Virus record (IMG/VR): IMGVR_UViG_3300036832_000197
Coordinates: 1-44,391 of that record
Strand: one strand, 5' to 3'
Source of the DNA: a virus
Length of the DNA: 44,391 nucleotides
Below the pieces are notes generated by a model. That model ran no database searches and was not told where the DNA came from. It saw nothing but the letters and a program-made list of their open reading frames with translations. How positions within the stretch are numbered: the stretch's first letter is position 1; each line of letters opens with the position of its first letter. This document shows positions 1-44,391 of this stretch, one piece after another. A program made the position numbers and the translations under genes.

Positions 1-127
1 GGATTCGTTAGGCATTTCCATCGCGCCACTTTCACTCTCCGAATACCGCTGCTCACGCTTCCCTTCCAGATGAACCAGTCTCCCAACTTCGCCACATCTA
101 GTAGAGGCTTGGCCCACTCGGAGAAGT
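1..127. repeat. Terminal direct repeat, left copy (assembly overlap)
   Basis: These 127 bases are identical to 44265-44391. A perfect overlap of exactly 127 bases at both ends is what a de Bruijn assembler with k=127 leaves on a circular contig, so this is most likely an artefact of linearising a circle and not a packaged terminal repeat. The unique genome is then 44,264 bp. A real circle in the assembly fits circularly permuted or cohesive-ended phage DNA. Confidence 0.9.
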
Positions 128-2858
128 CCTGGCGGCTAATAGTGATCATGATATTCTCAGTATCATCCTCCACCATAGCGTTTAAGAACGCAGTCTGATC
201 TCCCTGCATTACCCTCCCACCACGCTTGGCCACTAGGATAGGCTCATTGTGGTCGCGCAGTATCTTCTTCACTAGCTTGGCTATGAACACTACCTGGCCA
301 TTGTCCTTTGCGGTAATGGTGTTAAGCGTCCGAAGGTCCGAGTCAATGTTGTGCTTCTTCGGATTCTTAAAGATATGACCGAAACGTTCCTGTGCCTCGA
401 ACACCTGGTCATAGGGAGTCCTGCCATTGTTTAGTAGGTCTATCTCACGCCTAGAGAAGGGCACTGCCCCTTCCTGGCCATTATGAGTGGCCCGTTTACG
501 GATGATGTTCTCTGCTAGCTTGGGCCCAATCCCTACAATGCCTGTAAGGCCACCTATTAGCTTGCCTTCGGCCACCGTCCAATTCTCCATACTAAGGAGT
601 GGGTCAAAAGGCTTGTAGCTGTAGCCTTCCTTGACTAGCTCACGCAGCAGCTTAATAGACTGGTCCGAGTCCTTAGCATTGCGAAGGCATGCGGCACCAA
701 ACTCCAGTGGATAATGAGCCTTCAATACGCAGCACCAATAGCTGATCGTGCCATAGGCTACTGCATGGGACCGATTAAAGGCCCATGAGCCCATGGTGTT
801 GATCTTGTCCCAAATCTCCTTAGCAACACTCTCCTTCATATGGTGCTTAGTCCTAGCTCCATCCCAAAACTTTTTCCAGTAGGTGTCGAAATACTCCTTG
901 CCATAGCTCTTGGACATAGCCTTACGCAACTGACTTACGTCCTCCCACGAGAGTGCTCCCACTTGGCGAGCTATCTCCATCACCTGCTCCTGGTAGATGA
1001 TCACGCCATACGTCACTGCTGTAATCTCCTTGAGCAACTCGTGCTGGTAGCTAACCTTAGTTTTGCCGCTGCGTCGTTGGACATATTCCTCGGTCCCACC
1101 ACTCATCAATGGCCCAGGCCTAGCTAGGGCAGTGAGGCTAGCTATATCCTCGAAGGATTCCACTTTGAACTGCTTGGTGCAGTTTTGGACAGCGAATCCT
1201 TCAAACTGGAATATGCCGGAGAAGCGTTGGTTGTTAAGAACCGAGAATGCTGCCTTATCATCTAGTGGGTGGTTGAGCAGCTGCTCACGAGTCCATTTAA
1301 TCTGGTCCAGGGTATCCTGTAACGTGCTCAAGGTCCTTAGCCCAAGGCAGTCTATCTTGAGCATCCGTAGGTCCTCGGCATCAAACTTGTCGAGCATGAC
1401 ATTGCCACTCTGGTTATGCACTGGGCAATAATTAAAGACCTTATCCGCGGTGATCACAATCCCAGCAGCATGCATACCTGTGTGGCTAGCGTGTCCCTCT
1501 AGCCTTCCAGCTATAGTCATCTCAGGATACTTCTCCAGTAGCAGCTTACCCAGTGTGAGCTGTTCAAAGGTATCCATGACGCAATATTCAGCTCTAGCAT
1601 CGCCACTACTACGCTCAATGATGCTGTTCTTAAATTCTGCCACCTCCCATAGAGGTATCTTTAACTCCTTACTTGTGACCATGATGGCAGACCTAGCCTT
1701 AAACACATTGATGGTCCCTAGCCTAGCTACATTGTCGTGGCCATACTTCTCCCGCAGGTATTCAAACACAAGGTCCCTCTTATCATCTGCGAAGTCTATA
1801 TCAATGTCAGGATAGTCCTCACGGTTGATGTCGATGAATCGCTCAAAGAGTAGCTTGTGTGGGATAGGATCAATGTCCGTAATTCCGAGGAGATAGCACA
1901 CAAGGCTGCCACAGCTTGACCCACGCGCAGGACCTACTAGCATACGCTCCTTAGCCCACGCTACCATGTCGGAGACTACAAAGAAATAATCATCAAACTC
2001 CTTCTCATGTATCAATTTTAATTCGCGCTGTAGCCTAGTTGTGTATTCAGGAGTCATCTTCAATCCACGCTTTTTAATACCTGCCTGGCACAGCTTCTCT
2101 AGTGTAGTGGTAACCTTCGGATGAACCATTGTAGCAGTGGGGATGGTAGCCTTACATGCTGTTGCTATCTTAGTGGTGTTGACTAAGGCATGTGCTAGGA
2201 TTTTGCGACTGAATCCTTTTTCCTCTAGGAGCTGCTGCCATTCCCATTCCTGTATAATGTAGCTTGGTGGTGTCCGCATCTGTGCTGCCTTAAGACCGAG
2301 GATGACCTGATACAGGGCCAAGTCTCCAGCATTGGTGAATAGGTTGTCCTGTGTAGCTATAGGAGTGTAGCCTAGCCGCAAGCCTTCATTAACCACAGCA
2401 GGATTCGACATCTGATTTAGTTCCACAAAGTAATTGCTTCTAGGCTTACGCAACAGCTTCCAATCAGGAAACAGGCCCAGCAGCACAAATAGGTCCTTGC
2501 TCACGCTCGTCAGCATTGAGTAGTCTATACGTGGGACATAGTAGAAATGCTGCGTGGCTAGGGTAACCAGCTCATACATCTCCCGCAGTCCCTTGGTATT
2601 GGCGGCTAGGAGCGTGACATAATTGATAGGTTGTTTAATTCTCCCTAGGTCCACATCCTCCACAACGGCCAATTCTACACCGAAGATAGGCCTGTGACCC
2701 GTGCGGACACACTCCTTGGCCCACCTTATGTGGCCCCATGTGCCATTACGGTCTGTGATAGCCGCTGGGGATTGTGGTTCCTGTGCTGCTAGGACTTCGG
2801 CAATACGTCCAACAGCATATCCGAAGGAGTATTCAGTGCGATTGGTAAGGTGTATCAT
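1..2858 (-). CDS. dnaE: DNA polymerase III alpha subunit, family C (DnaE-like); 3' end continues at 44264-44246
   Basis: Replicative DNA polymerase of the DnaE type. Read across the circular join the gene is 2877 nt (958 residues), starting at ATG 2858-2856 and stopping at 44248-44246. The polymerase active site is visible: PDIDIDF with Asp351 and Asp353, and KIDCLGLRTL with Asp503. Further family marks are the segment around residues 260-350 (GPARGSSCGS), AFNRSHAVAY in the finger region, a helix-hairpin-helix GIGPKLAENI and a C-terminal OB-like fold. It is shorter than bacterial DnaE (about 1160), lacking the tau-binding end. The N-terminal PHP domain is degenerate: HLTNRTEYS replaces the usual HLHVHTEYS, so its own proofreading is unlikely, which fits the separate DnaQ gene at 3373-3915. 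It starts 4 bp after the preceding gene's stop. Confidence 0.95.
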   Translation of the reverse strand, partial: MIHLTNRTEYSFGYAVGRIAEVLAAQEPQSPAAITDRNGTWGHIRWAKECVRTGHRPIFGVELAVVEDVDLGRIKQPINYVTLLAANTKGLREMYELVTLATQHFYYVPRIDYSMLTSVSKDLFVLLGLFPDWKLLRKPRSNYFVELNQMSNPAVVNEGLRLGYTPIATQDNLFTNAGDLALYQVILGLKAAQMRTPPSYIIQEWEWQQLLEEKGFSRKILAHALVNTTKIATACKATIPTATMVHPKVTTTLEKLCQAGIKKRGLKMTPEYTTRLQRELKLIHEKEFDDYFFVVSDMVAWAKERMLVGPARGSSCGSLVCYLLGITDIDPIPHKLLFERFIDINREDYPDIDIDFADDKRDLVFEYLREKYGHDNVARLGTINVFKARSAIMVTSKELKIPLWEVAEFKNSIIERSSGDARAEYCVMDTFEQLTLGKLLLEKYPEMTIAGRLEGHASHTGMHAAGIVITADKVFNYCPVHNQSGNVMLDKFDAEDLRMLKIDCLGLRTLSTLQDTLDQIKWTREQLLNHPLDDKAAFSVLNNQRFSGIFQFEGFAVQNCTKQFKVESFEDIASLTALARPGPLMSGGTEEYVQRRSGKTKVSYQHELLKEITAVTYGVIIYQEQVMEIARQVGALSWEDVSQLRKAMSKSYGKEYFDTYWKKFWDGARTKHHMKESVAKEIWDKINTMGSWAFNRSHAVAYGTISYWCCVLKAHYPLEFGAACLRNAKDSDQSIKLLRELVKEGYSYKPFDPLLSMENWTVAEGKLIGGLTGIVGIGPKLAENIIRKRATHNGQEGAVPFSRREIDLLNNGRTPYDQVFEAQERFGHIFKNPKKHNIDSDLRTLNTITAKDNGQVVFIAKLVKKILRDHNEPILVAKRGGRVMQGDQTAFLNAMVEDDTENIMITISRQDFSEWAKPLLDVAKLGDWFIWKGSVSSGIRRVKVARWKCLTN

Positions 2859-2862
2859 AGAT

Positions 2863-3153
2863 CTATTCCAAGGTATGGCGTGGAAGGGATTGGTCATAAT
2901 TGAAGCCAGGATATTTCTCTGCCAACTCCCGTAGCTTATTGTCTCGATAGGCTTCTAGTATCTCCTGCCGACTAGGAAATATAGTAGAAAGCCTATGGCC
3001 ACGCTTCAGTTGTAACAGGCCCATGGCTATGAACATCTCCCTAATCTTCTCCCACTCTGCCCTAGTGAATTCTCCCTCAATGGCAATTTGTCCCTTAACA
3101 TAAGGGTCACCACGAGGATTCATTTCATGAAAGGCTGCTCGTTCAATATACAC
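2863..3153 (-). CDS. Hypothetical protein, 96 aa
   Basis: I do not recognise this protein. It is mixed in charge, soluble looking, with a predicted helical C-terminal half (around EILEAYRDNKLRELAEKY). It overlaps the upstream gene (3143-3406) by 11 bp and ends 4 bp before the polymerase start, so it is part of the same leftward operon and would be co-translated with the polymerase. A small replisome accessory role is possible from position only. Confidence 0.6.
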   Translation of the reverse strand: MYIERAAFHEMNPRGDPYVKGQIAIEGEFTRAEWEKIREMFIAMGLLQLKRGHRLSTIFPSRQEILEAYRDNKLRELAEKYPGFNYDQSLPRHTLE

Positions 3154-3406
3154 GTGTGACGCTCCTAAATAGTTTGAGCTGCTGATTACTTAGTTTCATT
3201 TGTCTAGTTATCCTACCACAGCGAGAACACACCCACAGCAGCACTCGGTGATCCTGACGCTTGCGGTATAATTCCTCCTTGTGGCTACCTGCCCAGACAC
3301 ATAGCACGTGCCGCCACAGCCTCTTGCGCCATGGCTCCCGTTTAATTATGGTAACAAAATCATCATAGTCATTCACAATACAATAGCTCCTTTCTTTACT
3401 AACCAC
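3143..3406 (-). CDS. Hypothetical basic protein with one CxxC, 87 aa
   Basis: Basic protein rich in Arg, Trp and Lys with a single CSRCG motif near residue 60 and another Cys at about residue 36; this is too little for a full four-ligand zinc site on its own. Its start lies 34 bp inside the end of the DnaQ-like gene, a long overlap, so the true start may be further downstream. Position between the exonuclease and polymerase genes suggests a replication context. Function unknown. Confidence 0.5.
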   Translation of the reverse strand: MVSKERSYCIVNDYDDFVTIIKREPWRKRLWRHVLCVWAGSHKEELYRKRQDHRVLLWVCSRCGRITRQMKLSNQQLKLFRSVTRVY

Positions 3407-3915
3407 TTCAAGCAGGTTATGGTATCTGTCACATCCACATCAGTCCTATGCGCTCCCTTGCGCTTCTTGCCAGTTACCATCTCATATAACTCATCCAACT
3501 TCAGCCTCCTCTTCAACAAGTGGCCACTAGCTTCCACAGTGCATACTAGCCTAGAGGCCCAAGGAAACTGTAGAGCCTTACCTATCCTTGCCATTTCAAA
3601 GGCCATCAACCCATGTTCAAACTTACAGTTGTGAGCTACCATAATGAATTCTCCTAGGAACATGCGGCAGAAGGTAGCATAGTGAAACTCGAAAGGCTTA
3701 GCAGCATTGAGGTCCGATTGCCTAATGTGACTTATGCGTAAGACTTCATCATTGATAGTTTCACGTGGGTTGATGAAGAATGTCTCACGCTCTAGCTCCT
3801 TTAGGCTCTTGTTGTCTAGTCGTGCCAGGGTGGCCTCTATTATGCGTGGCTGTTTCTTCTCCGGCAGGTTGTCAGCTCCTATGAGTCCAGTGGTTTCAAA
3901 GTCTAATACTATCAT
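3373..3915 (-). CDS. dnaQ: DnaQ-like 3'-5' exonuclease (proofreading type)
   Basis: A DEDDh-family exonuclease of 180 residues, the size of the catalytic domain of the epsilon subunit. Exo I is DFETTGL with Asp5 and Glu7. Exo III is HRTDVD with His156 and Asp161, spaced as in epsilon. Exo II reads AHNCKFEHG, so the residue aligned with the usual catalytic Asp (Asp103 of E. coli epsilon) is Glu100. This conservative change may keep, weaken or alter metal binding. There is no clamp-binding or polymerase-binding tail that I recognise. It lies 0.5 kb upstream of the family C polymerase in the same operon, so it most likely supplies proofreading; processing of RNA or recombination ends is the alternative. 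Confidence 0.88.
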   Translation of the reverse strand: MIVLDFETTGLIGADNLPEKKQPRIIEATLARLDNKSLKELERETFFINPRETINDEVLRISHIRQSDLNAAKPFEFHYATFCRMFLGEFIMVAHNCKFEHGLMAFEMARIGKALQFPWASRLVCTVEASGHLLKRRLKLDELYEMVTGKKRKGAHRTDVDVTDTITCLKWLVKKGAIVL

Positions 3916-4027
3916 AACACCTTTCAGTCCACAATCTAAATCGCCACCATGCTTCTATAAGTAATTTGCGCCAGCCATGAGATTTGCTCCACCTCATTAG
4001 CAAGTGTCGTTGCTCTTTCATTTTCAT
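3896..4027 (-). CDS. Small basic protein, 43 aa
   Basis: A short open frame starting MKMKEQRHLLMRWSKS and rich in Trp, Arg and Lys. Its ATG overlaps the stop of the upstream 66-residue gene as ATGA (4027-4024), and its own end overlaps the DnaQ-like gene by 20 bp. The coupling pattern is the same as for the recognised genes in this block, which is the main reason to accept it. No function can be assigned. Confidence 0.5.
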   Translation of the reverse strand: MKMKEQRHLLMRWSKSHGWRKLLIEAWWRFRLWTERCYDSIRL

Positions 4028-4224
4028 ATGCTGAGTGCCTTTATTCTTGTTTCCACTGACCTGTATCTACGTTTAAGGTCACGCAGGTATTCTAGGTCCT
4101 TGGGCTTACCTTCCAGTTGACATTTTTCCTCCCATGCCAGCACTAAGGCCCTGAGCATACCCTCCTGGTCAAAGAGGTTAGTGCGTTGCCGCTGTCGCTT
4201 CTGCTCCATTGTTTTCTTCATCAT
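4024..4224 (-). CDS. Hypothetical basic protein, 66 aa
   Basis: A Lys/Arg/Gln-rich, probably helical protein without a motif I know. It overlaps the end of the upstream 100-residue gene by 47 bp, so one of its later start codons may be used: Met2, Met6 and Met23 are all available, and Met23 would remove the overlap. Its stop is coupled by ATGA to the 43-residue gene that follows. Confidence 0.5.
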   Translation of the reverse strand: MMKKTMEQKRQRQRTNLFDQEGMLRALVLAWEEKCQLEGKPKDLEYLRDLKRRYRSVETRIKALSI

Positions 4225-4480
4225 CTGCCTCTAGTGAATTGTCCCATAGCTGTTGGAAGGTGGTTGTTTCCCTAGTATAGCTCATCTCCCACTCCTTGTC
4301 GAAGTTGAGATTGAAGGCAGTAAAGATGCGACGGTGGATGTCTCGGTTCAATCTTTCTGTGACCTTGGTTAGGTCCCCACCTAGTAATCGCACCTGTAGT
4401 TGCCGAGGTATTTGGAGAGTAAACACCTCACCAATTCGATCACAACTGACGCCTTGCGCTTTTAATAGCTCCTTAATCAT
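4178..4480 (-). CDS. Hypothetical protein, 100 aa
   Basis: Unrecognised soluble protein. The first 80 residues look like a folded alpha/beta domain (alternating hydrophobic strands around FTLQIPRQLQVRLL, then helices), and the tail is acidic and low complexity (EADDEENNGAEATAATH). It follows the DUF3820 gene with a 4-bp overlap (ATGA around 4480-4477), so it belongs to the same leftward operon. Confidence 0.6.
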   Translation of the reverse strand: MIKELLKAQGVSCDRIGEVFTLQIPRQLQVRLLGGDLTKVTERLNRDIHRRIFTAFNLNFDKEWEMSYTRETTTFQQLWDNSLEADDEENNGAEATAATH

Positions 4481-4698
4481 ATGTCTTCCCTTTCATCTGG
4501 TGGTATAAAGTCTGGGCATTCCTGCAACAGACTGTTCATGTTTTCTTCTATGTATTTCTTCACTGCGAAATGGTTACAACCTACCTCCCACAGCCACAGG
4601 AGATAGTCTGCTGGGACATCCTCCATTGCGCGTGGGCCCTCAGGAGGCTTCGAGTATTTGCCAAAGGGCATTAGGTCCTTATCTGTTAGTGCGTTCAT
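4477..4698 (-). CDS. DUF3820 / ExoX C-terminal-like protein, 73 aa
   Basis: The core MPFGKYSKPPEGPRAMEDVP followed by ADYLLWL is the hallmark of DUF3820, which is related to the C-terminal domain of exodeoxyribonuclease X. The start at 4698 is chosen over the longer frame (4728) because a strong ribosome site, AGGAGG at 4710-4705, lies just upstream and the ATG overlaps the SDR stop as ATGA. In bacteria this domain is often attached to DnaQ-type exonucleases. Here it stands alone, three genes upstream of a DnaQ-like gene, suggesting it may act with that enzyme on DNA. That link is inference. Confidence 0.8.
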   Translation of the reverse strand: MNALTDKDLMPFGKYSKPPEGPRAMEDVPADYLLWLWEVGCNHFAVKKYIEENMNSLLQECPDFIPPDEREDI

Positions 4699-5462
4699 CG
4701 TTGTCCTCCTGCTAATTCTATTTGACAACCTGAGAGATAGGTAGTGTGTGGCTTTAGAAGGTCCATAACCAGTTCCGCTATTTCATCAGTCTGTAGGATG
4801 TGAGACCGAATAGGTGAGTCATTCCAGTATGCTTCTGCCTCCTTCCTTGCCAGGAATCGGTAGCGCATAAGACCTTCAATTGTTTCCTCCGACATAGGTG
4901 TGCCCTCGGTATTAGAAGGATGAATCATGAAGACATCAAAGCCTTTAGGTGTCAGCTCCCATGCTAGACATCTTCCTAGCATAGCTACACCCGCCTTGCT
5001 AGCACAATAGACTGCGGACCCATTAAGCACACACCTATGGGCCATAGAACCTATGATAATGATGCGCTTCCGTTCATTGGCGTAGATGTTAGCCTTCACA
5101 AAGGTCTGAATAGTCCTAGCTGTGCCATATAGGTTTACATCCAATATAGCCTTCATCTTCTCATATGGTAGGTCCTCAAACCAGTCTAGATAGGTCACTC
5201 CATGGCTTAGAATCAGGACATTACGATTTTGAAAACTGGGTAGGTTTTGGTCATCTCTAACATCAAAGTCAGTGCCCCATATTCTGCTGCAGATTTTTGA
5301 AGCAGCTAGCCTTTTAGCTATGGCTTGTCCAATGGAGTTATTCTTTGTGGCTCCTACGATTATAGCACGAATGTCCGAGGGATTCCATTTCTTGTGACCA
5401 TGTAGGTCTAATAGCTGTCGCAGGTAATTGCTGCTGGCATGTGCCTTAATGTTTGGGATCAT
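4695..5462 (-). CDS. Short-chain dehydrogenase/reductase (SDR)
   Basis: NAD(P)-dependent oxidoreductase of the classical SDR size (255 residues). Visible motifs: the nucleotide-binding turn VGATKNNSIG (residues 36-45, a variant of TGxxxGIG), an acidic stretch DFDVRD near 66-71, LSHG at 85-88 in the place of NNAG, and the full catalytic tetrad Asn110 (DVNLYG), Ser139 (IIGSM), Tyr152 and Lys156 (YCASK). The substrate cannot be inferred from sequence. It overlaps the upstream gene by 17 bp and is coupled by ATGA to the DUF3820 gene, so it is an integral part of the replication operon rather than a stray insertion. An SDR here is unusual for a phage of this size. Confidence 0.88.
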   Translation of the reverse strand: MIPNIKAHASSNYLRQLLDLHGHKKWNPSDIRAIIVGATKNNSIGQAIAKRLAASKICSRIWGTDFDVRDDQNLPSFQNRNVLILSHGVTYLDWFEDLPYEKMKAILDVNLYGTARTIQTFVKANIYANERKRIIIIGSMAHRCVLNGSAVYCASKAGVAMLGRCLAWELTPKGFDVFMIHPSNTEGTPMSEETIEGLMRYRFLARKEAEAYWNDSPIRSHILQTDEIAELVMDLLKPHTTYLSGCQIELAGGQR

Positions 5463-5757
5463 GTCTGCCTTTCTTTTGTTGTTGTATGTATGTCTCTATC
5501 ATAAATGTGTAAACGCCATCGTCATGGATGGAGTCTAGGTGGGTGTGCCTGGTCTGGACAAAGCGTGTTAGCTTACCCACCTTCCAGCTCATCCAATGAA
5601 ACAGCACAAAGTCCTCCTCGGTCCTCAGTGTGATCCCATTAGGATACAGGGCCACAAACACCTTGCCTACCATCTCCCAGTTATTGCTATATTGACGATT
5701 CTTCTGCCGGAAGGTCCTGGCTGCTTTAAGTAATGTCTTGTGGGCCTTTAGTTTCAT
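5446..5757 (-). CDS. Small phage protein, possibly nucleotide-modification associated (DUF6378/DUF1599-like)
   Basis: A 103-residue, mostly helical protein with the pattern RQYSNNWEMVGKVF, then PNGITLRTEEDFVLFHW, then KLTRF, then HLDSIHDDGVYTFMIE. From memory this order resembles small phage proteins placed in DUF6378 or the nucleotide-modification-associated DUF1599 group, related to all-alpha nucleotide pyrophosphohydrolases (MazG-like). The acidic/His residues DSIHD could bind metal. I cannot verify the family. It lies between a HAD phosphatase and an SDR gene, overlapping both (32 and 17 bp), which agrees with a role in nucleotide metabolism. Confidence 0.6.
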   Translation of the reverse strand: MKLKAHKTLLKAARTFRQKNRQYSNNWEMVGKVFVALYPNGITLRTEEDFVLFHWMSWKVGKLTRFVQTRHTHLDSIHDDGVYTFMIETYIQQQKKGRHDPKH

Positions 5758-6088
5758 GGTGTAAACACTCTATACAATTAGGATTCATAGCTCTATCATC
5801 CCATAGCATAGCCATTTCTGGGTCTTTCTCACAGGTTATGGGAAGAGGCTTTCCAAATGTATCAATACAAAATGCCTGGATCACTCGTCCACCTATAGCT
5901 GGATCAGAATACATAGGATGCACCCGCGAAGTAAAGATGCGGACCTCAATTCCTTGTTCCAGCCAGTTCCTTATCCGATTGACCATAGCCTCTATTGGTT
6001 TTCCTACCGCAGCTGGGTTTCGGTCCCCACAGTAGGTGACCAGCGTTCCATCGAAGTCCACGCCTATCCATCCCTTATAGGTATTCAC
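5726..6088 (-). CDS. HAD-superfamily phosphatase-like protein
   Basis: A compact 120-residue HAD-fold protein. Motif I is VDFDGTL with nucleophile Asp11 and acid/base Asp13; motif II is IFTSR with Thr53/Ser54; Lys88 is a plausible motif III lysine; motif IV is WDDRA with Asp97 and Asp98. There is no cap domain, so the substrate may be large (a nucleic-acid end or protein) or a small phosphate ester such as a nucleotide. Similar short proteins are common in phages and are related to the phosphatase half of polynucleotide kinases. It overlaps both neighbours, so it is translated as part of the operon. Confidence 0.8.
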   Translation of the reverse strand: MNTYKGWIGVDFDGTLVTYCGDRNPAAVGKPIEAMVNRIRNWLEQGIEVRIFTSRVHPMYSDPAIGGRVIQAFCIDTFGKPLPITCEKDPEMAMLWDDRAMNPNCIECLHHETKGPQDIT

Positions 6089-6290
6089 TAGGCAATCTCC
6101 TCACTGGCAACTGATCTGTGTCTTTACGCCATTGGGCCACCTGGTGTCTTATCTCTATCATGTATAGAAGGGTAAGACCCACGCGCCTTTTAATTTCTTC
6201 ACTGCTGGGTGGTGGCTCCTTAAAGTTAATACCATTGGCACCTCCCATAAGGTGGGCCATGATTAGTTCATCATCTTCATTTATTGCCAT
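6075..6290 (-). CDS. Hypothetical protein, 71 aa
   Basis: An acidic N-terminal part followed by a helical segment (LTLLYMIEIRHQVAQW) that is amphipathic, not long enough for a clear membrane span. It begins 3 bp after the ThyX-like gene and overlaps the HAD gene by 14 bp. I do not recognise it; the tight packing supports that it is real. Confidence 0.55.
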   Translation of the reverse strand: MAINEDDELIMAHLMGGANGINFKEPPPSSEEIKRRVGLTLLYMIEIRHQVAQWRKDTDQLPVRRLPSEYL

Positions 6291-6293
6291 CTG

Positions 6294-7016
6294 TTACTCC
6301 TTTCTCAATAGGTCTATCAATTTACAGCACTTGATAAATTTAGCTTCATCTCCCACGACCCACGAGGAATTTTTAATTTCATTTTCCAACTCCCTAGCTA
6401 TAGCCACTTTATCAGGAATTAGAAAGTCACTGGCCCATGGGTGAACCTTGAGGACTTCTTCCACCATAGCCACTACCACGCTTCGGTATTCATCCTGCAC
6501 CCGCGCAGTCCACCTCTTACGCACCAGGTCCGAGAGGGCACGCAGGTTAAACTGGGCTATGATGTTGGTGTGGATATTGGTGGGAAGGACACCACGGGCG
6601 TCCTGCACAGCTGCTCCCTTAGCTAGCAGGGCATCATAGCCTTCCTGAATCCTCCGCATGGTAGCATCATAGATGGCCCTGAGGACAGGATTAGAAATGA
6701 TGGTGGGTCCTGTCTCATAAGTGAATGCCTCCATCTTGTTGACCCTTTGAGCCTGCTGTGCGTAGCTACCTGTGCGTGTCCTTACTAGCTGATGCGTGAA
6801 GGCTCGTGTGACGTCTAGGATTTCAAAGGTGTAGGTGACAAACTCCCATGAGCTAGGGACCGTCTTGGCAATGTAGGCTAGTTCAATTGCCTTTTCTTCA
6901 TCCGTCATTTTACCGATCTTGGCACGTGTTTCGCTGCCCTGAGTAAGCCTTGTGGCCTTAGTGTAAATGAGCTTCTCCTCAGCATCTCGTGTGAAGTCAA
7001 TTATTGTTACTTTCAT
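6294..7016 (-). CDS. thyX: ThyX-like flavin-dependent thymidylate synthase, divergent signature
   Basis: A 240-residue ThyX homologue, the usual length. The region FTHQLVRTRTGSYAQQAQR (about 73-91) aligns with the ThyX signature RHRxxSxNExSxR, and NLRALSDLVRKRWTARVQDE aligns with the C-terminal dUMP-binding region. Differences from the signature are His to Thr at 80, Asn to Ala at 86, Glu to Gln at 87 and the RHRx7S serine to Ala at 89. The two outer arginines (79, 81) and Arg91 are kept. ThyX makes dTMP from dUMP using folate, FAD and NADPH. The serine is known to be dispensable in some ThyX enzymes, so activity is possible, but a changed substrate or reaction is a fair alternative. It is coupled by ATGA to the upstream gene. 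Confidence 0.85.
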   Translation of the reverse strand: MKVTIIDFTRDAEEKLIYTKATRLTQGSETRAKIGKMTDEEKAIELAYIAKTVPSSWEFVTYTFEILDVTRAFTHQLVRTRTGSYAQQAQRVNKMEAFTYETGPTIISNPVLRAIYDATMRRIQEGYDALLAKGAAVQDARGVLPTNIHTNIIAQFNLRALSDLVRKRWTARVQDEYRSVVVAMVEEVLKVHPWASDFLIPDKVAIARELENEIKNSSWVVGDEAKFIKCCKLIDLLRKE

Positions 7017-7336
7017 TTGATGTATGGTTTTAATTGATTGAGATCAATTCTTCTGTTGATGTTGTGGTATCCATCCTTCTTCTTCTTCATTGTGCCATGG
7101 TATGAAAAACTTAAGGCATTATTTGGCTTGCCTGGACGTGGGATGAGACTCCAGCAACCACCATTACTCCCTTTAATTGTTATTGGTATTGGGTCTCCTT
7201 TTTCATTGAGAGGAAATTCAATACCATGTATTGTTTTAGTCCTTGGTTGTTTAGCTACTATTTTGCCCTGTAGCTCCAGGCCATGTTCAACTAACAATGC
7301 ATTTATTGCTTTCTCTAGCTGTTTATCTTTCATCAT
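7013..7336 (-). CDS. Hypothetical protein, 107 aa
   Basis: Unrecognised soluble protein with a basic N-terminal helix and a beta-rich centre (IHGIEFPLNEKGDPIPITIK). It lies between the FAD oxidoreductase gene, whose ATG region it overlaps by 14 bp, and the ThyX-like gene, to which it is joined by ATGA. This places it inside a flavoprotein cluster, but no motif shows a role. Confidence 0.6.
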   Translation of the reverse strand: MMKDKQLEKAINALLVEHGLELQGKIVAKQPRTKTIHGIEFPLNEKGDPIPITIKGSNGGCWSLIPRPGKPNNALSFSYHGTMKKKKDGYHNINRRIDLNQLKPYIK

Positions 7337-8246
7337 ATGTATGTCCTTTCTGTATCATTGCTTCTATCTTCTTAACATCCCCCACTACGTCATCCAGCAG
7401 GATATTCCTCCACGTAGCAAACCTCCCTAGGCTATACACACCATGCTTCTCCGTCATCCACAGCATGAACCTCTTGCGGACCGATTCGTCAATTGGTAGG
7501 ATTTTACCGATGTCTATTTTGCTAAGTGTAGGTTCCTCTTTTACCACAACTCTTTCTAATCCAAAGCACATCAGTGCTGAGTGTATCCATTGCCCACTAT
7601 GTAGAACTCCATGATGGTTAGTTGGATCAAACATGAACTCTAGAGTCACCTCCTGGTTATGTAGCGTGGCACGATACCACTGGGTAGTATGGCAACGGTA
7701 GAGAGTCTGGCATGCTCGGATGGTGGGATGGGTGAGGGTAGCCTTTATTGTCCACACAGGTAGGAATGTAAATTTAGGCCTGTCCTTCCACTCTACCATC
7801 TCCATCATAAAGGGCATAGGGATGGTGCTAATGATTACTCCAAATGAGGTTAGGTCTAACTCAAATGACTGATTAAACTCAATGTTAAGGTTCCTGGCCA
7901 TTTGTGTAACAAAGTCTATAGGAGCACACCAGCGTTCTGCGGGCTGTAAGTTTAGGATGGACCGTGTAAAGATGTTCCCTCCCGTTACCATAGCTGAATA
8001 CCGATTAAGGTCCTCCAGTGTAGCTTCAGTAACCACCCTTCCATCCTTATACAGGCCTTTGAGCACCTGCTCCCTGGCGAAGGGTATGCCTGTGGCATCG
8101 CTTGCGGCTGTAGTGCGGAATCGGAGGACTGCGGTATGATTCCTTGGTAATGTGGGAGACTTCTCTAGCACTGACACATCATGGCGTCTGAGCATATTGG
8201 CGGCTAGCAAGCCAGCCATCCCAGCTCCAGCAACAATAATTTTCAT
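7323..8246 (-). CDS. FAD-dependent oxidoreductase (Rossmann flavoprotein)
   Basis: A 307-residue flavoprotein. The N terminus KIIVAGAGMAGLLAANML is a clean dinucleotide-binding GxGxxG fold, followed by an acidic residue at the end of strand 2 (SVLEKS). The centre has a second strand motif (GVIISTIPMP), typical of NAD(P)-binding or amine-oxidase/UDP-galactopyranose-mutase-like flavoproteins, and the end has SLGRFATWRNILLDDVVGDV, resembling the FAD-contacting G-R motif near the C terminus of that group. It is shorter than UDP-galactopyranose mutase (about 370). Substrate unknown. Two genes downstream is the flavin-dependent ThyX homologue, so a joint role is tempting but unproven. Confidence 0.82.
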   Translation of the reverse strand: MKIIVAGAGMAGLLAANMLRRHDVSVLEKSPTLPRNHTAVLRFRTTAASDATGIPFAREQVLKGLYKDGRVVTEATLEDLNRYSAMVTGGNIFTRSILNLQPAERWCAPIDFVTQMARNLNIEFNQSFELDLTSFGVIISTIPMPFMMEMVEWKDRPKFTFLPVWTIKATLTHPTIRACQTLYRCHTTQWYRATLHNQEVTLEFMFDPTNHHGVLHSGQWIHSALMCFGLERVVVKEEPTLSKIDIGKILPIDESVRKRFMLWMTEKHGVYSLGRFATWRNILLDDVVGDVKKIEAMIQKGHTYDER

Positions 8247-8382
8247 AGCGTATATAGCTTTCTAATAGGAGAATGGCCCACTTAGGGATCAGTTGGGCAC
8301 AGGTGGGTAGTCGATGGCGCATCACACTACTACCACCCATTTCAGAGGTCTGATCCTTTGTCATGAGCCATTCCCACAGTTG

Positions 8383-9285
8383 TTACATTGGTGCATCTTC
8401 AGATTCACGGCTAGGTCCCAAGTCCTCACTTGGTGGAGTAGCAGCTGATACACGCCCAGCTTCTACTGAGTGATTGAATGCCTTAGCGTCTAGGTAAATC
8501 TGCTTGCCGTTAGGTATGCTAACAAGTGGGACATCACTCATGATCTTCCAGCCAAACCATGAGCCCTGATCATTACGCTCAGGTGTGGTAGTGAGGTGGT
8601 AGATTTGATACCACATAGCTGGGTTGAGCTGCTCGCCATTGAAGTCTATCTTCAGATTGTTCATAAGCGTGTTCCACTGCCGATACTTCTTGAACTGGGT
8701 CCCTCCCATGTTAAGGACAAATGGCTGGTAGTCGCCACGCTCCTTATCTAGGTTGAAGATGAAGTATTCGCCACTCTTGCGTATCTCATTCCCAGCTGGT
8801 GTAGTAATCTCACCCTTGGGACCGAAGATGCACTTGGCCTTAAACTCCTGCCAGGCCCGTTCTGAGTCAGGATTGTTACGCATAGGTGTGCGGTCTGCTA
8901 CAAAGCCACCACCCTTAGTCCTAGGGACCCACTCTACATAGGAGATTCTCCCAGCCACAGCTACTACATGGATGCCTTCATCACCACTGTATAGGACCTG
9001 TCCTACCACATCGCATATATCGCCAGCCTCGGCACCCTCAATGTATTTCGCATCACGCTTCTGGACCTGTGGTGATAGGTCCTGTAGGACCTGTATGCGT
9101 GGGATGGCGAAGTCTGCTGAGCCCATAGCTTCCATGCCCTTGTGGGCATCGGCACGGAAGTCTATGACCTGTGTGCTAACGGTCTTGTCTGGTAGCTTAG
9201 TGAGTGCTCGTGACTTTGCTGCTGGCGCAGGAGCTGTTTGCCTTTTTGGGTGTGTTACTGTCTGTTTCTGCTTTTTCTTTATCAT
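8383..9285 (-). CDS. Conserved-looking phage protein, possible DNA-binding/replication accessory, 300 aa
   Basis: The protein has a basic, Pro/Ala/Lys-rich N-terminal tail (1-35), then a long folded part with FAIPRIQVLQDLSPQV and IEGAEAGDI, then WVPRTKGGGFVADRT and a tail of low complexity with acidic residues (SEDLGPSRESEDAPM). The phrase around the first motif recurs, from memory, in proteins of many podo- and siphoviruses located beside replication genes. The acidic C-terminal tail and basic N terminus would suit a single-stranded-DNA-binding protein, but I cannot show an OB fold. Its ATG overlaps the previous stop as ATGA. Confidence 0.65.
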   Translation of the reverse strand: MIKKKQKQTVTHPKRQTAPAPAAKSRALTKLPDKTVSTQVIDFRADAHKGMEAMGSADFAIPRIQVLQDLSPQVQKRDAKYIEGAEAGDICDVVGQVLYSGDEGIHVVAVAGRISYVEWVPRTKGGGFVADRTPMRNNPDSERAWQEFKAKCIFGPKGEITTPAGNEIRKSGEYFIFNLDKERGDYQPFVLNMGGTQFKKYRQWNTLMNNLKIDFNGEQLNPAMWYQIYHLTTTPERNDQGSWFGWKIMSDVPLVSIPNGKQIYLDAKAFNHSVEAGRVSAATPPSEDLGPSRESEDAPM

Positions 9286-9938
9286 AATTTGGTCTCTGTA
9301 TTGGGTGTTGTGATCTCGGCAATCTGTCCACTGAATACCTTAAACAATTCCATGTCCACGCTCTTACCTGCCTCAATGCGCTCACGGACCCAGGCATTCA
9401 GGCTCTGTGGGTGGACGCCTTTAGTAATGTCGGCCTGTATGCCTAGTTTCCTAAGAGCAGCTATGGCCTTATTAGCTATGGGCTCAGAGTCCTTGCCGAA
9501 GTCTGCCTTGAGGAGAGTCTTAATGAGAGCTGCTGCTCCCACCTTGCGCAAATAGGAGAAGCACCTGTTAAGCCTCTCACGCATCTCGTGCCTAGCCTCG
9601 CCATCACGGCACTTGAGTATAGCTCCTTCACTCGGTATAGAGGCATAGATGAGTGGCCGAACATGGACCTTGCTACCATCCTTTAGCTTTACCTCGGAGA
9701 GGTTATATTGGTCCATGAGTTCTGGTATAGCCTGCATCTTTAACTCATCAACCTCACCCGCTAGGTCTAGGGCACGTTGCTGGGCCTCGTGTAGCAGGTG
9801 TAGCTTCGATTGAAGCTGAATAACTAGGGCACCAATGCGCTCTAGGTCTAGGAGCTGGCTGCTGCTCGTTTTATCTTCCTTGAAGTTGATCTCATTGTTT
9901 GTCGGTTTCGCTTTCTGTGCTGTCTTTTTTTTCGGCAT
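9282..9938 (-). CDS. Hypothetical coiled-coil phage protein, 218 aa
   Basis: A lysine-rich tail (1-20), a heptad-like helical segment at about 28-68 (LLDLERIGALVIQLQSKLHLL), then a small beta domain around SEVKLKDGSKVHVRP and a helical C-terminal half with YLRKVGAAALIK. This arrangement matches a family of phage proteins of unknown function that lie next to replication or recombination genes (from memory, DUF7173-like). It is joined by ATGA to the downstream 300-residue gene, so the two proteins are probably made in similar amounts and may act together. Confidence 0.65.
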   Translation of the reverse strand: MPKKKTAQKAKPTNNEINFKEDKTSSSQLLDLERIGALVIQLQSKLHLLHEAQQRALDLAGEVDELKMQAIPELMDQYNLSEVKLKDGSKVHVRPLIYASIPSEGAILKCRDGEARHEMRERLNRCFSYLRKVGAAALIKTLLKADFGKDSEPIANKAIAALRKLGIQADITKGVHPQSLNAWVRERIEAGKSVDMELFKVFSGQIAEITTPNTETKL

Positions 9939-9990
9939 GTTATGATTCCTTCCTGTTGTTTACGTCCTGTCCATCCAAAGACAGGATTTG

Positions 9991-10416
9991 CTATAAGGGT
10001 ATGCGGCATGGCTTGTAATATCCATTCTCGTTAGTGTATCCATTCTCTCCCTTGCCTCGGTCCCAATAAAGAAAGTTGATGAATGTGTAGCCTTCCTTCT
10101 TAAGCAGAGGACCTATCCACAATAGCACAACCCACACATTAGCTGGGTCAACTCCACCGACCATGAGAGGGAGCAGGTGATCTATATCTGGGTCAAACTC
10201 TCCCAGTGCATCAGGTAACTTGTCACGGGCTGCTACAGGATCAGACTGGCCACGATAGCCCTGCTCATACACAAAGCGCAAGGCACCATACTTGACTGCT
10301 GTGCTAAAATCAGGAGCCCAATTGTTTTTCTTAGGATCAGGCTTGGGCTCCTGCACAACATACACTCTGGGCAAGGCATCGGAGGCCACAGACCGCTGTG
10401 TTACTTTCTTTTTCAT
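9991..10416 (-). CDS. HNH-like (beta-beta-alpha metal) nuclease-fold protein
   Basis: First gene of the leftward operon. The segment DIDHLLPLMVGG then DPANVW (residues 77-95) matches the HNH core xDHxxPLxxGGxxxxxNLW, with Asp79-His80 as the catalytic pair and Asn93 as the structural Asn. The usual third position after this (H or CxxC, with a Lys some way on) is not clear: LLKKEG follows. It also lacks zinc-binding cysteines. It may be an active nicking or homing-type nuclease, or a diverged structural version. At 141 residues it is the size of free-standing phage HNH proteins. These often lie close to packaging genes; this one lies at a divergent promoter region. Confidence 0.6.
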   Translation of the reverse strand: MKKKVTQRSVASDALPRVYVVQEPKPDPKKNNWAPDFSTAVKYGALRFVYEQGYRGQSDPVAARDKLPDALGEFDPDIDHLLPLMVGGVDPANVWVVLLWIGPLLKKEGYTFINFLYWDRGKGENGYTNENGYYKPCRIPL

Positions 10417-10550
10417 CTGAACTAGCTTTCTAAGGTTTCTAAAACGGGAGTTAAGCCTAAAAGTTGCGACAGGGAAAGAAATTTTTTAGCCACCTCACAA
10501 AATAAAACTTTCCATGCCTGGTCAGAAGGCTTTTAGTCGAGGACCGAAGA
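10417..10550. promoter_or_regulatory. Divergent promoter region between the two replication gene sets
   Basis: This 134-bp non-coding stretch separates the leftward operon (start 10416) from the rightward primase-helicase (start 10551), so it must hold promoters for both directions unless transcription enters from outside. An A/T-rich core lies at about 10482-10512. I cannot pick convincing -35/-10 pairs: TTGCGA at about 10465 with a 17-bp spacer leads only to TAGCCA. A phage-specific or activator-dependent promoter would explain this. Confidence 0.45.
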
Positions 10551-12689
10551 ATGAATAAAATAAAATCTGATACACGCGCCAACCCACAATATGTTAATCG
10601 AACCTACACTGAGCTACTCAAGCTGTTGGACCTGGACCTGGAGCATGTAAGGCTATTAACTAAGCGTGGACTCACCGAGGAGGAAATTAAAACCTATTGC
10701 TACCGAAGCCTTCCCTTCAAGAAGCAGGAAACGGTGGCCAGTCTGATAAAGAAGATCGGCACTGTGCAGGGTGTCCCTGGTTTCTGGAAGAATGGAGCAA
10801 ACTGGGACCTAGCTGGCAAGAGCGGCATACTCATTCCTGTCCGCAACCCACAAGGGCTCATTACTTCTCTAAAGATACGCGTGGACAAGCCTAAACGTGC
10901 TTCAGCAAAGTATGTCCTACTCAGTAGCAACCCAGCAGGTGAGCAGGCTTTCCCTCTAGGGACCGCAGCCCGTGCTTCGGTGCATTGGCCACTAGGCAGG
11001 CCCAGGAAGTGTAAGGCTCTACGCATAACTGAGGGAGAATTAAAGGCAGACCTAACTAACAGCCTGAGCGATTCAGGAATTTATACCGTGTCCCTGCCAG
11101 GAGTTAAGATGTGGCGTATGGCTCTGGATGTAGTAAAGGAATTGAAGCCTAGCGAAGTGCGCATAGCCTTCGATGCCGACAAGAGTGAGGAAAAGGGTGG
11201 TGGTTATTCCAACGAGGATGGCGAGGAGGATGTCGAAACGTATCAGGTGGGTAAGGCCTGTGCATCCCTCTATCTACTGCTTAAGGAGCATGCTCCTAGT
11301 GTGGGCATTGAGGACTGGCCCAAGGAGGATGGTAAGGGAATTGATGATGTCCTATTTAACGGTGCTCAGGATAAAATTAAATTTGTTACTGGAGCGGAAG
11401 CGGATGAGTGGGCTGCCGAGATGTTACGTGGCGACCTGCCGAAGGATTGGCACTACATAGTGGGTATTAAGCGATTTGCTAATATAACAGCTCCATTAGT
11501 TCAGCTTGATAAGGAACAGTTCAATGATCAATTTAGGCGGGAGATCAAAGGCACACCCAGCACAGTAGTCCTAACCAATGCCGCATTTCCCTTATGTGAT
11601 GCTCCTATTTACAAACCACAGCAGGAGCCTATCATCATTGAAGGTAGACGTAAGTTATTCAACAATTGGCGTCCAAATCTTAACATCATCATTGACTATA
11701 AAACCAAGCCACAATTCTACCTAGACCATCATGACTATATGTATCCTGATCCAGTAGAGTGTGGTTACATACATGACTGGTTAGGTTGGAATTTCCAGCA
11801 CCCAGGCAGCAAAATTCTTTACGCTCTCGTGTTACAATCGAAGGCTGGCGTTGGAAAGTCCTACACTGGAGCTACAGCTACCATGATCCTCGGAGAACAC
11901 AATGTATCATTTCCTAGCAATGACGAGATACATGAGCAATATACACATTGGGCTAAGAACTGCTCACTTGTTATCATTGAGGAACTGATGGCACGTGGGA
12001 GGTTAGACTTAATGAATCGGCTCAAACCTATCATAACTCAGTCCACCATCCGTATCCGTGAGATGAACACGCCACACTATAACCAACCAAACGTCTTCAA
12101 TGTTCTTGTGTTCACTAACTATGAGGATGCGCTTATCATAGACGAATTTGACAGACGTTATTGTATCATTTATTCTAACGCAGAGCCAAAAGCCATCGAG
12201 TATTATACTGAGTTATGGGACCGAACACGCGCTGAACATGGTAGCATAGCTGGATGGTATGCCAAGAGGGACCTCAGCAAATTTAATTCGCAGGCTAGGG
12301 CACCAATGACTCGCTGGAAGGAGCAACTACGATATGCTAGCATGACGCCATTACAACAATGGATGAAGGAATACATAGAGACTGAGACATGGCCGTTTCA
12401 AAGTGACATAGTAGCCACAGTTCACCTACATGCTAAATGCCAACATAGAAGTATTCAGAATGCCTCACTCAAGCAGATAGGGGATGCATTACGAGCTACT
12501 GGCTGTAAGCCTTATCCAGTTAATCAAGGCCAAATAGAATTGAACAATGGACAACGTATCCGATTGTGGAGTGTAAGACGTCACGAGCATTGGCAATCTG
12601 CCGCTACTGCTCTTTGGGTAGCTGAGTATGAGAAGTGGAGCAGTAGTAGTGAGCCAGGCAATCCTTTGTGGGACTCTAGGCCAATGTAG
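10551..12689 (+). CDS. Primase-helicase: TOPRIM (DUF3854-like) plus SF3 helicase
   Basis: A 712-residue two-domain replication enzyme. Residues 1-150 form an N-terminal domain without a visible zinc ribbon. A TOPRIM core follows: RITEGELKAD with Glu161 and then RIAFDADK with Asp208 and Asp210, the layout of DUF3854-type primases. The C-terminal half is an SF3 helicase: Walker A QSKAGVGKS (429-437), Walker B LVIIEE (473-478) and the sensor FTN (about 521-523), followed by EFDRRY with likely arginine finger. It would unwind the fork as a hexamer and prime for the family C polymerase encoded leftward. It is the only rightward replication gene and ends at the putative origin region. Confidence 0.9.
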   Translation: MNKIKSDTRANPQYVNRTYTELLKLLDLDLEHVRLLTKRGLTEEEIKTYCYRSLPFKKQETVASLIKKIGTVQGVPGFWKNGANWDLAGKSGILIPVRNPQGLITSLKIRVDKPKRASAKYVLLSSNPAGEQAFPLGTAARASVHWPLGRPRKCKALRITEGELKADLTNSLSDSGIYTVSLPGVKMWRMALDVVKELKPSEVRIAFDADKSEEKGGGYSNEDGEEDVETYQVGKACASLYLLLKEHAPSVGIEDWPKEDGKGIDDVLFNGAQDKIKFVTGAEADEWAAEMLRGDLPKDWHYIVGIKRFANITAPLVQLDKEQFNDQFRREIKGTPSTVVLTNAAFPLCDAPIYKPQQEPIIIEGRRKLFNNWRPNLNIIIDYKTKPQFYLDHHDYMYPDPVECGYIHDWLGWNFQHPGSKILYALVLQSKAGVGKSYTGATATMILGEHNVSFPSNDEIHEQYTHWAKNCSLVIIEELMARGRLDLMNRLKPIITQSTIRIREMNTPHYNQPNVFNVLVFTNYEDALIIDEFDRRYCIIYSNAEPKAIEYYTELWDRTRAEHGSIAGWYAKRDLSKFNSQARAPMTRWKEQLRYASMTPLQQWMKEYIETETWPFQSDIVATVHLHAKCQHRSIQNASLKQIGDALRATGCKPYPVNQGQIELNNGQRIRLWSVRRHEHWQSAATALWVAEYEKWSSSSEPGNPLWDSRPM

Positions 12690-12920
12690 CTTCCCTCGGA
12701 TACCTCGGATTAACTCGGATTCAGTTTGTGTTATCCGAGTGCCCACAAGTCTTTGATTTAGTTATATTTACCTTTCTTTCCCTATAATCCCTAAGATAAA
12801 GAAGAAAGATAGAGTAAAAAGATTCAACCGAAATATAAAATAAGTAAAAAGCGCGGGGAGTAGGGCAAGCAAAAATATCCGAGTATCCGAGGGATACCCA
12901 CAACTGTCACTCGGATCAGA
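12690..12920. other. Candidate replication origin: CTCGGAT boxes around an AT-rich segment
   Basis: Directly after the primase-helicase gene lie seven exact CTCGGAT boxes: forward at 12695-12701, 12704-12710, 12714-12720 and 12910-12916, inverted (ATCCGAG) at 12733-12739, 12877-12883 and 12885-12891. They flank a strongly AT-rich, purine/pyrimidine-skewed stretch at about 12747-12850 that could melt easily. Repeated boxes beside an unwinding element, next to the replicative helicase gene, is the usual build of an origin. No DnaA box is evident. No credible gene is found here. Confidence 0.5.
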
Positions 12921-12975
12921 CTCGTTAGGTGTGGGGTCAGTAACCTCGTCAGCAACTCGTTAGGCACTCGTTAGG
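12921..12975 (+). repeat. Three CTCGTTAGG boxes
   Basis: Exact nonamers at 12921-12929, 12956-12964 and 12967-12975, with a near match (CTCGTCAG) at 12945-12952. The same nonamer occurs at 43673-43681 and 44242-44250, and as ATTCGTTAGG at the window join (4-13, 44268-44277). The chance of so many copies in 44 kb is low, so this looks like a binding site of one protein used in both non-coding regions. Confidence 0.6.
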
Positions 12976-13042
12976 CTATTTTTTAACTAGACGGCAGGAC
13001 CGTCGTGGAGTATAAAACGAGGTATGAAGCCGATGTTATCAC

Positions 13043-13142
13043 CTACCCACATGTGGGATAACTCATTCTACCCACATCTGGGTAAACGTCATCTACCCAC
13101 ATGTGGGAAACGCCACTCTACCCACATGTGTGTAACACCAGG
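13043..13142 (+). repeat. Four tandem 25-bp iterons upstream of the small terminase gene
   Basis: Units start at 13043, 13068, 13093 and 13118, exactly 25 bp apart. Each begins CTACCCACATGTGGG (unit 2 has ATCTGGG, unit 4 has ATGTGTG) and is followed by a variable 10-bp spacer containing AAC. The core CCCACATGTGGG is a perfect 12-bp palindrome in units 1 and 3. A weaker relative (ATACCCACAACTG) is at 12894-12906. Lying 84 bp before a Nu1-like gene, they could be terminase recognition sites comparable to the R sites of lambda cosB, or origin iterons. Confidence 0.75.
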
Positions 13143-13225
13143 TTCTTCTGTCGTAACACACACATCTGGCAGGTTCGCGATGGCATTTTACAAGCCAATA
13201 ACAAAATGACGCCACAGCTGCCCTG

Positions 13226-13675
13226 ATGAAGGTAGAGAATAGATTTAAGCCTACACCTCCTATCAGGTTATCAGTTAACCAGGCAGCAGCTGAGCTTCGA
13301 GTTACCCACAGCAAGGTCCTCAAAAGTCTCCGAGCACACAACATCAATCCTGGTCCAGATGAGCGATACTCCTTCAGGGAAATGTTCATAGCTCTCAACT
13401 CTGATCCTTTGAAGGCTAAGTCAGAAGAGATGCGCTACCAAGCCATCATAGCCGAAGCAGAGCTGAAGCAGCTACGTGTGGCGGAGGCCAAAGGTGAACT
13501 AATACCAGCAGAGCAGGTCCGCAAGCTAGTCCTAGACCGATTCGTGGAGTTTGCCCAGAGAGTAAAACATCTCACAGGCCTAACTAAGGCAGAAAAGGAG
13601 GACCTGATCAATGCGTTCAACCCTGATCGAAAAGATATTCAGAGAAGCCTACCGTCAAGCCACAACGGAACGTGA
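13226..13675 (+). CDS. Terminase small subunit (Nu1-like)
   Basis: DNA-recognition subunit of the packaging motor. Residues 13-60 form a helix-turn-helix of the excisionase/Nu1 type (IRLSVNQAAAELRVTHSKVLKSL, then a YSF wing), and residues 70-130 are a long helical segment (AELKQLRVAEAKGELIPAEQVRK) for oligomerisation and binding to the large subunit. Length 149 is close to lambda Nu1 (181). It overlaps the large subunit gene by 65 bp. The tandem iterons immediately upstream are its most likely DNA target. The nearest upstream ATG has no strong ribosome site, only GAAGG-type sequence. Confidence 0.8.
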   Translation: MKVENRFKPTPPIRLSVNQAAAELRVTHSKVLKSLRAHNINPGPDERYSFREMFIALNSDPLKAKSEEMRYQAIIAEAELKQLRVAEAKGELIPAEQVRKLVLDRFVEFAQRVKHLTGLTKAEKEDLINAFNPDRKDIQRSLPSSHNGT

Positions 13676-15512
13676 GCCTCTCACAGTCACCGAGTGGGCT
13701 AACAAGTTTCGCTGGTTCGAGCATGGCCAGTCGTGGAAGAGCCAGCATGGGCGGGCACGCTATAATATCCTAGATGCCCCGTTTCAGAGGGAGCCACAGG
13801 ATGAACTGACCAATCCTGATGTCTATGCCCATGCCTGGAAGATGGCCAGCCGCATAGCTAAGACCGTCATGATGGGAAATGGCTTTGGATACTTCTCCGA
13901 GTATGAACCTACCACACAGCTGTTCATGTATCCTACTCAGGAGGATGCCAACCTGCGTAGCCGTGAGGAGTTTCAGCCTATGATAGATGCCTCTCCTCAG
14001 CTGGTGGCTAAGTATGAGGATGAGTATGCTGATGACGACAACACGATAGCCTTTAAGAAGTTTGCCGGAGGCTCTGTGGCCTTTGTGGGTAGTAATGCAC
14101 CATCGAAGTTAAGGGCAAGGACTGCGCGGGTGATATGGTGTGACGAGTGTAACGGTTATCGGCCATCCTCCGGCAAGGAAGGCGACCCAGTTATGCTGGC
14201 CTTTAATAGGGCCAAGAACTATCCTGATGCGGTCCGAGTGGTAGCTAGCACTGATACCATCAAGAATCATAGCCAGATTGACGAATGGTATCAGAAAAGC
14301 GACAAACGTCAGTGGTTCGTTCCCTGTATTAAGTGTGGGGTATGGCAGGTTATTAGCTGGGGAATGTATCACTGGCCCAAGGGAGAGAGGTGGAAGGCAC
14401 AACTGTATTGTGATTCCTGCAATCGGGCGCACAATGATAAGGAGCGTGATGAGGTAATCCGTGCTGGCGAATACCGTGCTACAGCTGCCTTCGGAGGTGT
14501 GCGAGGCTACTTCCTGCCTGGCTACTACAGCATATTTCCAAGTCCCAAGGCCTTTAAGGGTAAGATGCACGAGATGGCAGAAGAGGCTCACAATGCTAAA
14601 CATAGCCAGAACCAAGCGGAGACCACCCGCGTCTGGGTCAATACCTTCCTGTGCGAAGGCTACGCAGAGGAAGGAGATGTGGCGCCAGAGTTACAGCCCA
14701 TGTTAGCTCGCCGTGAAAACTTTGATAGATTGTCGGTCCCTAAAGGTGTGATCCTAGTAACCTTTGGAACGGATTTTCAGGCAGACCGTGTGGAGGTGGT
14801 ATGGTGGGGGCATGGCCTAGATGAACAAAAGTGGCGGCTAGAGAAGTGCGTCCTGTGGGGAGACCCAAGGATGCCGGAAATTTATCAGCGATTGGAACAG
14901 AAACTACACGAGCCATTCAGGAGGGTAGATGGAGCAGTGCTCAGGAGTAAGTGTGGAGGCTTTGATACTGGCTACTATGCCTGTATTAGGACCTTGTATA
15001 ACTGGTTACGGCCAAGGCAGAGGCTAAATTGGTTTGCCTTCAAGGGAGCCAGCACGTTACAGGCTGACGCTGTGGGCCGTGCCCGTAAGAGTAAGGTGGC
15101 GAGCCTGACGCTGCTCCTGGTGGGGACCCATCGTATTAAGCAGTTGATCTATAATAGGGCACTGGTTTCAGCTCCTGGCCCCAACTATATGCACTTCCCT
15201 CTCAGCATGACGGAGCAGGACTTCGCTCAGTTATTCGCTGAGGAAAGCCACAGTGTCTTTAAGGCAGGTCAGGAGATTAAAGAATTTCGTTTGCCTTTAG
15301 TTGGAAACCGTAGGAATGAAGAATTAGACTGTGCTGTGCTAGCGTTTGCGGCATTATACGCACGAGGCCATACCAACTATGAATTTGAGGAGAAGGTTAA
15401 CATGACGACAGTGCCGGATTCGGAGGCGGCTAAGGCGCGTGCTGAGCGCAGGGCACTAGCTGCTCAGCGTAGGCAGAGACGCCCAAGCTTGCTTAGGAGC
15501 CTAAGACTATGA
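13611..15512 (+). CDS. Terminase large subunit (GpA family)
   Basis: ATP-driven packaging motor and nuclease of the lambda GpA group, 633 residues (lambda gpA 641). A divergent Walker A lies in ASRIAKT (about 80-86, Lys84), Walker B in RVIWCDE (about 173-179). A zinc-knuckle insertion is seen as PCIKCG and YCDSCNRAH (about 238-270). The nuclease domain carries VTFGTDFQADRVEVV (about 380), GGFDTGYY and ELDCAVLAF near the end, giving the acidic metal site. The start follows GGAGG (13599-13603) at suitable distance. The C-terminal tail is Arg-rich. GpA enzymes usually cut at cos sites, which supports reading the upstream iterons as packaging signals. Confidence 0.93.
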   Translation: MRSTLIEKIFREAYRQATTEREPLTVTEWANKFRWFEHGQSWKSQHGRARYNILDAPFQREPQDELTNPDVYAHAWKMASRIAKTVMMGNGFGYFSEYEPTTQLFMYPTQEDANLRSREEFQPMIDASPQLVAKYEDEYADDDNTIAFKKFAGGSVAFVGSNAPSKLRARTARVIWCDECNGYRPSSGKEGDPVMLAFNRAKNYPDAVRVVASTDTIKNHSQIDEWYQKSDKRQWFVPCIKCGVWQVISWGMYHWPKGERWKAQLYCDSCNRAHNDKERDEVIRAGEYRATAAFGGVRGYFLPGYYSIFPSPKAFKGKMHEMAEEAHNAKHSQNQAETTRVWVNTFLCEGYAEEGDVAPELQPMLARRENFDRLSVPKGVILVTFGTDFQADRVEVVWWGHGLDEQKWRLEKCVLWGDPRMPEIYQRLEQKLHEPFRRVDGAVLRSKCGGFDTGYYACIRTLYNWLRPRQRLNWFAFKGASTLQADAVGRARKSKVASLTLLLVGTHRIKQLIYNRALVSAPGPNYMHFPLSMTEQDFAQLFAEESHSVFKAGQEIKEFRLPLVGNRRNEELDCAVLAFAALYARGHTNYEFEEKVNMTTVPDSEAAKARAERRALAAQRRQRRPSLLRSLRL

Positions 15513-16084
15513 ACTTCCTATCTAGCTCAACACCACCACTGGTCGATGATGTTATAGTGCAGGGAGATAGTTACCTGTTTGTGTTCGAGGTGGATGATTA
15601 CACAAATGACCTGTGGAGCGGGCAGTTGACCTTTGCCCTGCTGGGTTCTGCTCCCATCATAGTGCCTGCTACAGTTGGTGGGAGCCTGGTGCTGTATAAT
15701 GCCCTCCTGGATTCAGCAAGCAGTCTCCTGCTACCAATAGGTATGGTGGATTCATACCTAATCCTGACTCAAATCACAGGAACACCGCCACAGCGGGTGA
15801 GCCTTTACCTAGGCAGTGTGACGATAGAGCCTAACCCACTGGTGGCTTATGTTCCCACCACACCTAATCAGAAGGCTCTGGCCGCGGTCAACAATACCAT
15901 TAATACTATCCTGTCTCAGCCAGAGAGTAGTGCCAGCTTTAATGGACAGAGCTATACACTCCATAACATCAAGGACCTTTTCGACATTCGCAATTCTCTT
16001 CAGGTTCAGGTGTCGGGTGAGTTAAGGGCCATGGGCCTGGTAGTTAAACCAACAGCCCGTATCATTCAGAATCGTTTTGTATGA
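15509..16084 (+). CDS. Head-tail connector candidate: beta domain fused to a gpW-like domain
   Basis: Located where lambda has gene W, between terminase and portal. The C-terminal part (about 125-185: ALAAVNNTINTIL, a beta hairpin SFNGQSYTLHNI, then a helix KDLFDIRNSLQVQV) follows the helix-hairpin-helix plan of gpW, the small head-completion protein. The N-terminal 120 residues are a beta-rich domain (VQGDSYLFVFEVDDY) resembling the immunoglobulin-like N termini of phage fibre or baseplate proteins such as the 31687-32058 product. Lambda gpW is only 68 residues, so this would be a fusion. Family assignment is from pattern only. The start and the end overlap both neighbours by 4 bp. Confidence 0.6.
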   Translation: MNFLSSSTPPLVDDVIVQGDSYLFVFEVDDYTNDLWSGQLTFALLGSAPIIVPATVGGSLVLYNALLDSASSLLLPIGMVDSYLILTQITGTPPQRVSLYLGSVTIEPNPLVAYVPTTPNQKALAAVNNTINTILSQPESSASFNGQSYTLHNIKDLFDIRNSLQVQVSGELRAMGLVVKPTARIIQNRFV

Positions 16085-17673
16085 ACAGTAATACAGCACA
16101 GCGCATTAGGCAGAGGTGGCGTCGAGATGGCCATAGGCTTTATGGCAGCAATGGCTCTTCAGGAGGTCAGACTGGGGATGGTAATCTTGGGGACAGGATG
16201 TATTCTGGGGCAGACGTCACACCCACTAGTGAGGACTTCCTAGGAGACTGGCGTGCTGAAGATACGTTCATGCGCTTTAACCTGTGGCGTGTCCGTAATC
16301 GGTCCCGTCAGTTGGAGCGTGGTAATCCCTGGTGTATAGCCTTTAAGCGTAACATGCTCAACAATGTGCTAGGCTCTAAAGGCTTTCACTTTAGTAATGA
16401 GGCCAAGACTTCTGTGGCCTTTGGAGATTCTGCCAATGGACAGGAGGATATTGTTGCCAATACCATCATCAAGACTGTGATGGATGAGTTTGGAGAGCCA
16501 CAGAACATGACTGCCCGTAAGCGTCTCAACAGGCGTGAGGTGGACAGGCTGATCCTTAGCCGATTGATGTTTGATGGCGAGGTGTTTCTAAGAAAGCTGC
16601 CTGGCTTTGATAATGACTTTAAGTTTACATGGCAGGTGGTGAATGCTGATTACTGTGATTACAACCTGAACCGTCTAGAGCCTAATGGTAACATAACTCA
16701 GATGGGAGTGGAGCAGGACCCAGATCACAGGTTCCCTGTGGCGTATTGGTTCTTCAACCGAAGGCCAAATGACTTTTATTACAGTTGGGCTCAGATAGCC
16801 GCATCTCCCTACACTCGTGTTGAGGCTAAGGATGTTATTCATTTGTATCTTCAGACTGAAGATGATGAGCAGACACGTGGTTGGCCATGGATATTCGCTG
16901 CTTTGCTGGTGTTATTTCGCATGGGCAAGTATCAGGAAGCAGCTCTCATCAATGCTGCTATTGGTGCTTCTAGAGGTGTCTACTTCGAGAAGGCATACCC
17001 AGAAGGCTTTACTGGGGACCCAGCAGAGCTGGAAGATGATGCTGTAATAACTCAGGACCTACCAGCTGGCTCTGGATTAGAGCTGCCTTACGGTGTTACG
17101 GCCAAGCTAGCAGACATGAAATATCCTGATCAGGACTTCGGACCATTTAACAATGCCCTGTTGCTAACTACCAGTGCTGTGTTTGGAACCAGCTATGCCA
17201 CTTCTACTGGGGACCTGAGTCAGGCTAACTTTGTCAGTTCGCGCCTAGGACAGCTGGAAGAGCGTGAGCAATACAAGGCTGTGCAGCAGTTCCTGATAGA
17301 CCGATGGAAGAAGCCTGGTTTCACTGAGGAGCTGTATCGTTCCATGATCATCCAGAAGGTAGCTCTGCCTTTAAGGTTATTCACTAAGTTTAACCAGCCG
17401 AAGCATGTTGGTCGCAGGTGGCCTTTTGTGCAGCCTGTGGATGATATGAAGGCTAAGGAGATGGCAATGAACAATTGCGTCACCTCCATAAGTGATATCA
17501 TTGAGGAGACTACACAGGAGTCTGCTGAGACTGTGTTCAAGCGTATCTCCGAGGATAACAAGATGATGGAGAAGTATGGCTTGGAGCGTATCTTGACTGG
17601 GAGAGTTACAGCAGAGTCAGCAGCAGGAGAGGAATTAACAGCTCCCGCAGGAGCTACACCACCACCAAAATAA
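16081..17673 (+). CDS. Portal protein (lambda family)
   Basis: Twelve-subunit gate of the procapsid through which DNA passes. Length 530 matches lambda gpB (533). Family marks: the N-terminal segment with RNRSRQLERGNPWCIAF and NNVLGSKGFHF (about 75-105), LNRREVDRLILSRLMFDGEVF (about 145-168), VIHLY and RGWPWIFAALLVL (about 250-275), and the region TGDLSQANFVSSRLGQLEE (about 375-395), the typical portal sequence before the stem and wing. The C terminus ends in a low-complexity Ala/Pro tail. Coupled by ATGA to the connector gene upstream. Confidence 0.92.
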   Translation: MNSNTAQRIRQRWRRDGHRLYGSNGSSGGQTGDGNLGDRMYSGADVTPTSEDFLGDWRAEDTFMRFNLWRVRNRSRQLERGNPWCIAFKRNMLNNVLGSKGFHFSNEAKTSVAFGDSANGQEDIVANTIIKTVMDEFGEPQNMTARKRLNRREVDRLILSRLMFDGEVFLRKLPGFDNDFKFTWQVVNADYCDYNLNRLEPNGNITQMGVEQDPDHRFPVAYWFFNRRPNDFYYSWAQIAASPYTRVEAKDVIHLYLQTEDDEQTRGWPWIFAALLVLFRMGKYQEAALINAAIGASRGVYFEKAYPEGFTGDPAELEDDAVITQDLPAGSGLELPYGVTAKLADMKYPDQDFGPFNNALLLTTSAVFGTSYATSTGDLSQANFVSSRLGQLEEREQYKAVQQFLIDRWKKPGFTEELYRSMIIQKVALPLRLFTKFNQPKHVGRRWPFVQPVDDMKAKEMAMNNCVTSISDIIEETTQESAETVFKRISEDNKMMEKYGLERILTGRVTAESAAGEELTAPAGATPPPK

Positions 17674-17680
17674 AACTACC

Positions 17681-18409
17681 ATGAACGCAAATCAATCAGG
17701 ATTAGAAGCCAACCGTCCAGAAGCCTCAGCATTACGCATTGGAGCATTACGATATTATGCTACAGACACTCAAGTTGTTTATGAACAGCGAGGAGGATAT
17801 TGGTCCACGGCAGACAGTTTGTCTCAGGGCGATGTTAGAGGCTGGTTAAGTGGTGATGCTGCGGCAAAACCAAATCCAAGTCAATATCTGGGTTGGGTGT
17901 TTATAGACTCAGCAACAGGTGATAAGTTTGAGGGATTTCCTGATGCATGGGTTCCTGTGACATTGTCGGGAGCCAGCTTTGCTGGAGGTGGAGCTGGAGG
18001 TGGAGCTGGAGGTGGCGCAGGTATCCAACATGTTCAGGTTCCATTGACCACTAATGATTTCCTCACAATCAATGATACTCCAAAAATTCTCCTCCCTGCT
18101 GCTAGTCCAAACATCAATGTAATCCTAAGAATGCTGTTTCGTTTTAACCTTACTACTCCTTTTACAGGTGGCGGTCCTATCACCGTTGGATATGGGACAG
18201 GTGGGATTCTAGCTGTGGATTCGACAATTCCTGCTGCTGCTCTTACTGGCTCTCTCGGAGATTTCTCATTTCTTAGAAATGGTTTTTCCAATCCTTCCTT
18301 GTTGTATTCAACTGGTATTGATAATGACATCTATCTGGTTCAAACCTCTGATAACTTTTACGCTGGGCAGGCAGATGGCAGTGTTGATTTGTGGTATGTT
18401 ACAACTTAA
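17681..18409 (+). CDS. Putative head-decoration or fibre protein with Gly-rich linker
   Basis: A 242-residue protein in two parts joined by a flexible linker (GGGAGGGAGGGAG at about 106-118). The N-terminal part has LRIGALRYYATDTQVVYEQ and looks beta-rich; the C-terminal part is also beta-rich (HVQVPLTTNDFLTIND onward), like a receptor or jelly-roll domain. No family is recognised. It sits between portal and protease/capsid genes, where lambda-type phages have no fibre gene, so an outer capsid or head-fibre role is a guess. Codon use is A/T richer than its neighbours, consistent with separate acquisition. Confidence 0.6.
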   Translation: MNANQSGLEANRPEASALRIGALRYYATDTQVVYEQRGGYWSTADSLSQGDVRGWLSGDAAAKPNPSQYLGWVFIDSATGDKFEGFPDAWVPVTLSGASFAGGGAGGGAGGGAGIQHVQVPLTTNDFLTINDTPKILLPAASPNINVILRMLFRFNLTTPFTGGGPITVGYGTGGILAVDSTIPAAALTGSLGDFSFLRNGFSNPSLLYSTGIDNDIYLVQTSDNFYAGQADGSVDLWYVTT

Positions 18410-18439
18410 AAATAAACGTTTGCCTTAGCTTGGAAACCG

Positions 18440-18595
18440 ATGAACGTTTTATTACAGAAGGTAGTGAAGCCTAAGTTGCCGCTCCTTAACAGAGTGAAAA
18501 TTAGGCTGAACAAAAAGAAACAAACCAAACAACAGAAGGAGAAAACAAAATCAGATGAAGTCAATTCTAGCAATCATTACACAAGTTTCTGTTAG
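18440..18595 (+). CDS. Possible small basic protein, 51 aa
   Basis: An open frame starting MNVLLQKVVKPKLPLLNR with a very Lys/Gln-rich centre. It fills the 145-bp gap between two genes but overlaps the next gene by 41 bp. The ribosome site is weak (TTGGAAACCG before the ATG). It may be a real small DNA- or RNA-binding protein, or chance. Confidence 0.3.
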   Translation: MNVLLQKVVKPKLPLLNRVKIRLNKKKQTKQQKEKTKSDEVNSSNHYTSFC

Positions 18596-19052
18596 CGATG
18601 GTGTGCCTACGCATCCCATTGTCATTCCACCTGGCAGTGAGTTGCCGCCACTGGATATTTGGGGTGGCAAGCCGCCACCATTTGTTGACATTGGTGGCCC
18701 AGGCGCACAGCCAAAGCCAGAGCATCCAATCGTGTTGCCGCCAGATGGTCCGCCATTGGTAATCTGGGGTGGCGCACCGTTGCCACATCCAGGCCACCCA
18801 ATAGCTCCTGGTGGCACACCGCCCAAGCCAGCACATCCCATCGTCATTCCACCAGATGCACAACCAGTGCCACCTGGCATTTGGGGCGGTGGGAATGTGC
18901 CATTTCCTGAGCACCCAATTGTTATTCCGCCAGGAGTGGATTTGCCGGAGAAGTTCACAGTGATCGTTTACCATGAAGAAAGTGGCAAGTGGGTCGCCAT
19001 TGACTTTGTTCCTGGTGGTAAGCCACCGTCGAGTGCTGGTCCCAAGAGGTAA
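18555..19052 (+). CDS. Proline-rich repeat protein
   Basis: A 165-residue protein built from imperfect repeats: HPIVIPP or HPIVLPP (five HPI sites) alternating with IWGG (three sites), rich in Pro and Gly, probably an extended, rigid polyproline-type rod. The final 35 residues (KFTVIVYHEESGKW then VAIDFVPGG) look like a small folded unit. Similar Pro-rich proteins with HPI and IWGG repeats occur, from memory, in other uncultured phages near structural genes. The codons are more GC-rich than in the gene before it. The ribosome site GGAG is rather far (13 nt) from the ATG. Confidence 0.7.
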   Translation: MKSILAIITQVSVSDGVPTHPIVIPPGSELPPLDIWGGKPPPFVDIGGPGAQPKPEHPIVLPPDGPPLVIWGGAPLPHPGHPIAPGGTPPKPAHPIVIPPDAQPVPPGIWGGGNVPFPEHPIVIPPGVDLPEKFTVIVYHEESGKWVAIDFVPGGKPPSSAGPKR

Positions 19053-19071
19053 GAGGCCGGATGAGGAATTG

Positions 19072-19109
19072 TGATATGATGCTCGTGGTTGTAAAAGGCT
19101 GCGAGCATC
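19072..19109 (+). promoter_or_regulatory. Extended -10 promoter candidate and 8-bp hairpin before the capsid gene
   Basis: TGA followed by TATGAT (19072-19080) is a TGn extended -10 element; no good -35 is present, which such promoters tolerate. Overlapping it, GATGCTCG (19078-19085) and CGAGCATC (19102-19109) form a perfect inverted repeat with a 16-base loop. If transcription starts at about 19087 the hairpin is absent from the new transcript but present in read-through RNA, so the two could give different capsid mRNA forms. Confidence 0.4.
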
Positions 19110-19128
19110 TTATTCACTGGAGGTGAAT

Positions 19129-21261
19129 ATGAAAAAGAACAAGGCAAAGAAGCCAGTAGCTGTTACAGCCAATGGCAAATGCTGGTATCGGATTCATGAC
19201 AGTGCCAACGGCAATGAGGTCCGCATAGACCTTATGGAAGAGATTGGTGGCTGGGGTATTTCTGCCAAGATGTTTCGAGATGCCTTGAGCACATTAGGTA
19301 AAGGTCAGGCAATCCATCTTCACATTAACTCGGATGGTGGGGACATTCTAGAGGGAAATGAGGTGTATAATGCCCTGGTGGAGCATGAAGGTCCTGTGCG
19401 GGTGAGCATTGGAGCATTGGCTGCTTCAATGGCTAGTGTGATAGCTATGGCTGGTGATCCGATTAGCATAGCTAAGAATGGCTGGCTCATGATTCATAAT
19501 CCATGGACCATAGCTATGGGTGATGCCAGTGACTTTAAGAAGATAGCCAATGTGTTGGATGAGATGAAGACTAACATCATTGGAGCCTACACAACTCAGA
19601 CTGATATGTCTGAGAAGGACATCTCGGACCTTATGACTGAGGAGACTTGGATGACGGCAAAGGATGCCTTAGACAAAGGCTTTGTCGATTCCATTGATGA
19701 TCCCTCGGACCCAAATGAGGAAAAGGAAGATCAGGAGATGGAGTGTGCTAGGAATTTCAAACTGACCAAATTTCGTAACTCGGCAAAATTTCTCTCAAGA
19801 CCGCAAGAGCCGAAGCAGGCAGCAGTGAGTGGGAACACTCCTGTTGTTATTACTGGTGGGAACACTGGGGCTTCATCTGGTGGAGAGCAGGAACCAACAA
19901 ACAAACCAAAACAAATAGAGGTTGTAAACAAAATGGAAAAACCAGAAACACCTTCACCACCTGCCAAACCAGAGCCAGATGAGGCAGCAGTGAAGGAAGC
20001 AGCAGACAAGCTTTACAAGGCCAAGCTGAAGCGTGATCAAGAGATTGATGACATTGTCTTGGCTGTAAGAAAGCGTGACAAAAAAGACTTCGGTGAGCTG
20101 GCCGCCAAGTTTAAGCAGGAAGACAAGACCGTGGCTGAATTTTCACGTGCCCTTGTTACTTCGGAGGACTACAAGGACTTCGAGGTCATCGGTGGTGGAC
20201 TTCAGCTCATTGAGCCGCTGGATGCTCTCAAGGGCAGTCCTGGCTATCTAGTAGTAACTAATCCAACCTACCGTATGTGGGCTGATAAGGTTAACAAGAA
20301 AGGCCGTGGAGCTATTGATAAGAATACATCAATAGCAGTGGAAGCAGCCTATGGTGTGCGTGAATTTTTGAACGCAGCAATGCGTGATCCAAGATTCATG
20401 AACGCTCCTGCAGCTCCTACTAGTGCTGGTCTAACCAGTATTGAGAAGTTGCCAGGTATTGTGGACTTGGGTGTAAGGCCATTAATGGTTAAGGACCTTA
20501 TTGCCCCAGGTGCCACAGGAGCTACCACAGTCCGTTATATCCGTGAAAAGAGTTTCACGAATTATGCGACCACAGTAGCTGAAGGCACTACTAAGCCAGT
20601 AGCCTTGTTTGAGTATGAGGAGAAGGATGCTCCTGTGCGTAAGATTGCAGCTTATACTAAGGTGACTGATGAGTTGTTTGCTGACTATCTAGCGATGGCC
20701 AGCTACATCAATCAGCGGCTACCTTACATGGTTGAGCGCACCGAGGAGGATCAGTTACTCAATGGTGATGGCACAGGTCAGAACTTAACAGGTATCATGC
20801 AAACCTCTGGTATCCAGACTCAGGCTAAAGGCACCAACACTGATGCCGATTCTATCTACATGGCTATGACCAAGATTCGGTCAATTGCCTTCTTTGAGCC
20901 TGATGGAATCGTGATCAATCCTAACGATTTCCAGATTCTGAGGTTGTCTAAGGATACGGCTGGGCAATACTTCGGTGGTGGCCCATTCACAGGTGCGTAT
21001 GGTAATTCTCCCTTGGTGGCATTTGATTCCATCTGGGGTAAGCCCTGCGCAATCACAACAGCAATAGCAGCTGGGACAGCTCTTGTGGGAGCCTTTCGGC
21101 TGGGAGCGCAATACTTCATGCGTCAGGGATTGACTGTGGACATGACTAACTCGGATCAGGATGACTTCATTAAGAACCTGATGACGATTCGCTGTGAGGA
21201 GCGTCTTGCGTTGGCGGTGTATAGGCCATTGGCCTTCTGCACTGTAACGGGCATCGTGTAA
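19129..21261 (+). CDS. ClpP-like prohead protease fused to HK97-fold major capsid protein
   Basis: One 710-residue frame carries two head proteins. Residues 1-190 are a ClpP-type serine protease: HINSDGGDI (65-73), GALAASMAS with nucleophile Ser100, MIHNP with His123 and ETWMTAKDALDKGFVD closing the domain. Residues about 190-330 are linker and charged, helical scaffold-like sequence. Residues about 330-710 are the HK97-fold capsid protein (DPRFMNAP, the E-loop and A-domain stretch through RLALAVYRPLAF). The ATG at 19129 is used because GGAGG (19119-19123) lies 5 bases before it; GTG at 19123 overlaps that site. The protease would mature the shell and free the capsid part. An internal in-frame ATG at 19933 could also yield capsid without protease. 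Confidence 0.9.
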   Translation: MKKNKAKKPVAVTANGKCWYRIHDSANGNEVRIDLMEEIGGWGISAKMFRDALSTLGKGQAIHLHINSDGGDILEGNEVYNALVEHEGPVRVSIGALAASMASVIAMAGDPISIAKNGWLMIHNPWTIAMGDASDFKKIANVLDEMKTNIIGAYTTQTDMSEKDISDLMTEETWMTAKDALDKGFVDSIDDPSDPNEEKEDQEMECARNFKLTKFRNSAKFLSRPQEPKQAAVSGNTPVVITGGNTGASSGGEQEPTNKPKQIEVVNKMEKPETPSPPAKPEPDEAAVKEAADKLYKAKLKRDQEIDDIVLAVRKRDKKDFGELAAKFKQEDKTVAEFSRALVTSEDYKDFEVIGGGLQLIEPLDALKGSPGYLVVTNPTYRMWADKVNKKGRGAIDKNTSIAVEAAYGVREFLNAAMRDPRFMNAPAAPTSAGLTSIEKLPGIVDLGVRPLMVKDLIAPGATGATTVRYIREKSFTNYATTVAEGTTKPVALFEYEEKDAPVRKIAAYTKVTDELFADYLAMASYINQRLPYMVERTEEDQLLNGDGTGQNLTGIMQTSGIQTQAKGTNTDADSIYMAMTKIRSIAFFEPDGIVINPNDFQILRLSKDTAGQYFGGGPFTGAYGNSPLVAFDSIWGKPCAITTAIAAGTALVGAFRLGAQYFMRQGLTVDMTNSDQDDFIKNLMTIRCEERLALAVYRPLAFCTVTGIV

Positions 21262-21281
21262 TAGAAAGGAAACAAAACCAT

Positions 21282-21416
21282 ATGGCTGAGAAACCAGTAA
21301 AAGAGAAGCCTGAACCAACTGTGCCTCCTATGCCTGACGAGCCAGGTGGCGGAGGTGCGAAGCCAGCAAAGCCAGAACCTGTCAGGAAAGGTGGAGAAGA
21401 AGAAGCAGAAGAGTGA
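21282..21416 (+). CDS. Small Pro/Glu/Lys-rich protein, 44 aa
   Basis: Begins MAEKPVKEKPEPTVPPMP and ends in a run of acidic residues (GGEEEAEE), with GGGG in the middle; it is probably disordered. AAAGGA lies about 11 bases before the ATG, repeated as AGAAAGGAAAC before the next gene too. It follows the capsid gene by 20 bp and is followed by a strong hairpin. A small capsid-associated or chaperone peptide is possible. Confidence 0.6.
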   Translation: MAEKPVKEKPEPTVPPMPDEPGGGGAKPAKPEPVRKGGEEEAEE

Positions 21417-21431
21417 GTTGTTGATTGGATA

Positions 21432-21464
21432 GCTGCCAGTGGTGCGGTCCTCACTGCTGGCAGC
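21432..21464 (+). other. Strong RNA hairpin after the capsid gene
   Basis: GCTGCCAGTGGTG (21432-21444) pairs with CACTGCTGGCAGC (21452-21464) through 13 pairs with two G-U wobbles, around a 7-base loop; GAT/ATC at its foot can extend it past one bulge. No T-run follows, so it is not a classical intrinsic terminator. It may stabilise the abundant capsid mRNA 3' end, be an RNase III site, or reduce read-through into the next genes. Confidence 0.6.
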
Positions 21465-21485
21465 ATCCTCACAGAAAGGAAACAT

Positions 21486-21725
21486 ATGAAGATAGCTAGA
21501 GAAAAAGTTTGGCAGACTAAGGAAGGAAAGCTTGTGCCAGATGGTGACCCTGATTCAGCATTTCTAGTAGCAGCTAAGGGACAGGAGGTGCCAGATAGGG
21601 ATGTAGCAGCATTTGAAGATGCTGATAAATTTTTTGGGCCAGCTAGTAATCCTGTAACCACTGAGGAAACAGTGACTGTTGAGTCACACACAGTGCACAA
21701 GCAACATAGGAAACACAACAAATGA
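21486..21725 (+). CDS. Small head-associated protein, copy 1, 79 aa
   Basis: A small protein whose first 50 residues (KLVPDGDPDSAFLVAAKGQ, then DRDVAAFED) share a pattern with the product of the next gene: LV-DG-----LVA--GQ--D-DAA. The last 25 residues are Thr/His/Lys-rich and disordered. It is preceded by AGAAAGGAAACAT and coupled by ATGA to the next gene. Its place between capsid and head-tail joining genes suggests a head decoration or stabilising role. Confidence 0.7.
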   Translation: MKIAREKVWQTKEGKLVPDGDPDSAFLVAAKGQEVPDRDVAAFEDADKFFGPASNPVTTEETVTVESHTVHKQHRKHNK

Positions 21726-21970
21726 AAAAATGCACCGCTAAATGTTGGACTGGGCCATTAGTATCAGGGAAACCATCATTGGTAGCTGATGGTAATGCTG
21801 GAGCGATACTATTGGTAGCTGTTCCAGGTCAGATTATGTCTGATGCTGATGCGGCTACTTATGATCCAACTTCCTTTGCTACATTCTTTGCGGCGGCTAC
21901 ACTGGTTGAAGGAAAGATAGTCAATCAGCCTGGGTCAATACGTCAATATATGGAAGTTAGTGCCGCATGA
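21722..21970 (+). CDS. Small head-associated protein, copy 2, 82 aa
   Basis: Shares with the preceding protein the order SLVADGNAGAILLVAVPGQ then SDADAATYD; this looks like an old tandem duplication, with different C-terminal ends. It has two cysteines at the N terminus (KKCTAKCW). Starts by ATGA overlap with copy 1 and ends by ATGA overlap with the next gene, so all three are translated in step. Function unknown; head accessory by position. Confidence 0.7.
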   Translation: MKKCTAKCWTGPLVSGKPSLVADGNAGAILLVAVPGQIMSDADAATYDPTSFATFFAAATLVEGKIVNQPGSIRQYMEVSAA

Positions 21971-22284
21971 GTATCTTATCACAGGCATTCCAACACACTC
22001 TCGATGCGCGTGAACGTGTTGTTGGCGTCAGGGAGAAGATCACCTTGGACGGCATACAAGTTGATGCTTTGGTAGAATCCATACCAACTTCCCCTGACCC
22101 TGTGGTAGGAGGTGTAGCCAATCCTGATACCTTTATTGTTCAGATAGCTACTGATGCTTTTTCAGCTAGGCCAGTTGTAGGAGCATCAGTAGGGATTAGG
22201 GACCTAACATTGGAAGTGTTGTCTATAGATGATGTGAATGGAATAACATATCATTTAATCGTGGGAGATGCTTCTTATGAGTAG
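21967..22284 (+). CDS. Head-tail joining protein candidate, 105 aa
   Basis: A beta-rich protein with helix QAFQHTLDARERVVG at the start, then strands around ITLDGIQVDALVES and LTLEVLSIDDV. Size and place (after capsid, before tail terminator and tube) match the lambda gpFII/HK97 gp6-8 class of connector or stopper proteins. The fold cannot be confirmed by eye. ATGA overlap with the gene upstream. Confidence 0.55.
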   Translation: MSILSQAFQHTLDARERVVGVREKITLDGIQVDALVESIPTSPDPVVGGVANPDTFIVQIATDAFSARPVVGASVGIRDLTLEVLSIDDVNGITYHLIVGDASYE

Positions 22285-22711
22285 CCAGTTGGAATGGAGC
22301 TGTGAGGAGTATTTTAAGCAGTTGTTTGCTCTCAATCCTGCTATTACAGAAGTTATTCCAGTTGATCAGATTCGTCATTTTGATGACGATGATCAAGCTG
22401 ATGTTGATGGCCTTATCATTCAAGCTACTCAGGGCGAGCGTTTGCTAGGTGGGGCTGTAGGAGCCTTTGATATGGAGCTACGTGTGACTCTCCGTAGTTT
22501 TCAAAGCACAGCTGATCAAAATGAACAGGTTATAGATGCTGTTGTGGATAGCGTTTATGATCCTACGCAGGTTGGGCGTCCAGAGTTAGCTGCAGTTACA
22601 GCACGCTTCAGTTATCTTCGCATTCTCGATCAGATGACTAGTGAAAGGGTCAATACAAAACAAACACGTAAACGGGACAAGGTGTTCCCACTAATAGCTA
22701 AAGGAGTATAA
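22277..22711 (+). CDS. Tail terminator / minor tail protein candidate, 144 aa
   Basis: Soluble alpha/beta protein. The start at 22277 (MSSQLEWS) is preferred to 22268 because GGGAG at 22263-22267 is then 9 bases away; it overlaps the upstream stop. The sequence ITEVIPVDQIRHFDDDDQADVDGLIIQ then DMELRVTLRS resembles the strand-helix plan of tail-terminator (gpU-like) proteins, which follow the connector gene in siphoviruses. Identification is by position and rough pattern. Confidence 0.55.
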   Translation: MSSQLEWSCEEYFKQLFALNPAITEVIPVDQIRHFDDDDQADVDGLIIQATQGERLLGGAVGAFDMELRVTLRSFQSTADQNEQVIDAVVDSVYDPTQVGRPELAAVTARFSYLRILDQMTSERVNTKQTRKRDKVFPLIAKGV

Positions 22712-22712
22712 T

Positions 22713-22931
22713 ATGGACACAGAACAAAAAGTAGATGTAGTAAAGGAAAGACAAGACAGGGCAGATGCAATGAAATTGAACGCTTTACAGGCCAAGCTTA
22801 AGGCCCTTCAGACTGCGAAGTTTGAAGATGAAGGGCAGAGAGCAACGGCCATCGCCAGATGCCAGGCAGGAATCGATGAATTGAAGAATGCTTCAGCTTC
22901 TTCAAACCAAGGAGGTAAAGAACAAACATGA
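22713..22931 (+). CDS. Small helical protein, 72 aa
   Basis: Almost wholly helical with heptad-like spacing (DAMKLNALQAKLKALQTAKF), so likely a short coiled coil. It starts 2 bp after the preceding gene and is joined by ATGA to the next. A role in tail assembly is a guess from position. Confidence 0.6.
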   Translation: MDTEQKVDVVKERQDRADAMKLNALQAKLKALQTAKFEDEGQRATAIARCQAGIDELKNASASSNQGGKEQT

Positions 22932-23428
22932 TACAATCACTGATCGCTTTTGTGACTGGATTGTTCGCTGTTCCAACAGGTTTTGGCACAGCTGGCATGA
23001 GACGTCATCGAATTGCTGGTGAGATATTGATTGTTGGTAGCTGGGCTGGGCAGCGTGGTGTTGAACTGGATGAGACTGGTATCAGCGTCCGTGCCTTTGA
23101 CTGTATTTATCGGCCATTTGTTAATGATCGGCTGATGAGTAATGTCGGTGAGCCTAGAGCACGAGCTGTTAGCGGTGGATTCTCCCGTGAAGTCACTGTT
23201 CAAGGTGAAGCAACAGGAGCCACTGGGTTAATGGCAGCTACGCTAGGTGTGCCTATTGTTGTGGCGAATGACATTAAGACATTCCACCCAACATCATATG
23301 CCACTGGAACTACACCACCTGATGCCCTGTTGTTGCTTGATGAAGTAACAGAGAGTCAGGAGCGTGCTGGCTGGCGGTCTATCAACATGAGATTGTCGAG
23401 TGATCCTGGCATCAGCAGTGTTTCATAA
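22928..23428 (+). CDS. Major tail tube protein candidate, 166 aa
   Basis: Located where siphoviruses encode the tube protein: after the terminator, before the chaperone pair. The composition is beta-rich with GISVRAFDCIYRPF, GGFSREVTVQGEATG and GWRSINMRLSSDPGI; the phrase on reorganising EVTVQGEATG is compatible with a tube-fold beta barrel. A hydrophobic N terminus (LIAFVTGLFAVPTGFG) is odd for a tube subunit. An alternative is another structural protein. Joined upstream by ATGA. Confidence 0.5.
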   Translation: MIQSLIAFVTGLFAVPTGFGTAGMRRHRIAGEILIVGSWAGQRGVELDETGISVRAFDCIYRPFVNDRLMSNVGEPRARAVSGGFSREVTVQGEATGATGLMAATLGVPIVVANDIKTFHPTSYATGTTPPDALLLLDEVTESQERAGWRSINMRLSSDPGISSVS

Positions 23429-23454
23429 TGAGTATAACTGGAGGAGGTAAATCC

Positions 23455-23514
23455 ATGAACAATAAACCTCAGGAGACTAATCATGCAAACAGCCATCCCA
23501 TTTCATACGGCTGA
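23455..23514 (+). CDS. Possible 19-aa leader peptide with strong ribosome site
   Basis: GGAGGAGG (23440-23447) stands 7 bases before ATG 23455, which opens a 19-codon frame (MNNKPQETNH...) ending inside the next gene. The next gene's ATG (23483) has its own AGGAG inside this frame. The peptide may be real, or its translation may regulate the following gene. Confidence 0.3.
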   Translation: MNNKPQETNHANSHPISYG

Positions 23515-24055
23515 CGCAGTTCTAGCGTTCAGCCTGTATCTAGCTGGTATTCCTTTCTATGATGATACCAGGCCTTGTATCAACATCTATGATGAGAACA
23601 TCCTAAAGCGTCTAGGCTTTGTGGGCCTAGAGCTAGAGGAGGGTGTGCGTAGGGCTGTAGCTAAGAAGAAGAAGGGTCATCTTGAATACGCTTTTCAGAG
23701 AACACCAGCATTGTCTATGCTTCTTAAGGCTTACCAAGAACAAAGCTTGGCTCTTCAGAATGATGAAGGGACTGCAGTGGACGTAGTGCATAGGCTCTTG
23801 AAGGACCTAACAACTGAGACTGAGGTAAGTCCATTCACCATTATCCGATTGGCCTGTGTCATTTTGAAGATGCGAATTAAGTTTGTTAATCTATGGCAGC
23901 AGATTGTCCCACTTATTCGAGTGTTCAATGAAGGTGATGCTGTAACCATCGAGGATGACATGGAAGGAAGTGGGCGTGTTCGCCGCAGGTTTCCTGGCTT
24001 TAAGCTGGTTAGTCTAAATGCAAGTCAAGCAACAAAGGATAAAATGAAGTTATGA
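23483..24055 (+). CDS. Hypothetical tail-region protein, 190 aa
   Basis: Unrecognised. The N-terminal half (TADAVLAFSLYLAGIPFYDD) looks folded, with helices in the centre (HRLLKDLTTETEVSPFTIIRLACVILKMRIKFVNLW) and a basic end. AGGAG lies before the ATG. It is coupled by ATGA to the chaperone gene that follows, so it is made with the tail assembly proteins. Confidence 0.6.
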   Translation: MQTAIPFHTADAVLAFSLYLAGIPFYDDTRPCINIYDENILKRLGFVGLELEEGVRRAVAKKKKGHLEYAFQRTPALSMLLKAYQEQSLALQNDEGTAVDVVHRLLKDLTTETEVSPFTIIRLACVILKMRIKFVNLWQQIVPLIRVFNEGDAVTIEDDMEGSGRVRRRFPGFKLVSLNASQATKDKMKL

Positions 24056-24531
24056 ATGAAAATGTAGTTAAAGCAGAACAGGCCTTCAATCAGGCCTCTG
24101 CAGGATATGAGTTGTGGGGTAAGCAGCTGGAACCATTTAGTGCAATGCGGCAGGCCTGTGCTGCGGCTATGGGTTTGCGCTTCGGTCTAGTAGATGAGGC
24201 TGACATCTTTAGAATCAGTGTGGAGACTCTTAAGGATGATAAGAAGAAGAAACAGGACCTACAGTTTTACAATCAGATGTTTCAGGATGTCATAATTGTC
24301 CTGTGGCTTTGTTCTGTGTCTGGGAATGAAGTCCTTAAGGCTCTACGTAATACAGACCGAGCTAAGGAAAAGGCTTTCATTTGGGCAGATGATCATGAGA
24401 TAGGAATTACATCAACTCAGTATTTCGAGGCAGCAGCTGTGTTTTTCCAAATTATGGTAGGTATAGCATCCTCTACAGGAGTGCCACAACCAGTAGAAGG
24501 AGAGGAACCTGATGAAGACCCAAACGAATGA
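24052..24531 (+). CDS. Tail assembly chaperone, first frame (gpG-like)
   Basis: A mostly helical 159-residue protein with an acidic disordered end (VEGEEPDEDPNE). In siphoviruses the gene pair before the tape measure encodes G and GT chaperones that coat the tape measure during tail assembly. The slippery heptamer CCCAAAC sits in the right frame (codons CCA, AAC) at 24519-24525, two codons before the stop, so part of the ribosomes can shift -1 and continue into 24528-24734. Confidence 0.75.
   Translation: MNENVVKAEQAFNQASAGYELWGKQLEPFSAMRQACAAAMGLRFGLVDEADIFRISVETLKDDKKKKQDLQFYNQMFQDVIIVLWLCSVSGNEVLKALRNTDRAKEKAFIWADDHEIGITSTQYFEAAAVFFQIMVGIASSTGVPQPVEGEEPDEDPNE
24519..24525 (+). other. Programmed -1 ribosomal frameshift site CCCAAAC
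   Basis: The heptamer has the X XXY YYZ form in the zero frame of the upstream gene (C CCA AAC). A -1 shift here reads on as CGA ATG ATG CCA, which is exactly the frame of the following 68-codon ORF, and avoids the TGA at 24529. The second frame has no ribosome site of its own near its ATG. Compare GGGAAAG of lambda G/GT. Confidence 0.7.
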
Positions 24532-24734
24532 TGCCATCGCAGTGGGCCCAGTACTGTGCTGCGGTGGCAGATGTAACAGGCCTTACAGCAAAGGTCATTT
24601 GGGAGGACCTACCATTGGCCATAGGTAAACAGTATGAGGCTGTGTTCTATGCTAAGCACAGGATCAAATTACAGTCATTGGATAAGGCTCCACGAGTATC
24701 TCAGGAACCAGGATTGAAGAAGGTCATAAGGTGA
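24528..24734 (+). CDS. Tail assembly chaperone, second frame (gpT-like extension)
   Basis: A 68-residue frame (MMPSQWAQYCAAVADVTGL...) most likely expressed as a C-terminal extension of the preceding chaperone through the -1 shift; the fused protein would be about 226 residues. In lambda the T part of GT contacts the tail tube subunit, while the G part binds the tape measure. Independent start at the ATGA overlap is possible but no Shine-Dalgarno is seen close by. Its stop overlaps the next start. Confidence 0.65.
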   Translation: MMPSQWAQYCAAVADVTGLTAKVIWEDLPLAIGKQYEAVFYAKHRIKLQSLDKAPRVSQEPGLKKVIR

Positions 24735-25291
24735 AAATTGAGTATGATAAACGATTGTTTAGCCAAGCCTTGCGAGAGTATCAAAAGGAGACAGGCAAGG
24801 ACATGGTTGATGTTCTAAACAGGGCTGGTAGGAATGTAGCCTTTCGAGCATCTCAATTTACACCAGCAGCTACAGTTGGAAAGATTCGATCAGACCTGAA
24901 TCGGGACCCACACCTCAAGTATGCCCTGACTAGCTTGGCCTTAAAGAAAAAAGGCATAGGCATTCTGCCATCTCCTCAATTCGCTAAGGAGGTGGAGAAG
25001 TTTGTGGCACGTAGGGTAGCTAGCCGTGCTTTTTTGCGTAGTGGCTGGTCTGCTGCTATAGAGGCACTGGGAGGAGTTTATCGTGGGCGCAACCCAGGCA
25101 AGGGTCATGGCTATGCTACTAAGGCCAGTGTTTATCGTTTCCTGACTGAGATAGCTAACACTGTCCCAGGCATCGAGAAGATAGGCGTGGCTGCCTTGAA
25201 GAAGGCAATAGACTATGTTTCTCAGGACATGATAGATTATGCTAACAGTCTGATGGTTAAACGGGCAAATGCTCATAGTGCTGGGAGGTAA
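24731..25291 (+). CDS. Tail-completion-like protein (HK97 gp10-like pattern), 186 aa
   Basis: Starts with GTG at 24731, overlapping the previous stop (TGA). The segment LNRAGRNVAFRASQFTPAA and a following long helical part with SRAFLRSGWSAAIEALGG recall HK97 gp10-type neck/tail proteins, which have an N-terminal helix followed by a small beta domain. Those genes usually come before the tube gene, so the place between chaperones and tape measure is unusual. Basic overall. Confidence 0.55.
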   Translation: MKIEYDKRLFSQALREYQKETGKDMVDVLNRAGRNVAFRASQFTPAATVGKIRSDLNRDPHLKYALTSLALKKKGIGILPSPQFAKEVEKFVARRVASRAFLRSGWSAAIEALGGVYRGRNPGKGHGYATKASVYRFLTEIANTVPGIEKIGVAALKKAIDYVSQDMIDYANSLMVKRANAHSAGR

Positions 25292-25296
25292 CAACA

Positions 25297-27210
25297 ATGG
25301 CGACTAAGGCTGAACTGAAAGCAAGGCTGAGTCTGGATACTGCCTTGTTTGAAAGAGGTATTGCAGCTGCTCATTCTGGTGCTGCTAGATTAGGCTCTGC
25401 CTTTTCTGGGGCATCTGGAATAGGAGTGGCTGCTTGGGGTAAGTTAGCTGGAGTGGTAGCTGCTTTGGGTGGTGCAGCTGGATTTGTGAAAGGAGTTAAG
25501 GGAGCAATTGATCTTGGGGAGTCCCTCAAGAACATGTCAGATCGAACAGGCATAGCAGTGGATAAGCTGGTGATCCTTGAACAAGCCTTTCGTGAGGCTG
25601 GGTTAGAGGCAGATGACATTGGTCTATCTATTAACAGGATGCAACGTTACATCGAGAGAGCTGGACCCCAGAAGTTAGGTGAGGCATTCTTTGTTCTTAG
25701 GCAGTTGCGTCCCGAACAACAATTTCAGGTATTAGCTAATGCCATTAATTCTATGGGCACAGCCTCGGAGCGTGGTGAAGCTGCCATGGAGGCTTTTGGT
25801 CGTGGTGGGGGCAAACTTCTAGCAGTTTTTGCCAAGAGTGGTGGCTTGGGAGATATTCAGAAAGACTTAGGTAAACAGGCTGAGTTGCTAAGACAAAATG
25901 CTGATGCATTTGCTAAGGCTGCGGACCTACTAAAGCGAACATCTACTCAGTTTCGAGGATTCTTTGTTGGTGTAGCAGCTGGCTTGATCAATACCCTTGG
26001 GCCTATCATTGATAAGGTTTCCAAGATAGACTTTACTGAGGTTGGAAAGAAGTTTGGTCAGGCATTGGTTGCAGGAGCACAGGCCCTTGTAGGCTTCTTT
26101 AAGAATCCTGAGCTGTTGTTCTTTGCTGCGAAGGAAGGTTTTAAGGCAGCTCTGATGGAAGGTGCTAATGTTCTTATAGCTATCTTCAAGGCAGCTATTC
26201 AATTCTTTCAGCAAGGTCTAGTTAGTATGTTTGTGGGTCTTGGAGATGTGATCATTGGAGTGCTATTGCAGGCTTTTGCTAAGCCCATAGCCTATCTACA
26301 GGCTGGGTTGGAGGCAGCTATCAACAGTGTAACCTCTGGTGGAGCAATGGATGTAGCTGCTCATAAGCTAGATGTTCAGTTCCTGGAGAACATGAAGAAA
26401 GGAGCAGCTTCTGGGGACATTATTCAAAAGGGATTCTGGGCGGCCATTGGTGGGGACCAGAAGCTGGCGGAGGCTAAGGCAGAACTGGCCAAATCTATAG
26501 CAGCACAGCAAGCCATTCCACAGCAGAGTATTGGTCAGCGTGCTCAAGAAATTCTGAAGCAGGGAGGTCCTGGGTTTGGAATCTTTGAAACTAAGACAGC
26601 ACAGCAATACCTTGATGAAGGTAGTAAGAAGTTGAGTGAAGCCTTTGATGCTGCTGCCAAGGTCCTGAAGAATTTGAAGGTGGATGATGTCATGGGAGCT
26701 AGTCAGGCATTGGCTAATGTTATGGCAGCTACTCAGGCAGCTATTGATCAGGGTAAAGAAGTCCTCATTAAGAATCTTGGTGTGAGACGTATAGCTGGAC
26801 CTGGCGAGTCACAGGAGGCAATAGATCAGATTGAAGCAAATCGGTTGGCTTTCGAGAAAGCACAGAAGGAAGGTATCAATCCTCCTGGCGCGCCAGAGAC
26901 TCCTCAGGAAATGCAAGACCGAATGATGTTGTCGCTGCGTCAAAGATTCGAGGAACATCCAGTGTTTAGCCTACCACCTATGATGCGTGATATTTTTGGG
27001 CCAGGAGCCATTATGGGAGCCTTCGGTGTGCAAGGAGCTGCGGGACTCGGAGGACCACACGCTATTGTGAGCGACCGACACGCTAGGAGGGAAGCGTGGC
27101 TAAGGGAGAAGGCTGAGCGTGGCTCTAAGCAGGGAGTGGAGAAGTCTAATGAGTTGTTGTCTGGTATTAAGACAGCCACCGAGGAAACAGCAGATGCTTG
27201 GAAGGAATGA
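25297..27210 (+). CDS. Tape measure protein
   Basis: The longest tail gene after the chaperone pair, as expected. 637 residues, largely helical and Ala-rich, with an N-terminal LKARLSLDTALFERGI segment typical of tape measures, and hydrophobic stretches near 45-70 (AAWGKLAGVVAALGGAAGFV) and about 290-335 that probably serve membrane insertion on DNA entry. Using about 0.15 nm per residue, the tail would be near 95 nm long. The C-terminal 60 residues are charged. No lytic domain is evident. Confidence 0.88.
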   Translation: MATKAELKARLSLDTALFERGIAAAHSGAARLGSAFSGASGIGVAAWGKLAGVVAALGGAAGFVKGVKGAIDLGESLKNMSDRTGIAVDKLVILEQAFREAGLEADDIGLSINRMQRYIERAGPQKLGEAFFVLRQLRPEQQFQVLANAINSMGTASERGEAAMEAFGRGGGKLLAVFAKSGGLGDIQKDLGKQAELLRQNADAFAKAADLLKRTSTQFRGFFVGVAAGLINTLGPIIDKVSKIDFTEVGKKFGQALVAGAQALVGFFKNPELLFFAAKEGFKAALMEGANVLIAIFKAAIQFFQQGLVSMFVGLGDVIIGVLLQAFAKPIAYLQAGLEAAINSVTSGGAMDVAAHKLDVQFLENMKKGAASGDIIQKGFWAAIGGDQKLAEAKAELAKSIAAQQAIPQQSIGQRAQEILKQGGPGFGIFETKTAQQYLDEGSKKLSEAFDAAAKVLKNLKVDDVMGASQALANVMAATQAAIDQGKEVLIKNLGVRRIAGPGESQEAIDQIEANRLAFEKAQKEGINPPGAPETPQEMQDRMMLSLRQRFEEHPVFSLPPMMRDIFGPGAIMGAFGVQGAAGLGGPHAIVSDRHARREAWLREKAERGSKQGVEKSNELLSGIKTATEETADAWKE

Positions 27211-27213
27211 GGT

Positions 27214-27894
27214 ATGATCATTTACATTGGTGATGCTAGCTATGATGATTTGACGATTCCATCTGTTGGAAAGTCTGATTGGGGCATGGATACTCTGACC
27301 CGTAACTTGGCTGGCCGTAGGGATCAATTTCAGACTTTCATAGCTTCCCTAGTTCAAGGTCAGGCAGCTCCTGATCCTTATGCTGGCTTTAAGTTACAGA
27401 CTTGGGACCCAGACCCAAGTGATCCAATCTGGGGTAGAGTCCAGCTCAATTACAAAGGTTTGGTTGGTGGTGTAACTCCTCCTGATCAAGCTTACAATGA
27501 GATCATAGAAACCTCTGGTAGTAGTTCGCACAATTGGACTACGCCATATGATTATGGTGGAGGATTTTTTGCTGTATCAGCTGTGATGGATTTTACCTAC
27601 TATGCTGGGCAGACTACATATCGTTATGTTCGCACTGCGGACCCAGGAGCAGCAACACACTCCTCTCTAGCCACTACTTTTATCACATCTCTCAAGAGAG
27701 TTCATTTTACCGTCAGCAATGAGGATGGTTCAACGACTGTGTTTGGTGGGTCTGCTCCAGTGGGTATAGTCTCAGCTACTTCGCCAGTGCTATCTGTAGG
27801 AGCAGTGGGCTATCGTTCAAGCCCAGTCCTGGGCACAGGCTTTTTCGAGATGGAGGATGTTGTGCGAGCAGAATTGCGTGATGCGGGAGGATAA
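27214..27894 (+). CDS. Tail tip protein candidate (distal tail position), 226 aa
   Basis: First gene after the tape measure, where distal tail proteins are usually encoded. Beta-rich, starting IIYIGDASYDDLTIPSV and with aromatic-rich stretches (YDYGGGFFAVSAVMDFTYY) and SNEDGSTTVFGGS. I do not recognise a family; baseplate or tip hub is by position. It follows the tape measure by only 3 bp. Confidence 0.55.
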   Translation: MIIYIGDASYDDLTIPSVGKSDWGMDTLTRNLAGRRDQFQTFIASLVQGQAAPDPYAGFKLQTWDPDPSDPIWGRVQLNYKGLVGGVTPPDQAYNEIIETSGSSSHNWTTPYDYGGGFFAVSAVMDFTYYAGQTTYRYVRTADPGAATHSSLATTFITSLKRVHFTVSNEDGSTTVFGGSAPVGIVSATSPVLSVGAVGYRSSPVLGTGFFEMEDVVRAELRDAGG

Positions 27895-27900
27895 GAGGTT

Positions 27901-28575
27901 GTGCCATTAGAGGACCGTCATACTTGGAAGAAGAAACGCGGGCCGCAATGGTTTCGTGATTTGATTGATGACATCTATGATCGAATAACAAATGTTCAGC
28001 CTTTATCTGGCTTAAGCATAAATGTTGGCCAGACAGAGAATGGACGGCAAATTGATTTTAGTAACATCGCTGGTGGAGGTGCAGCTGGAACGGATGTTAG
28101 TTATGCCTTCCAGATGATCGATGCATCAACGGCCACTGATGAGGCTATATTGATAAGGGATGGCTTAGTATGGGGACCTAATAATGCAGATGGAGTCCTC
28201 CCTGCTGGTATGGGTTCAGACACCTATACCACCAATGTTAGTGATAATGACAAGGTGTGGGTTGGGACTTCTTGGAGTGACAATCAAATAACTTCGGCTT
28301 GGGTTGATAGTGGAGCGACAGTTCCAGAGGATGATGCTAATACCATCTACTGGCTTCTTGGTCATATTGATATTGATCCTGATACTCACAAGATTACCAT
28401 TACACAGGAGCAGCTAGGTGACATTGTGATCTGGTATCCACCACAGCAGGATGTGGACCCAACGACAATTGATGAGCTTGTGTTAGTGGCCGATACTGAT
28501 GATGGAACCATTCGCTGGCTAGAGACACAGCAATGTGGATGCGATAGCACAGGTGTGGATGATGGGACACCATAA
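27901..28575 (+). CDS. Putative virion/tail protein, 224 aa
   Basis: Starts at GTG 27901 (PLEDRHTWKKKRGPQWF), preceded by GGAGGATAAGAG. The N-terminal 40 residues are basic and helical and could dock to the tail tip. The rest is beta-rich and acidic, with NVSDNDKVWVGTSW and HIDIDPDTHKITITQEQL, ending in Cys-Gly-Cys. Probably a tail tip or fibre-base component; family not recognised. Confidence 0.55.
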   Translation: MPLEDRHTWKKKRGPQWFRDLIDDIYDRITNVQPLSGLSINVGQTENGRQIDFSNIAGGGAAGTDVSYAFQMIDASTATDEAILIRDGLVWGPNNADGVLPAGMGSDTYTTNVSDNDKVWVGTSWSDNQITSAWVDSGATVPEDDANTIYWLLGHIDIDPDTHKITITQEQLGDIVIWYPPQQDVDPTTIDELVLVADTDDGTIRWLETQQCGCDSTGVDDGTP

Positions 28576-28578
28576 TAA

Positions 28579-29589
28579 ATGGCAACAATTCAACTAAAGC
28601 GGGGAACAGCAGCAGCTTGGACAACAGCGAATACTGTGTTGCTTGTTGGGCAGCCAGGAGTGGAAACCGACACGCATAAGTGGAAGGTTGGTGATGGTTC
28701 TACGGCATGGAATGACCTTCCATATATGCTTGGCGGTGCTGTTCCCGCTCCTGTTCATGCTGGATATGTGGCATTGGTGGCTGGCGTAGCTACGGTGATG
28801 GTAGATTGGGTTACTGCGAAAACCATCATCGTTGTGTCATCACAAACTACAGATACAGCAGCTAAGTCAGTTGCAGCAGACCCAGCAGACATAGTGCCTG
28901 GTGTTAGTTTCATGATTCGCAGTGGTGATGTATCCGATACTCGCAGTGTGTTCTGGATGGCTAGGGAGCCAACAGACAATCCTCCTATGGCACTTAAGGT
29001 GGTCGTGCTAGCAGGCCAGCAAACATACCCAGCTGCAAATTGGGTGGGTGTGCGAAAAGATTTCACAGGAGTGGATGAAGCATGGTTGTCATTTGATCTG
29101 GCTTATGATGATGCGACTATTCCCTTGTTTCTGGTGCCTGCTGGCGGTCCTGATCCTGGGGTGTTTGGAGATACGTCGAATCCTCTCTACAACTACTTCT
29201 TCCCTGAGCATAATGGAAGTAACTATTGGTATTTGAGTAGTGGAACGGATGCTGAGGCTACCGCACCTACAATCATTGGTTCAACATGGTTTCACATCGA
29301 ATTGCATTTCTGGAAAGACAATGTGGTAGACTTGTATGTTGACGGCACACTTAGGGTGACCGTTCCAGAAGGTTCAGGCAGCCCATCCGAAGTCATCATG
29401 CTCGGTAATTTCCAGAATGGGGCTGTGACTGGAGATTCTACGACCTATTTCAAGGATGTCAAGCTGGGGACCACCCGTGGAGGTCATGATTTGTTTGCTG
29501 ATGATTTCGGCAGTGGTGGTGTAACAAACTGGACTTCTACCATGGCCACTGCAGGCACTGTGACGGTCGTTCCCATTCCGTATGTTTGA
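28579..29589 (+). CDS. Tail fibre with Mtd-type N-terminal domain and LamG-like domain
   Basis: Residues 1-52 (IQLKRGTAAAWTTANTVLL then GDGSTAWNDLPYMLGG) match the trimeric attachment domain found at the N terminus of phage fibres and hyaluronidases. Residues about 150-335 look like a concanavalin/LamG-type beta sandwich: a strand with STWFHIELHFWKDNVVDLYVDG near 235-260 and EVIMLGNF near 270, with an aromatic and Asp-rich surface suited to sugar binding. It would bind host polysaccharide. Confidence 0.7.
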   Translation: MATIQLKRGTAAAWTTANTVLLVGQPGVETDTHKWKVGDGSTAWNDLPYMLGGAVPAPVHAGYVALVAGVATVMVDWVTAKTIIVVSSQTTDTAAKSVAADPADIVPGVSFMIRSGDVSDTRSVFWMAREPTDNPPMALKVVVLAGQQTYPAANWVGVRKDFTGVDEAWLSFDLAYDDATIPLFLVPAGGPDPGVFGDTSNPLYNYFFPEHNGSNYWYLSSGTDAEATAPTIIGSTWFHIELHFWKDNVVDLYVDGTLRVTVPEGSGSPSEVIMLGNFQNGAVTGDSTTYFKDVKLGTTRGGHDLFADDFGSGGVTNWTSTMATAGTVTVVPIPYV

Positions 29590-30445
29590 TAGTAAAGCAC
29601 AGCTATCTTCTGAAGGGAAGATACAATACAACCCAGCTACTGGAAAGATTAAGTTATTCCAGCCGTGTAGAGATGTGCAAAACTGGATGGTGACGGTCCG
29701 CATCCAGCTAATAGGCTGTATCATCTATTGCCATCCCACCACTGGGGAGGGTTATCATCTCAGTCTGGACTTTACCACTGATCAGGAGACACTTAAGTTT
29801 GCATCAGAGACGAATTGTCTTGTCCAGAGTTTTACGTGGTGTTGTGGTGATCCTGACGCAGTAACAAATCAGGATTGCGTGGTTTGTCGTTCTGCTGGTG
29901 ATCCAGTAGACTGTGATGAGGAATGTGATGCGGATATCGCAGACATCGTTATCGCAGACAATGGGCTTGATCCAAAATATCCTCAGCCTTGCGTTCCAGT
30001 TGATCGAGGAAACTATAGCAGCACTGCCACCTATTATGTTAATGAATGGGTTCAGTGGGCTGGCACTGGTGGTGATGGCAACTTTTATATCTGTATCAAG
30101 ACTTCACCAGCTGGAACATTACCATCGAATGGTTTGTATTGGCGACAGTTAATTGACGAGTCACCGCCAAGCTATGGTGTTGGATGTAGTGGTTTGGTGG
30201 CATATAGCAATGATATGTCGGTCCATTTATCATTGTTTGATGGCGAGTGGTATCTTACATTCAGTTTTGGGATGGTTGGTAGTATATGTGGTGCAAGTGT
30301 GGCTCCAGTATCAGGTGACTTTCCTTTTAACCTGAACCTTGGGGCTGACCCGACAGGAGATTACCACTATGAATCAGGGCTGGGAGGGACTCCAACCACA
30401 CCTGGAAATTTGATAGCAGATATTAACATCGCACCAGTTTCCTAA
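29582..30445 (+). CDS. Cys-rich virion protein with a carbohydrate-binding-like module
   Basis: 287 residues with about 13 Cys, concentrated between 90 and 125 (WCCGDPDAVTNQDCVVC, CDEECDADI). Residues about 140-190 (YSSTATYYVNEWVQWAGTGG then FYICIKTSPAG and WRQLI) resemble the CBM5/12 sugar-binding unit, with Trp and Tyr spaced as in that fold. The protein could therefore bind host surface glycans. It overlaps the fibre gene upstream by 8 bp. The many cysteines suggest disulphides or metal ions in the mature particle. Confidence 0.6.
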   Translation: MFDSKAQLSSEGKIQYNPATGKIKLFQPCRDVQNWMVTVRIQLIGCIIYCHPTTGEGYHLSLDFTTDQETLKFASETNCLVQSFTWCCGDPDAVTNQDCVVCRSAGDPVDCDEECDADIADIVIADNGLDPKYPQPCVPVDRGNYSSTATYYVNEWVQWAGTGGDGNFYICIKTSPAGTLPSNGLYWRQLIDESPPSYGVGCSGLVAYSNDMSVHLSLFDGEWYLTFSFGMVGSICGASVAPVSGDFPFNLNLGADPTGDYHYESGLGGTPTTPGNLIADINIAPVS

Positions 30446-30446
30446 A

Positions 30447-30731
30447 ATGATTGTTCATTTACGACATGCTGTGGTAGAGGTAACATCACAGGGAGCAAAA
30501 GTGATAGAAATTTATCGTCATGGCATTAATCGAGAATGGCCATTGTTACTTCAGCCTTTCAAGCTTATGGCTAGACCAGGGGACCGTGGACTTGGCGACA
30601 TAATAGAACGAGTCATTGGCCCAGTTGGAGGAGATGCTTACAAGGCTTGGTATTTGAAGGTATTTGGCGTGCCTTGTGGATGCACTAGACGTTCGGACAA
30701 TCTAAATCAGAGGTTTCCATTGCCACAATAA
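30447..30731 (+). CDS. Small conserved-looking phage protein, 94 aa
   Basis: The C-terminal half reads RPGDRGLGDIIERVIGPVGGD then KAWYLKVFGVPCGCTRRSDNLNQRFP. The combination of a Gly-rich helix and a short PCGC plus RR-LN-FP ending recurs, from memory, in small proteins encoded next to lysis or fibre genes in many phages. Function unknown. It starts one base after the preceding stop. Confidence 0.6.
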   Translation: MIVHLRHAVVEVTSQGAKVIEIYRHGINREWPLLLQPFKLMARPGDRGLGDIIERVIGPVGGDAYKAWYLKVFGVPCGCTRRSDNLNQRFPLPQ

Positions 30732-30773
30732 TTAGCTTGCCTTTGAATAAAAAATCGGTCAAGGTAAAGATAA

Positions 30774-30983
30774 ATGAACGCTAGGGACCGAGTAGCTCTT
30801 GTCATAGCAGTAGGACTTACCTCATGGGGAGTGTTTGCTATTCTAGCAGCAGCATGGCGCAATAAGTCTCTAGGAGAAGCTGGCGGCGAGATTCTAGGCC
30901 TGATAGCTGGTGGGCTAAGTGCATCTTTGGCGGCATACTTTACTCGGAACAACAATAACAACAATGGAGATAAACCAAAATGA
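30774..30983 (+). CDS. Holin-like membrane protein, 69 aa
   Basis: Two hydrophobic segments (about 8-28, VALVIAVGLTSWGVFAILAA; about 38-57, GEILGLIAGGLSASLAAYF) separated by a charged turn, with a polar Asn-rich tail. Size and topology fit a two-span holin, which would let the lysis enzyme reach the wall or depolarise the membrane. It is followed by another two-span protein and a putative hydrolase, forming a lysis cassette. Confidence 0.6.
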   Translation: MNARDRVALVIAVGLTSWGVFAILAAAWRNKSLGEAGGEILGLIAGGLSASLAAYFTRNNNNNNGDKPK

Positions 30984-31147
30984 TAATCGCACTGTCACTA
31001 CTAATAGCCGTGGTTGGCCTGTTGATGTATGTCCTGGCCAGTAATCCGAAGGTCCAAGAGATTGGCCGCATAATGCTGTTCTGCGGTCTGCTGGCCTTCC
31101 TAATGGGTGGTGTTGGAGATTTGATCAAGGCCATACCAGGTCGTTGA
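30980..31147 (+). CDS. Second small membrane protein of the lysis cassette, 55 aa
   Basis: Begins MIIALSLLIAVVGLLMYVLA and has a second hydrophobic stretch IMLFCGLLAFLMGGVG; the link SNPKVQEIGR is charged. The ATG overlaps the stop of the holin-like gene (ATGA). Similar two-span peptides with SNPKVxEIGRI are, from memory, common in phages. It could be a holin partner, antiholin or superinfection-exclusion protein. Confidence 0.6.
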   Translation: MIIALSLLIAVVGLLMYVLASNPKVQEIGRIMLFCGLLAFLMGGVGDLIKAIPGR

Positions 31148-31151
31148 TTAA

Positions 31152-31643
31152 ATGAAGAGGCACACTGAGGAATTACATCCACTCATCAAGATTGGTAATG
31201 TAACTATCTACAGTAACAGGGAAGGTAGTTACATCCAATTTAAGAGTGATCTTGATGTTTGCACTGATGGGACAGGCGAACATTACGATGACCAGTCGCC
31301 ACAGGATGAGACTGCCTATTACAATGGTGGTAAATTCCTAAATGCTGACGTGGACCAATACATCGTCATTCCTCCGCAGGTCCGAAGTATGGTAGGTCCC
31401 GTGGTGATGGGCTGTCAGGCTAGAGCCACGCGCATTTCTACCAAGCAGGCCTTTGATGCCGTAACGGGAGAGATTGGGCCAGACAATAAGACAGGTGAGG
31501 CTGCCATTTGTCTAGCTCAGAAGCTCAACCCTAATGTTTCAGCTAATTCAGGAGACAGCAAGCATGATTACTTGTATGAGCTGTGGCCAGGAGTGCCTGC
31601 AAAGGTGAATGGAAAGCACTATAAGTTAGAGTCAGCTGGTTAA
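31152..31643 (+). CDS. Putative lysis hydrolase with GH75 (chitosanase)-like pattern
   Basis: 163 residues. The stretch DVCTDGTGEHYDDQSPQDET then FLNADVDQYIVIPPQV and a later AVTGEIGPDNKTGEAAICLA matches the order seen in glycoside hydrolase family 75 chitosanases: an Asp-rich DxDG turn, L-A--xxYVVxPP and xxGDxGPxxKxGExS. In GH75 the essential acids lie in such Asp/Glu positions. It follows two membrane proteins, which fits an endolysin, but a virion depolymerase is also possible. No signal peptide is visible. Confidence 0.6.
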   Translation: MKRHTEELHPLIKIGNVTIYSNREGSYIQFKSDLDVCTDGTGEHYDDQSPQDETAYYNGGKFLNADVDQYIVIPPQVRSMVGPVVMGCQARATRISTKQAFDAVTGEIGPDNKTGEAAICLAQKLNPNVSANSGDSKHDYLYELWPGVPAKVNGKHYKLESAG

Positions 31644-31648
31644 AATTT

Positions 31649-31677
31649 TTGTATCCATCTTAAACCAATCGTATTAA
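31649..31677 (+). promoter_or_regulatory. Promoter candidate before the fibre genes
   Basis: TTGTAT (31649-31654) and TATTAA (31672-31677) with a 17-base spacer, in the only sizeable gap (43 bp) between the lysis and fibre genes. The match to a sigma-70 type promoter is moderate. It could give late fibre genes their own start. Confidence 0.3.
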
Positions 31678-31686
31678 ATAGAAGTT

Positions 31687-32058
31687 ATGGCATTGATACC
31701 TGCTAATCTGCCTTTGAAAATTTACATAGGCATTACCTTTGGGCCAGTCATCCTACGTGCTAAGGATGCGGCTAATCAGCCAGTGGACCTTACGGGCTGG
31801 AAGGTATTTGCTGAGGTTCGGAAGAAGCCAGGTGCAGTTTTGTATCTGGATTTACAGCCAGTTTTTAGCAACATTACCATAGGTGAGATCACCATTCCAA
31901 AGATGGCAGATGAACAGACCTACGATTTGGTAGCTGGTAATTATGATTGGGACCTAATTCTTGAGGACCCAACTGGAGATAGGCGTGGGCCATATATTCA
32001 AGGACCTTTTCCAATCGTGGCTATAGTCACTAAACCTCCAGAGGGTGCAAGGGAATGA
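31687..32058 (+). CDS. Virion protein with BppU-like N-terminal fold, 123 aa
   Basis: IYIGITFGPVILRAKDAANQPVDLTGWKVFAEVRKK is the beta-sandwich start known from baseplate upper proteins and fibre adaptors (xGxxxxxxxxxxDxxGxPxDLTGxxxxxxVR), followed by ITIPKMADEQTYDLVAG and YIQGPFPIV. It probably connects fibres to the tail. A related pattern is seen in the first half of the 15509-16084 product. It overlaps the following gene by 4 bp. Confidence 0.6.
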   Translation: MALIPANLPLKIYIGITFGPVILRAKDAANQPVDLTGWKVFAEVRKKPGAVLYLDLQPVFSNITIGEITIPKMADEQTYDLVAGNYDWDLILEDPTGDRRGPYIQGPFPIVAIVTKPPEGARE

Positions 32059-32474
32059 ATGGTATAGATCACTTTGATGTTGAACTGGAAACTGATCCAT
32101 CAGGTATAGATCACTTTGATGTTGAGCTACCAGATCAACAGGTTACTACTGTCTTTGTTCCACCTCCAGCATCTCCAATTACAGTAGCAGTGTTAGGAGA
32201 TGATATCATCATTCAGACTTTTGAGATAGGAATACCAGGGCCACCAGGGCCATCAGGCATAGGTGGGGTGTTTGGGGAGGTGCCTGGTGGAGCCTTGAAT
32301 GGATCAAACCTGATGTTCTCTACTAGTCAGCCATTTAATAAGCTGATTGTTTTTCTAAATGGCCTCAAGCAGCGGCCAAATATAGATTTCTATGTTACAG
32401 CTCCAAATCAATTTTCATTAACATCAGCACCACTTTCTGGAGATTCTTTATTGGCAGACTACTATTCAGGATGA
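32055..32474 (+). CDS. Short fibre protein with repeat, collagen-like run and C-terminal fibre module
   Basis: Residues 3-26 contain two copies of GIDHFDVEL, encoded by a perfect 23-bp direct repeat 42 bp apart (32061-32083 and 32103-32125). A short collagen-like stretch (GIPGPPGPSGIGG) follows near residue 66, suggesting a trimer. The last 60 residues (IVFLNGLKQRPNIDFYVTA then LTSAPLSGDSLLADYY) form a module found again at the end of the 32486-34138 fibre. Probably part of a multi-protein fibre. Confidence 0.65.
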   Translation: MNGIDHFDVELETDPSGIDHFDVELPDQQVTTVFVPPPASPITVAVLGDDIIIQTFEIGIPGPPGPSGIGGVFGEVPGGALNGSNLMFSTSQPFNKLIVFLNGLKQRPNIDFYVTAPNQFSLTSAPLSGDSLLADYYSG

Positions 32475-32485
32475 GGTAACACTAT

Positions 32486-34138
32486 ATGGCTACAACACAA
32501 ATTCGCGGTGCAAACGCTGGCACTGGCGTATCACAGATTCAAGCAGCTACAATTAGCAATGCCGACATTCATGCTGCTGCTGCTATAGCTCTCACCAAGT
32601 TACAGAAGGTCCCCATCACCCCAGATGGAGTTACAGCCTTCACCGCAGCTCAGTCAATGGGTGGGTTTAATCTTACCAACCTGGCTGCTCCATCGGCAGG
32701 CACTGATGCGGCTACCAAGACCTATGTGGATAACGTAGCACAGGGATTAGCAGCAAAGGCATCTGTCCGTGTTCTGGCCTCATCCAACATCACTCTATCA
32801 GGCACACAGACTATTGATGGAGTAGCCTTGTCTGCTGGTGATCCAGTATTGTGTATCGCCCAAACCACAGGGTCACAGAATGGTTCATACATTGTGGCAG
32901 CTGGTGCATGGACTAGAACTACAGACTTTGATGATGTCAATGATGCTGATAGAAGTCCCTACTGGTTTGTAGGAGAAGGCACAGTTAATGCTGGAAGTGG
33001 CTGGGTAATGACTACCTGGCCTTATACCATTGGCACAACTGCCTTATCATTTACTCAGTTTAGTGGTGCTGGGGAGATCATAGCTGGTAATGGTTTATCA
33101 AAATCTGGAAACACATTATCCATCAACACAGCTATTACTGTTGACATAAGCACAGCCCAGACCCTAACCAATAAGTCAATAGACGCTGGGCAACTTACTG
33201 GAACAATAGCAGCAGCTAGGATGCCCGCACTGACGGGTGATGTAACTACAACAGTTGGCACTGTAGCTACCACAATAGCTAATAGTGCAGTCACGCTCGC
33301 CAAGATGGCTAACCTAGCAGCCAACAGCGTCATCGGCAATGCGACAGGAAGTCCTGCAACTCCTACGGCTGTTGGTATGGTGAGCACAGCTACAGCTAGC
33401 ACTGTAGCTTTTCGAGATGGCAATGCCAATATCCTATTCAACAACGTCATTGAGAATGCTGCTACCATAGCTACAGCAGGAACCACTACCACTCTCACGG
33501 TCGCTAGTGCTAAGACCGAGCAGTTCACGGGCTCATCTACTCAGACCTGCGTTCTGCCTAATGCCACTACTCTCACCGTAGGTCACTCTTTCATTATCAT
33601 TAATCGTTCCAGTGGTGTAGTGACTCTTAATATGAACGGTGGGTCCCTGCTACAGAGTATGGCGTCTAGTAGTGTCTGTATTGTTACACTGATAAATAAT
33701 GGCACAGCTGCTGGGACCTGGGACAATATTTATATTTCAGGCTCTGGTGGTGGAGTGACCACAGTGTCGGTGGTTAGTGCTAATGGTTTTGCTGGCACTG
33801 TAGCTAATGCTACCACAACTCCTGCTATTACGATCAGCACAACAATTACTGGAGTATTGAAGGGGAATGGCACTGCTATTTCGGCGGCAACAGCTGGGAC
33901 CGATTTTATGGCCCCAAGTAACTTTGTGGTGCGTGAAAGTCCGACAGGAACCATCAATGGAGTCAATACTGGATTCAATCTAGTCAATACGCCACAGGTT
34001 GGGAGTGAGATGCTATTTCTAAATGGCATCCTGTTGGAATCGGGAGCTGGTAATGATTATACAATTTCGGGAGCCAGCATTACTATGCTGGTTACTCCAC
34101 AAACTGGAGATAGACTGAAAGCAACTTACTTCAAATGA
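32486..34138 (+). CDS. Large tail fibre protein, 550 aa
   Basis: N-terminal TTQIRGANAGTG, then KLTNLAAPSAGTDAATKTYVD-type sequence (residues 55-85: GGFNLTNLAAPSAGTDAATKT), widely shared among phage tail fibres, then long Ala/Thr/Ser/Gly-rich beta repeats (TLTNKSIDAGQLTGTIAAARMP) like trimeric fibre shafts. The C-terminal 65 residues share the LFLNGIL...DYTISG...TGDRLKATY module with the preceding gene. It likely makes the main shaft and tip of the receptor-binding fibre. Confidence 0.8.
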   Translation: MATTQIRGANAGTGVSQIQAATISNADIHAAAAIALTKLQKVPITPDGVTAFTAAQSMGGFNLTNLAAPSAGTDAATKTYVDNVAQGLAAKASVRVLASSNITLSGTQTIDGVALSAGDPVLCIAQTTGSQNGSYIVAAGAWTRTTDFDDVNDADRSPYWFVGEGTVNAGSGWVMTTWPYTIGTTALSFTQFSGAGEIIAGNGLSKSGNTLSINTAITVDISTAQTLTNKSIDAGQLTGTIAAARMPALTGDVTTTVGTVATTIANSAVTLAKMANLAANSVIGNATGSPATPTAVGMVSTATASTVAFRDGNANILFNNVIENAATIATAGTTTTLTVASAKTEQFTGSSTQTCVLPNATTLTVGHSFIIINRSSGVVTLNMNGGSLLQSMASSSVCIVTLINNGTAAGTWDNIYISGSGGGVTTVSVVSANGFAGTVANATTTPAITISTTITGVLKGNGTAISAATAGTDFMAPSNFVVRESPTGTINGVNTGFNLVNTPQVGSEMLFLNGILLESGAGNDYTISGASITMLVTPQTGDRLKATYFK

Positions 34139-34368
34139 TAACAGAATTACATATTACCTACGATGATCAGACTGGAGCTGTTAATGTTAATGGTCCAATA
34201 GGGAACAAGGGCCTGTGCTATCTGATGTTGGAATGTGCACGCGATGCTGTAAAGGATCATGTAGATAGGAATGTCCCTATAGCTGTTCCACTAGGTGGTA
34301 AGGTAGAGGAGATCATTAGGAATGGCCTAGGCCTAGGTAGGAGAGGTAACAAACCTCGGAGAAAGTGA
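34135..34368 (+). CDS. Small hypothetical protein, 77 aa
   Basis: Starts by ATGA overlap with the fibre gene. ITELHITYDDQTGAVNVNGPI forms a strand pair, followed by a helix (CYLMLECARDAVKDHV) and a basic tail with RRGNKPRRK. Small proteins with this plan lie next to fibre genes in other phages and may be fibre chaperones or regulators; this is a guess. Confidence 0.6.
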   Translation: MITELHITYDDQTGAVNVNGPIGNKGLCYLMLECARDAVKDHVDRNVPIAVPLGGKVEEIIRNGLGLGRRGNKPRRK

Positions 34369-34369
34369 A

Positions 34370-35128
34370 ATGTCGGCTACACAGCTCAGAGGTGCTCAGG
34401 TCCTAGATGGTTCTATCCAGAGGCTAGACCTAGACACCTCTACCGTAGGCAAGGCAGTAATAGCCAAGGCCATTCAGGGGACTGGTATAGCAATAACCTC
34501 CACTGGTGGTGATGCTGGAACTGGGGATGTCACAATCAATGTAGGAACAGTTCCAGTGGCTAATGGTGGCACAGGAGCCACAACAGCGGCAACGGCACGG
34601 GCTAACCTTCTTGCTGTGGGTGGTGGAGCTAATGGTAGCACTGCACAGCAGAGTTTAAGTGGCGCTGATGCTTACTTAGCTGGTTCAGCTGTGGTGATTC
34701 CTGCAGGAGGGTGGCAGGCTGGAACGACCTACAAATGTTTCTTTGATGTAACAAAATCAGCTCTTGGTGTAGCTGCGTGGGCTGTTTCCATTCGCATGGG
34801 CACTGCTGGTTCTACAAGTGACCCTATAATTTTAACAATAACTTCTCCCTATGCTCAAACCGCAGTGGCAGATACAGGCCACTTTGAAGTGTGGGTCAAC
34901 TTTAGGACTGTAGGAAGTGGAACAAGTGCGACAATTGTTGTTGATCTGCGTTTTATGCATAATCTTACCACAACTGGTCTTTCTGTTGGTGGGCAGTTTA
35001 TACTCGGCAGTGGCACACTTTCAGCTGGTTTTAATTCTACAACTCCAACTACCATTGGAGTAAGTTTCAATGGTGGATCTGGCTTTTCTGGAACCGTGCA
35101 GGTAGTTCAGGCAGAATTATATTTATGA
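34370..35128 (+). CDS. Tail fibre / receptor-binding protein, 252 aa
   Basis: N terminus SATQLRGAQVLDGSIQRLDL is similar to the start of the 550-residue fibre (TTQIRGANAG), which suggests both bind the same adaptor. PVANGGTGATTAATARANL (about residues 62-80) is a recurring fibre motif. The last 150 residues are a beta-rich knob with YKCFFDVTKSALGVAAW and VSFNGGSGFSGTVQVVQAEL. A second or alternative receptor-binding protein is likely. Confidence 0.7.
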   Translation: MSATQLRGAQVLDGSIQRLDLDTSTVGKAVIAKAIQGTGIAITSTGGDAGTGDVTINVGTVPVANGGTGATTAATARANLLAVGGGANGSTAQQSLSGADAYLAGSAVVIPAGGWQAGTTYKCFFDVTKSALGVAAWAVSIRMGTAGSTSDPIILTITSPYAQTAVADTGHFEVWVNFRTVGSGTSATIVVDLRFMHNLTTTGLSVGGQFILGSGTLSAGFNSTTPTTIGVSFNGGSGFSGTVQVVQAELYL

Positions 35129-35161
35129 ATATAAAATAAACGACCCCACAGAACACTATGT

Positions 35162-35260
35162 GTGATAACACTTATTGTAGTGCTGACCTTAGCAGCAGTT
35201 GGGGTAGGGTGGATTGGCTTTGAACTTTGGAGAGCACCAATTATAGATAATGACCGATGA
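35162..35260 (+). CDS. Possible single-span membrane peptide, 32 aa
   Basis: GTG-started frame with one hydrophobic stretch (ITLIVVLTLAAVGVGWIGF) and a short charged tail. Its TGA overlaps the ATG of the next gene (35257), the coupling seen for other real genes here. No clear ribosome site precedes the GTG, so it stays tentative. Confidence 0.35.
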   Translation: MITLIVVLTLAAVGVGWIGFELWRAPIIDNDR

Positions 35261-35448
35261 AACATAAACTTCGCATTCGACCCAAGAGCCTACCGACACA
35301 GATGAGCCTTCCAGCTCGTCACATCCTACAAAGAAGTGTCGTCAAGGTCTATAACCAGAACCAGGTCCTTGGCCGAAATAAGATGGGTGTTTGGGCAGAT
35401 ATGGGTGGCCTTTCCTATCGGCACAATGGAGAGTATCACTTTTTCTAA
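35257..35448 (+). CDS. Small basic protein, 63 aa; may continue by -1 shift to 35576
   Basis: Unrecognised; basic start (KHKLRIRPKS) and aromatic end (YRHNGEYHFF). The end of the frame is in a T5C run (CAC TTT TTC TAA). In the -1 frame the sequence stays open to 35576 and reads LNPHIEDLRTIYPMQLG and further as plausible protein. Either a frameshift (programmed or a one-base assembly error) gives about 108 residues, or the extension is chance. Confidence 0.45.
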   Translation: MKHKLRIRPKSLPTQMSLPARHILQRSVVKVYNQNQVLGRNKMGVWADMGGLSYRHNGEYHFF

Positions 35449-35621
35449 ATCCCCACATAGAGGACCTTCGCACGATTTATCCGATGCAACTAGGCCAATC
35501 CTCGCCACGGGAAAGTGTGGAATTTTGGTTCTCTTGGGGACTGAAAAGCTTGCAGGGTCTTGACCCTAGAATTTAAGAAAGATGCAACCTACGTGGAACC
35601 TGCCACGAGATTTTACATCCT
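35449..35621. other. Convergent junction between rightward and leftward gene blocks
   Basis: The last rightward gene and the leftward nuclease gene end at this junction, so transcription from both sides meets here. A small stem AGGGTC/GACCCT (35554-35567) is the only hairpin I see; its loop is very short and the following T/A tract is weak on both strands, so it is a poor terminator. The stretch to 35576 may instead be coding (see the gene ending 35448). Confidence 0.3.
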
Positions 35622-36020
35622 CTAGGGTAGTGCGGGAGACTTCCCCACACGGATATTCCCCCCAAGGATTCGTTCGAGTTTTAAGGCCCACAGAGGATTC
35701 ATCAAGTCCAGCTGGGCAATTTCCTCACCAGATCGCAGAAGCCTTAAACAGTGGGTGGACTTAATAAGGACCGCCACAAATACTATGCCACCAGCCTTCT
35801 CTAGGTCCCTAATCCATTTCTCCTGGCCACCTGAGTAGGAGATAGCGGCACCAGGAGTAGGAATGGCCTTACCTTCTATCCAGTAAGAGATGGCCGTGGT
35901 TAGGTCTATAGCATAGAGGTCAGGCACTGAGGGAATGCGGCACGCTTCAAAGGACAGTAGGAAGGTGTGCGTGAACTTTTGACGCATCTGCCTAGTGAGC
36001 CACTTCTCATCACTCCTCAT
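35622..36020 (-). CDS. VRR-NUC domain nuclease
   Basis: PD-(D/E)xK nuclease of the VRR-NUC type, 132 residues. Motifs: SVPDLYAI with Asp34, WIEGK with Glu49 and Lys51, and SGGQEKWIRDLEKAGG (Gln66), the usual closing helix. The ATG at 36020 overlaps the helicase stop; the longer frame starting at 36110 would lie inside the helicase gene and is rejected. VRR-NUC proteins cut branched DNA or act with SF2 helicases; the overlap with the SNF2-like gene makes a joint function in replication, recombination or attack on foreign DNA likely. Confidence 0.85.
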   Translation of the reverse strand: MRSDEKWLTRQMRQKFTHTFLLSFEACRIPSVPDLYAIDLTTAISYWIEGKAIPTPGAAISYSGGQEKWIRDLEKAGGIVFVAVLIKSTHCLRLLRSGEEIAQLDLMNPLWALKLERILGGNIRVGKSPALP

Positions 36021-37743
36021 CGTATTGTAGAAAGAAGTTGTCTGGGTCCGAAAGAATCTCATTGGCCAGCTCCTTCTTGGCCCTAAATGCCCGTAGGATA
36101 TTGACGTCATGAGTATGCGCAGCGCATAGGTCCCAGATTATGAGCCGATGCTTCAGGCCCTGGCGGTGGACACGCTTCTCGCATTCCTCCCTTAGCCTTA
36201 GCGAATGGTCATTGGAATAGAAGATGATGTGCTTGGCGGCAGTGAGTGTGTGACCGAAACCTGCGGACCTAGGCTGACCGAGAAAGTAGGTGGTGTGTGG
36301 GTCCTTCATAAACCTGACCTTGGCCTCCCGCCTATCCTCTTCATTTATGCCGCCGTGATAGGACACCGCGGTGGTGGCTAAGGCTTTTTGAATGATAGCT
36401 AGATCGGCACGGAAGCGTGCGAAGATAAGAGCCTTGTCCTTTCCGAGGGATTGAAGAAGGCTGAGCAGAGCCTCTAGGCGGGAGGGTGGCTTGCTGATAG
36501 GTCTTAGCTTATCTAAAGGCCACCAGCCACTACTAATCTGCTGTAGCCGCATATTCTTGACGAGGGCATTGTGTTCTTCTAGGGAGTCTGGGTCATCCTC
36601 TAGCTGGCCATCCTTCGAGAAGTAGGCTAGGCTCTGGACCTTCAGTTCATCATAGATGCGACGTTCCTGTTCAGTGAGGTCAAAACTCCATCGCTTATAG
36701 ATACGTGGTGGAAGGTCTAGGCATTCCTCCTCCCTTACTCGGAAACAGTAGCCATCTATCTTTGCCCTTAGCTTATCCATATTCCTGTAGCCTTTAATCT
36801 CATTGAAGAATCCTATCTCACAAAACTCTGCCTTAAAGCCTGTCCACGTATCGTGTCCTATGATCCAAGGGTCAAGGAATTTGAACTGCGAGAATAGTTC
36901 ACTGGCTCCTTCGGCTACAGGCTGACCGTCTAGGACTCTCCGATATGGCGCCAAAGGAGAGCACTTGTTGATTAGAAACTTAGTGCGCTGGGCCTGAGGA
37001 TTCTTGATACTGGCAGACTGGTCGATGAGAAGAAGGCACTTGTGGCTGGTGAGGAGCTGAAGAAGATAGTCCTGTGCTCCCTTACTGACCAGAGCCTCGA
37101 CATTCATACAGAATATCTTTAGTCCCCTACCCTTTGGTGCCTCTCGGAATAGCTGTAAGGCTTTCTGCCTATGCTTAGTCTTCCAGTTGCTGCTCCAATA
37201 TTCGGCATAGTAAGGCTTCTTCACATCCGCAGGGATTTCATAGTCCACCCAGTTACGGTGCACACCGTTTGGCCAGGCCACCACCACCAGTGCTTCTATT
37301 TCTCCCTTCCCGTAGAGCCACTGGGCTGTGTCGAGTGAAACCTTAGTCTTGCCCGTGCCCTGTTCCATAAACAGTCCGAAGGTCTTGCGGTCCCTAGAAA
37401 GGGCAAATGCCCGCCGCTGGTGGTCCATAGGCTTGCGCTTATAGCTGTAGCCTTTGTCGTTGACCTTCCTGAGAGGCTGAGACTTCTCCTTCACTGCTGC
37501 TTCGGCTATGCCCTGCTGAGCTAGATAGTCTCGCCGCACTTCCTCCGACCCACCAAGCCACTTCGCGTCTGGCCAGCTAGCTAGGATGTGAGCGATGTTC
37601 GCACCAGTTGCTCGGATGACGGCACTACGGTCCTGCCAGCGATAGTAGCCAGGAAGCGAACAGAGTTTGCCGTAGTCACCACCACTCAGGTGACTCTCCG
37701 AGGTGGCCAAGAGATGGCCGCTGGAATGAGGCGTAATGATCAC
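36010..37743 (-). CDS. SNF2-like SF2 helicase/ATPase with altered Walker B
   Basis: 577 residues. Q motif around Gln109 (MDHQRRAF), Walker A MEQGTGKT (126-133), motif Ia VVAWPNGVHRNW (about 154-165), motif II LLIDQSASIKN (Asp241, Gln242), motif III LDGQP (271-275), and C-terminal motifs ARSAGFGHTLT-like (PRSAGFGHTL) and CEKRVHRQG. SNF2 enzymes normally have DE at motif II; here the catalytic Glu is Gln, a change used in laboratories to block ATP hydrolysis. The protein may therefore bind but not turn over ATP, or use another residue. It lies directly before a VRR-NUC gene. Confidence 0.87.
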   Translation of the reverse strand: MIITPHSSGHLLATSESHLSGGDYGKLCSLPGYYRWQDRSAVIRATGANIAHILASWPDAKWLGGSEEVRRDYLAQQGIAEAAVKEKSQPLRKVNDKGYSYKRKPMDHQRRAFALSRDRKTFGLFMEQGTGKTKVSLDTAQWLYGKGEIEALVVVAWPNGVHRNWVDYEIPADVKKPYYAEYWSSNWKTKHRQKALQLFREAPKGRGLKIFCMNVEALVSKGAQDYLLQLLTSHKCLLLIDQSASIKNPQAQRTKFLINKCSPLAPYRRVLDGQPVAEGASELFSQFKFLDPWIIGHDTWTGFKAEFCEIGFFNEIKGYRNMDKLRAKIDGYCFRVREEECLDLPPRIYKRWSFDLTEQERRIYDELKVQSLAYFSKDGQLEDDPDSLEEHNALVKNMRLQQISSGWWPLDKLRPISKPPSRLEALLSLLQSLGKDKALIFARFRADLAIIQKALATTAVSYHGGINEEDRREAKVRFMKDPHTTYFLGQPRSAGFGHTLTAAKHIIFYSNDHSLRLREECEKRVHRQGLKHRLIIWDLCAAHTHDVNILRAFRAKKELANEILSDPDNFFLQYDEE

Positions 37744-37800
37744 ACTGGCTCCTACCCACGCACGCTTCCCTCACGCACGTGGGCAGAGTGTCAGTGAGAC

Positions 37801-38457
37801 CTAGGCTACTGTGACTGTTGCTTCGATCTTCTTACTGCCATTGCCGTTGCCATTCTTCTTCTTAGCCTTGGCTTTGGCCTTCTTAGCTTTTGGAGCCTTG
37901 GCCGTGTTCTCTTTAGTGGCTGCTACTTTAGCACCACCCTTCGGTTCACGAATCTCTAGACGCTCCATAGCCTCATCGTGCCGCAGGTCCTTAGTGCGTG
38001 CTCCCTTATCTAAGGCTTGCTGGACGGTGTCGCCACTTCTGAAGGCCTCCCAGGACTTATATCCAAAGGTGCCCTCCCTCCGTGGGTTCTCCTTCACCAG
38101 CTTGTGAAGCGTGTAATCTGAAAGAGCACTCTTTCGTTCTGAACCGTTGCTCTTGGTCGCAGCTTTTTTAGCCTTAGCTGCTTTGGCATTACTTGCTTTT
38201 GTTTTCTTAGCCATATTAACTTTATTCACTTTCTTAGTTGATTGGGCTGACTGTGATAGCCAGTCCATTGCTTGTTTTAATTCTAGACATTTCCTTTCTG
38301 CCACTCCCCTAGACGCAAATTTAGCAAGTGCTGTGGACTCTGAATACTGATTATAGAAGTCCAACAGCTCCTGATCGGTAGCGTATTTGGGAAAGCTGAC
38401 ATTGGTCAGGTTACGTGGTAGTTGGTAGTGTCCAGAACAGTCTAGATACTTGACCAT
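37801..38457 (-). CDS. Lys/Ala-rich basic protein with two small domains
   Basis: 218 residues. The N-terminal part (about 28-72, ELLDFYNQYSESTALAKF then RGVAERKCLELKQAM) is a short helical domain seen, from memory, in many phage proteins. A Lys/Ala linker (KKTKASNAKAAKAKKAATK) leads to a second helical part (ALSDYTLHKLVKENPRREGTFGYKSWEAFR), and the end is a histone H1-like Lys/Ala tail (KAPKAKKAKAKAKKK). It probably binds DNA and may act in compaction or in silencing host or phage genes. An internal ATG at the linker could give a shorter form. Confidence 0.65.
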   Translation of the reverse strand: MVKYLDCSGHYQLPRNLTNVSFPKYATDQELLDFYNQYSESTALAKFASRGVAERKCLELKQAMDWLSQSAQSTKKVNKVNMAKKTKASNAKAAKAKKAATKSNGSERKSALSDYTLHKLVKENPRREGTFGYKSWEAFRSGDTVQQALDKGARTKDLRHDEAMERLEIREPKGGAKVAATKENTAKAPKAKKAKAKAKKKNGNGNGSKKIEATVTVA

Positions 38458-38466
38458 AATAGGTGA

Positions 38467-38718
38467 TCAAGACTTTCCTTTCTGTTTGGTTGTTGGTTGT
38501 GCCTGTTTGACCCCAGGCTTGGGCTTGATCCTGACGGATGTCTCCGGCAGACTCAAATTGTTCTCGTGTGTCCAGAACCTTCTAGTGACCTCTCGGCCAG
38601 TATGAAGGCTTGTGTGGGTCCTAATTACTAGGCACCAGCCATCACTTTGCTTAGTGATTAGTTGGACGGTCCTCTTATGTGAACTGTCGTTTGGTGGCGT
38701 ATAGATGAATGTTTTCAT
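38467..38718 (-). CDS. Hypothetical protein, 83 aa
   Basis: Beta-rich first half (RTVQLITKQSDGWCLVIRTH) and a basic, Lys/Gln/Pro tail. Begins 36 bp after the DUF2786 gene and ends 9 bp before the Lys-rich gene. Not recognised. Confidence 0.6.
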   Translation of the reverse strand: MKTFIYTPPNDSSHKRTVQLITKQSDGWCLVIRTHTSLHTGREVTRRFWTHENNLSLPETSVRIKPKPGVKQAQPTTKQKGKS

Positions 38719-38754
38719 TTTACTTTCTAACTGTGACGGTGATTCTAGGACCTA

Positions 38755-39630
38755 TCAAGTAAGATGGCGAGAAGTTTTTTCACCTATCTTTCGTTGACCT
38801 ACCTTAATCTCACCGCCACGCTTATAGCCTTCACCGTATGCGTGACCGTGCCAGCTGCTAGACCGAGCACCACCCTTGCTCTTACTGGTGGTGATGTTCT
38901 GCTCTATCCAATTGACGATAGCCTTACTCTTATCTACTAGCACTATGGCGTAGGCACTGACTCTAGACGCAGCCTCATTCTCGAAGGCTTTAGCCTGTCC
39001 CTTCTTAGCGGCATCGATGAAGCCACGCTCCATTCCTCTTAGGAAGGAGTGGCGAAGGTCCCCCACCGAAGTCTCGCCAGACTCTACTTCATCAGCTAGG
39101 TCCGTGTTCGGTAGGTTCGAGTCCTTACTGCCCCAGAAGCCTTTACCGTAGTGCTGCCTCATATACTGATCGAACAGCCCACGCATCATCTTATGTAGCT
39201 CCTGTGTCGCCATTTCTGCTAGCTCGGTGTCCTCTGGCTCACCTACAAAGATGTAGATGTGTCGCTTGATCCACCTCTCCCTTTCTATGCCGCCAGCCTT
39301 CCGAGGCTTGGTCCTGATCTTCTCAAACTCGGTGCTCCAGATTACTCGGACGTTGAAGCACGCGTGTAGGATGTGAGCAATGTATAGGTCCGAAGGATAC
39401 TTGGGCCGACCAGTTCTATATTCACGCTGGTGGATATTGAACTTGCGGGCAGCTCGTGCTTCTTCGGAAGCGTCTGCTACATCGATCTTGCTAATGCCAT
39501 ACTTGGCCATTATCTCCTGAGCACGTTGCATAGCCAGCTCAGCTTCTGCTCTTGACGCACCTCGTGTAGTATCGGCTAGCCGAAACAGGGCACGTATTTT
39601 TTCTAGTATGCTGTTGTTGTTTGGGTTCAT
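38755..39630 (-). CDS. DUF2786-domain protein
   Basis: Residues 7-47 (ILEKIRALFRLADTTRGAS then EAELAMQRAQEIMAKYGI) are the DUF2786 helical domain. The following 150 residues, with SDLYIAHILHACFNVRVIW and HIYIFVGEPEDTELA, resemble the domain that usually follows it (DUF7168 type). The C terminus is Gly/Ser/Lys-rich with repeated basic patches. Biochemical function is unknown for the family; it is frequent in phages and often near DNA-processing genes. Its ATG is coupled to the upstream zinc-ribbon gene by ATGA. Confidence 0.8.
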   Translation of the reverse strand: MNPNNNSILEKIRALFRLADTTRGASRAEAELAMQRAQEIMAKYGISKIDVADASEEARAARKFNIHQREYRTGRPKYPSDLYIAHILHACFNVRVIWSTEFEKIRTKPRKAGGIERERWIKRHIYIFVGEPEDTELAEMATQELHKMMRGLFDQYMRQHYGKGFWGSKDSNLPNTDLADEVESGETSVGDLRHSFLRGMERGFIDAAKKGQAKAFENEAASRVSAYAIVLVDKSKAIVNWIEQNITTSKSKGGARSSSWHGHAYGEGYKRGGEIKVGQRKIGEKTSRHLT

Positions 39631-39857
39631 TTCTTTCTGTCTGTCTTTCTTTTCTTTGGTTGTGGTTTAAGTTTTGCGTGGGGATGGGAGCAATGCCCTA
39701 GTTGGCAGAAACTCGTTCCACACTTACTGCATTGTATATGGTTGTGACCGAAAATGACGAGAAGATAAAACTCATCATTGCTACAATAGTCACAGACACC
39801 CTTACGACCTAGCACTGGTCCAAGGTTACTCTCTATGCGGACCTGTATTGTGGTCAT
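39627..39857 (-). CDS. Zinc-ribbon protein, 76 aa
   Basis: Two CxxC pairs, CDYC (about 22-25) and CSKC (about 43-46), spaced 17 residues apart as in a zinc ribbon, plus more Cys/His (CQLGHCSHPH) that could form a second site, then a Lys-rich tail. Nucleic-acid or protein binding is likely. The ATG overlaps the stop of the 27-residue membrane peptide upstream. Confidence 0.7.
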   Translation of the reverse strand: MTTIQVRIESNLGPVLGRKGVCDYCSNDEFYLLVIFGHNHIQCSKCGTSFCQLGHCSHPHAKLKPQPKKRKTDRKK

Positions 39858-39937
39858 TTATGCCATCCTCCTATTGCGCCAAAAATTCCGATCAATAGAA
39901 TGAGGATTGCTAGAATAATGCAGCTGTAGCATATCAT
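39854..39937 (-). CDS. Single-span membrane peptide, 27 aa
   Basis: MICYSCIILAILILLIGIF and a short end form a single membrane helix. GGAGG lies 8 bases before the ATG; the ATG overlaps the previous stop (ATGA) and its own stop overlaps the next ATG. Being tied into a chain of coupled genes at both ends makes it likely real although very short. Role unknown. Confidence 0.6.
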   Translation of the reverse strand: MICYSCIILAILILLIGIFGAIGGWHK

Positions 39938-40260
39938 TGGTGGGTCCTCCTTATTGGCGGTGGACGGTTGGTGCCTAGATTCCTTAGAGCCAGACCCACG
40001 CTAGGACTCGTGATCCAATCTGGCGATGTGTAGTTAGGAGGATAGACGTTCACCGTTTGCTGTTGAGTCTGAATCTGACTCGGTTGGCTATAGCCGAAGG
40101 CAGTGCTTGGTAAGGTTACGGTTGATGCCTCTGGCCATTGCTCTAGTGCCTCTACCGTTAGAGGCTCAGGTGGTGGGCCTATGTGCTCTGCCCGTTTGCC
40201 GAGGCTATAGAACACGCAGGCTAGGAACACTAAGCCTAGCAACTTAATTAGCTTCATCAT
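39934..40260 (-). CDS. Membrane-anchored or secreted protein, 108 aa
   Basis: Start MMKLIKLLGLVFLACVFYSLG is a signal peptide or membrane anchor; FLAC is near a lipobox but not a good match. The rest is a Pro/Gln/Thr-rich extracellular-type tail (PSQIQTQQQTVNVYPPNY). The start at 40260 is chosen because the longer frame (40446) runs through another gene. It could be a spanin-like or membrane-exclusion protein, but it is far from the lysis cassette. Confidence 0.6.
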   Translation of the reverse strand: MMKLIKLLGLVFLACVFYSLGKRAEHIGPPPEPLTVEALEQWPEASTVTLPSTAFGYSQPSQIQTQQQTVNVYPPNYTSPDWITSPSVGLALRNLGTNRPPPIRRTHQ

Positions 40261-40456
40261 AGTGTTTATCCTCCATATAGTCTGGACACATAGTCTCTTC
40301 TGGCCCATCTCCCGTGAGATGACGATTGGCTTCAGTGACGATGCCTTGCGCTGATTCAAAGGAGAAGCGTCCAGCCTCGTTGATGTTGGTTGTATAGCCA
40401 CCCCAATTAGATAGCCACCAGCCTTTGTGCTCAAAACTCCATACAAGCCACTTCAT
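40244..40456 (-). CDS. Small phage protein, 70 aa
   Basis: KWLVWSFEHKGWWLSNWGGYT then AGRFSFESAQGIVTEANRH is a pattern I associate with small phage proteins having a short beta unit followed by an AxxIxxxAN helix. Start 40456 follows AGGAGG by ten bases and the previous stop by one; the 40483 start would overlap the upstream gene. Function unknown. Confidence 0.65.
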   Translation of the reverse strand: MKWLVWSFEHKGWWLSNWGGYTTNINEAGRFSFESAQGIVTEANRHLTGDGPEETMCPDYMEDKHYDEAN

Positions 40457-40457
40457 A

Positions 40458-40658
40458 TTAGATGTCCTCCTCGATTGGTTCATCTACGTCCGATTGATCA
40501 TAGCCTTCTAGGATACAGGGCCTGTATCGGGACAGCTTGGCCTCTCGGCATAGAGAGCATACTCGGCAGAGAGGGATGCCCCTAGCGTCGTGCTCCCACC
40601 ACGAGCCATCTCCCTTGGTGTGTGGATGTCGCTTTAACTCTTCTGTCTGATTACTCAT
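40458..40658 (-). CDS. Small phage protein with CxxC, 66 aa
   Basis: SWWEHDARGIPLCRVCSLC then AKLSRYRPCILEGYDQSDV is characteristic of a widespread short phage protein; the cysteines (CRVC, C) may bind zinc. Acidic end (DEPIEEDI). Joined to the upstream gene by overlap (ATGA near 40651-40658). Unknown function. Confidence 0.7.
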   Translation of the reverse strand: MSNQTEELKRHPHTKGDGSWWEHDARGIPLCRVCSLCREAKLSRYRPCILEGYDQSDVDEPIEEDI

Positions 40659-40977
40659 CCTGTGGTCCCTCCTTCAACTGTTTGATGATATCTAGGTCGT
40701 TGATTAGAGCTGTAAGCTGATCCATTCGCTTAGAGAACCAATCTTGGACCTTCTCTATCATTGCGCATATGTCCTTGTGCTCAATAGGCTCATCGTAGCA
40801 GAACCTAGCTATGACCTCCGACTCATTGTGGTCGAAGTTAATGCGATGACCTTCTATGATCGGATCAGTATCACGGGACACTAGCTCTGCTAGTTTGGGC
40901 CAGTGATAACCTTCCGAGTTGCTAGGAGTAATCACGGTTGTGATCTGTCCTCTTTCGTTATCTATTTCATACTTCAT
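40651..40977 (-). CDS. Hypothetical protein, 108 aa
   Basis: Soluble, acidic, with a beta start and two helices at the end (HKDICAMIEKVQDWFSKRMDQL), heptad-like. Starts behind one of the repeated leader elements (40975-41005), identical over 31 bases to that before the next gene upstream. Not recognised. Confidence 0.6.
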   Translation of the reverse strand: MKYEIDNERGQITTVITPSNSEGYHWPKLAELVSRDTDPIIEGHRINFDHNESEVIARFCYDEPIEHKDICAMIEKVQDWFSKRMDQLTALINDLDIIKQLKEGPQDE

Positions 40978-41005
40978 TGTCTGTTTGTCTTTCTATGGTT
41001 GGTTG
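40975..41005 (-). repeat. Repeated gene leader, copy 1
   Basis: 31 bases, including the ATG of the 108-residue gene, identical to 41332-41362. Read on the coding strand: CCAACCA-type stretch, then ATAGAAAGA, then CAAACAGACA and the ATG. GAAAG is the only ribosome-site-like part, unusually far (about 12 bases) from the ATG. See the finding on these leaders. Confidence 0.7.
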
Positions 41006-41007
41006 GT

Positions 41008-41334
41008 TTACTGTTGCTGTTTGGTTTGGATGATGTGCCACTCGAAGTCCTCACTTGAGTTGCTCATATAGACGGTGCCACCCTCCTTCTTAATGTCGAA
41101 GTAATCCGACACCTTGCCTTCTGGGTCTTGGGCCACCTCCTCCATTAGGAAGTCCTCCAAGTGCTTCTTCGCATCCTCTAGGGTATCAAAGAAGCCTAGA
41201 GAGGTCACCGACAACGGATCACGGTCCGTGTATATCTCTAGCAGTTGGAATGGTTGCCTACAGCAATGTGGGTTGGTGCTCCCGCACGTGCCACAAGGCT
41301 CTACTATTTCTGTCACTTGTATCTTCTTACTCAT
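41008..41334 (-). CDS. Hypothetical protein with Cys cluster, 108 aa
   Basis: PCGTCGSTNPHCC near the N terminus may bind a metal; followed by a beta-helix region SLGFFDTLEDAKKHLEDFL and HIIQTKQQQ at the end. Starts behind leader copy 2 and overlaps the previous gene by 8 bp. Not recognised. Confidence 0.6.
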   Translation of the reverse strand: MSKKIQVTEIVEPCGTCGSTNPHCCRQPFQLLEIYTDRDPLSVTSLGFFDTLEDAKKHLEDFLMEEVAQDPEGKVSDYFDIKKEGGTVYMSNSSEDFEWHIIQTKQQQ

Positions 41335-41725
41335 TGTCTGTTTGTCTTTCTATGGTTGGTTGTTGTTGTTCTGCTTCTAGGCGTCTGCCTTCTTCCTGTT
41401 CTCTTTTACTATCGCCATATATGGTCCAATAGTCCCTACTCAGTTCTGGGTCTGAGTCCTCACCCCACCTCGTGTTCCTGCTCTGCTCGATATGAACGTT
41501 GCAGAAGGTTCGGACCTTCTCCAACACCTGGCCCCAGTCCCTAGCTTCTAGGATGAAGTGGGATAGGACCTCATCTGGGCTCATACATTCTACTACAACG
41601 TCACCTCCAACATCGTAGTGCTTTTCGCATTCTAGGTAGACGGCATCCACCCGCTCAGCGTCTAGGGCACTGGCACTCTCTAGCCAGCTCTTGTATAAGG
41701 GAAGGGTAGAGGATTTCATTTCCAA
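41327..41725 (-). CDS. Hypothetical protein, 132 aa
   Basis: Acidic protein with a mixed alpha/beta first half (DAVYLECEKHYDVGGDVVVE) and a strongly charged, Gln/Glu-rich C-terminal helix (GRRLEAEQQQ). It overlaps both neighbours. Start may also be Met3. Not recognised. Confidence 0.6.
   Translation of the reverse strand: MEMKSSTLPLYKSWLESASALDAERVDAVYLECEKHYDVGGDVVVECMSPDEVLSHFILEARDWGQVLEKVRTFCNVHIEQSRNTRWGEDSDPELSRDYWTIYGDSKREQEEGRRLEAEQQQPTIERQTDNE
41332..41362 (-). repeat. Repeated gene leader, copy 2
   Basis: Identical in all 31 bases to 40975-41005, including the start codon of the downstream gene. The copy lies inside the end of the previous gene, so the repeat encodes the C-terminal residues there (QQQPTIERQTDNE) while serving as leader for the next. 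Confidence 0.7.
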
Positions 41726-41955
41726 TCATCCCTCCTTTGCGAGCCTAGAGCGTCACCCGCCTTGGGCCAGCCTTTGGGCTTGCCGATAGGTCTGCTGAGT
41801 GATAGGCCTGGCACCGTCCAATCGCTTGGGCCTTGGTTAACCTCCGGCACCCAGACTTTGGCACGGTAGCCTTTCAACCACCGCACAAAGTTGCCGTGGT
41901 AGGTCCTACGACCTAGCGTGATGATGACTGGGTCTCCTTTTTTGAAGTCACTCAT
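41716..41955 (-). CDS. Small SH3/KOW-like protein, 79 aa
   Basis: SDFKKGDPVIITLGRRTYHGNFVRW is the pattern of a small SH3-type barrel (FKKGDxV---xGxxxxGxVxx), followed by KVWVPEVNQG. Start 41955 follows GGAGG by about nine bases and overlaps the membrane-peptide stop as ATGA; the earlier start (41973) is rejected. Such barrels bind nucleic acid or protein. Function unknown. Confidence 0.6.
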   Translation of the reverse strand: MSDFKKGDPVIITLGRRTYHGNFVRWLKGYRAKVWVPEVNQGPSDWTVPGLSLSRPIGKPKGWPKAGDALGSQRRDDWK

Positions 41956-42032
41956 TGTCTGGTCCTCCAGCAAAGGTAGGCTATGAAGGCTTGCGACAGG
42001 ATTAGGTAGGCTATGATTAATGGAGTCAGCAT
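41952..42032 (-). CDS. Single-span membrane peptide, 26 aa
   Basis: MLTPLIIAYLILSQAFIAYL then CWRTRQ: one membrane helix and a basic end. AAAGGAGA lies at proper distance before the ATG and the stop overlaps the next start (ATGA). The second such micro-peptide in this block; probably real. Confidence 0.6.
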   Translation of the reverse strand: MLTPLIIAYLILSQAFIAYLCWRTRQ

Positions 42033-42035
42033 ACT

Positions 42036-42176
42036 CTATCTCCTTTCGACGTTGTTGAGTTGGATCATAGCCAACCTAAAGGCTGGGTTGATCTGATTAG
42101 GCTTAATGCCTTGGATTGGTTTAGTAATAGCTACCAGCAGTCGCAGGTAGGCTAGTGTGATTAGTTTTTCTTTCAT
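42036..42176 (-). CDS. Small basic protein, 46 aa
   Basis: MKEKLITLAYLRLLVAITKP and a polar end. The start at 42176, behind leader copy 3, is preferred to 42260, which would overlap the previous gene by 44 bp. Not recognised. Confidence 0.5.
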   Translation of the reverse strand: MKEKLITLAYLRLLVAITKPIQGIKPNQINPAFRLAMIQLNNVERR

Positions 42177-42216
42177 TTGTGTCTGTCTTTCTTTCTGTTT
42201 GGTTGGTTGTTGGTTC
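42174..42216 (-). repeat. Repeated gene leader, copy 3 (divergent)
   Basis: Same order as copies 1 and 2: CCAACCAAAC-type block, GAAAGAAAGACAGACAC block, then the ATG of the 46-residue gene. It differs at several bases and in spacing, but keeps the alternation of C-A-rich and G-A-rich parts. Confidence 0.6.
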
Positions 42217-42642
42217 TTAGTCTCTACCAAAGCCCAATGGTAGGTCTGCATTCTCGGCATCCTCTGCCGTGGACAGGGCTGAGTTTATGTCCAAGTCCTC
42301 TAGCTCATCGCTTTTGAGCTTGGCCTCATTCATAGCTATAGCCTCCTGCACAGTGCTGATAGCGTCATCGATGTCGATGTCGCAGACGGTCTGTAGCTTT
42401 TCGGCTAAGTTGCTGGATTGAAGGTTCTCAGGAAGGTTATCTAACCAATCCGAATACTCCTGCTTGATGTCGTTGAGCTCACTGAGAGCTGTCTCGGCAT
42501 CGGCTGCGGTCTGGCCCCACTGGGCTAGGTCCCTGTCTGCTGCTTCGCTCTGCTGGATAGTCTCTAGCTCCTGTAAGGATGAGACCGCATTGCTAGCTGC
42601 TTCATTCCATCTTTTGGTTCTGCTTTTTGGTTTTGTCTTCAT
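42217..42642 (-). CDS. Conserved-looking acidic helical phage protein, 141 aa
   Basis: RWNEAASNAVSSLQELETIQ then LNDIKQEYSDWLDNLPENLQ and an acidic C terminus. The phrase EYxDWxDNLPENLQxS followed by EKLxxVxDID is, from memory, a widespread signature among small phage proteins. Likely a helical bundle. Function unknown. Behind leader copy 4. Confidence 0.7.
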   Translation of the reverse strand: MKTKPKSRTKRWNEAASNAVSSLQELETIQQSEAADRDLAQWGQTAADAETALSELNDIKQEYSDWLDNLPENLQSSNLAEKLQTVCDIDIDDAISTVQEAIAMNEAKLKSDELEDLDINSALSTAEDAENADLPLGFGRD

Positions 42643-42678
42643 TGTATCTGTTTTTCTTTCTATGGTTGGTTGTTGGTT
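42640..42678 (-). repeat. Repeated gene leader, copy 4
   Basis: On the coding strand AACCAACAACCAACC, then ATAGAAAGAAAAACAGATAC and the ATG. Closest to copies 1 and 2, sharing the ATAGAAAGA core and the CCAACCA block. Confidence 0.65.
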
Positions 42679-42681
42679 GGG

Positions 42682-43113
42682 TTAGTCTTTTATTTCCATC
42701 ACGCCTATTACTCGGACATCTGATACGTCATACTTGATTAAGGATTCCATCCTCAAGGTCTCAACTCCTAGGATGACCGCATCAGCAATATCCTCGGCAA
42801 AGACCTGGCATGTGTCGCCTTTATGATTCTCCCACGCCACCTCTCGTGAGAAGGTGACTGTGTATTCTCTTTCCACGATAGAGTCACACCCACGAGGATT
42901 ACCAATGACCTCATTGAGGTTGATCCCTCTATCAAAGCCACCCTTCCTTCTAACCACGCAAGGATGGGCGTGAGAGGCTCCAGCAATAGACTCTCCTGGC
43001 CTGTGTAGCTTTCGGATACGTGCTTTGAAGTCACTTGTGCTTTCTGATTTAACTTTCTTTTTCATTTCTGTTTTTCTTCCCTGGTCTGCTAGGTTCATTG
43101 GTTTTACTTTCAT
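42682..43113 (-). CDS. Hypothetical protein, 143 aa
   Basis: Basic start, then a beta-rich domain with HPCVVRRKGGFDRGI, REYTVTFSREVAWENHKGDT and DAVILGVETLRMESL. A later start (Met17, at 43065) is also behind an AGAAAAACAGAA leader and removes a low-complexity start; I cannot choose with certainty. Not recognised. Confidence 0.6.
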   Translation of the reverse strand: MKVKPMNLADQGRKTEMKKKVKSESTSDFKARIRKLHRPGESIAGASHAHPCVVRRKGGFDRGINLNEVIGNPRGCDSIVEREYTVTFSREVAWENHKGDTCQVFAEDIADAVILGVETLRMESLIKYDVSDVRVIGVMEIKD

Positions 43114-43192
43114 TGTATCTATCTTTCTATTTTTATTTGGAGCTTAATTACTCCCATCTACCGTCTGTCACACGGTAGGAAGGGAACAATCC

Positions 43193-43528
43193 TTACTTAT
43201 TCTTGGCTATGGCGAGGATTTCTTCATCAATCCGCTTATTGACCTTATTCAATCCCACTGAGGCTATGTAGACTAATTGACCCATATCCGTCATTCCTAC
43301 TGTAGCCTCTTTCCCTTCACCGTTACAAATGACTAGTCCCTTTTTAGAAAGGCTGGATAAGATTCCTGGCACTGACTTAGGACTGGTTCCTTCAACGATG
43401 TTCTGGGCCACGCTCCAATCCCAGATGTCTGAGCCTAACGAGTCACCATACTCACTGTTGTCTATCGCCCGAAGTGCTTCGAGTTCTAGTTTGGTGATGC
43501 TTACTTTATTCATTGATTTACTTTTCAT
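43193..43528 (-). CDS. Small winged-helix-like protein, 111 aa
   Basis: LELEALRAIDNSEYGD then KSVPGILSSLSKKGLVICNGEGKEATVGMTDMG follows the order of a winged helix: helix 1, recognition region SVPGILSSLSKKGLV, then a wing ending in TDMG. MarR-like or PadR-like small phage proteins share this. It could regulate the leftward block. Starts behind a leader with AGAAAGAAAAACAGATACC. A later start at Met6 is possible. Confidence 0.65.
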   Translation of the reverse strand: MKSKSMNKVSITKLELEALRAIDNSEYGDSLGSDIWDWSVAQNIVEGTSPKSVPGILSSLSKKGLVICNGEGKEATVGMTDMGQLVYIASVGLNKVNKRIDEEILAIAKNK

Positions 43529-43551
43529 TGGTATCTGTTTTTCTTTCTAGG

Positions 43552-43752
43552 TTATGCTAGAAGTGCGGCCATCTTGAGCCACGCTCTAGCTTCTGTTTCT
43601 TGGTTATTGCGTCCACTCCAGTAGAACGAGGCCACCCGCTCGCCACGTATGTAGCCGTGCCAGTTGCCGTCACTCGTTAGGCGAATAGACGCTGCTCCGA
43701 TCTTATCTGGTGCCGGAGCCTCGGACCTTTTCGCCTTCTTCGGTGTTCGCAT
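43552..43752 (-). CDS. Small hypothetical protein, 66 aa
   Basis: First gene of the leftward block after the second non-coding region. Basic start (RTPKKAKRSEAP), then a beta unit (AASIRLTSDGNWHGYIRGERVASFYW) and a short helix. Similar small proteins occur in other phages, from memory. A copy of CTCGTTAGG (43673-43681) lies inside it. Confidence 0.6.
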   Translation of the reverse strand: MRTPKKAKRSEAPAPDKIGAASIRLTSDGNWHGYIRGERVASFYWSGRNNQETEARAWLKMAALLA

Positions 43753-44245
43753 CGGTGTGACTATAGATTAGAACGATAAGGGAGTAAACAGTTTTAACCG
43801 TGCCGTAAATGCCACTAAATCAGATACTTCTGCAGAGGCTTCAGAGGAGAATTGCCCTTCCCACATCCCACATACTCCATAAATGCCTGAAATATGTGGC
43901 GTGTATGTGAGGGTCGGAAACCACTTTTTCTGATGATTCATAAATGTGCACAAAATCAGTGATTTAGGTGCGCTCCCTTTTCGCCTGTTGCGCTCCGAAG
44001 GAGAGTGTTTGCGTGCCGAAAGAGAGTATTGTGTGGAGCTGTGGGTAAATAAAATTTGGACTCGGATCAGGTTCGCACCACTTCTGACGTCAGAAAAGTA
44101 AAATGTTTCGCCATTTTAATTTGACGTAAATGCCACATATTCAATGAATAGAAATATATTTTCAGCGGCACGACACCGTAAGTGTTCAGTGGAAATTTAT
44201 TGATTTTTCGGCATACCCTCCTAAAGGAGAGTGTGAATCCACTCG
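43753..44245. promoter_or_regulatory. Second non-coding control region
   Basis: About 490 bp without a credible gene, between the end of the polymerase gene and the small leftward block, so it should hold the promoter of that block. Repeats seen: CGTAAATGCCAC at 43804-43815 and 44125-44136; a GGAGAGTGT unit at 44000-44008 and 44226-44234 with a relative (AGAGAGTAT) at 44021-44029; a perfect 14-bp palindrome TTCTGACGTCAGAA at 44082-44095; CTCGGAT at 44061-44067; CTCGTTAGG at 44242-44250. The AT-rich part is 44097-44210. Confidence 0.55.
44082..44095. promoter_or_regulatory. 14-bp palindrome, operator candidate
   Basis: TTCTGACGTCAGAA is a perfect palindrome without a loop, so it suits a dimeric DNA-binding protein rather than an RNA hairpin. 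It lies 15 bp after a CTCGGAT box. The winged-helix protein encoded at 43193-43528 is one possible binder (guess). Confidence 0.5.
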
Positions 44246-44391
44246 TTAGGCCTTGCGCACCTTCGGATTCGTTAGGCATTTCCATCGCGCCACTTTCACT
44301 CTCCGAATACCGCTGCTCACGCTTCCCTTCCAGATGAACCAGTCTCCCAACTTCGCCACATCTAGTAGAGGCTTGGCCCACTCGGAGAAGT
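44246..44391 (-). CDS. dnaE: 3' end of the DNA polymerase gene (second copy of the overlap plus stop)
   Basis: The polymerase frame that runs off base 1 continues here: after base 44265 (equal to base 1) it reads on to ...NPKVRKA and a TAA at 44248-44246. Of this entry 44265-44391 repeats 1-127; only 44246-44264 is new. A different long frame on the same strand at 44067-44381 is not used. Confidence 0.9.
   Translation of the reverse strand, partial: FSEWAKPLLDVAKLGDWFIWKGSVSSGIRRVKVARWKCLTNPKVRKA
44265..44391. repeat. Terminal direct repeat, right copy (assembly overlap)
   Basis: Identical to bases 1-127. See the left copy: it shows that the contig closes into a circle of 44,264 bp. Confidence 0.9.

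Follow-up and report, generated by a model that had tools for sequence, protein, structure and literature searches.

The hydroxymethylase pathways of the hypermodified phages T4, SPO1, ViI, and M6 are expected to operate before polymerisation or close to it. These phages, whose dUMP or dCMP hydroxymethylases are of the ThyA type, carry a thymidylate-synthase homologue, hydrolases, and transferases near the replication genes (PMC8670742). A carbamoyltransferase adjoining a ThyA-type thymidylate-synthase homologue is another demonstrated phage base-modification arrangement (PMC8670742). For the Wifcevirus phages in the E. coli BASEL collection, resistance to almost every restriction system tried has been reported, without a known cause (PMC11990801); these phages are sensitive to EcoP1_I, so their protection is incomplete. 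Furthermore, hypermodified phage genomes are the described targets of END nucleases, which are inhibited by ZadI-1, a protein of Pbunavirus Banzai (PMC12390725). No base-modification pathway based on ThyX was found in the literature searched, which excludes a 2025 preprint on hypermodified phage genomes.

Here we analysed a stretch of virus DNA of 44,391 nucleotides (IMG/VR record IMGVR_UViG_3300036832_000197, named the window). The first-pass annotation had described an overlapping run of genes for an FAD oxidoreductase, an altered ThyX, a HAD phosphatase, a small protein, and a short-chain dehydrogenase/reductase (SDR). All five genes were recovered at that place and strand, and most neighbours in the run share 4–34 bp, all on the minus strand (Table 1). 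Two small ORFs of 107 and 71 aa within the run had been missed; the former is without a counterpart in the relatives compared, and the DUF3820-type small protein at the other end is not kept in the slot among relatives. Genes for a DnaQ-type exonuclease and DNA polymerase III alpha lie immediately downstream of this module, as they do in most relatives, and a Pam3 gp34-like gene accompanies it in 63 of 80 relatives. The window phage is a virus of its own (44 kb), separate from the isolates with the closest modules, and has no near DNA match across its first 25 kb.

Table 1 Features of the gene module and its neighbours in the window.
Feature	Coordinates	Strand	Match or remark
FAD protein, 307 aa	7323..8246	-	phrog_4828 (phrog without assigned function), E 1.5e-51
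107-aa ORF between FAD and ThyX genes, overlapping both	7013..7336	-	without family match
ThyX-family protein, 240 aa, altered RHR signature (RTRTGSYAQQAQRV)	6294..7016	-	PF02511, TIGR02170
71-aa ORF	6075..6290	-	no family match
Small HAD hydrolase, 120 aa	5726..6088	-	phrog_1238, E 3e-10; DFDGT, TSR, DDR motifs
DUF6378-like four-helix protein, 103 aa	5446..5757	-	phrog_4889 C-terminus, E 7e-21
SDR, 255 aa	4695..5462	-	PF13561, 80 bits, E 1.9e-22
Small protein overlapping SDR gene	4477..4728	-	weak DUF3820-type (QSregVF_b), 21.8 bits vs cut-off 22
DnaQ-type 3'-5' exonuclease	3373..3915	-	downstream of module
DNA polymerase III alpha (DnaE), truncated by contig end	3..2897	-	downstream of module
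Pam3 gp34-like protein	8383..9285	-	PF23977, E 2.6e-53; upstream of module

The conservation of the module was assessed in 80 independently fetched virus contigs retrieved by the FAD gene alone. A ThyX-family gene stands on the same strand as the FAD gene in 79 of them, in the same order and with a median gap of 5 bp, and the lone contig without ThyX beside its FAD gene is cut off. Since the pair is kept across these independently fetched contigs, among which the FAD proteins diverge to about 33% identity, its association is not due to chance. The HAD gene is present in 61/80 contigs, the DUF6378-like gene in 64/80, and one or the other in 73/80, and some relatives carry a MazG-type pyrophosphohydrolase gene in place of the HAD. 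About 358 sequenced isolate phage records carry the FAD gene, Pbunavirus and Wifcevirus among them. The make-up, for which the first-pass annotation knew of no exact published counterpart, is not unique: hundreds of otherwise unlike sequenced phages carry the core FAD–ThyX–HAD–DUF6378 set. A scan of candidate stretches in 84,980 prokaryotic genomes found no relative of the FAD protein. The ThyX genome scan reached a single contig (L096), with phage-like FAD, ThyX, HAD, DUF6378-like, and exonuclease genes; since one contig could not serve as a reference set for bacteria, phage ThyX records were used. Separation of the SDR and FAD genes from ThyX in relatives had been named as evidence against a joint pathway. 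It is seen in part in actinophages, where the FAD and altered-ThyX genes are mostly 6–9 kb apart, but the two still co-occur. Collectively, these associations support a module that is conserved, confined to phages, and linked to the replicative polymerase.

The window ThyX is a clear family member in profile searches (PF02511, 124 bits vs a cut-off of 24.8, E 8e-36), and its TIGR02170 score of 95.1 bits exceeds the NCBI equivalog cut-off of 87.9 for FAD-dependent thymidylate synthase, so that plain dTMP synthesis is compatible with the sequence. The active-site alteration noted before is real: the signature RHRxxSxNxxSxRY reads R-T-R-T-G-S-Y-A-Q-Q-A-Q-R-V (RTRTGSYAQQAQRV) in the window, and H79, S88, and Y91 are changed family-wide. 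Residues are numbered by a T. maritima ThyX stretch that agrees with the printed alignment except at Y91, which is F in the printed chain. R78, R80, R147, R165, and R174 are present in all 94 module ThyX proteins, as is Q75; R90, which binds the nucleotide together with Q75, R147, and R174, is found in 92/94. By comparison, only 10/94 retain H79 and only 3/94 have an aromatic residue at position 91. The loss of H79 is not obligatory in the module, since nine viral contigs and Aeromonas Gekk3-15 retain it. H53 was dropped as a diagnostic residue because it varies in canonical ThyX too. In a blind test of the RHR histidine against the FAD gene, 15 phages were chosen by ThyX alone. The FAD gene, located elsewhere in the genome, was found in all four phages with a His-less ThyX and in none of the 11 with H79 (Fisher p ~7e-4, with the relatedness of the 15 phages uncorrected).

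The model of the FAD protein (AF2 pLDDT 92.7, pTM 0.88) has a predicted flavin fold of the UDP-galactopyranose-mutase/renalase type, and its top Foldseek match in the PDB is UGM 3hdq (E 8.4e-12, TM 0.60). The GxGxxG motif, H37, and LRF 41-43 are invariant in the family, and GRFATWRxxLLDD is near-invariant. The protein does not match the UDP-galactopyranose mutase sequence family, and the sole hits of a PDB profile search were to the start of amine oxidases, where FAD binds; a UDP-sugar mutase role was rejected as over-reading the fold match.

The HAD gene is fused to the DUF6378-like gene in many relatives; Troll4 gp62, related to the window HAD, is an NT5C-type deoxyribonucleotidase, and the WFC and WTB HAD fusions match a PNKP-type HAD. 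The small protein had been likened to nucleotide-modification-associated families. It lies near Pfam DUF6378 (PF19905), whose profile matches 19 of the 32 proteins in the small protein's family (best E 7.6e-6, with the window member below threshold), but this is no family of known function. K62, R65, D75, D79, and Y83 are invariant among its 32 relatives. Its model found no structural match in the PDB by Foldseek, and a MazG-like fold is therefore neither shown nor excluded. Homology to the small actinophage proteins gp64/gp61/gp54 is not claimed, the motifs being look-alikes only (hhalign probability 3.8%). The SDR is a classical one with a Rossmann glycine motif, and its catalytic tetrad is intact as described earlier: N in DVNLYGT, S in IIIGSM, and Y and K in YCASK. 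A neighbourhood of SDR, ThyX, and FAD genes in other phages had been suggested as a check; the FAD–ThyX pair recurs, but the SDR gene is present in only 19/80 contigs and was rejected as a core part. It is absent from the module region of Pbunavirus PB1, Burkholderia WTB, Cronobacter Ss1, Vibrio RY-3, and Rhizobium TM61, and the product therefore cannot generally depend on it. The slot genes of relatives include a carbamoyltransferase (E 1.6e-55), a SAM methyltransferase, a radical SAM-SPASM protein, a sulfotransferase, and members of a GT-like family marked by a DD[DN] motif. Such tailoring genes are limited to a minority of contigs, of which some are near-identical, and the window itself has the SDR and no tailoring transferase. 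By analogy, the transferase and radical-SAM genes of relatives appear to resemble the content of base-hypermodification loci.

We consider it likely that this operon serves to modify DNA bases at the nucleotide level, in a pathway begun by the altered ThyX and its flavin partner, and that the product shields the phage DNA. The pyrimidine modification proposed at first pass is supported in part, by association (linkage, loss of ThyX residues along with the FAD gene, hydrolases, and transferases); the make-up is not unique, and the SDR is not a core part. In the scheme that we infer for the window phage, the ThyX, keeping its nucleotide-binding arginines and with the RHR histidine, motif serine, and motif tyrosine lost or changed, would most likely add a one-carbon unit at C5 of dUMP (dCMP being less likely) and not finish as dTMP; the leading guess for the substituent is 5-hydroxymethyl or an otherwise oxygenated carbon. 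The FAD protein, as conserved partner, would probably oxidise, reduce, or transfer this substituent. The HAD hydrolase, or the MazG-type pyrophosphohydrolase of some relatives, would probably clear the unmodified nucleotide, with the DUF6378-like protein as a putative helper in an unspecified manner. The SDR may tailor the substituent in the window phage, and other transferases may serve in relatives. The resulting modified pyrimidine deoxynucleotide would be built into DNA by the phage's own DnaE-type polymerase, and the base would guard the DNA against nucleases. A more specific picture, to which we give somewhat less than an even chance as a whole, is that the altered ThyX is joined by a dedicated second flavoprotein in a two-enzyme unit making a functionalised C5 pyrimidine independently of ThyA hydroxymethylases, followed by lineage-specific decoration by SDR/VOC, carbamoyl-, methyl-, sulfo-, glycosyl-, or radical-SAM enzymes in Gram-negative phages and actinophages.

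Ordinary thymidylate supply, with ThyX making dTMP, the FAD protein as its dedicated reductant or flavin donor, and the HAD and SDR as general metabolic helpers, seems unlikely to us. The equivalog-level score and intact dUMP-binding arginines of the window ThyX agree with it, as does the frequency of ThyX in phages (2105 records), but the FAD protein is lacking from all 11 phages with unaltered ThyX, the active-site residues are altered across the whole module family, and tailoring transferases would be senseless for dTMP. It is also quite unlikely that the module alters a nucleotide outside DNA (host-pool, tRNA, or signalling), for example poisoning host replication or a nucleotide-sensing defence. 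Counter-defence enzymes acting on free nucleotides do exist, and the HAD or MazG-type hydrolases would suit such a role. However, in most contigs the module sits tightly beside the genes for the replicative exonuclease and polymerase, and the systems resisted by Wifcevirus are DNA-cleaving RM systems (PMC11990801).

A gathering of independent auxiliary genes in a permissive early region, without joint function, is very improbable. Small unrelated ORFs are interspersed and the SDR is lacking in most relatives, as this would have it, but the near-universal FAD–ThyX linkage already disfavours it, as do the HAD–DUF6378 fusions in many phages and the co-occurrence of FAD and altered ThyX at a distance in actinophages. 

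On the base-modification reading, the module, which Wifcevirus shares with the widely used therapeutic phages of Pbunavirus, is a concrete candidate cause of the restriction resistance of Wifcevirus. If this is true, phages would have recruited a second, unrelated thymidylate-synthase fold for unusual DNA and given it a new flavoprotein partner. The FAD protein plus altered ThyX would then be a gene signature by which modified genomes could be predicted for hundreds of phages.

Compared with known systems, the closest modules are those of Wifcevirus, Pbunavirus, Carpasinavirus, and Myosmarvirus (WFC, PB1, FoX7, and MyoSmar), where homologous FAD, ThyX, and HAD–DUF6378 genes stand in the same order, followed by a homologous SDR (except in PB1) and then by the DnaQ exonuclease and DnaE. 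They differ from the window in the fusion of the HAD and DUF6378-like domains and in a VOC (glyoxalase-like) gene after the SDR. The module ThyX shares its fold and nucleotide-binding residues with T. maritima TM0449 and differs from it in the changed histidine, serine, and tyrosine and in the conserved FAD-protein partner. The FAD protein shares a predicted fold with UDP-galactopyranose mutase and renalase flavoproteins at about 12% identity, but conserves H37, LRFR, and GRFATWRxxLLDD instead, and no UDP-sugar role is implied. The 5-hydroxymethylcytosine carbamoyltransferase loci found by MetaGPA place a NodU-type carbamoyltransferase beside a thymidylate-synthase homologue (PMC8670742), as in the relatives L020–L022, whereas their homologue is PF00303 (ThyA) and their base cytosine, and the module has PF02511, with no carbamoyltransferase in the window. 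Like the loci of T4, SPO1, ViI, and M6, the module groups a thymidylate-synthase homologue with replication genes, and the HAD or MazG-type gene in its slot is a candidate hydrolase for the normal nucleotide; in contrast to them, the initiating enzyme here would be of the unrelated flavin-dependent ThyX fold, joined by a second flavoprotein.

The window, an IMG/VR virus contig of 44,391 bases, encodes a tailed phage, with genes for a GpA-type terminase, a lambda-type portal and an HK97-type capsid protease. A search of 50,697 phage records with its first 25 kb gave no near DNA match. The five genes named in the first-pass annotation (FAD protein, ThyX, HAD, DUF6378-like protein and SDR) were all recovered between a gp34-like gene and the exonuclease and DnaE genes, with overlaps of 4-34 bp between most neighbors. 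Homologues of cyanophage Pam3 gp33 and gp34 are located just upstream of the module (8383-9938), and relatives of both are found near it in most of the 80 IMG/VR contigs analyzed below.

Coordinates of the module region in the window and of additional genes in relatives (L-numbers denote fetched loci)
Feature	Position	Strand	Remark
Pam3 gp34-like gene	8383-9285	minus	one flank of module
FAD protein	7323-8246	minus	
ORF without family	7013-7336	minus	small, among module genes
ThyX	6294-7016	minus	
ORF without family	6075-6290	minus	small, among module genes
HAD	5726-6088	minus	
DUF6378-like protein	5446-5757	minus	
SDR	4695-5462	minus	
DnaQ-type exonuclease and DnaE	3915 down to 3	minus	other flank of module
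NodU-type carbamoyltransferase	L020:10945-12606		between FAD and ThyX
NodU-type carbamoyltransferase	L022:11226-13142		between FAD and ThyX
NodU-type carbamoyltransferase	L066:12742-14511		after HAD and methyltransferase
DD[DN] family, ~260-320 aa	L038:13380-14249, L039:3882-4754, L071:8034-9640, L092:15076-15861		in or beside module

The FAD/ThyX gene set is a conserved module. By tblastn, the FAD protein and the DUF6378-like protein each matched 358 phage records of nearly identical organism-name make-up (Pseudomonas 291, Escherichia 27, then Serratia, Rhizobium, Xanthomonas, Pantoea and others), and ThyX matched the same phage groups at full length (367 records with coverage of at least 80%). 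The order FAD, ThyX, HAD-DUF6378 fusion, SDR, VOC gene, exonuclease and DnaE is found in Escherichia WFC, Luteibacter Pluto, Xanthomonas FoX7, Serratia MyoSmar and Aeromonas Gekk3-15; the SDR is absent from the module in PB1, Burkholderia WTB, Cronobacter Ss1, Vibrio RY-3 and Rhizobium TM61. IMG/VR was queried with the FAD family only, and 79 of the 80 contigs retained carry ThyX on the strand of the FAD gene, with a median gap of 5 bp (at most 50 bp in 53); the remaining contig ends 22 bases past the FAD gene (L067). HAD is present in 61 contigs, the DUF6378-like gene in 64, the SDR in 19 and the VOC gene in 11, solely alongside the SDR, and the exonuclease family and DnaE in 71 and 61, several contigs being short. 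The SDR is not a constant member of the module. Pattern-based scanning of 84,980 prokaryotic genomes revealed no FAD relative; one genome contig, reached via ThyX, keeps FAD, ThyX, HAD, DUF6378-like and exonuclease genes in module order and looks like a phage.

Residue-by-residue comparison of 94 module ThyX sequences (T. maritima numbering) revealed that ThyX is altered family-wide, beyond the window member. Residues that bind the nucleotide are conserved (Q75, R147, R165 and R174 in 94/94, R90 in 92/94), and so are R78 and R80. Position 79, the histidine of the RHR signature, is occupied by T in 71 sequences and by N, S or Q in 13, with H retained in 10; position 91 is non-aromatic in 91, and position 88 is T, S or A. 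Fifteen phage ThyX genes were picked with their FAD status still hidden: all four genomes with S or Q at position 79 (Wentworth, Leopard, DumpTruck and Hawkeye) hold a FAD homologue elsewhere, versus none of the 11 keeping H79 (Emaanora, Fameo, SD15, DE15, P60, CP21, Alone3, 268TH007, ATSV, vir335 and P1201), a split with a chance of ~7e-4 when relatedness is ignored. DumpTruck and Hawkeye closely resemble the Troll4/Djokovic type, for which the pair was known beforehand. In actinophages, whose FAD proteins are collinear with the window FAD family (hhalign P 7.6e-7), the pair is mostly separated by 6-9 kb, so this co-occurrence is more than mere adjacency. The converse rule is looser: nine viral contigs and Gekk3-15 keep H79 despite the FAD gene, all ten having lost the aromatic residue at 91. 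Among these nine contigs, some of them near-duplicates, six encode a carbamoyltransferase or GT-like protein and one more a radical-SAM protein. Their ThyX proteins (L020-L023, L030, L038-L040, L046) mostly have one extra signature residue (RHRxGTxFAQQ). In the ThyX of the archaeal virus vir335 (L102:1535-3019), the active-site signature motif is interrupted by a long insertion that is apparently an intein, and the P1201 annotation likewise lists an intein.

Structure prediction gave a confident model of the FAD protein (pLDDT 92.7, pTM 0.88). UDP-galactopyranose mutases rank first among its solved-structure matches (E 8e-12, TM 0.60, 13% identity), followed by renalase and nicotine oxidase, so the predicted fold assigns the protein to the amine-oxidase/UGM flavin superfamily but to no narrower group within it. 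For the DUF6378-like protein, prediction gave a confident four-helix model (pLDDT 93.4), for which a structure search returned no PDB match. In Vibrio phage PVA7 (L003:8113-9004), the FAD gene is annotated as two ORFs, which suggests a frameshift or sequencing error, and HAD, the next gene but one, as phosphoheptose isomerase. The polysaccharide deacetylase label of the FAD protein in Rhizobium phages Y65 (NC_070967.1) and TM30 (NC_070966.1) is apparently a misannotation.

The variation of the slot between the FAD and exonuclease genes is telling. A NodU-type carbamoyltransferase is inserted in the modules of L020-L022 and L066, SAM methyltransferases match in eight contigs and also in Troll4 and Djokovic, and ten contigs have a MazG-type pyrophosphohydrolase (phrog_5658), with HAD absent from nine of these. 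Eight contigs have hits to a protein family with a DD[DN] motif that looks GT-A-like on visual inspection; the members scanned have no Pfam, PHROG or NCBIfam match. Radical-SAM proteins occupy the slot in L030 and L092, and in Vibrio phage vB_ValP_VA-RY-3 a sulfotransferase (PF13469, E 5.8e-7; L014:11208-11963) takes the SDR position of other phages. Gordonia phage Djokovic carries a pyrimidine-dimer DNA glycosylase-like gene (PF03013, E 1.7e-17; L013:5669-6256) between the methyltransferase and DnaE.

A thymidylate-synthase homologue beside nucleotide hydrolases, exchangeable transferases and a replicative polymerase is the layout of known base-modification loci. Transferases of the slot type usually act on a hydroxyl; from this and from ThyX chemistry, we tentatively propose that the first step could add a one-carbon unit to C5 of dUMP and halt at an oxygenated carbon. 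The individual elements are known families; what may be new is their combination, in which base modification would start from a ThyX fold and a dedicated flavoprotein. This combination was not found in the searchable literature, but its Pbunavirus version may be described in a preprint on END nucleases, whose title names hypermodified phage genomes as their targets (cited in PMC12390725). A 2025 paper suggested DNA hypermodification as a route around defences in Pbunavirus and reported the END nuclease inhibitor ZadI-1 (PMC12390725). Given the gene layout, these reports and the carbamoyltransferase precedent, the module probably makes a modified DNA base, partly in line with the possible pyrimidine modification pathway first suggested. 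In that precedent, the carbamoyltransferase stands together with a ThyA-type homologue and was demonstrated to modify 5-hydroxymethylcytosine (PMC8670742), whereas the thymidylate-synthase homologue beside the NodU-type carbamoyltransferase in L020-L022 is ThyX.
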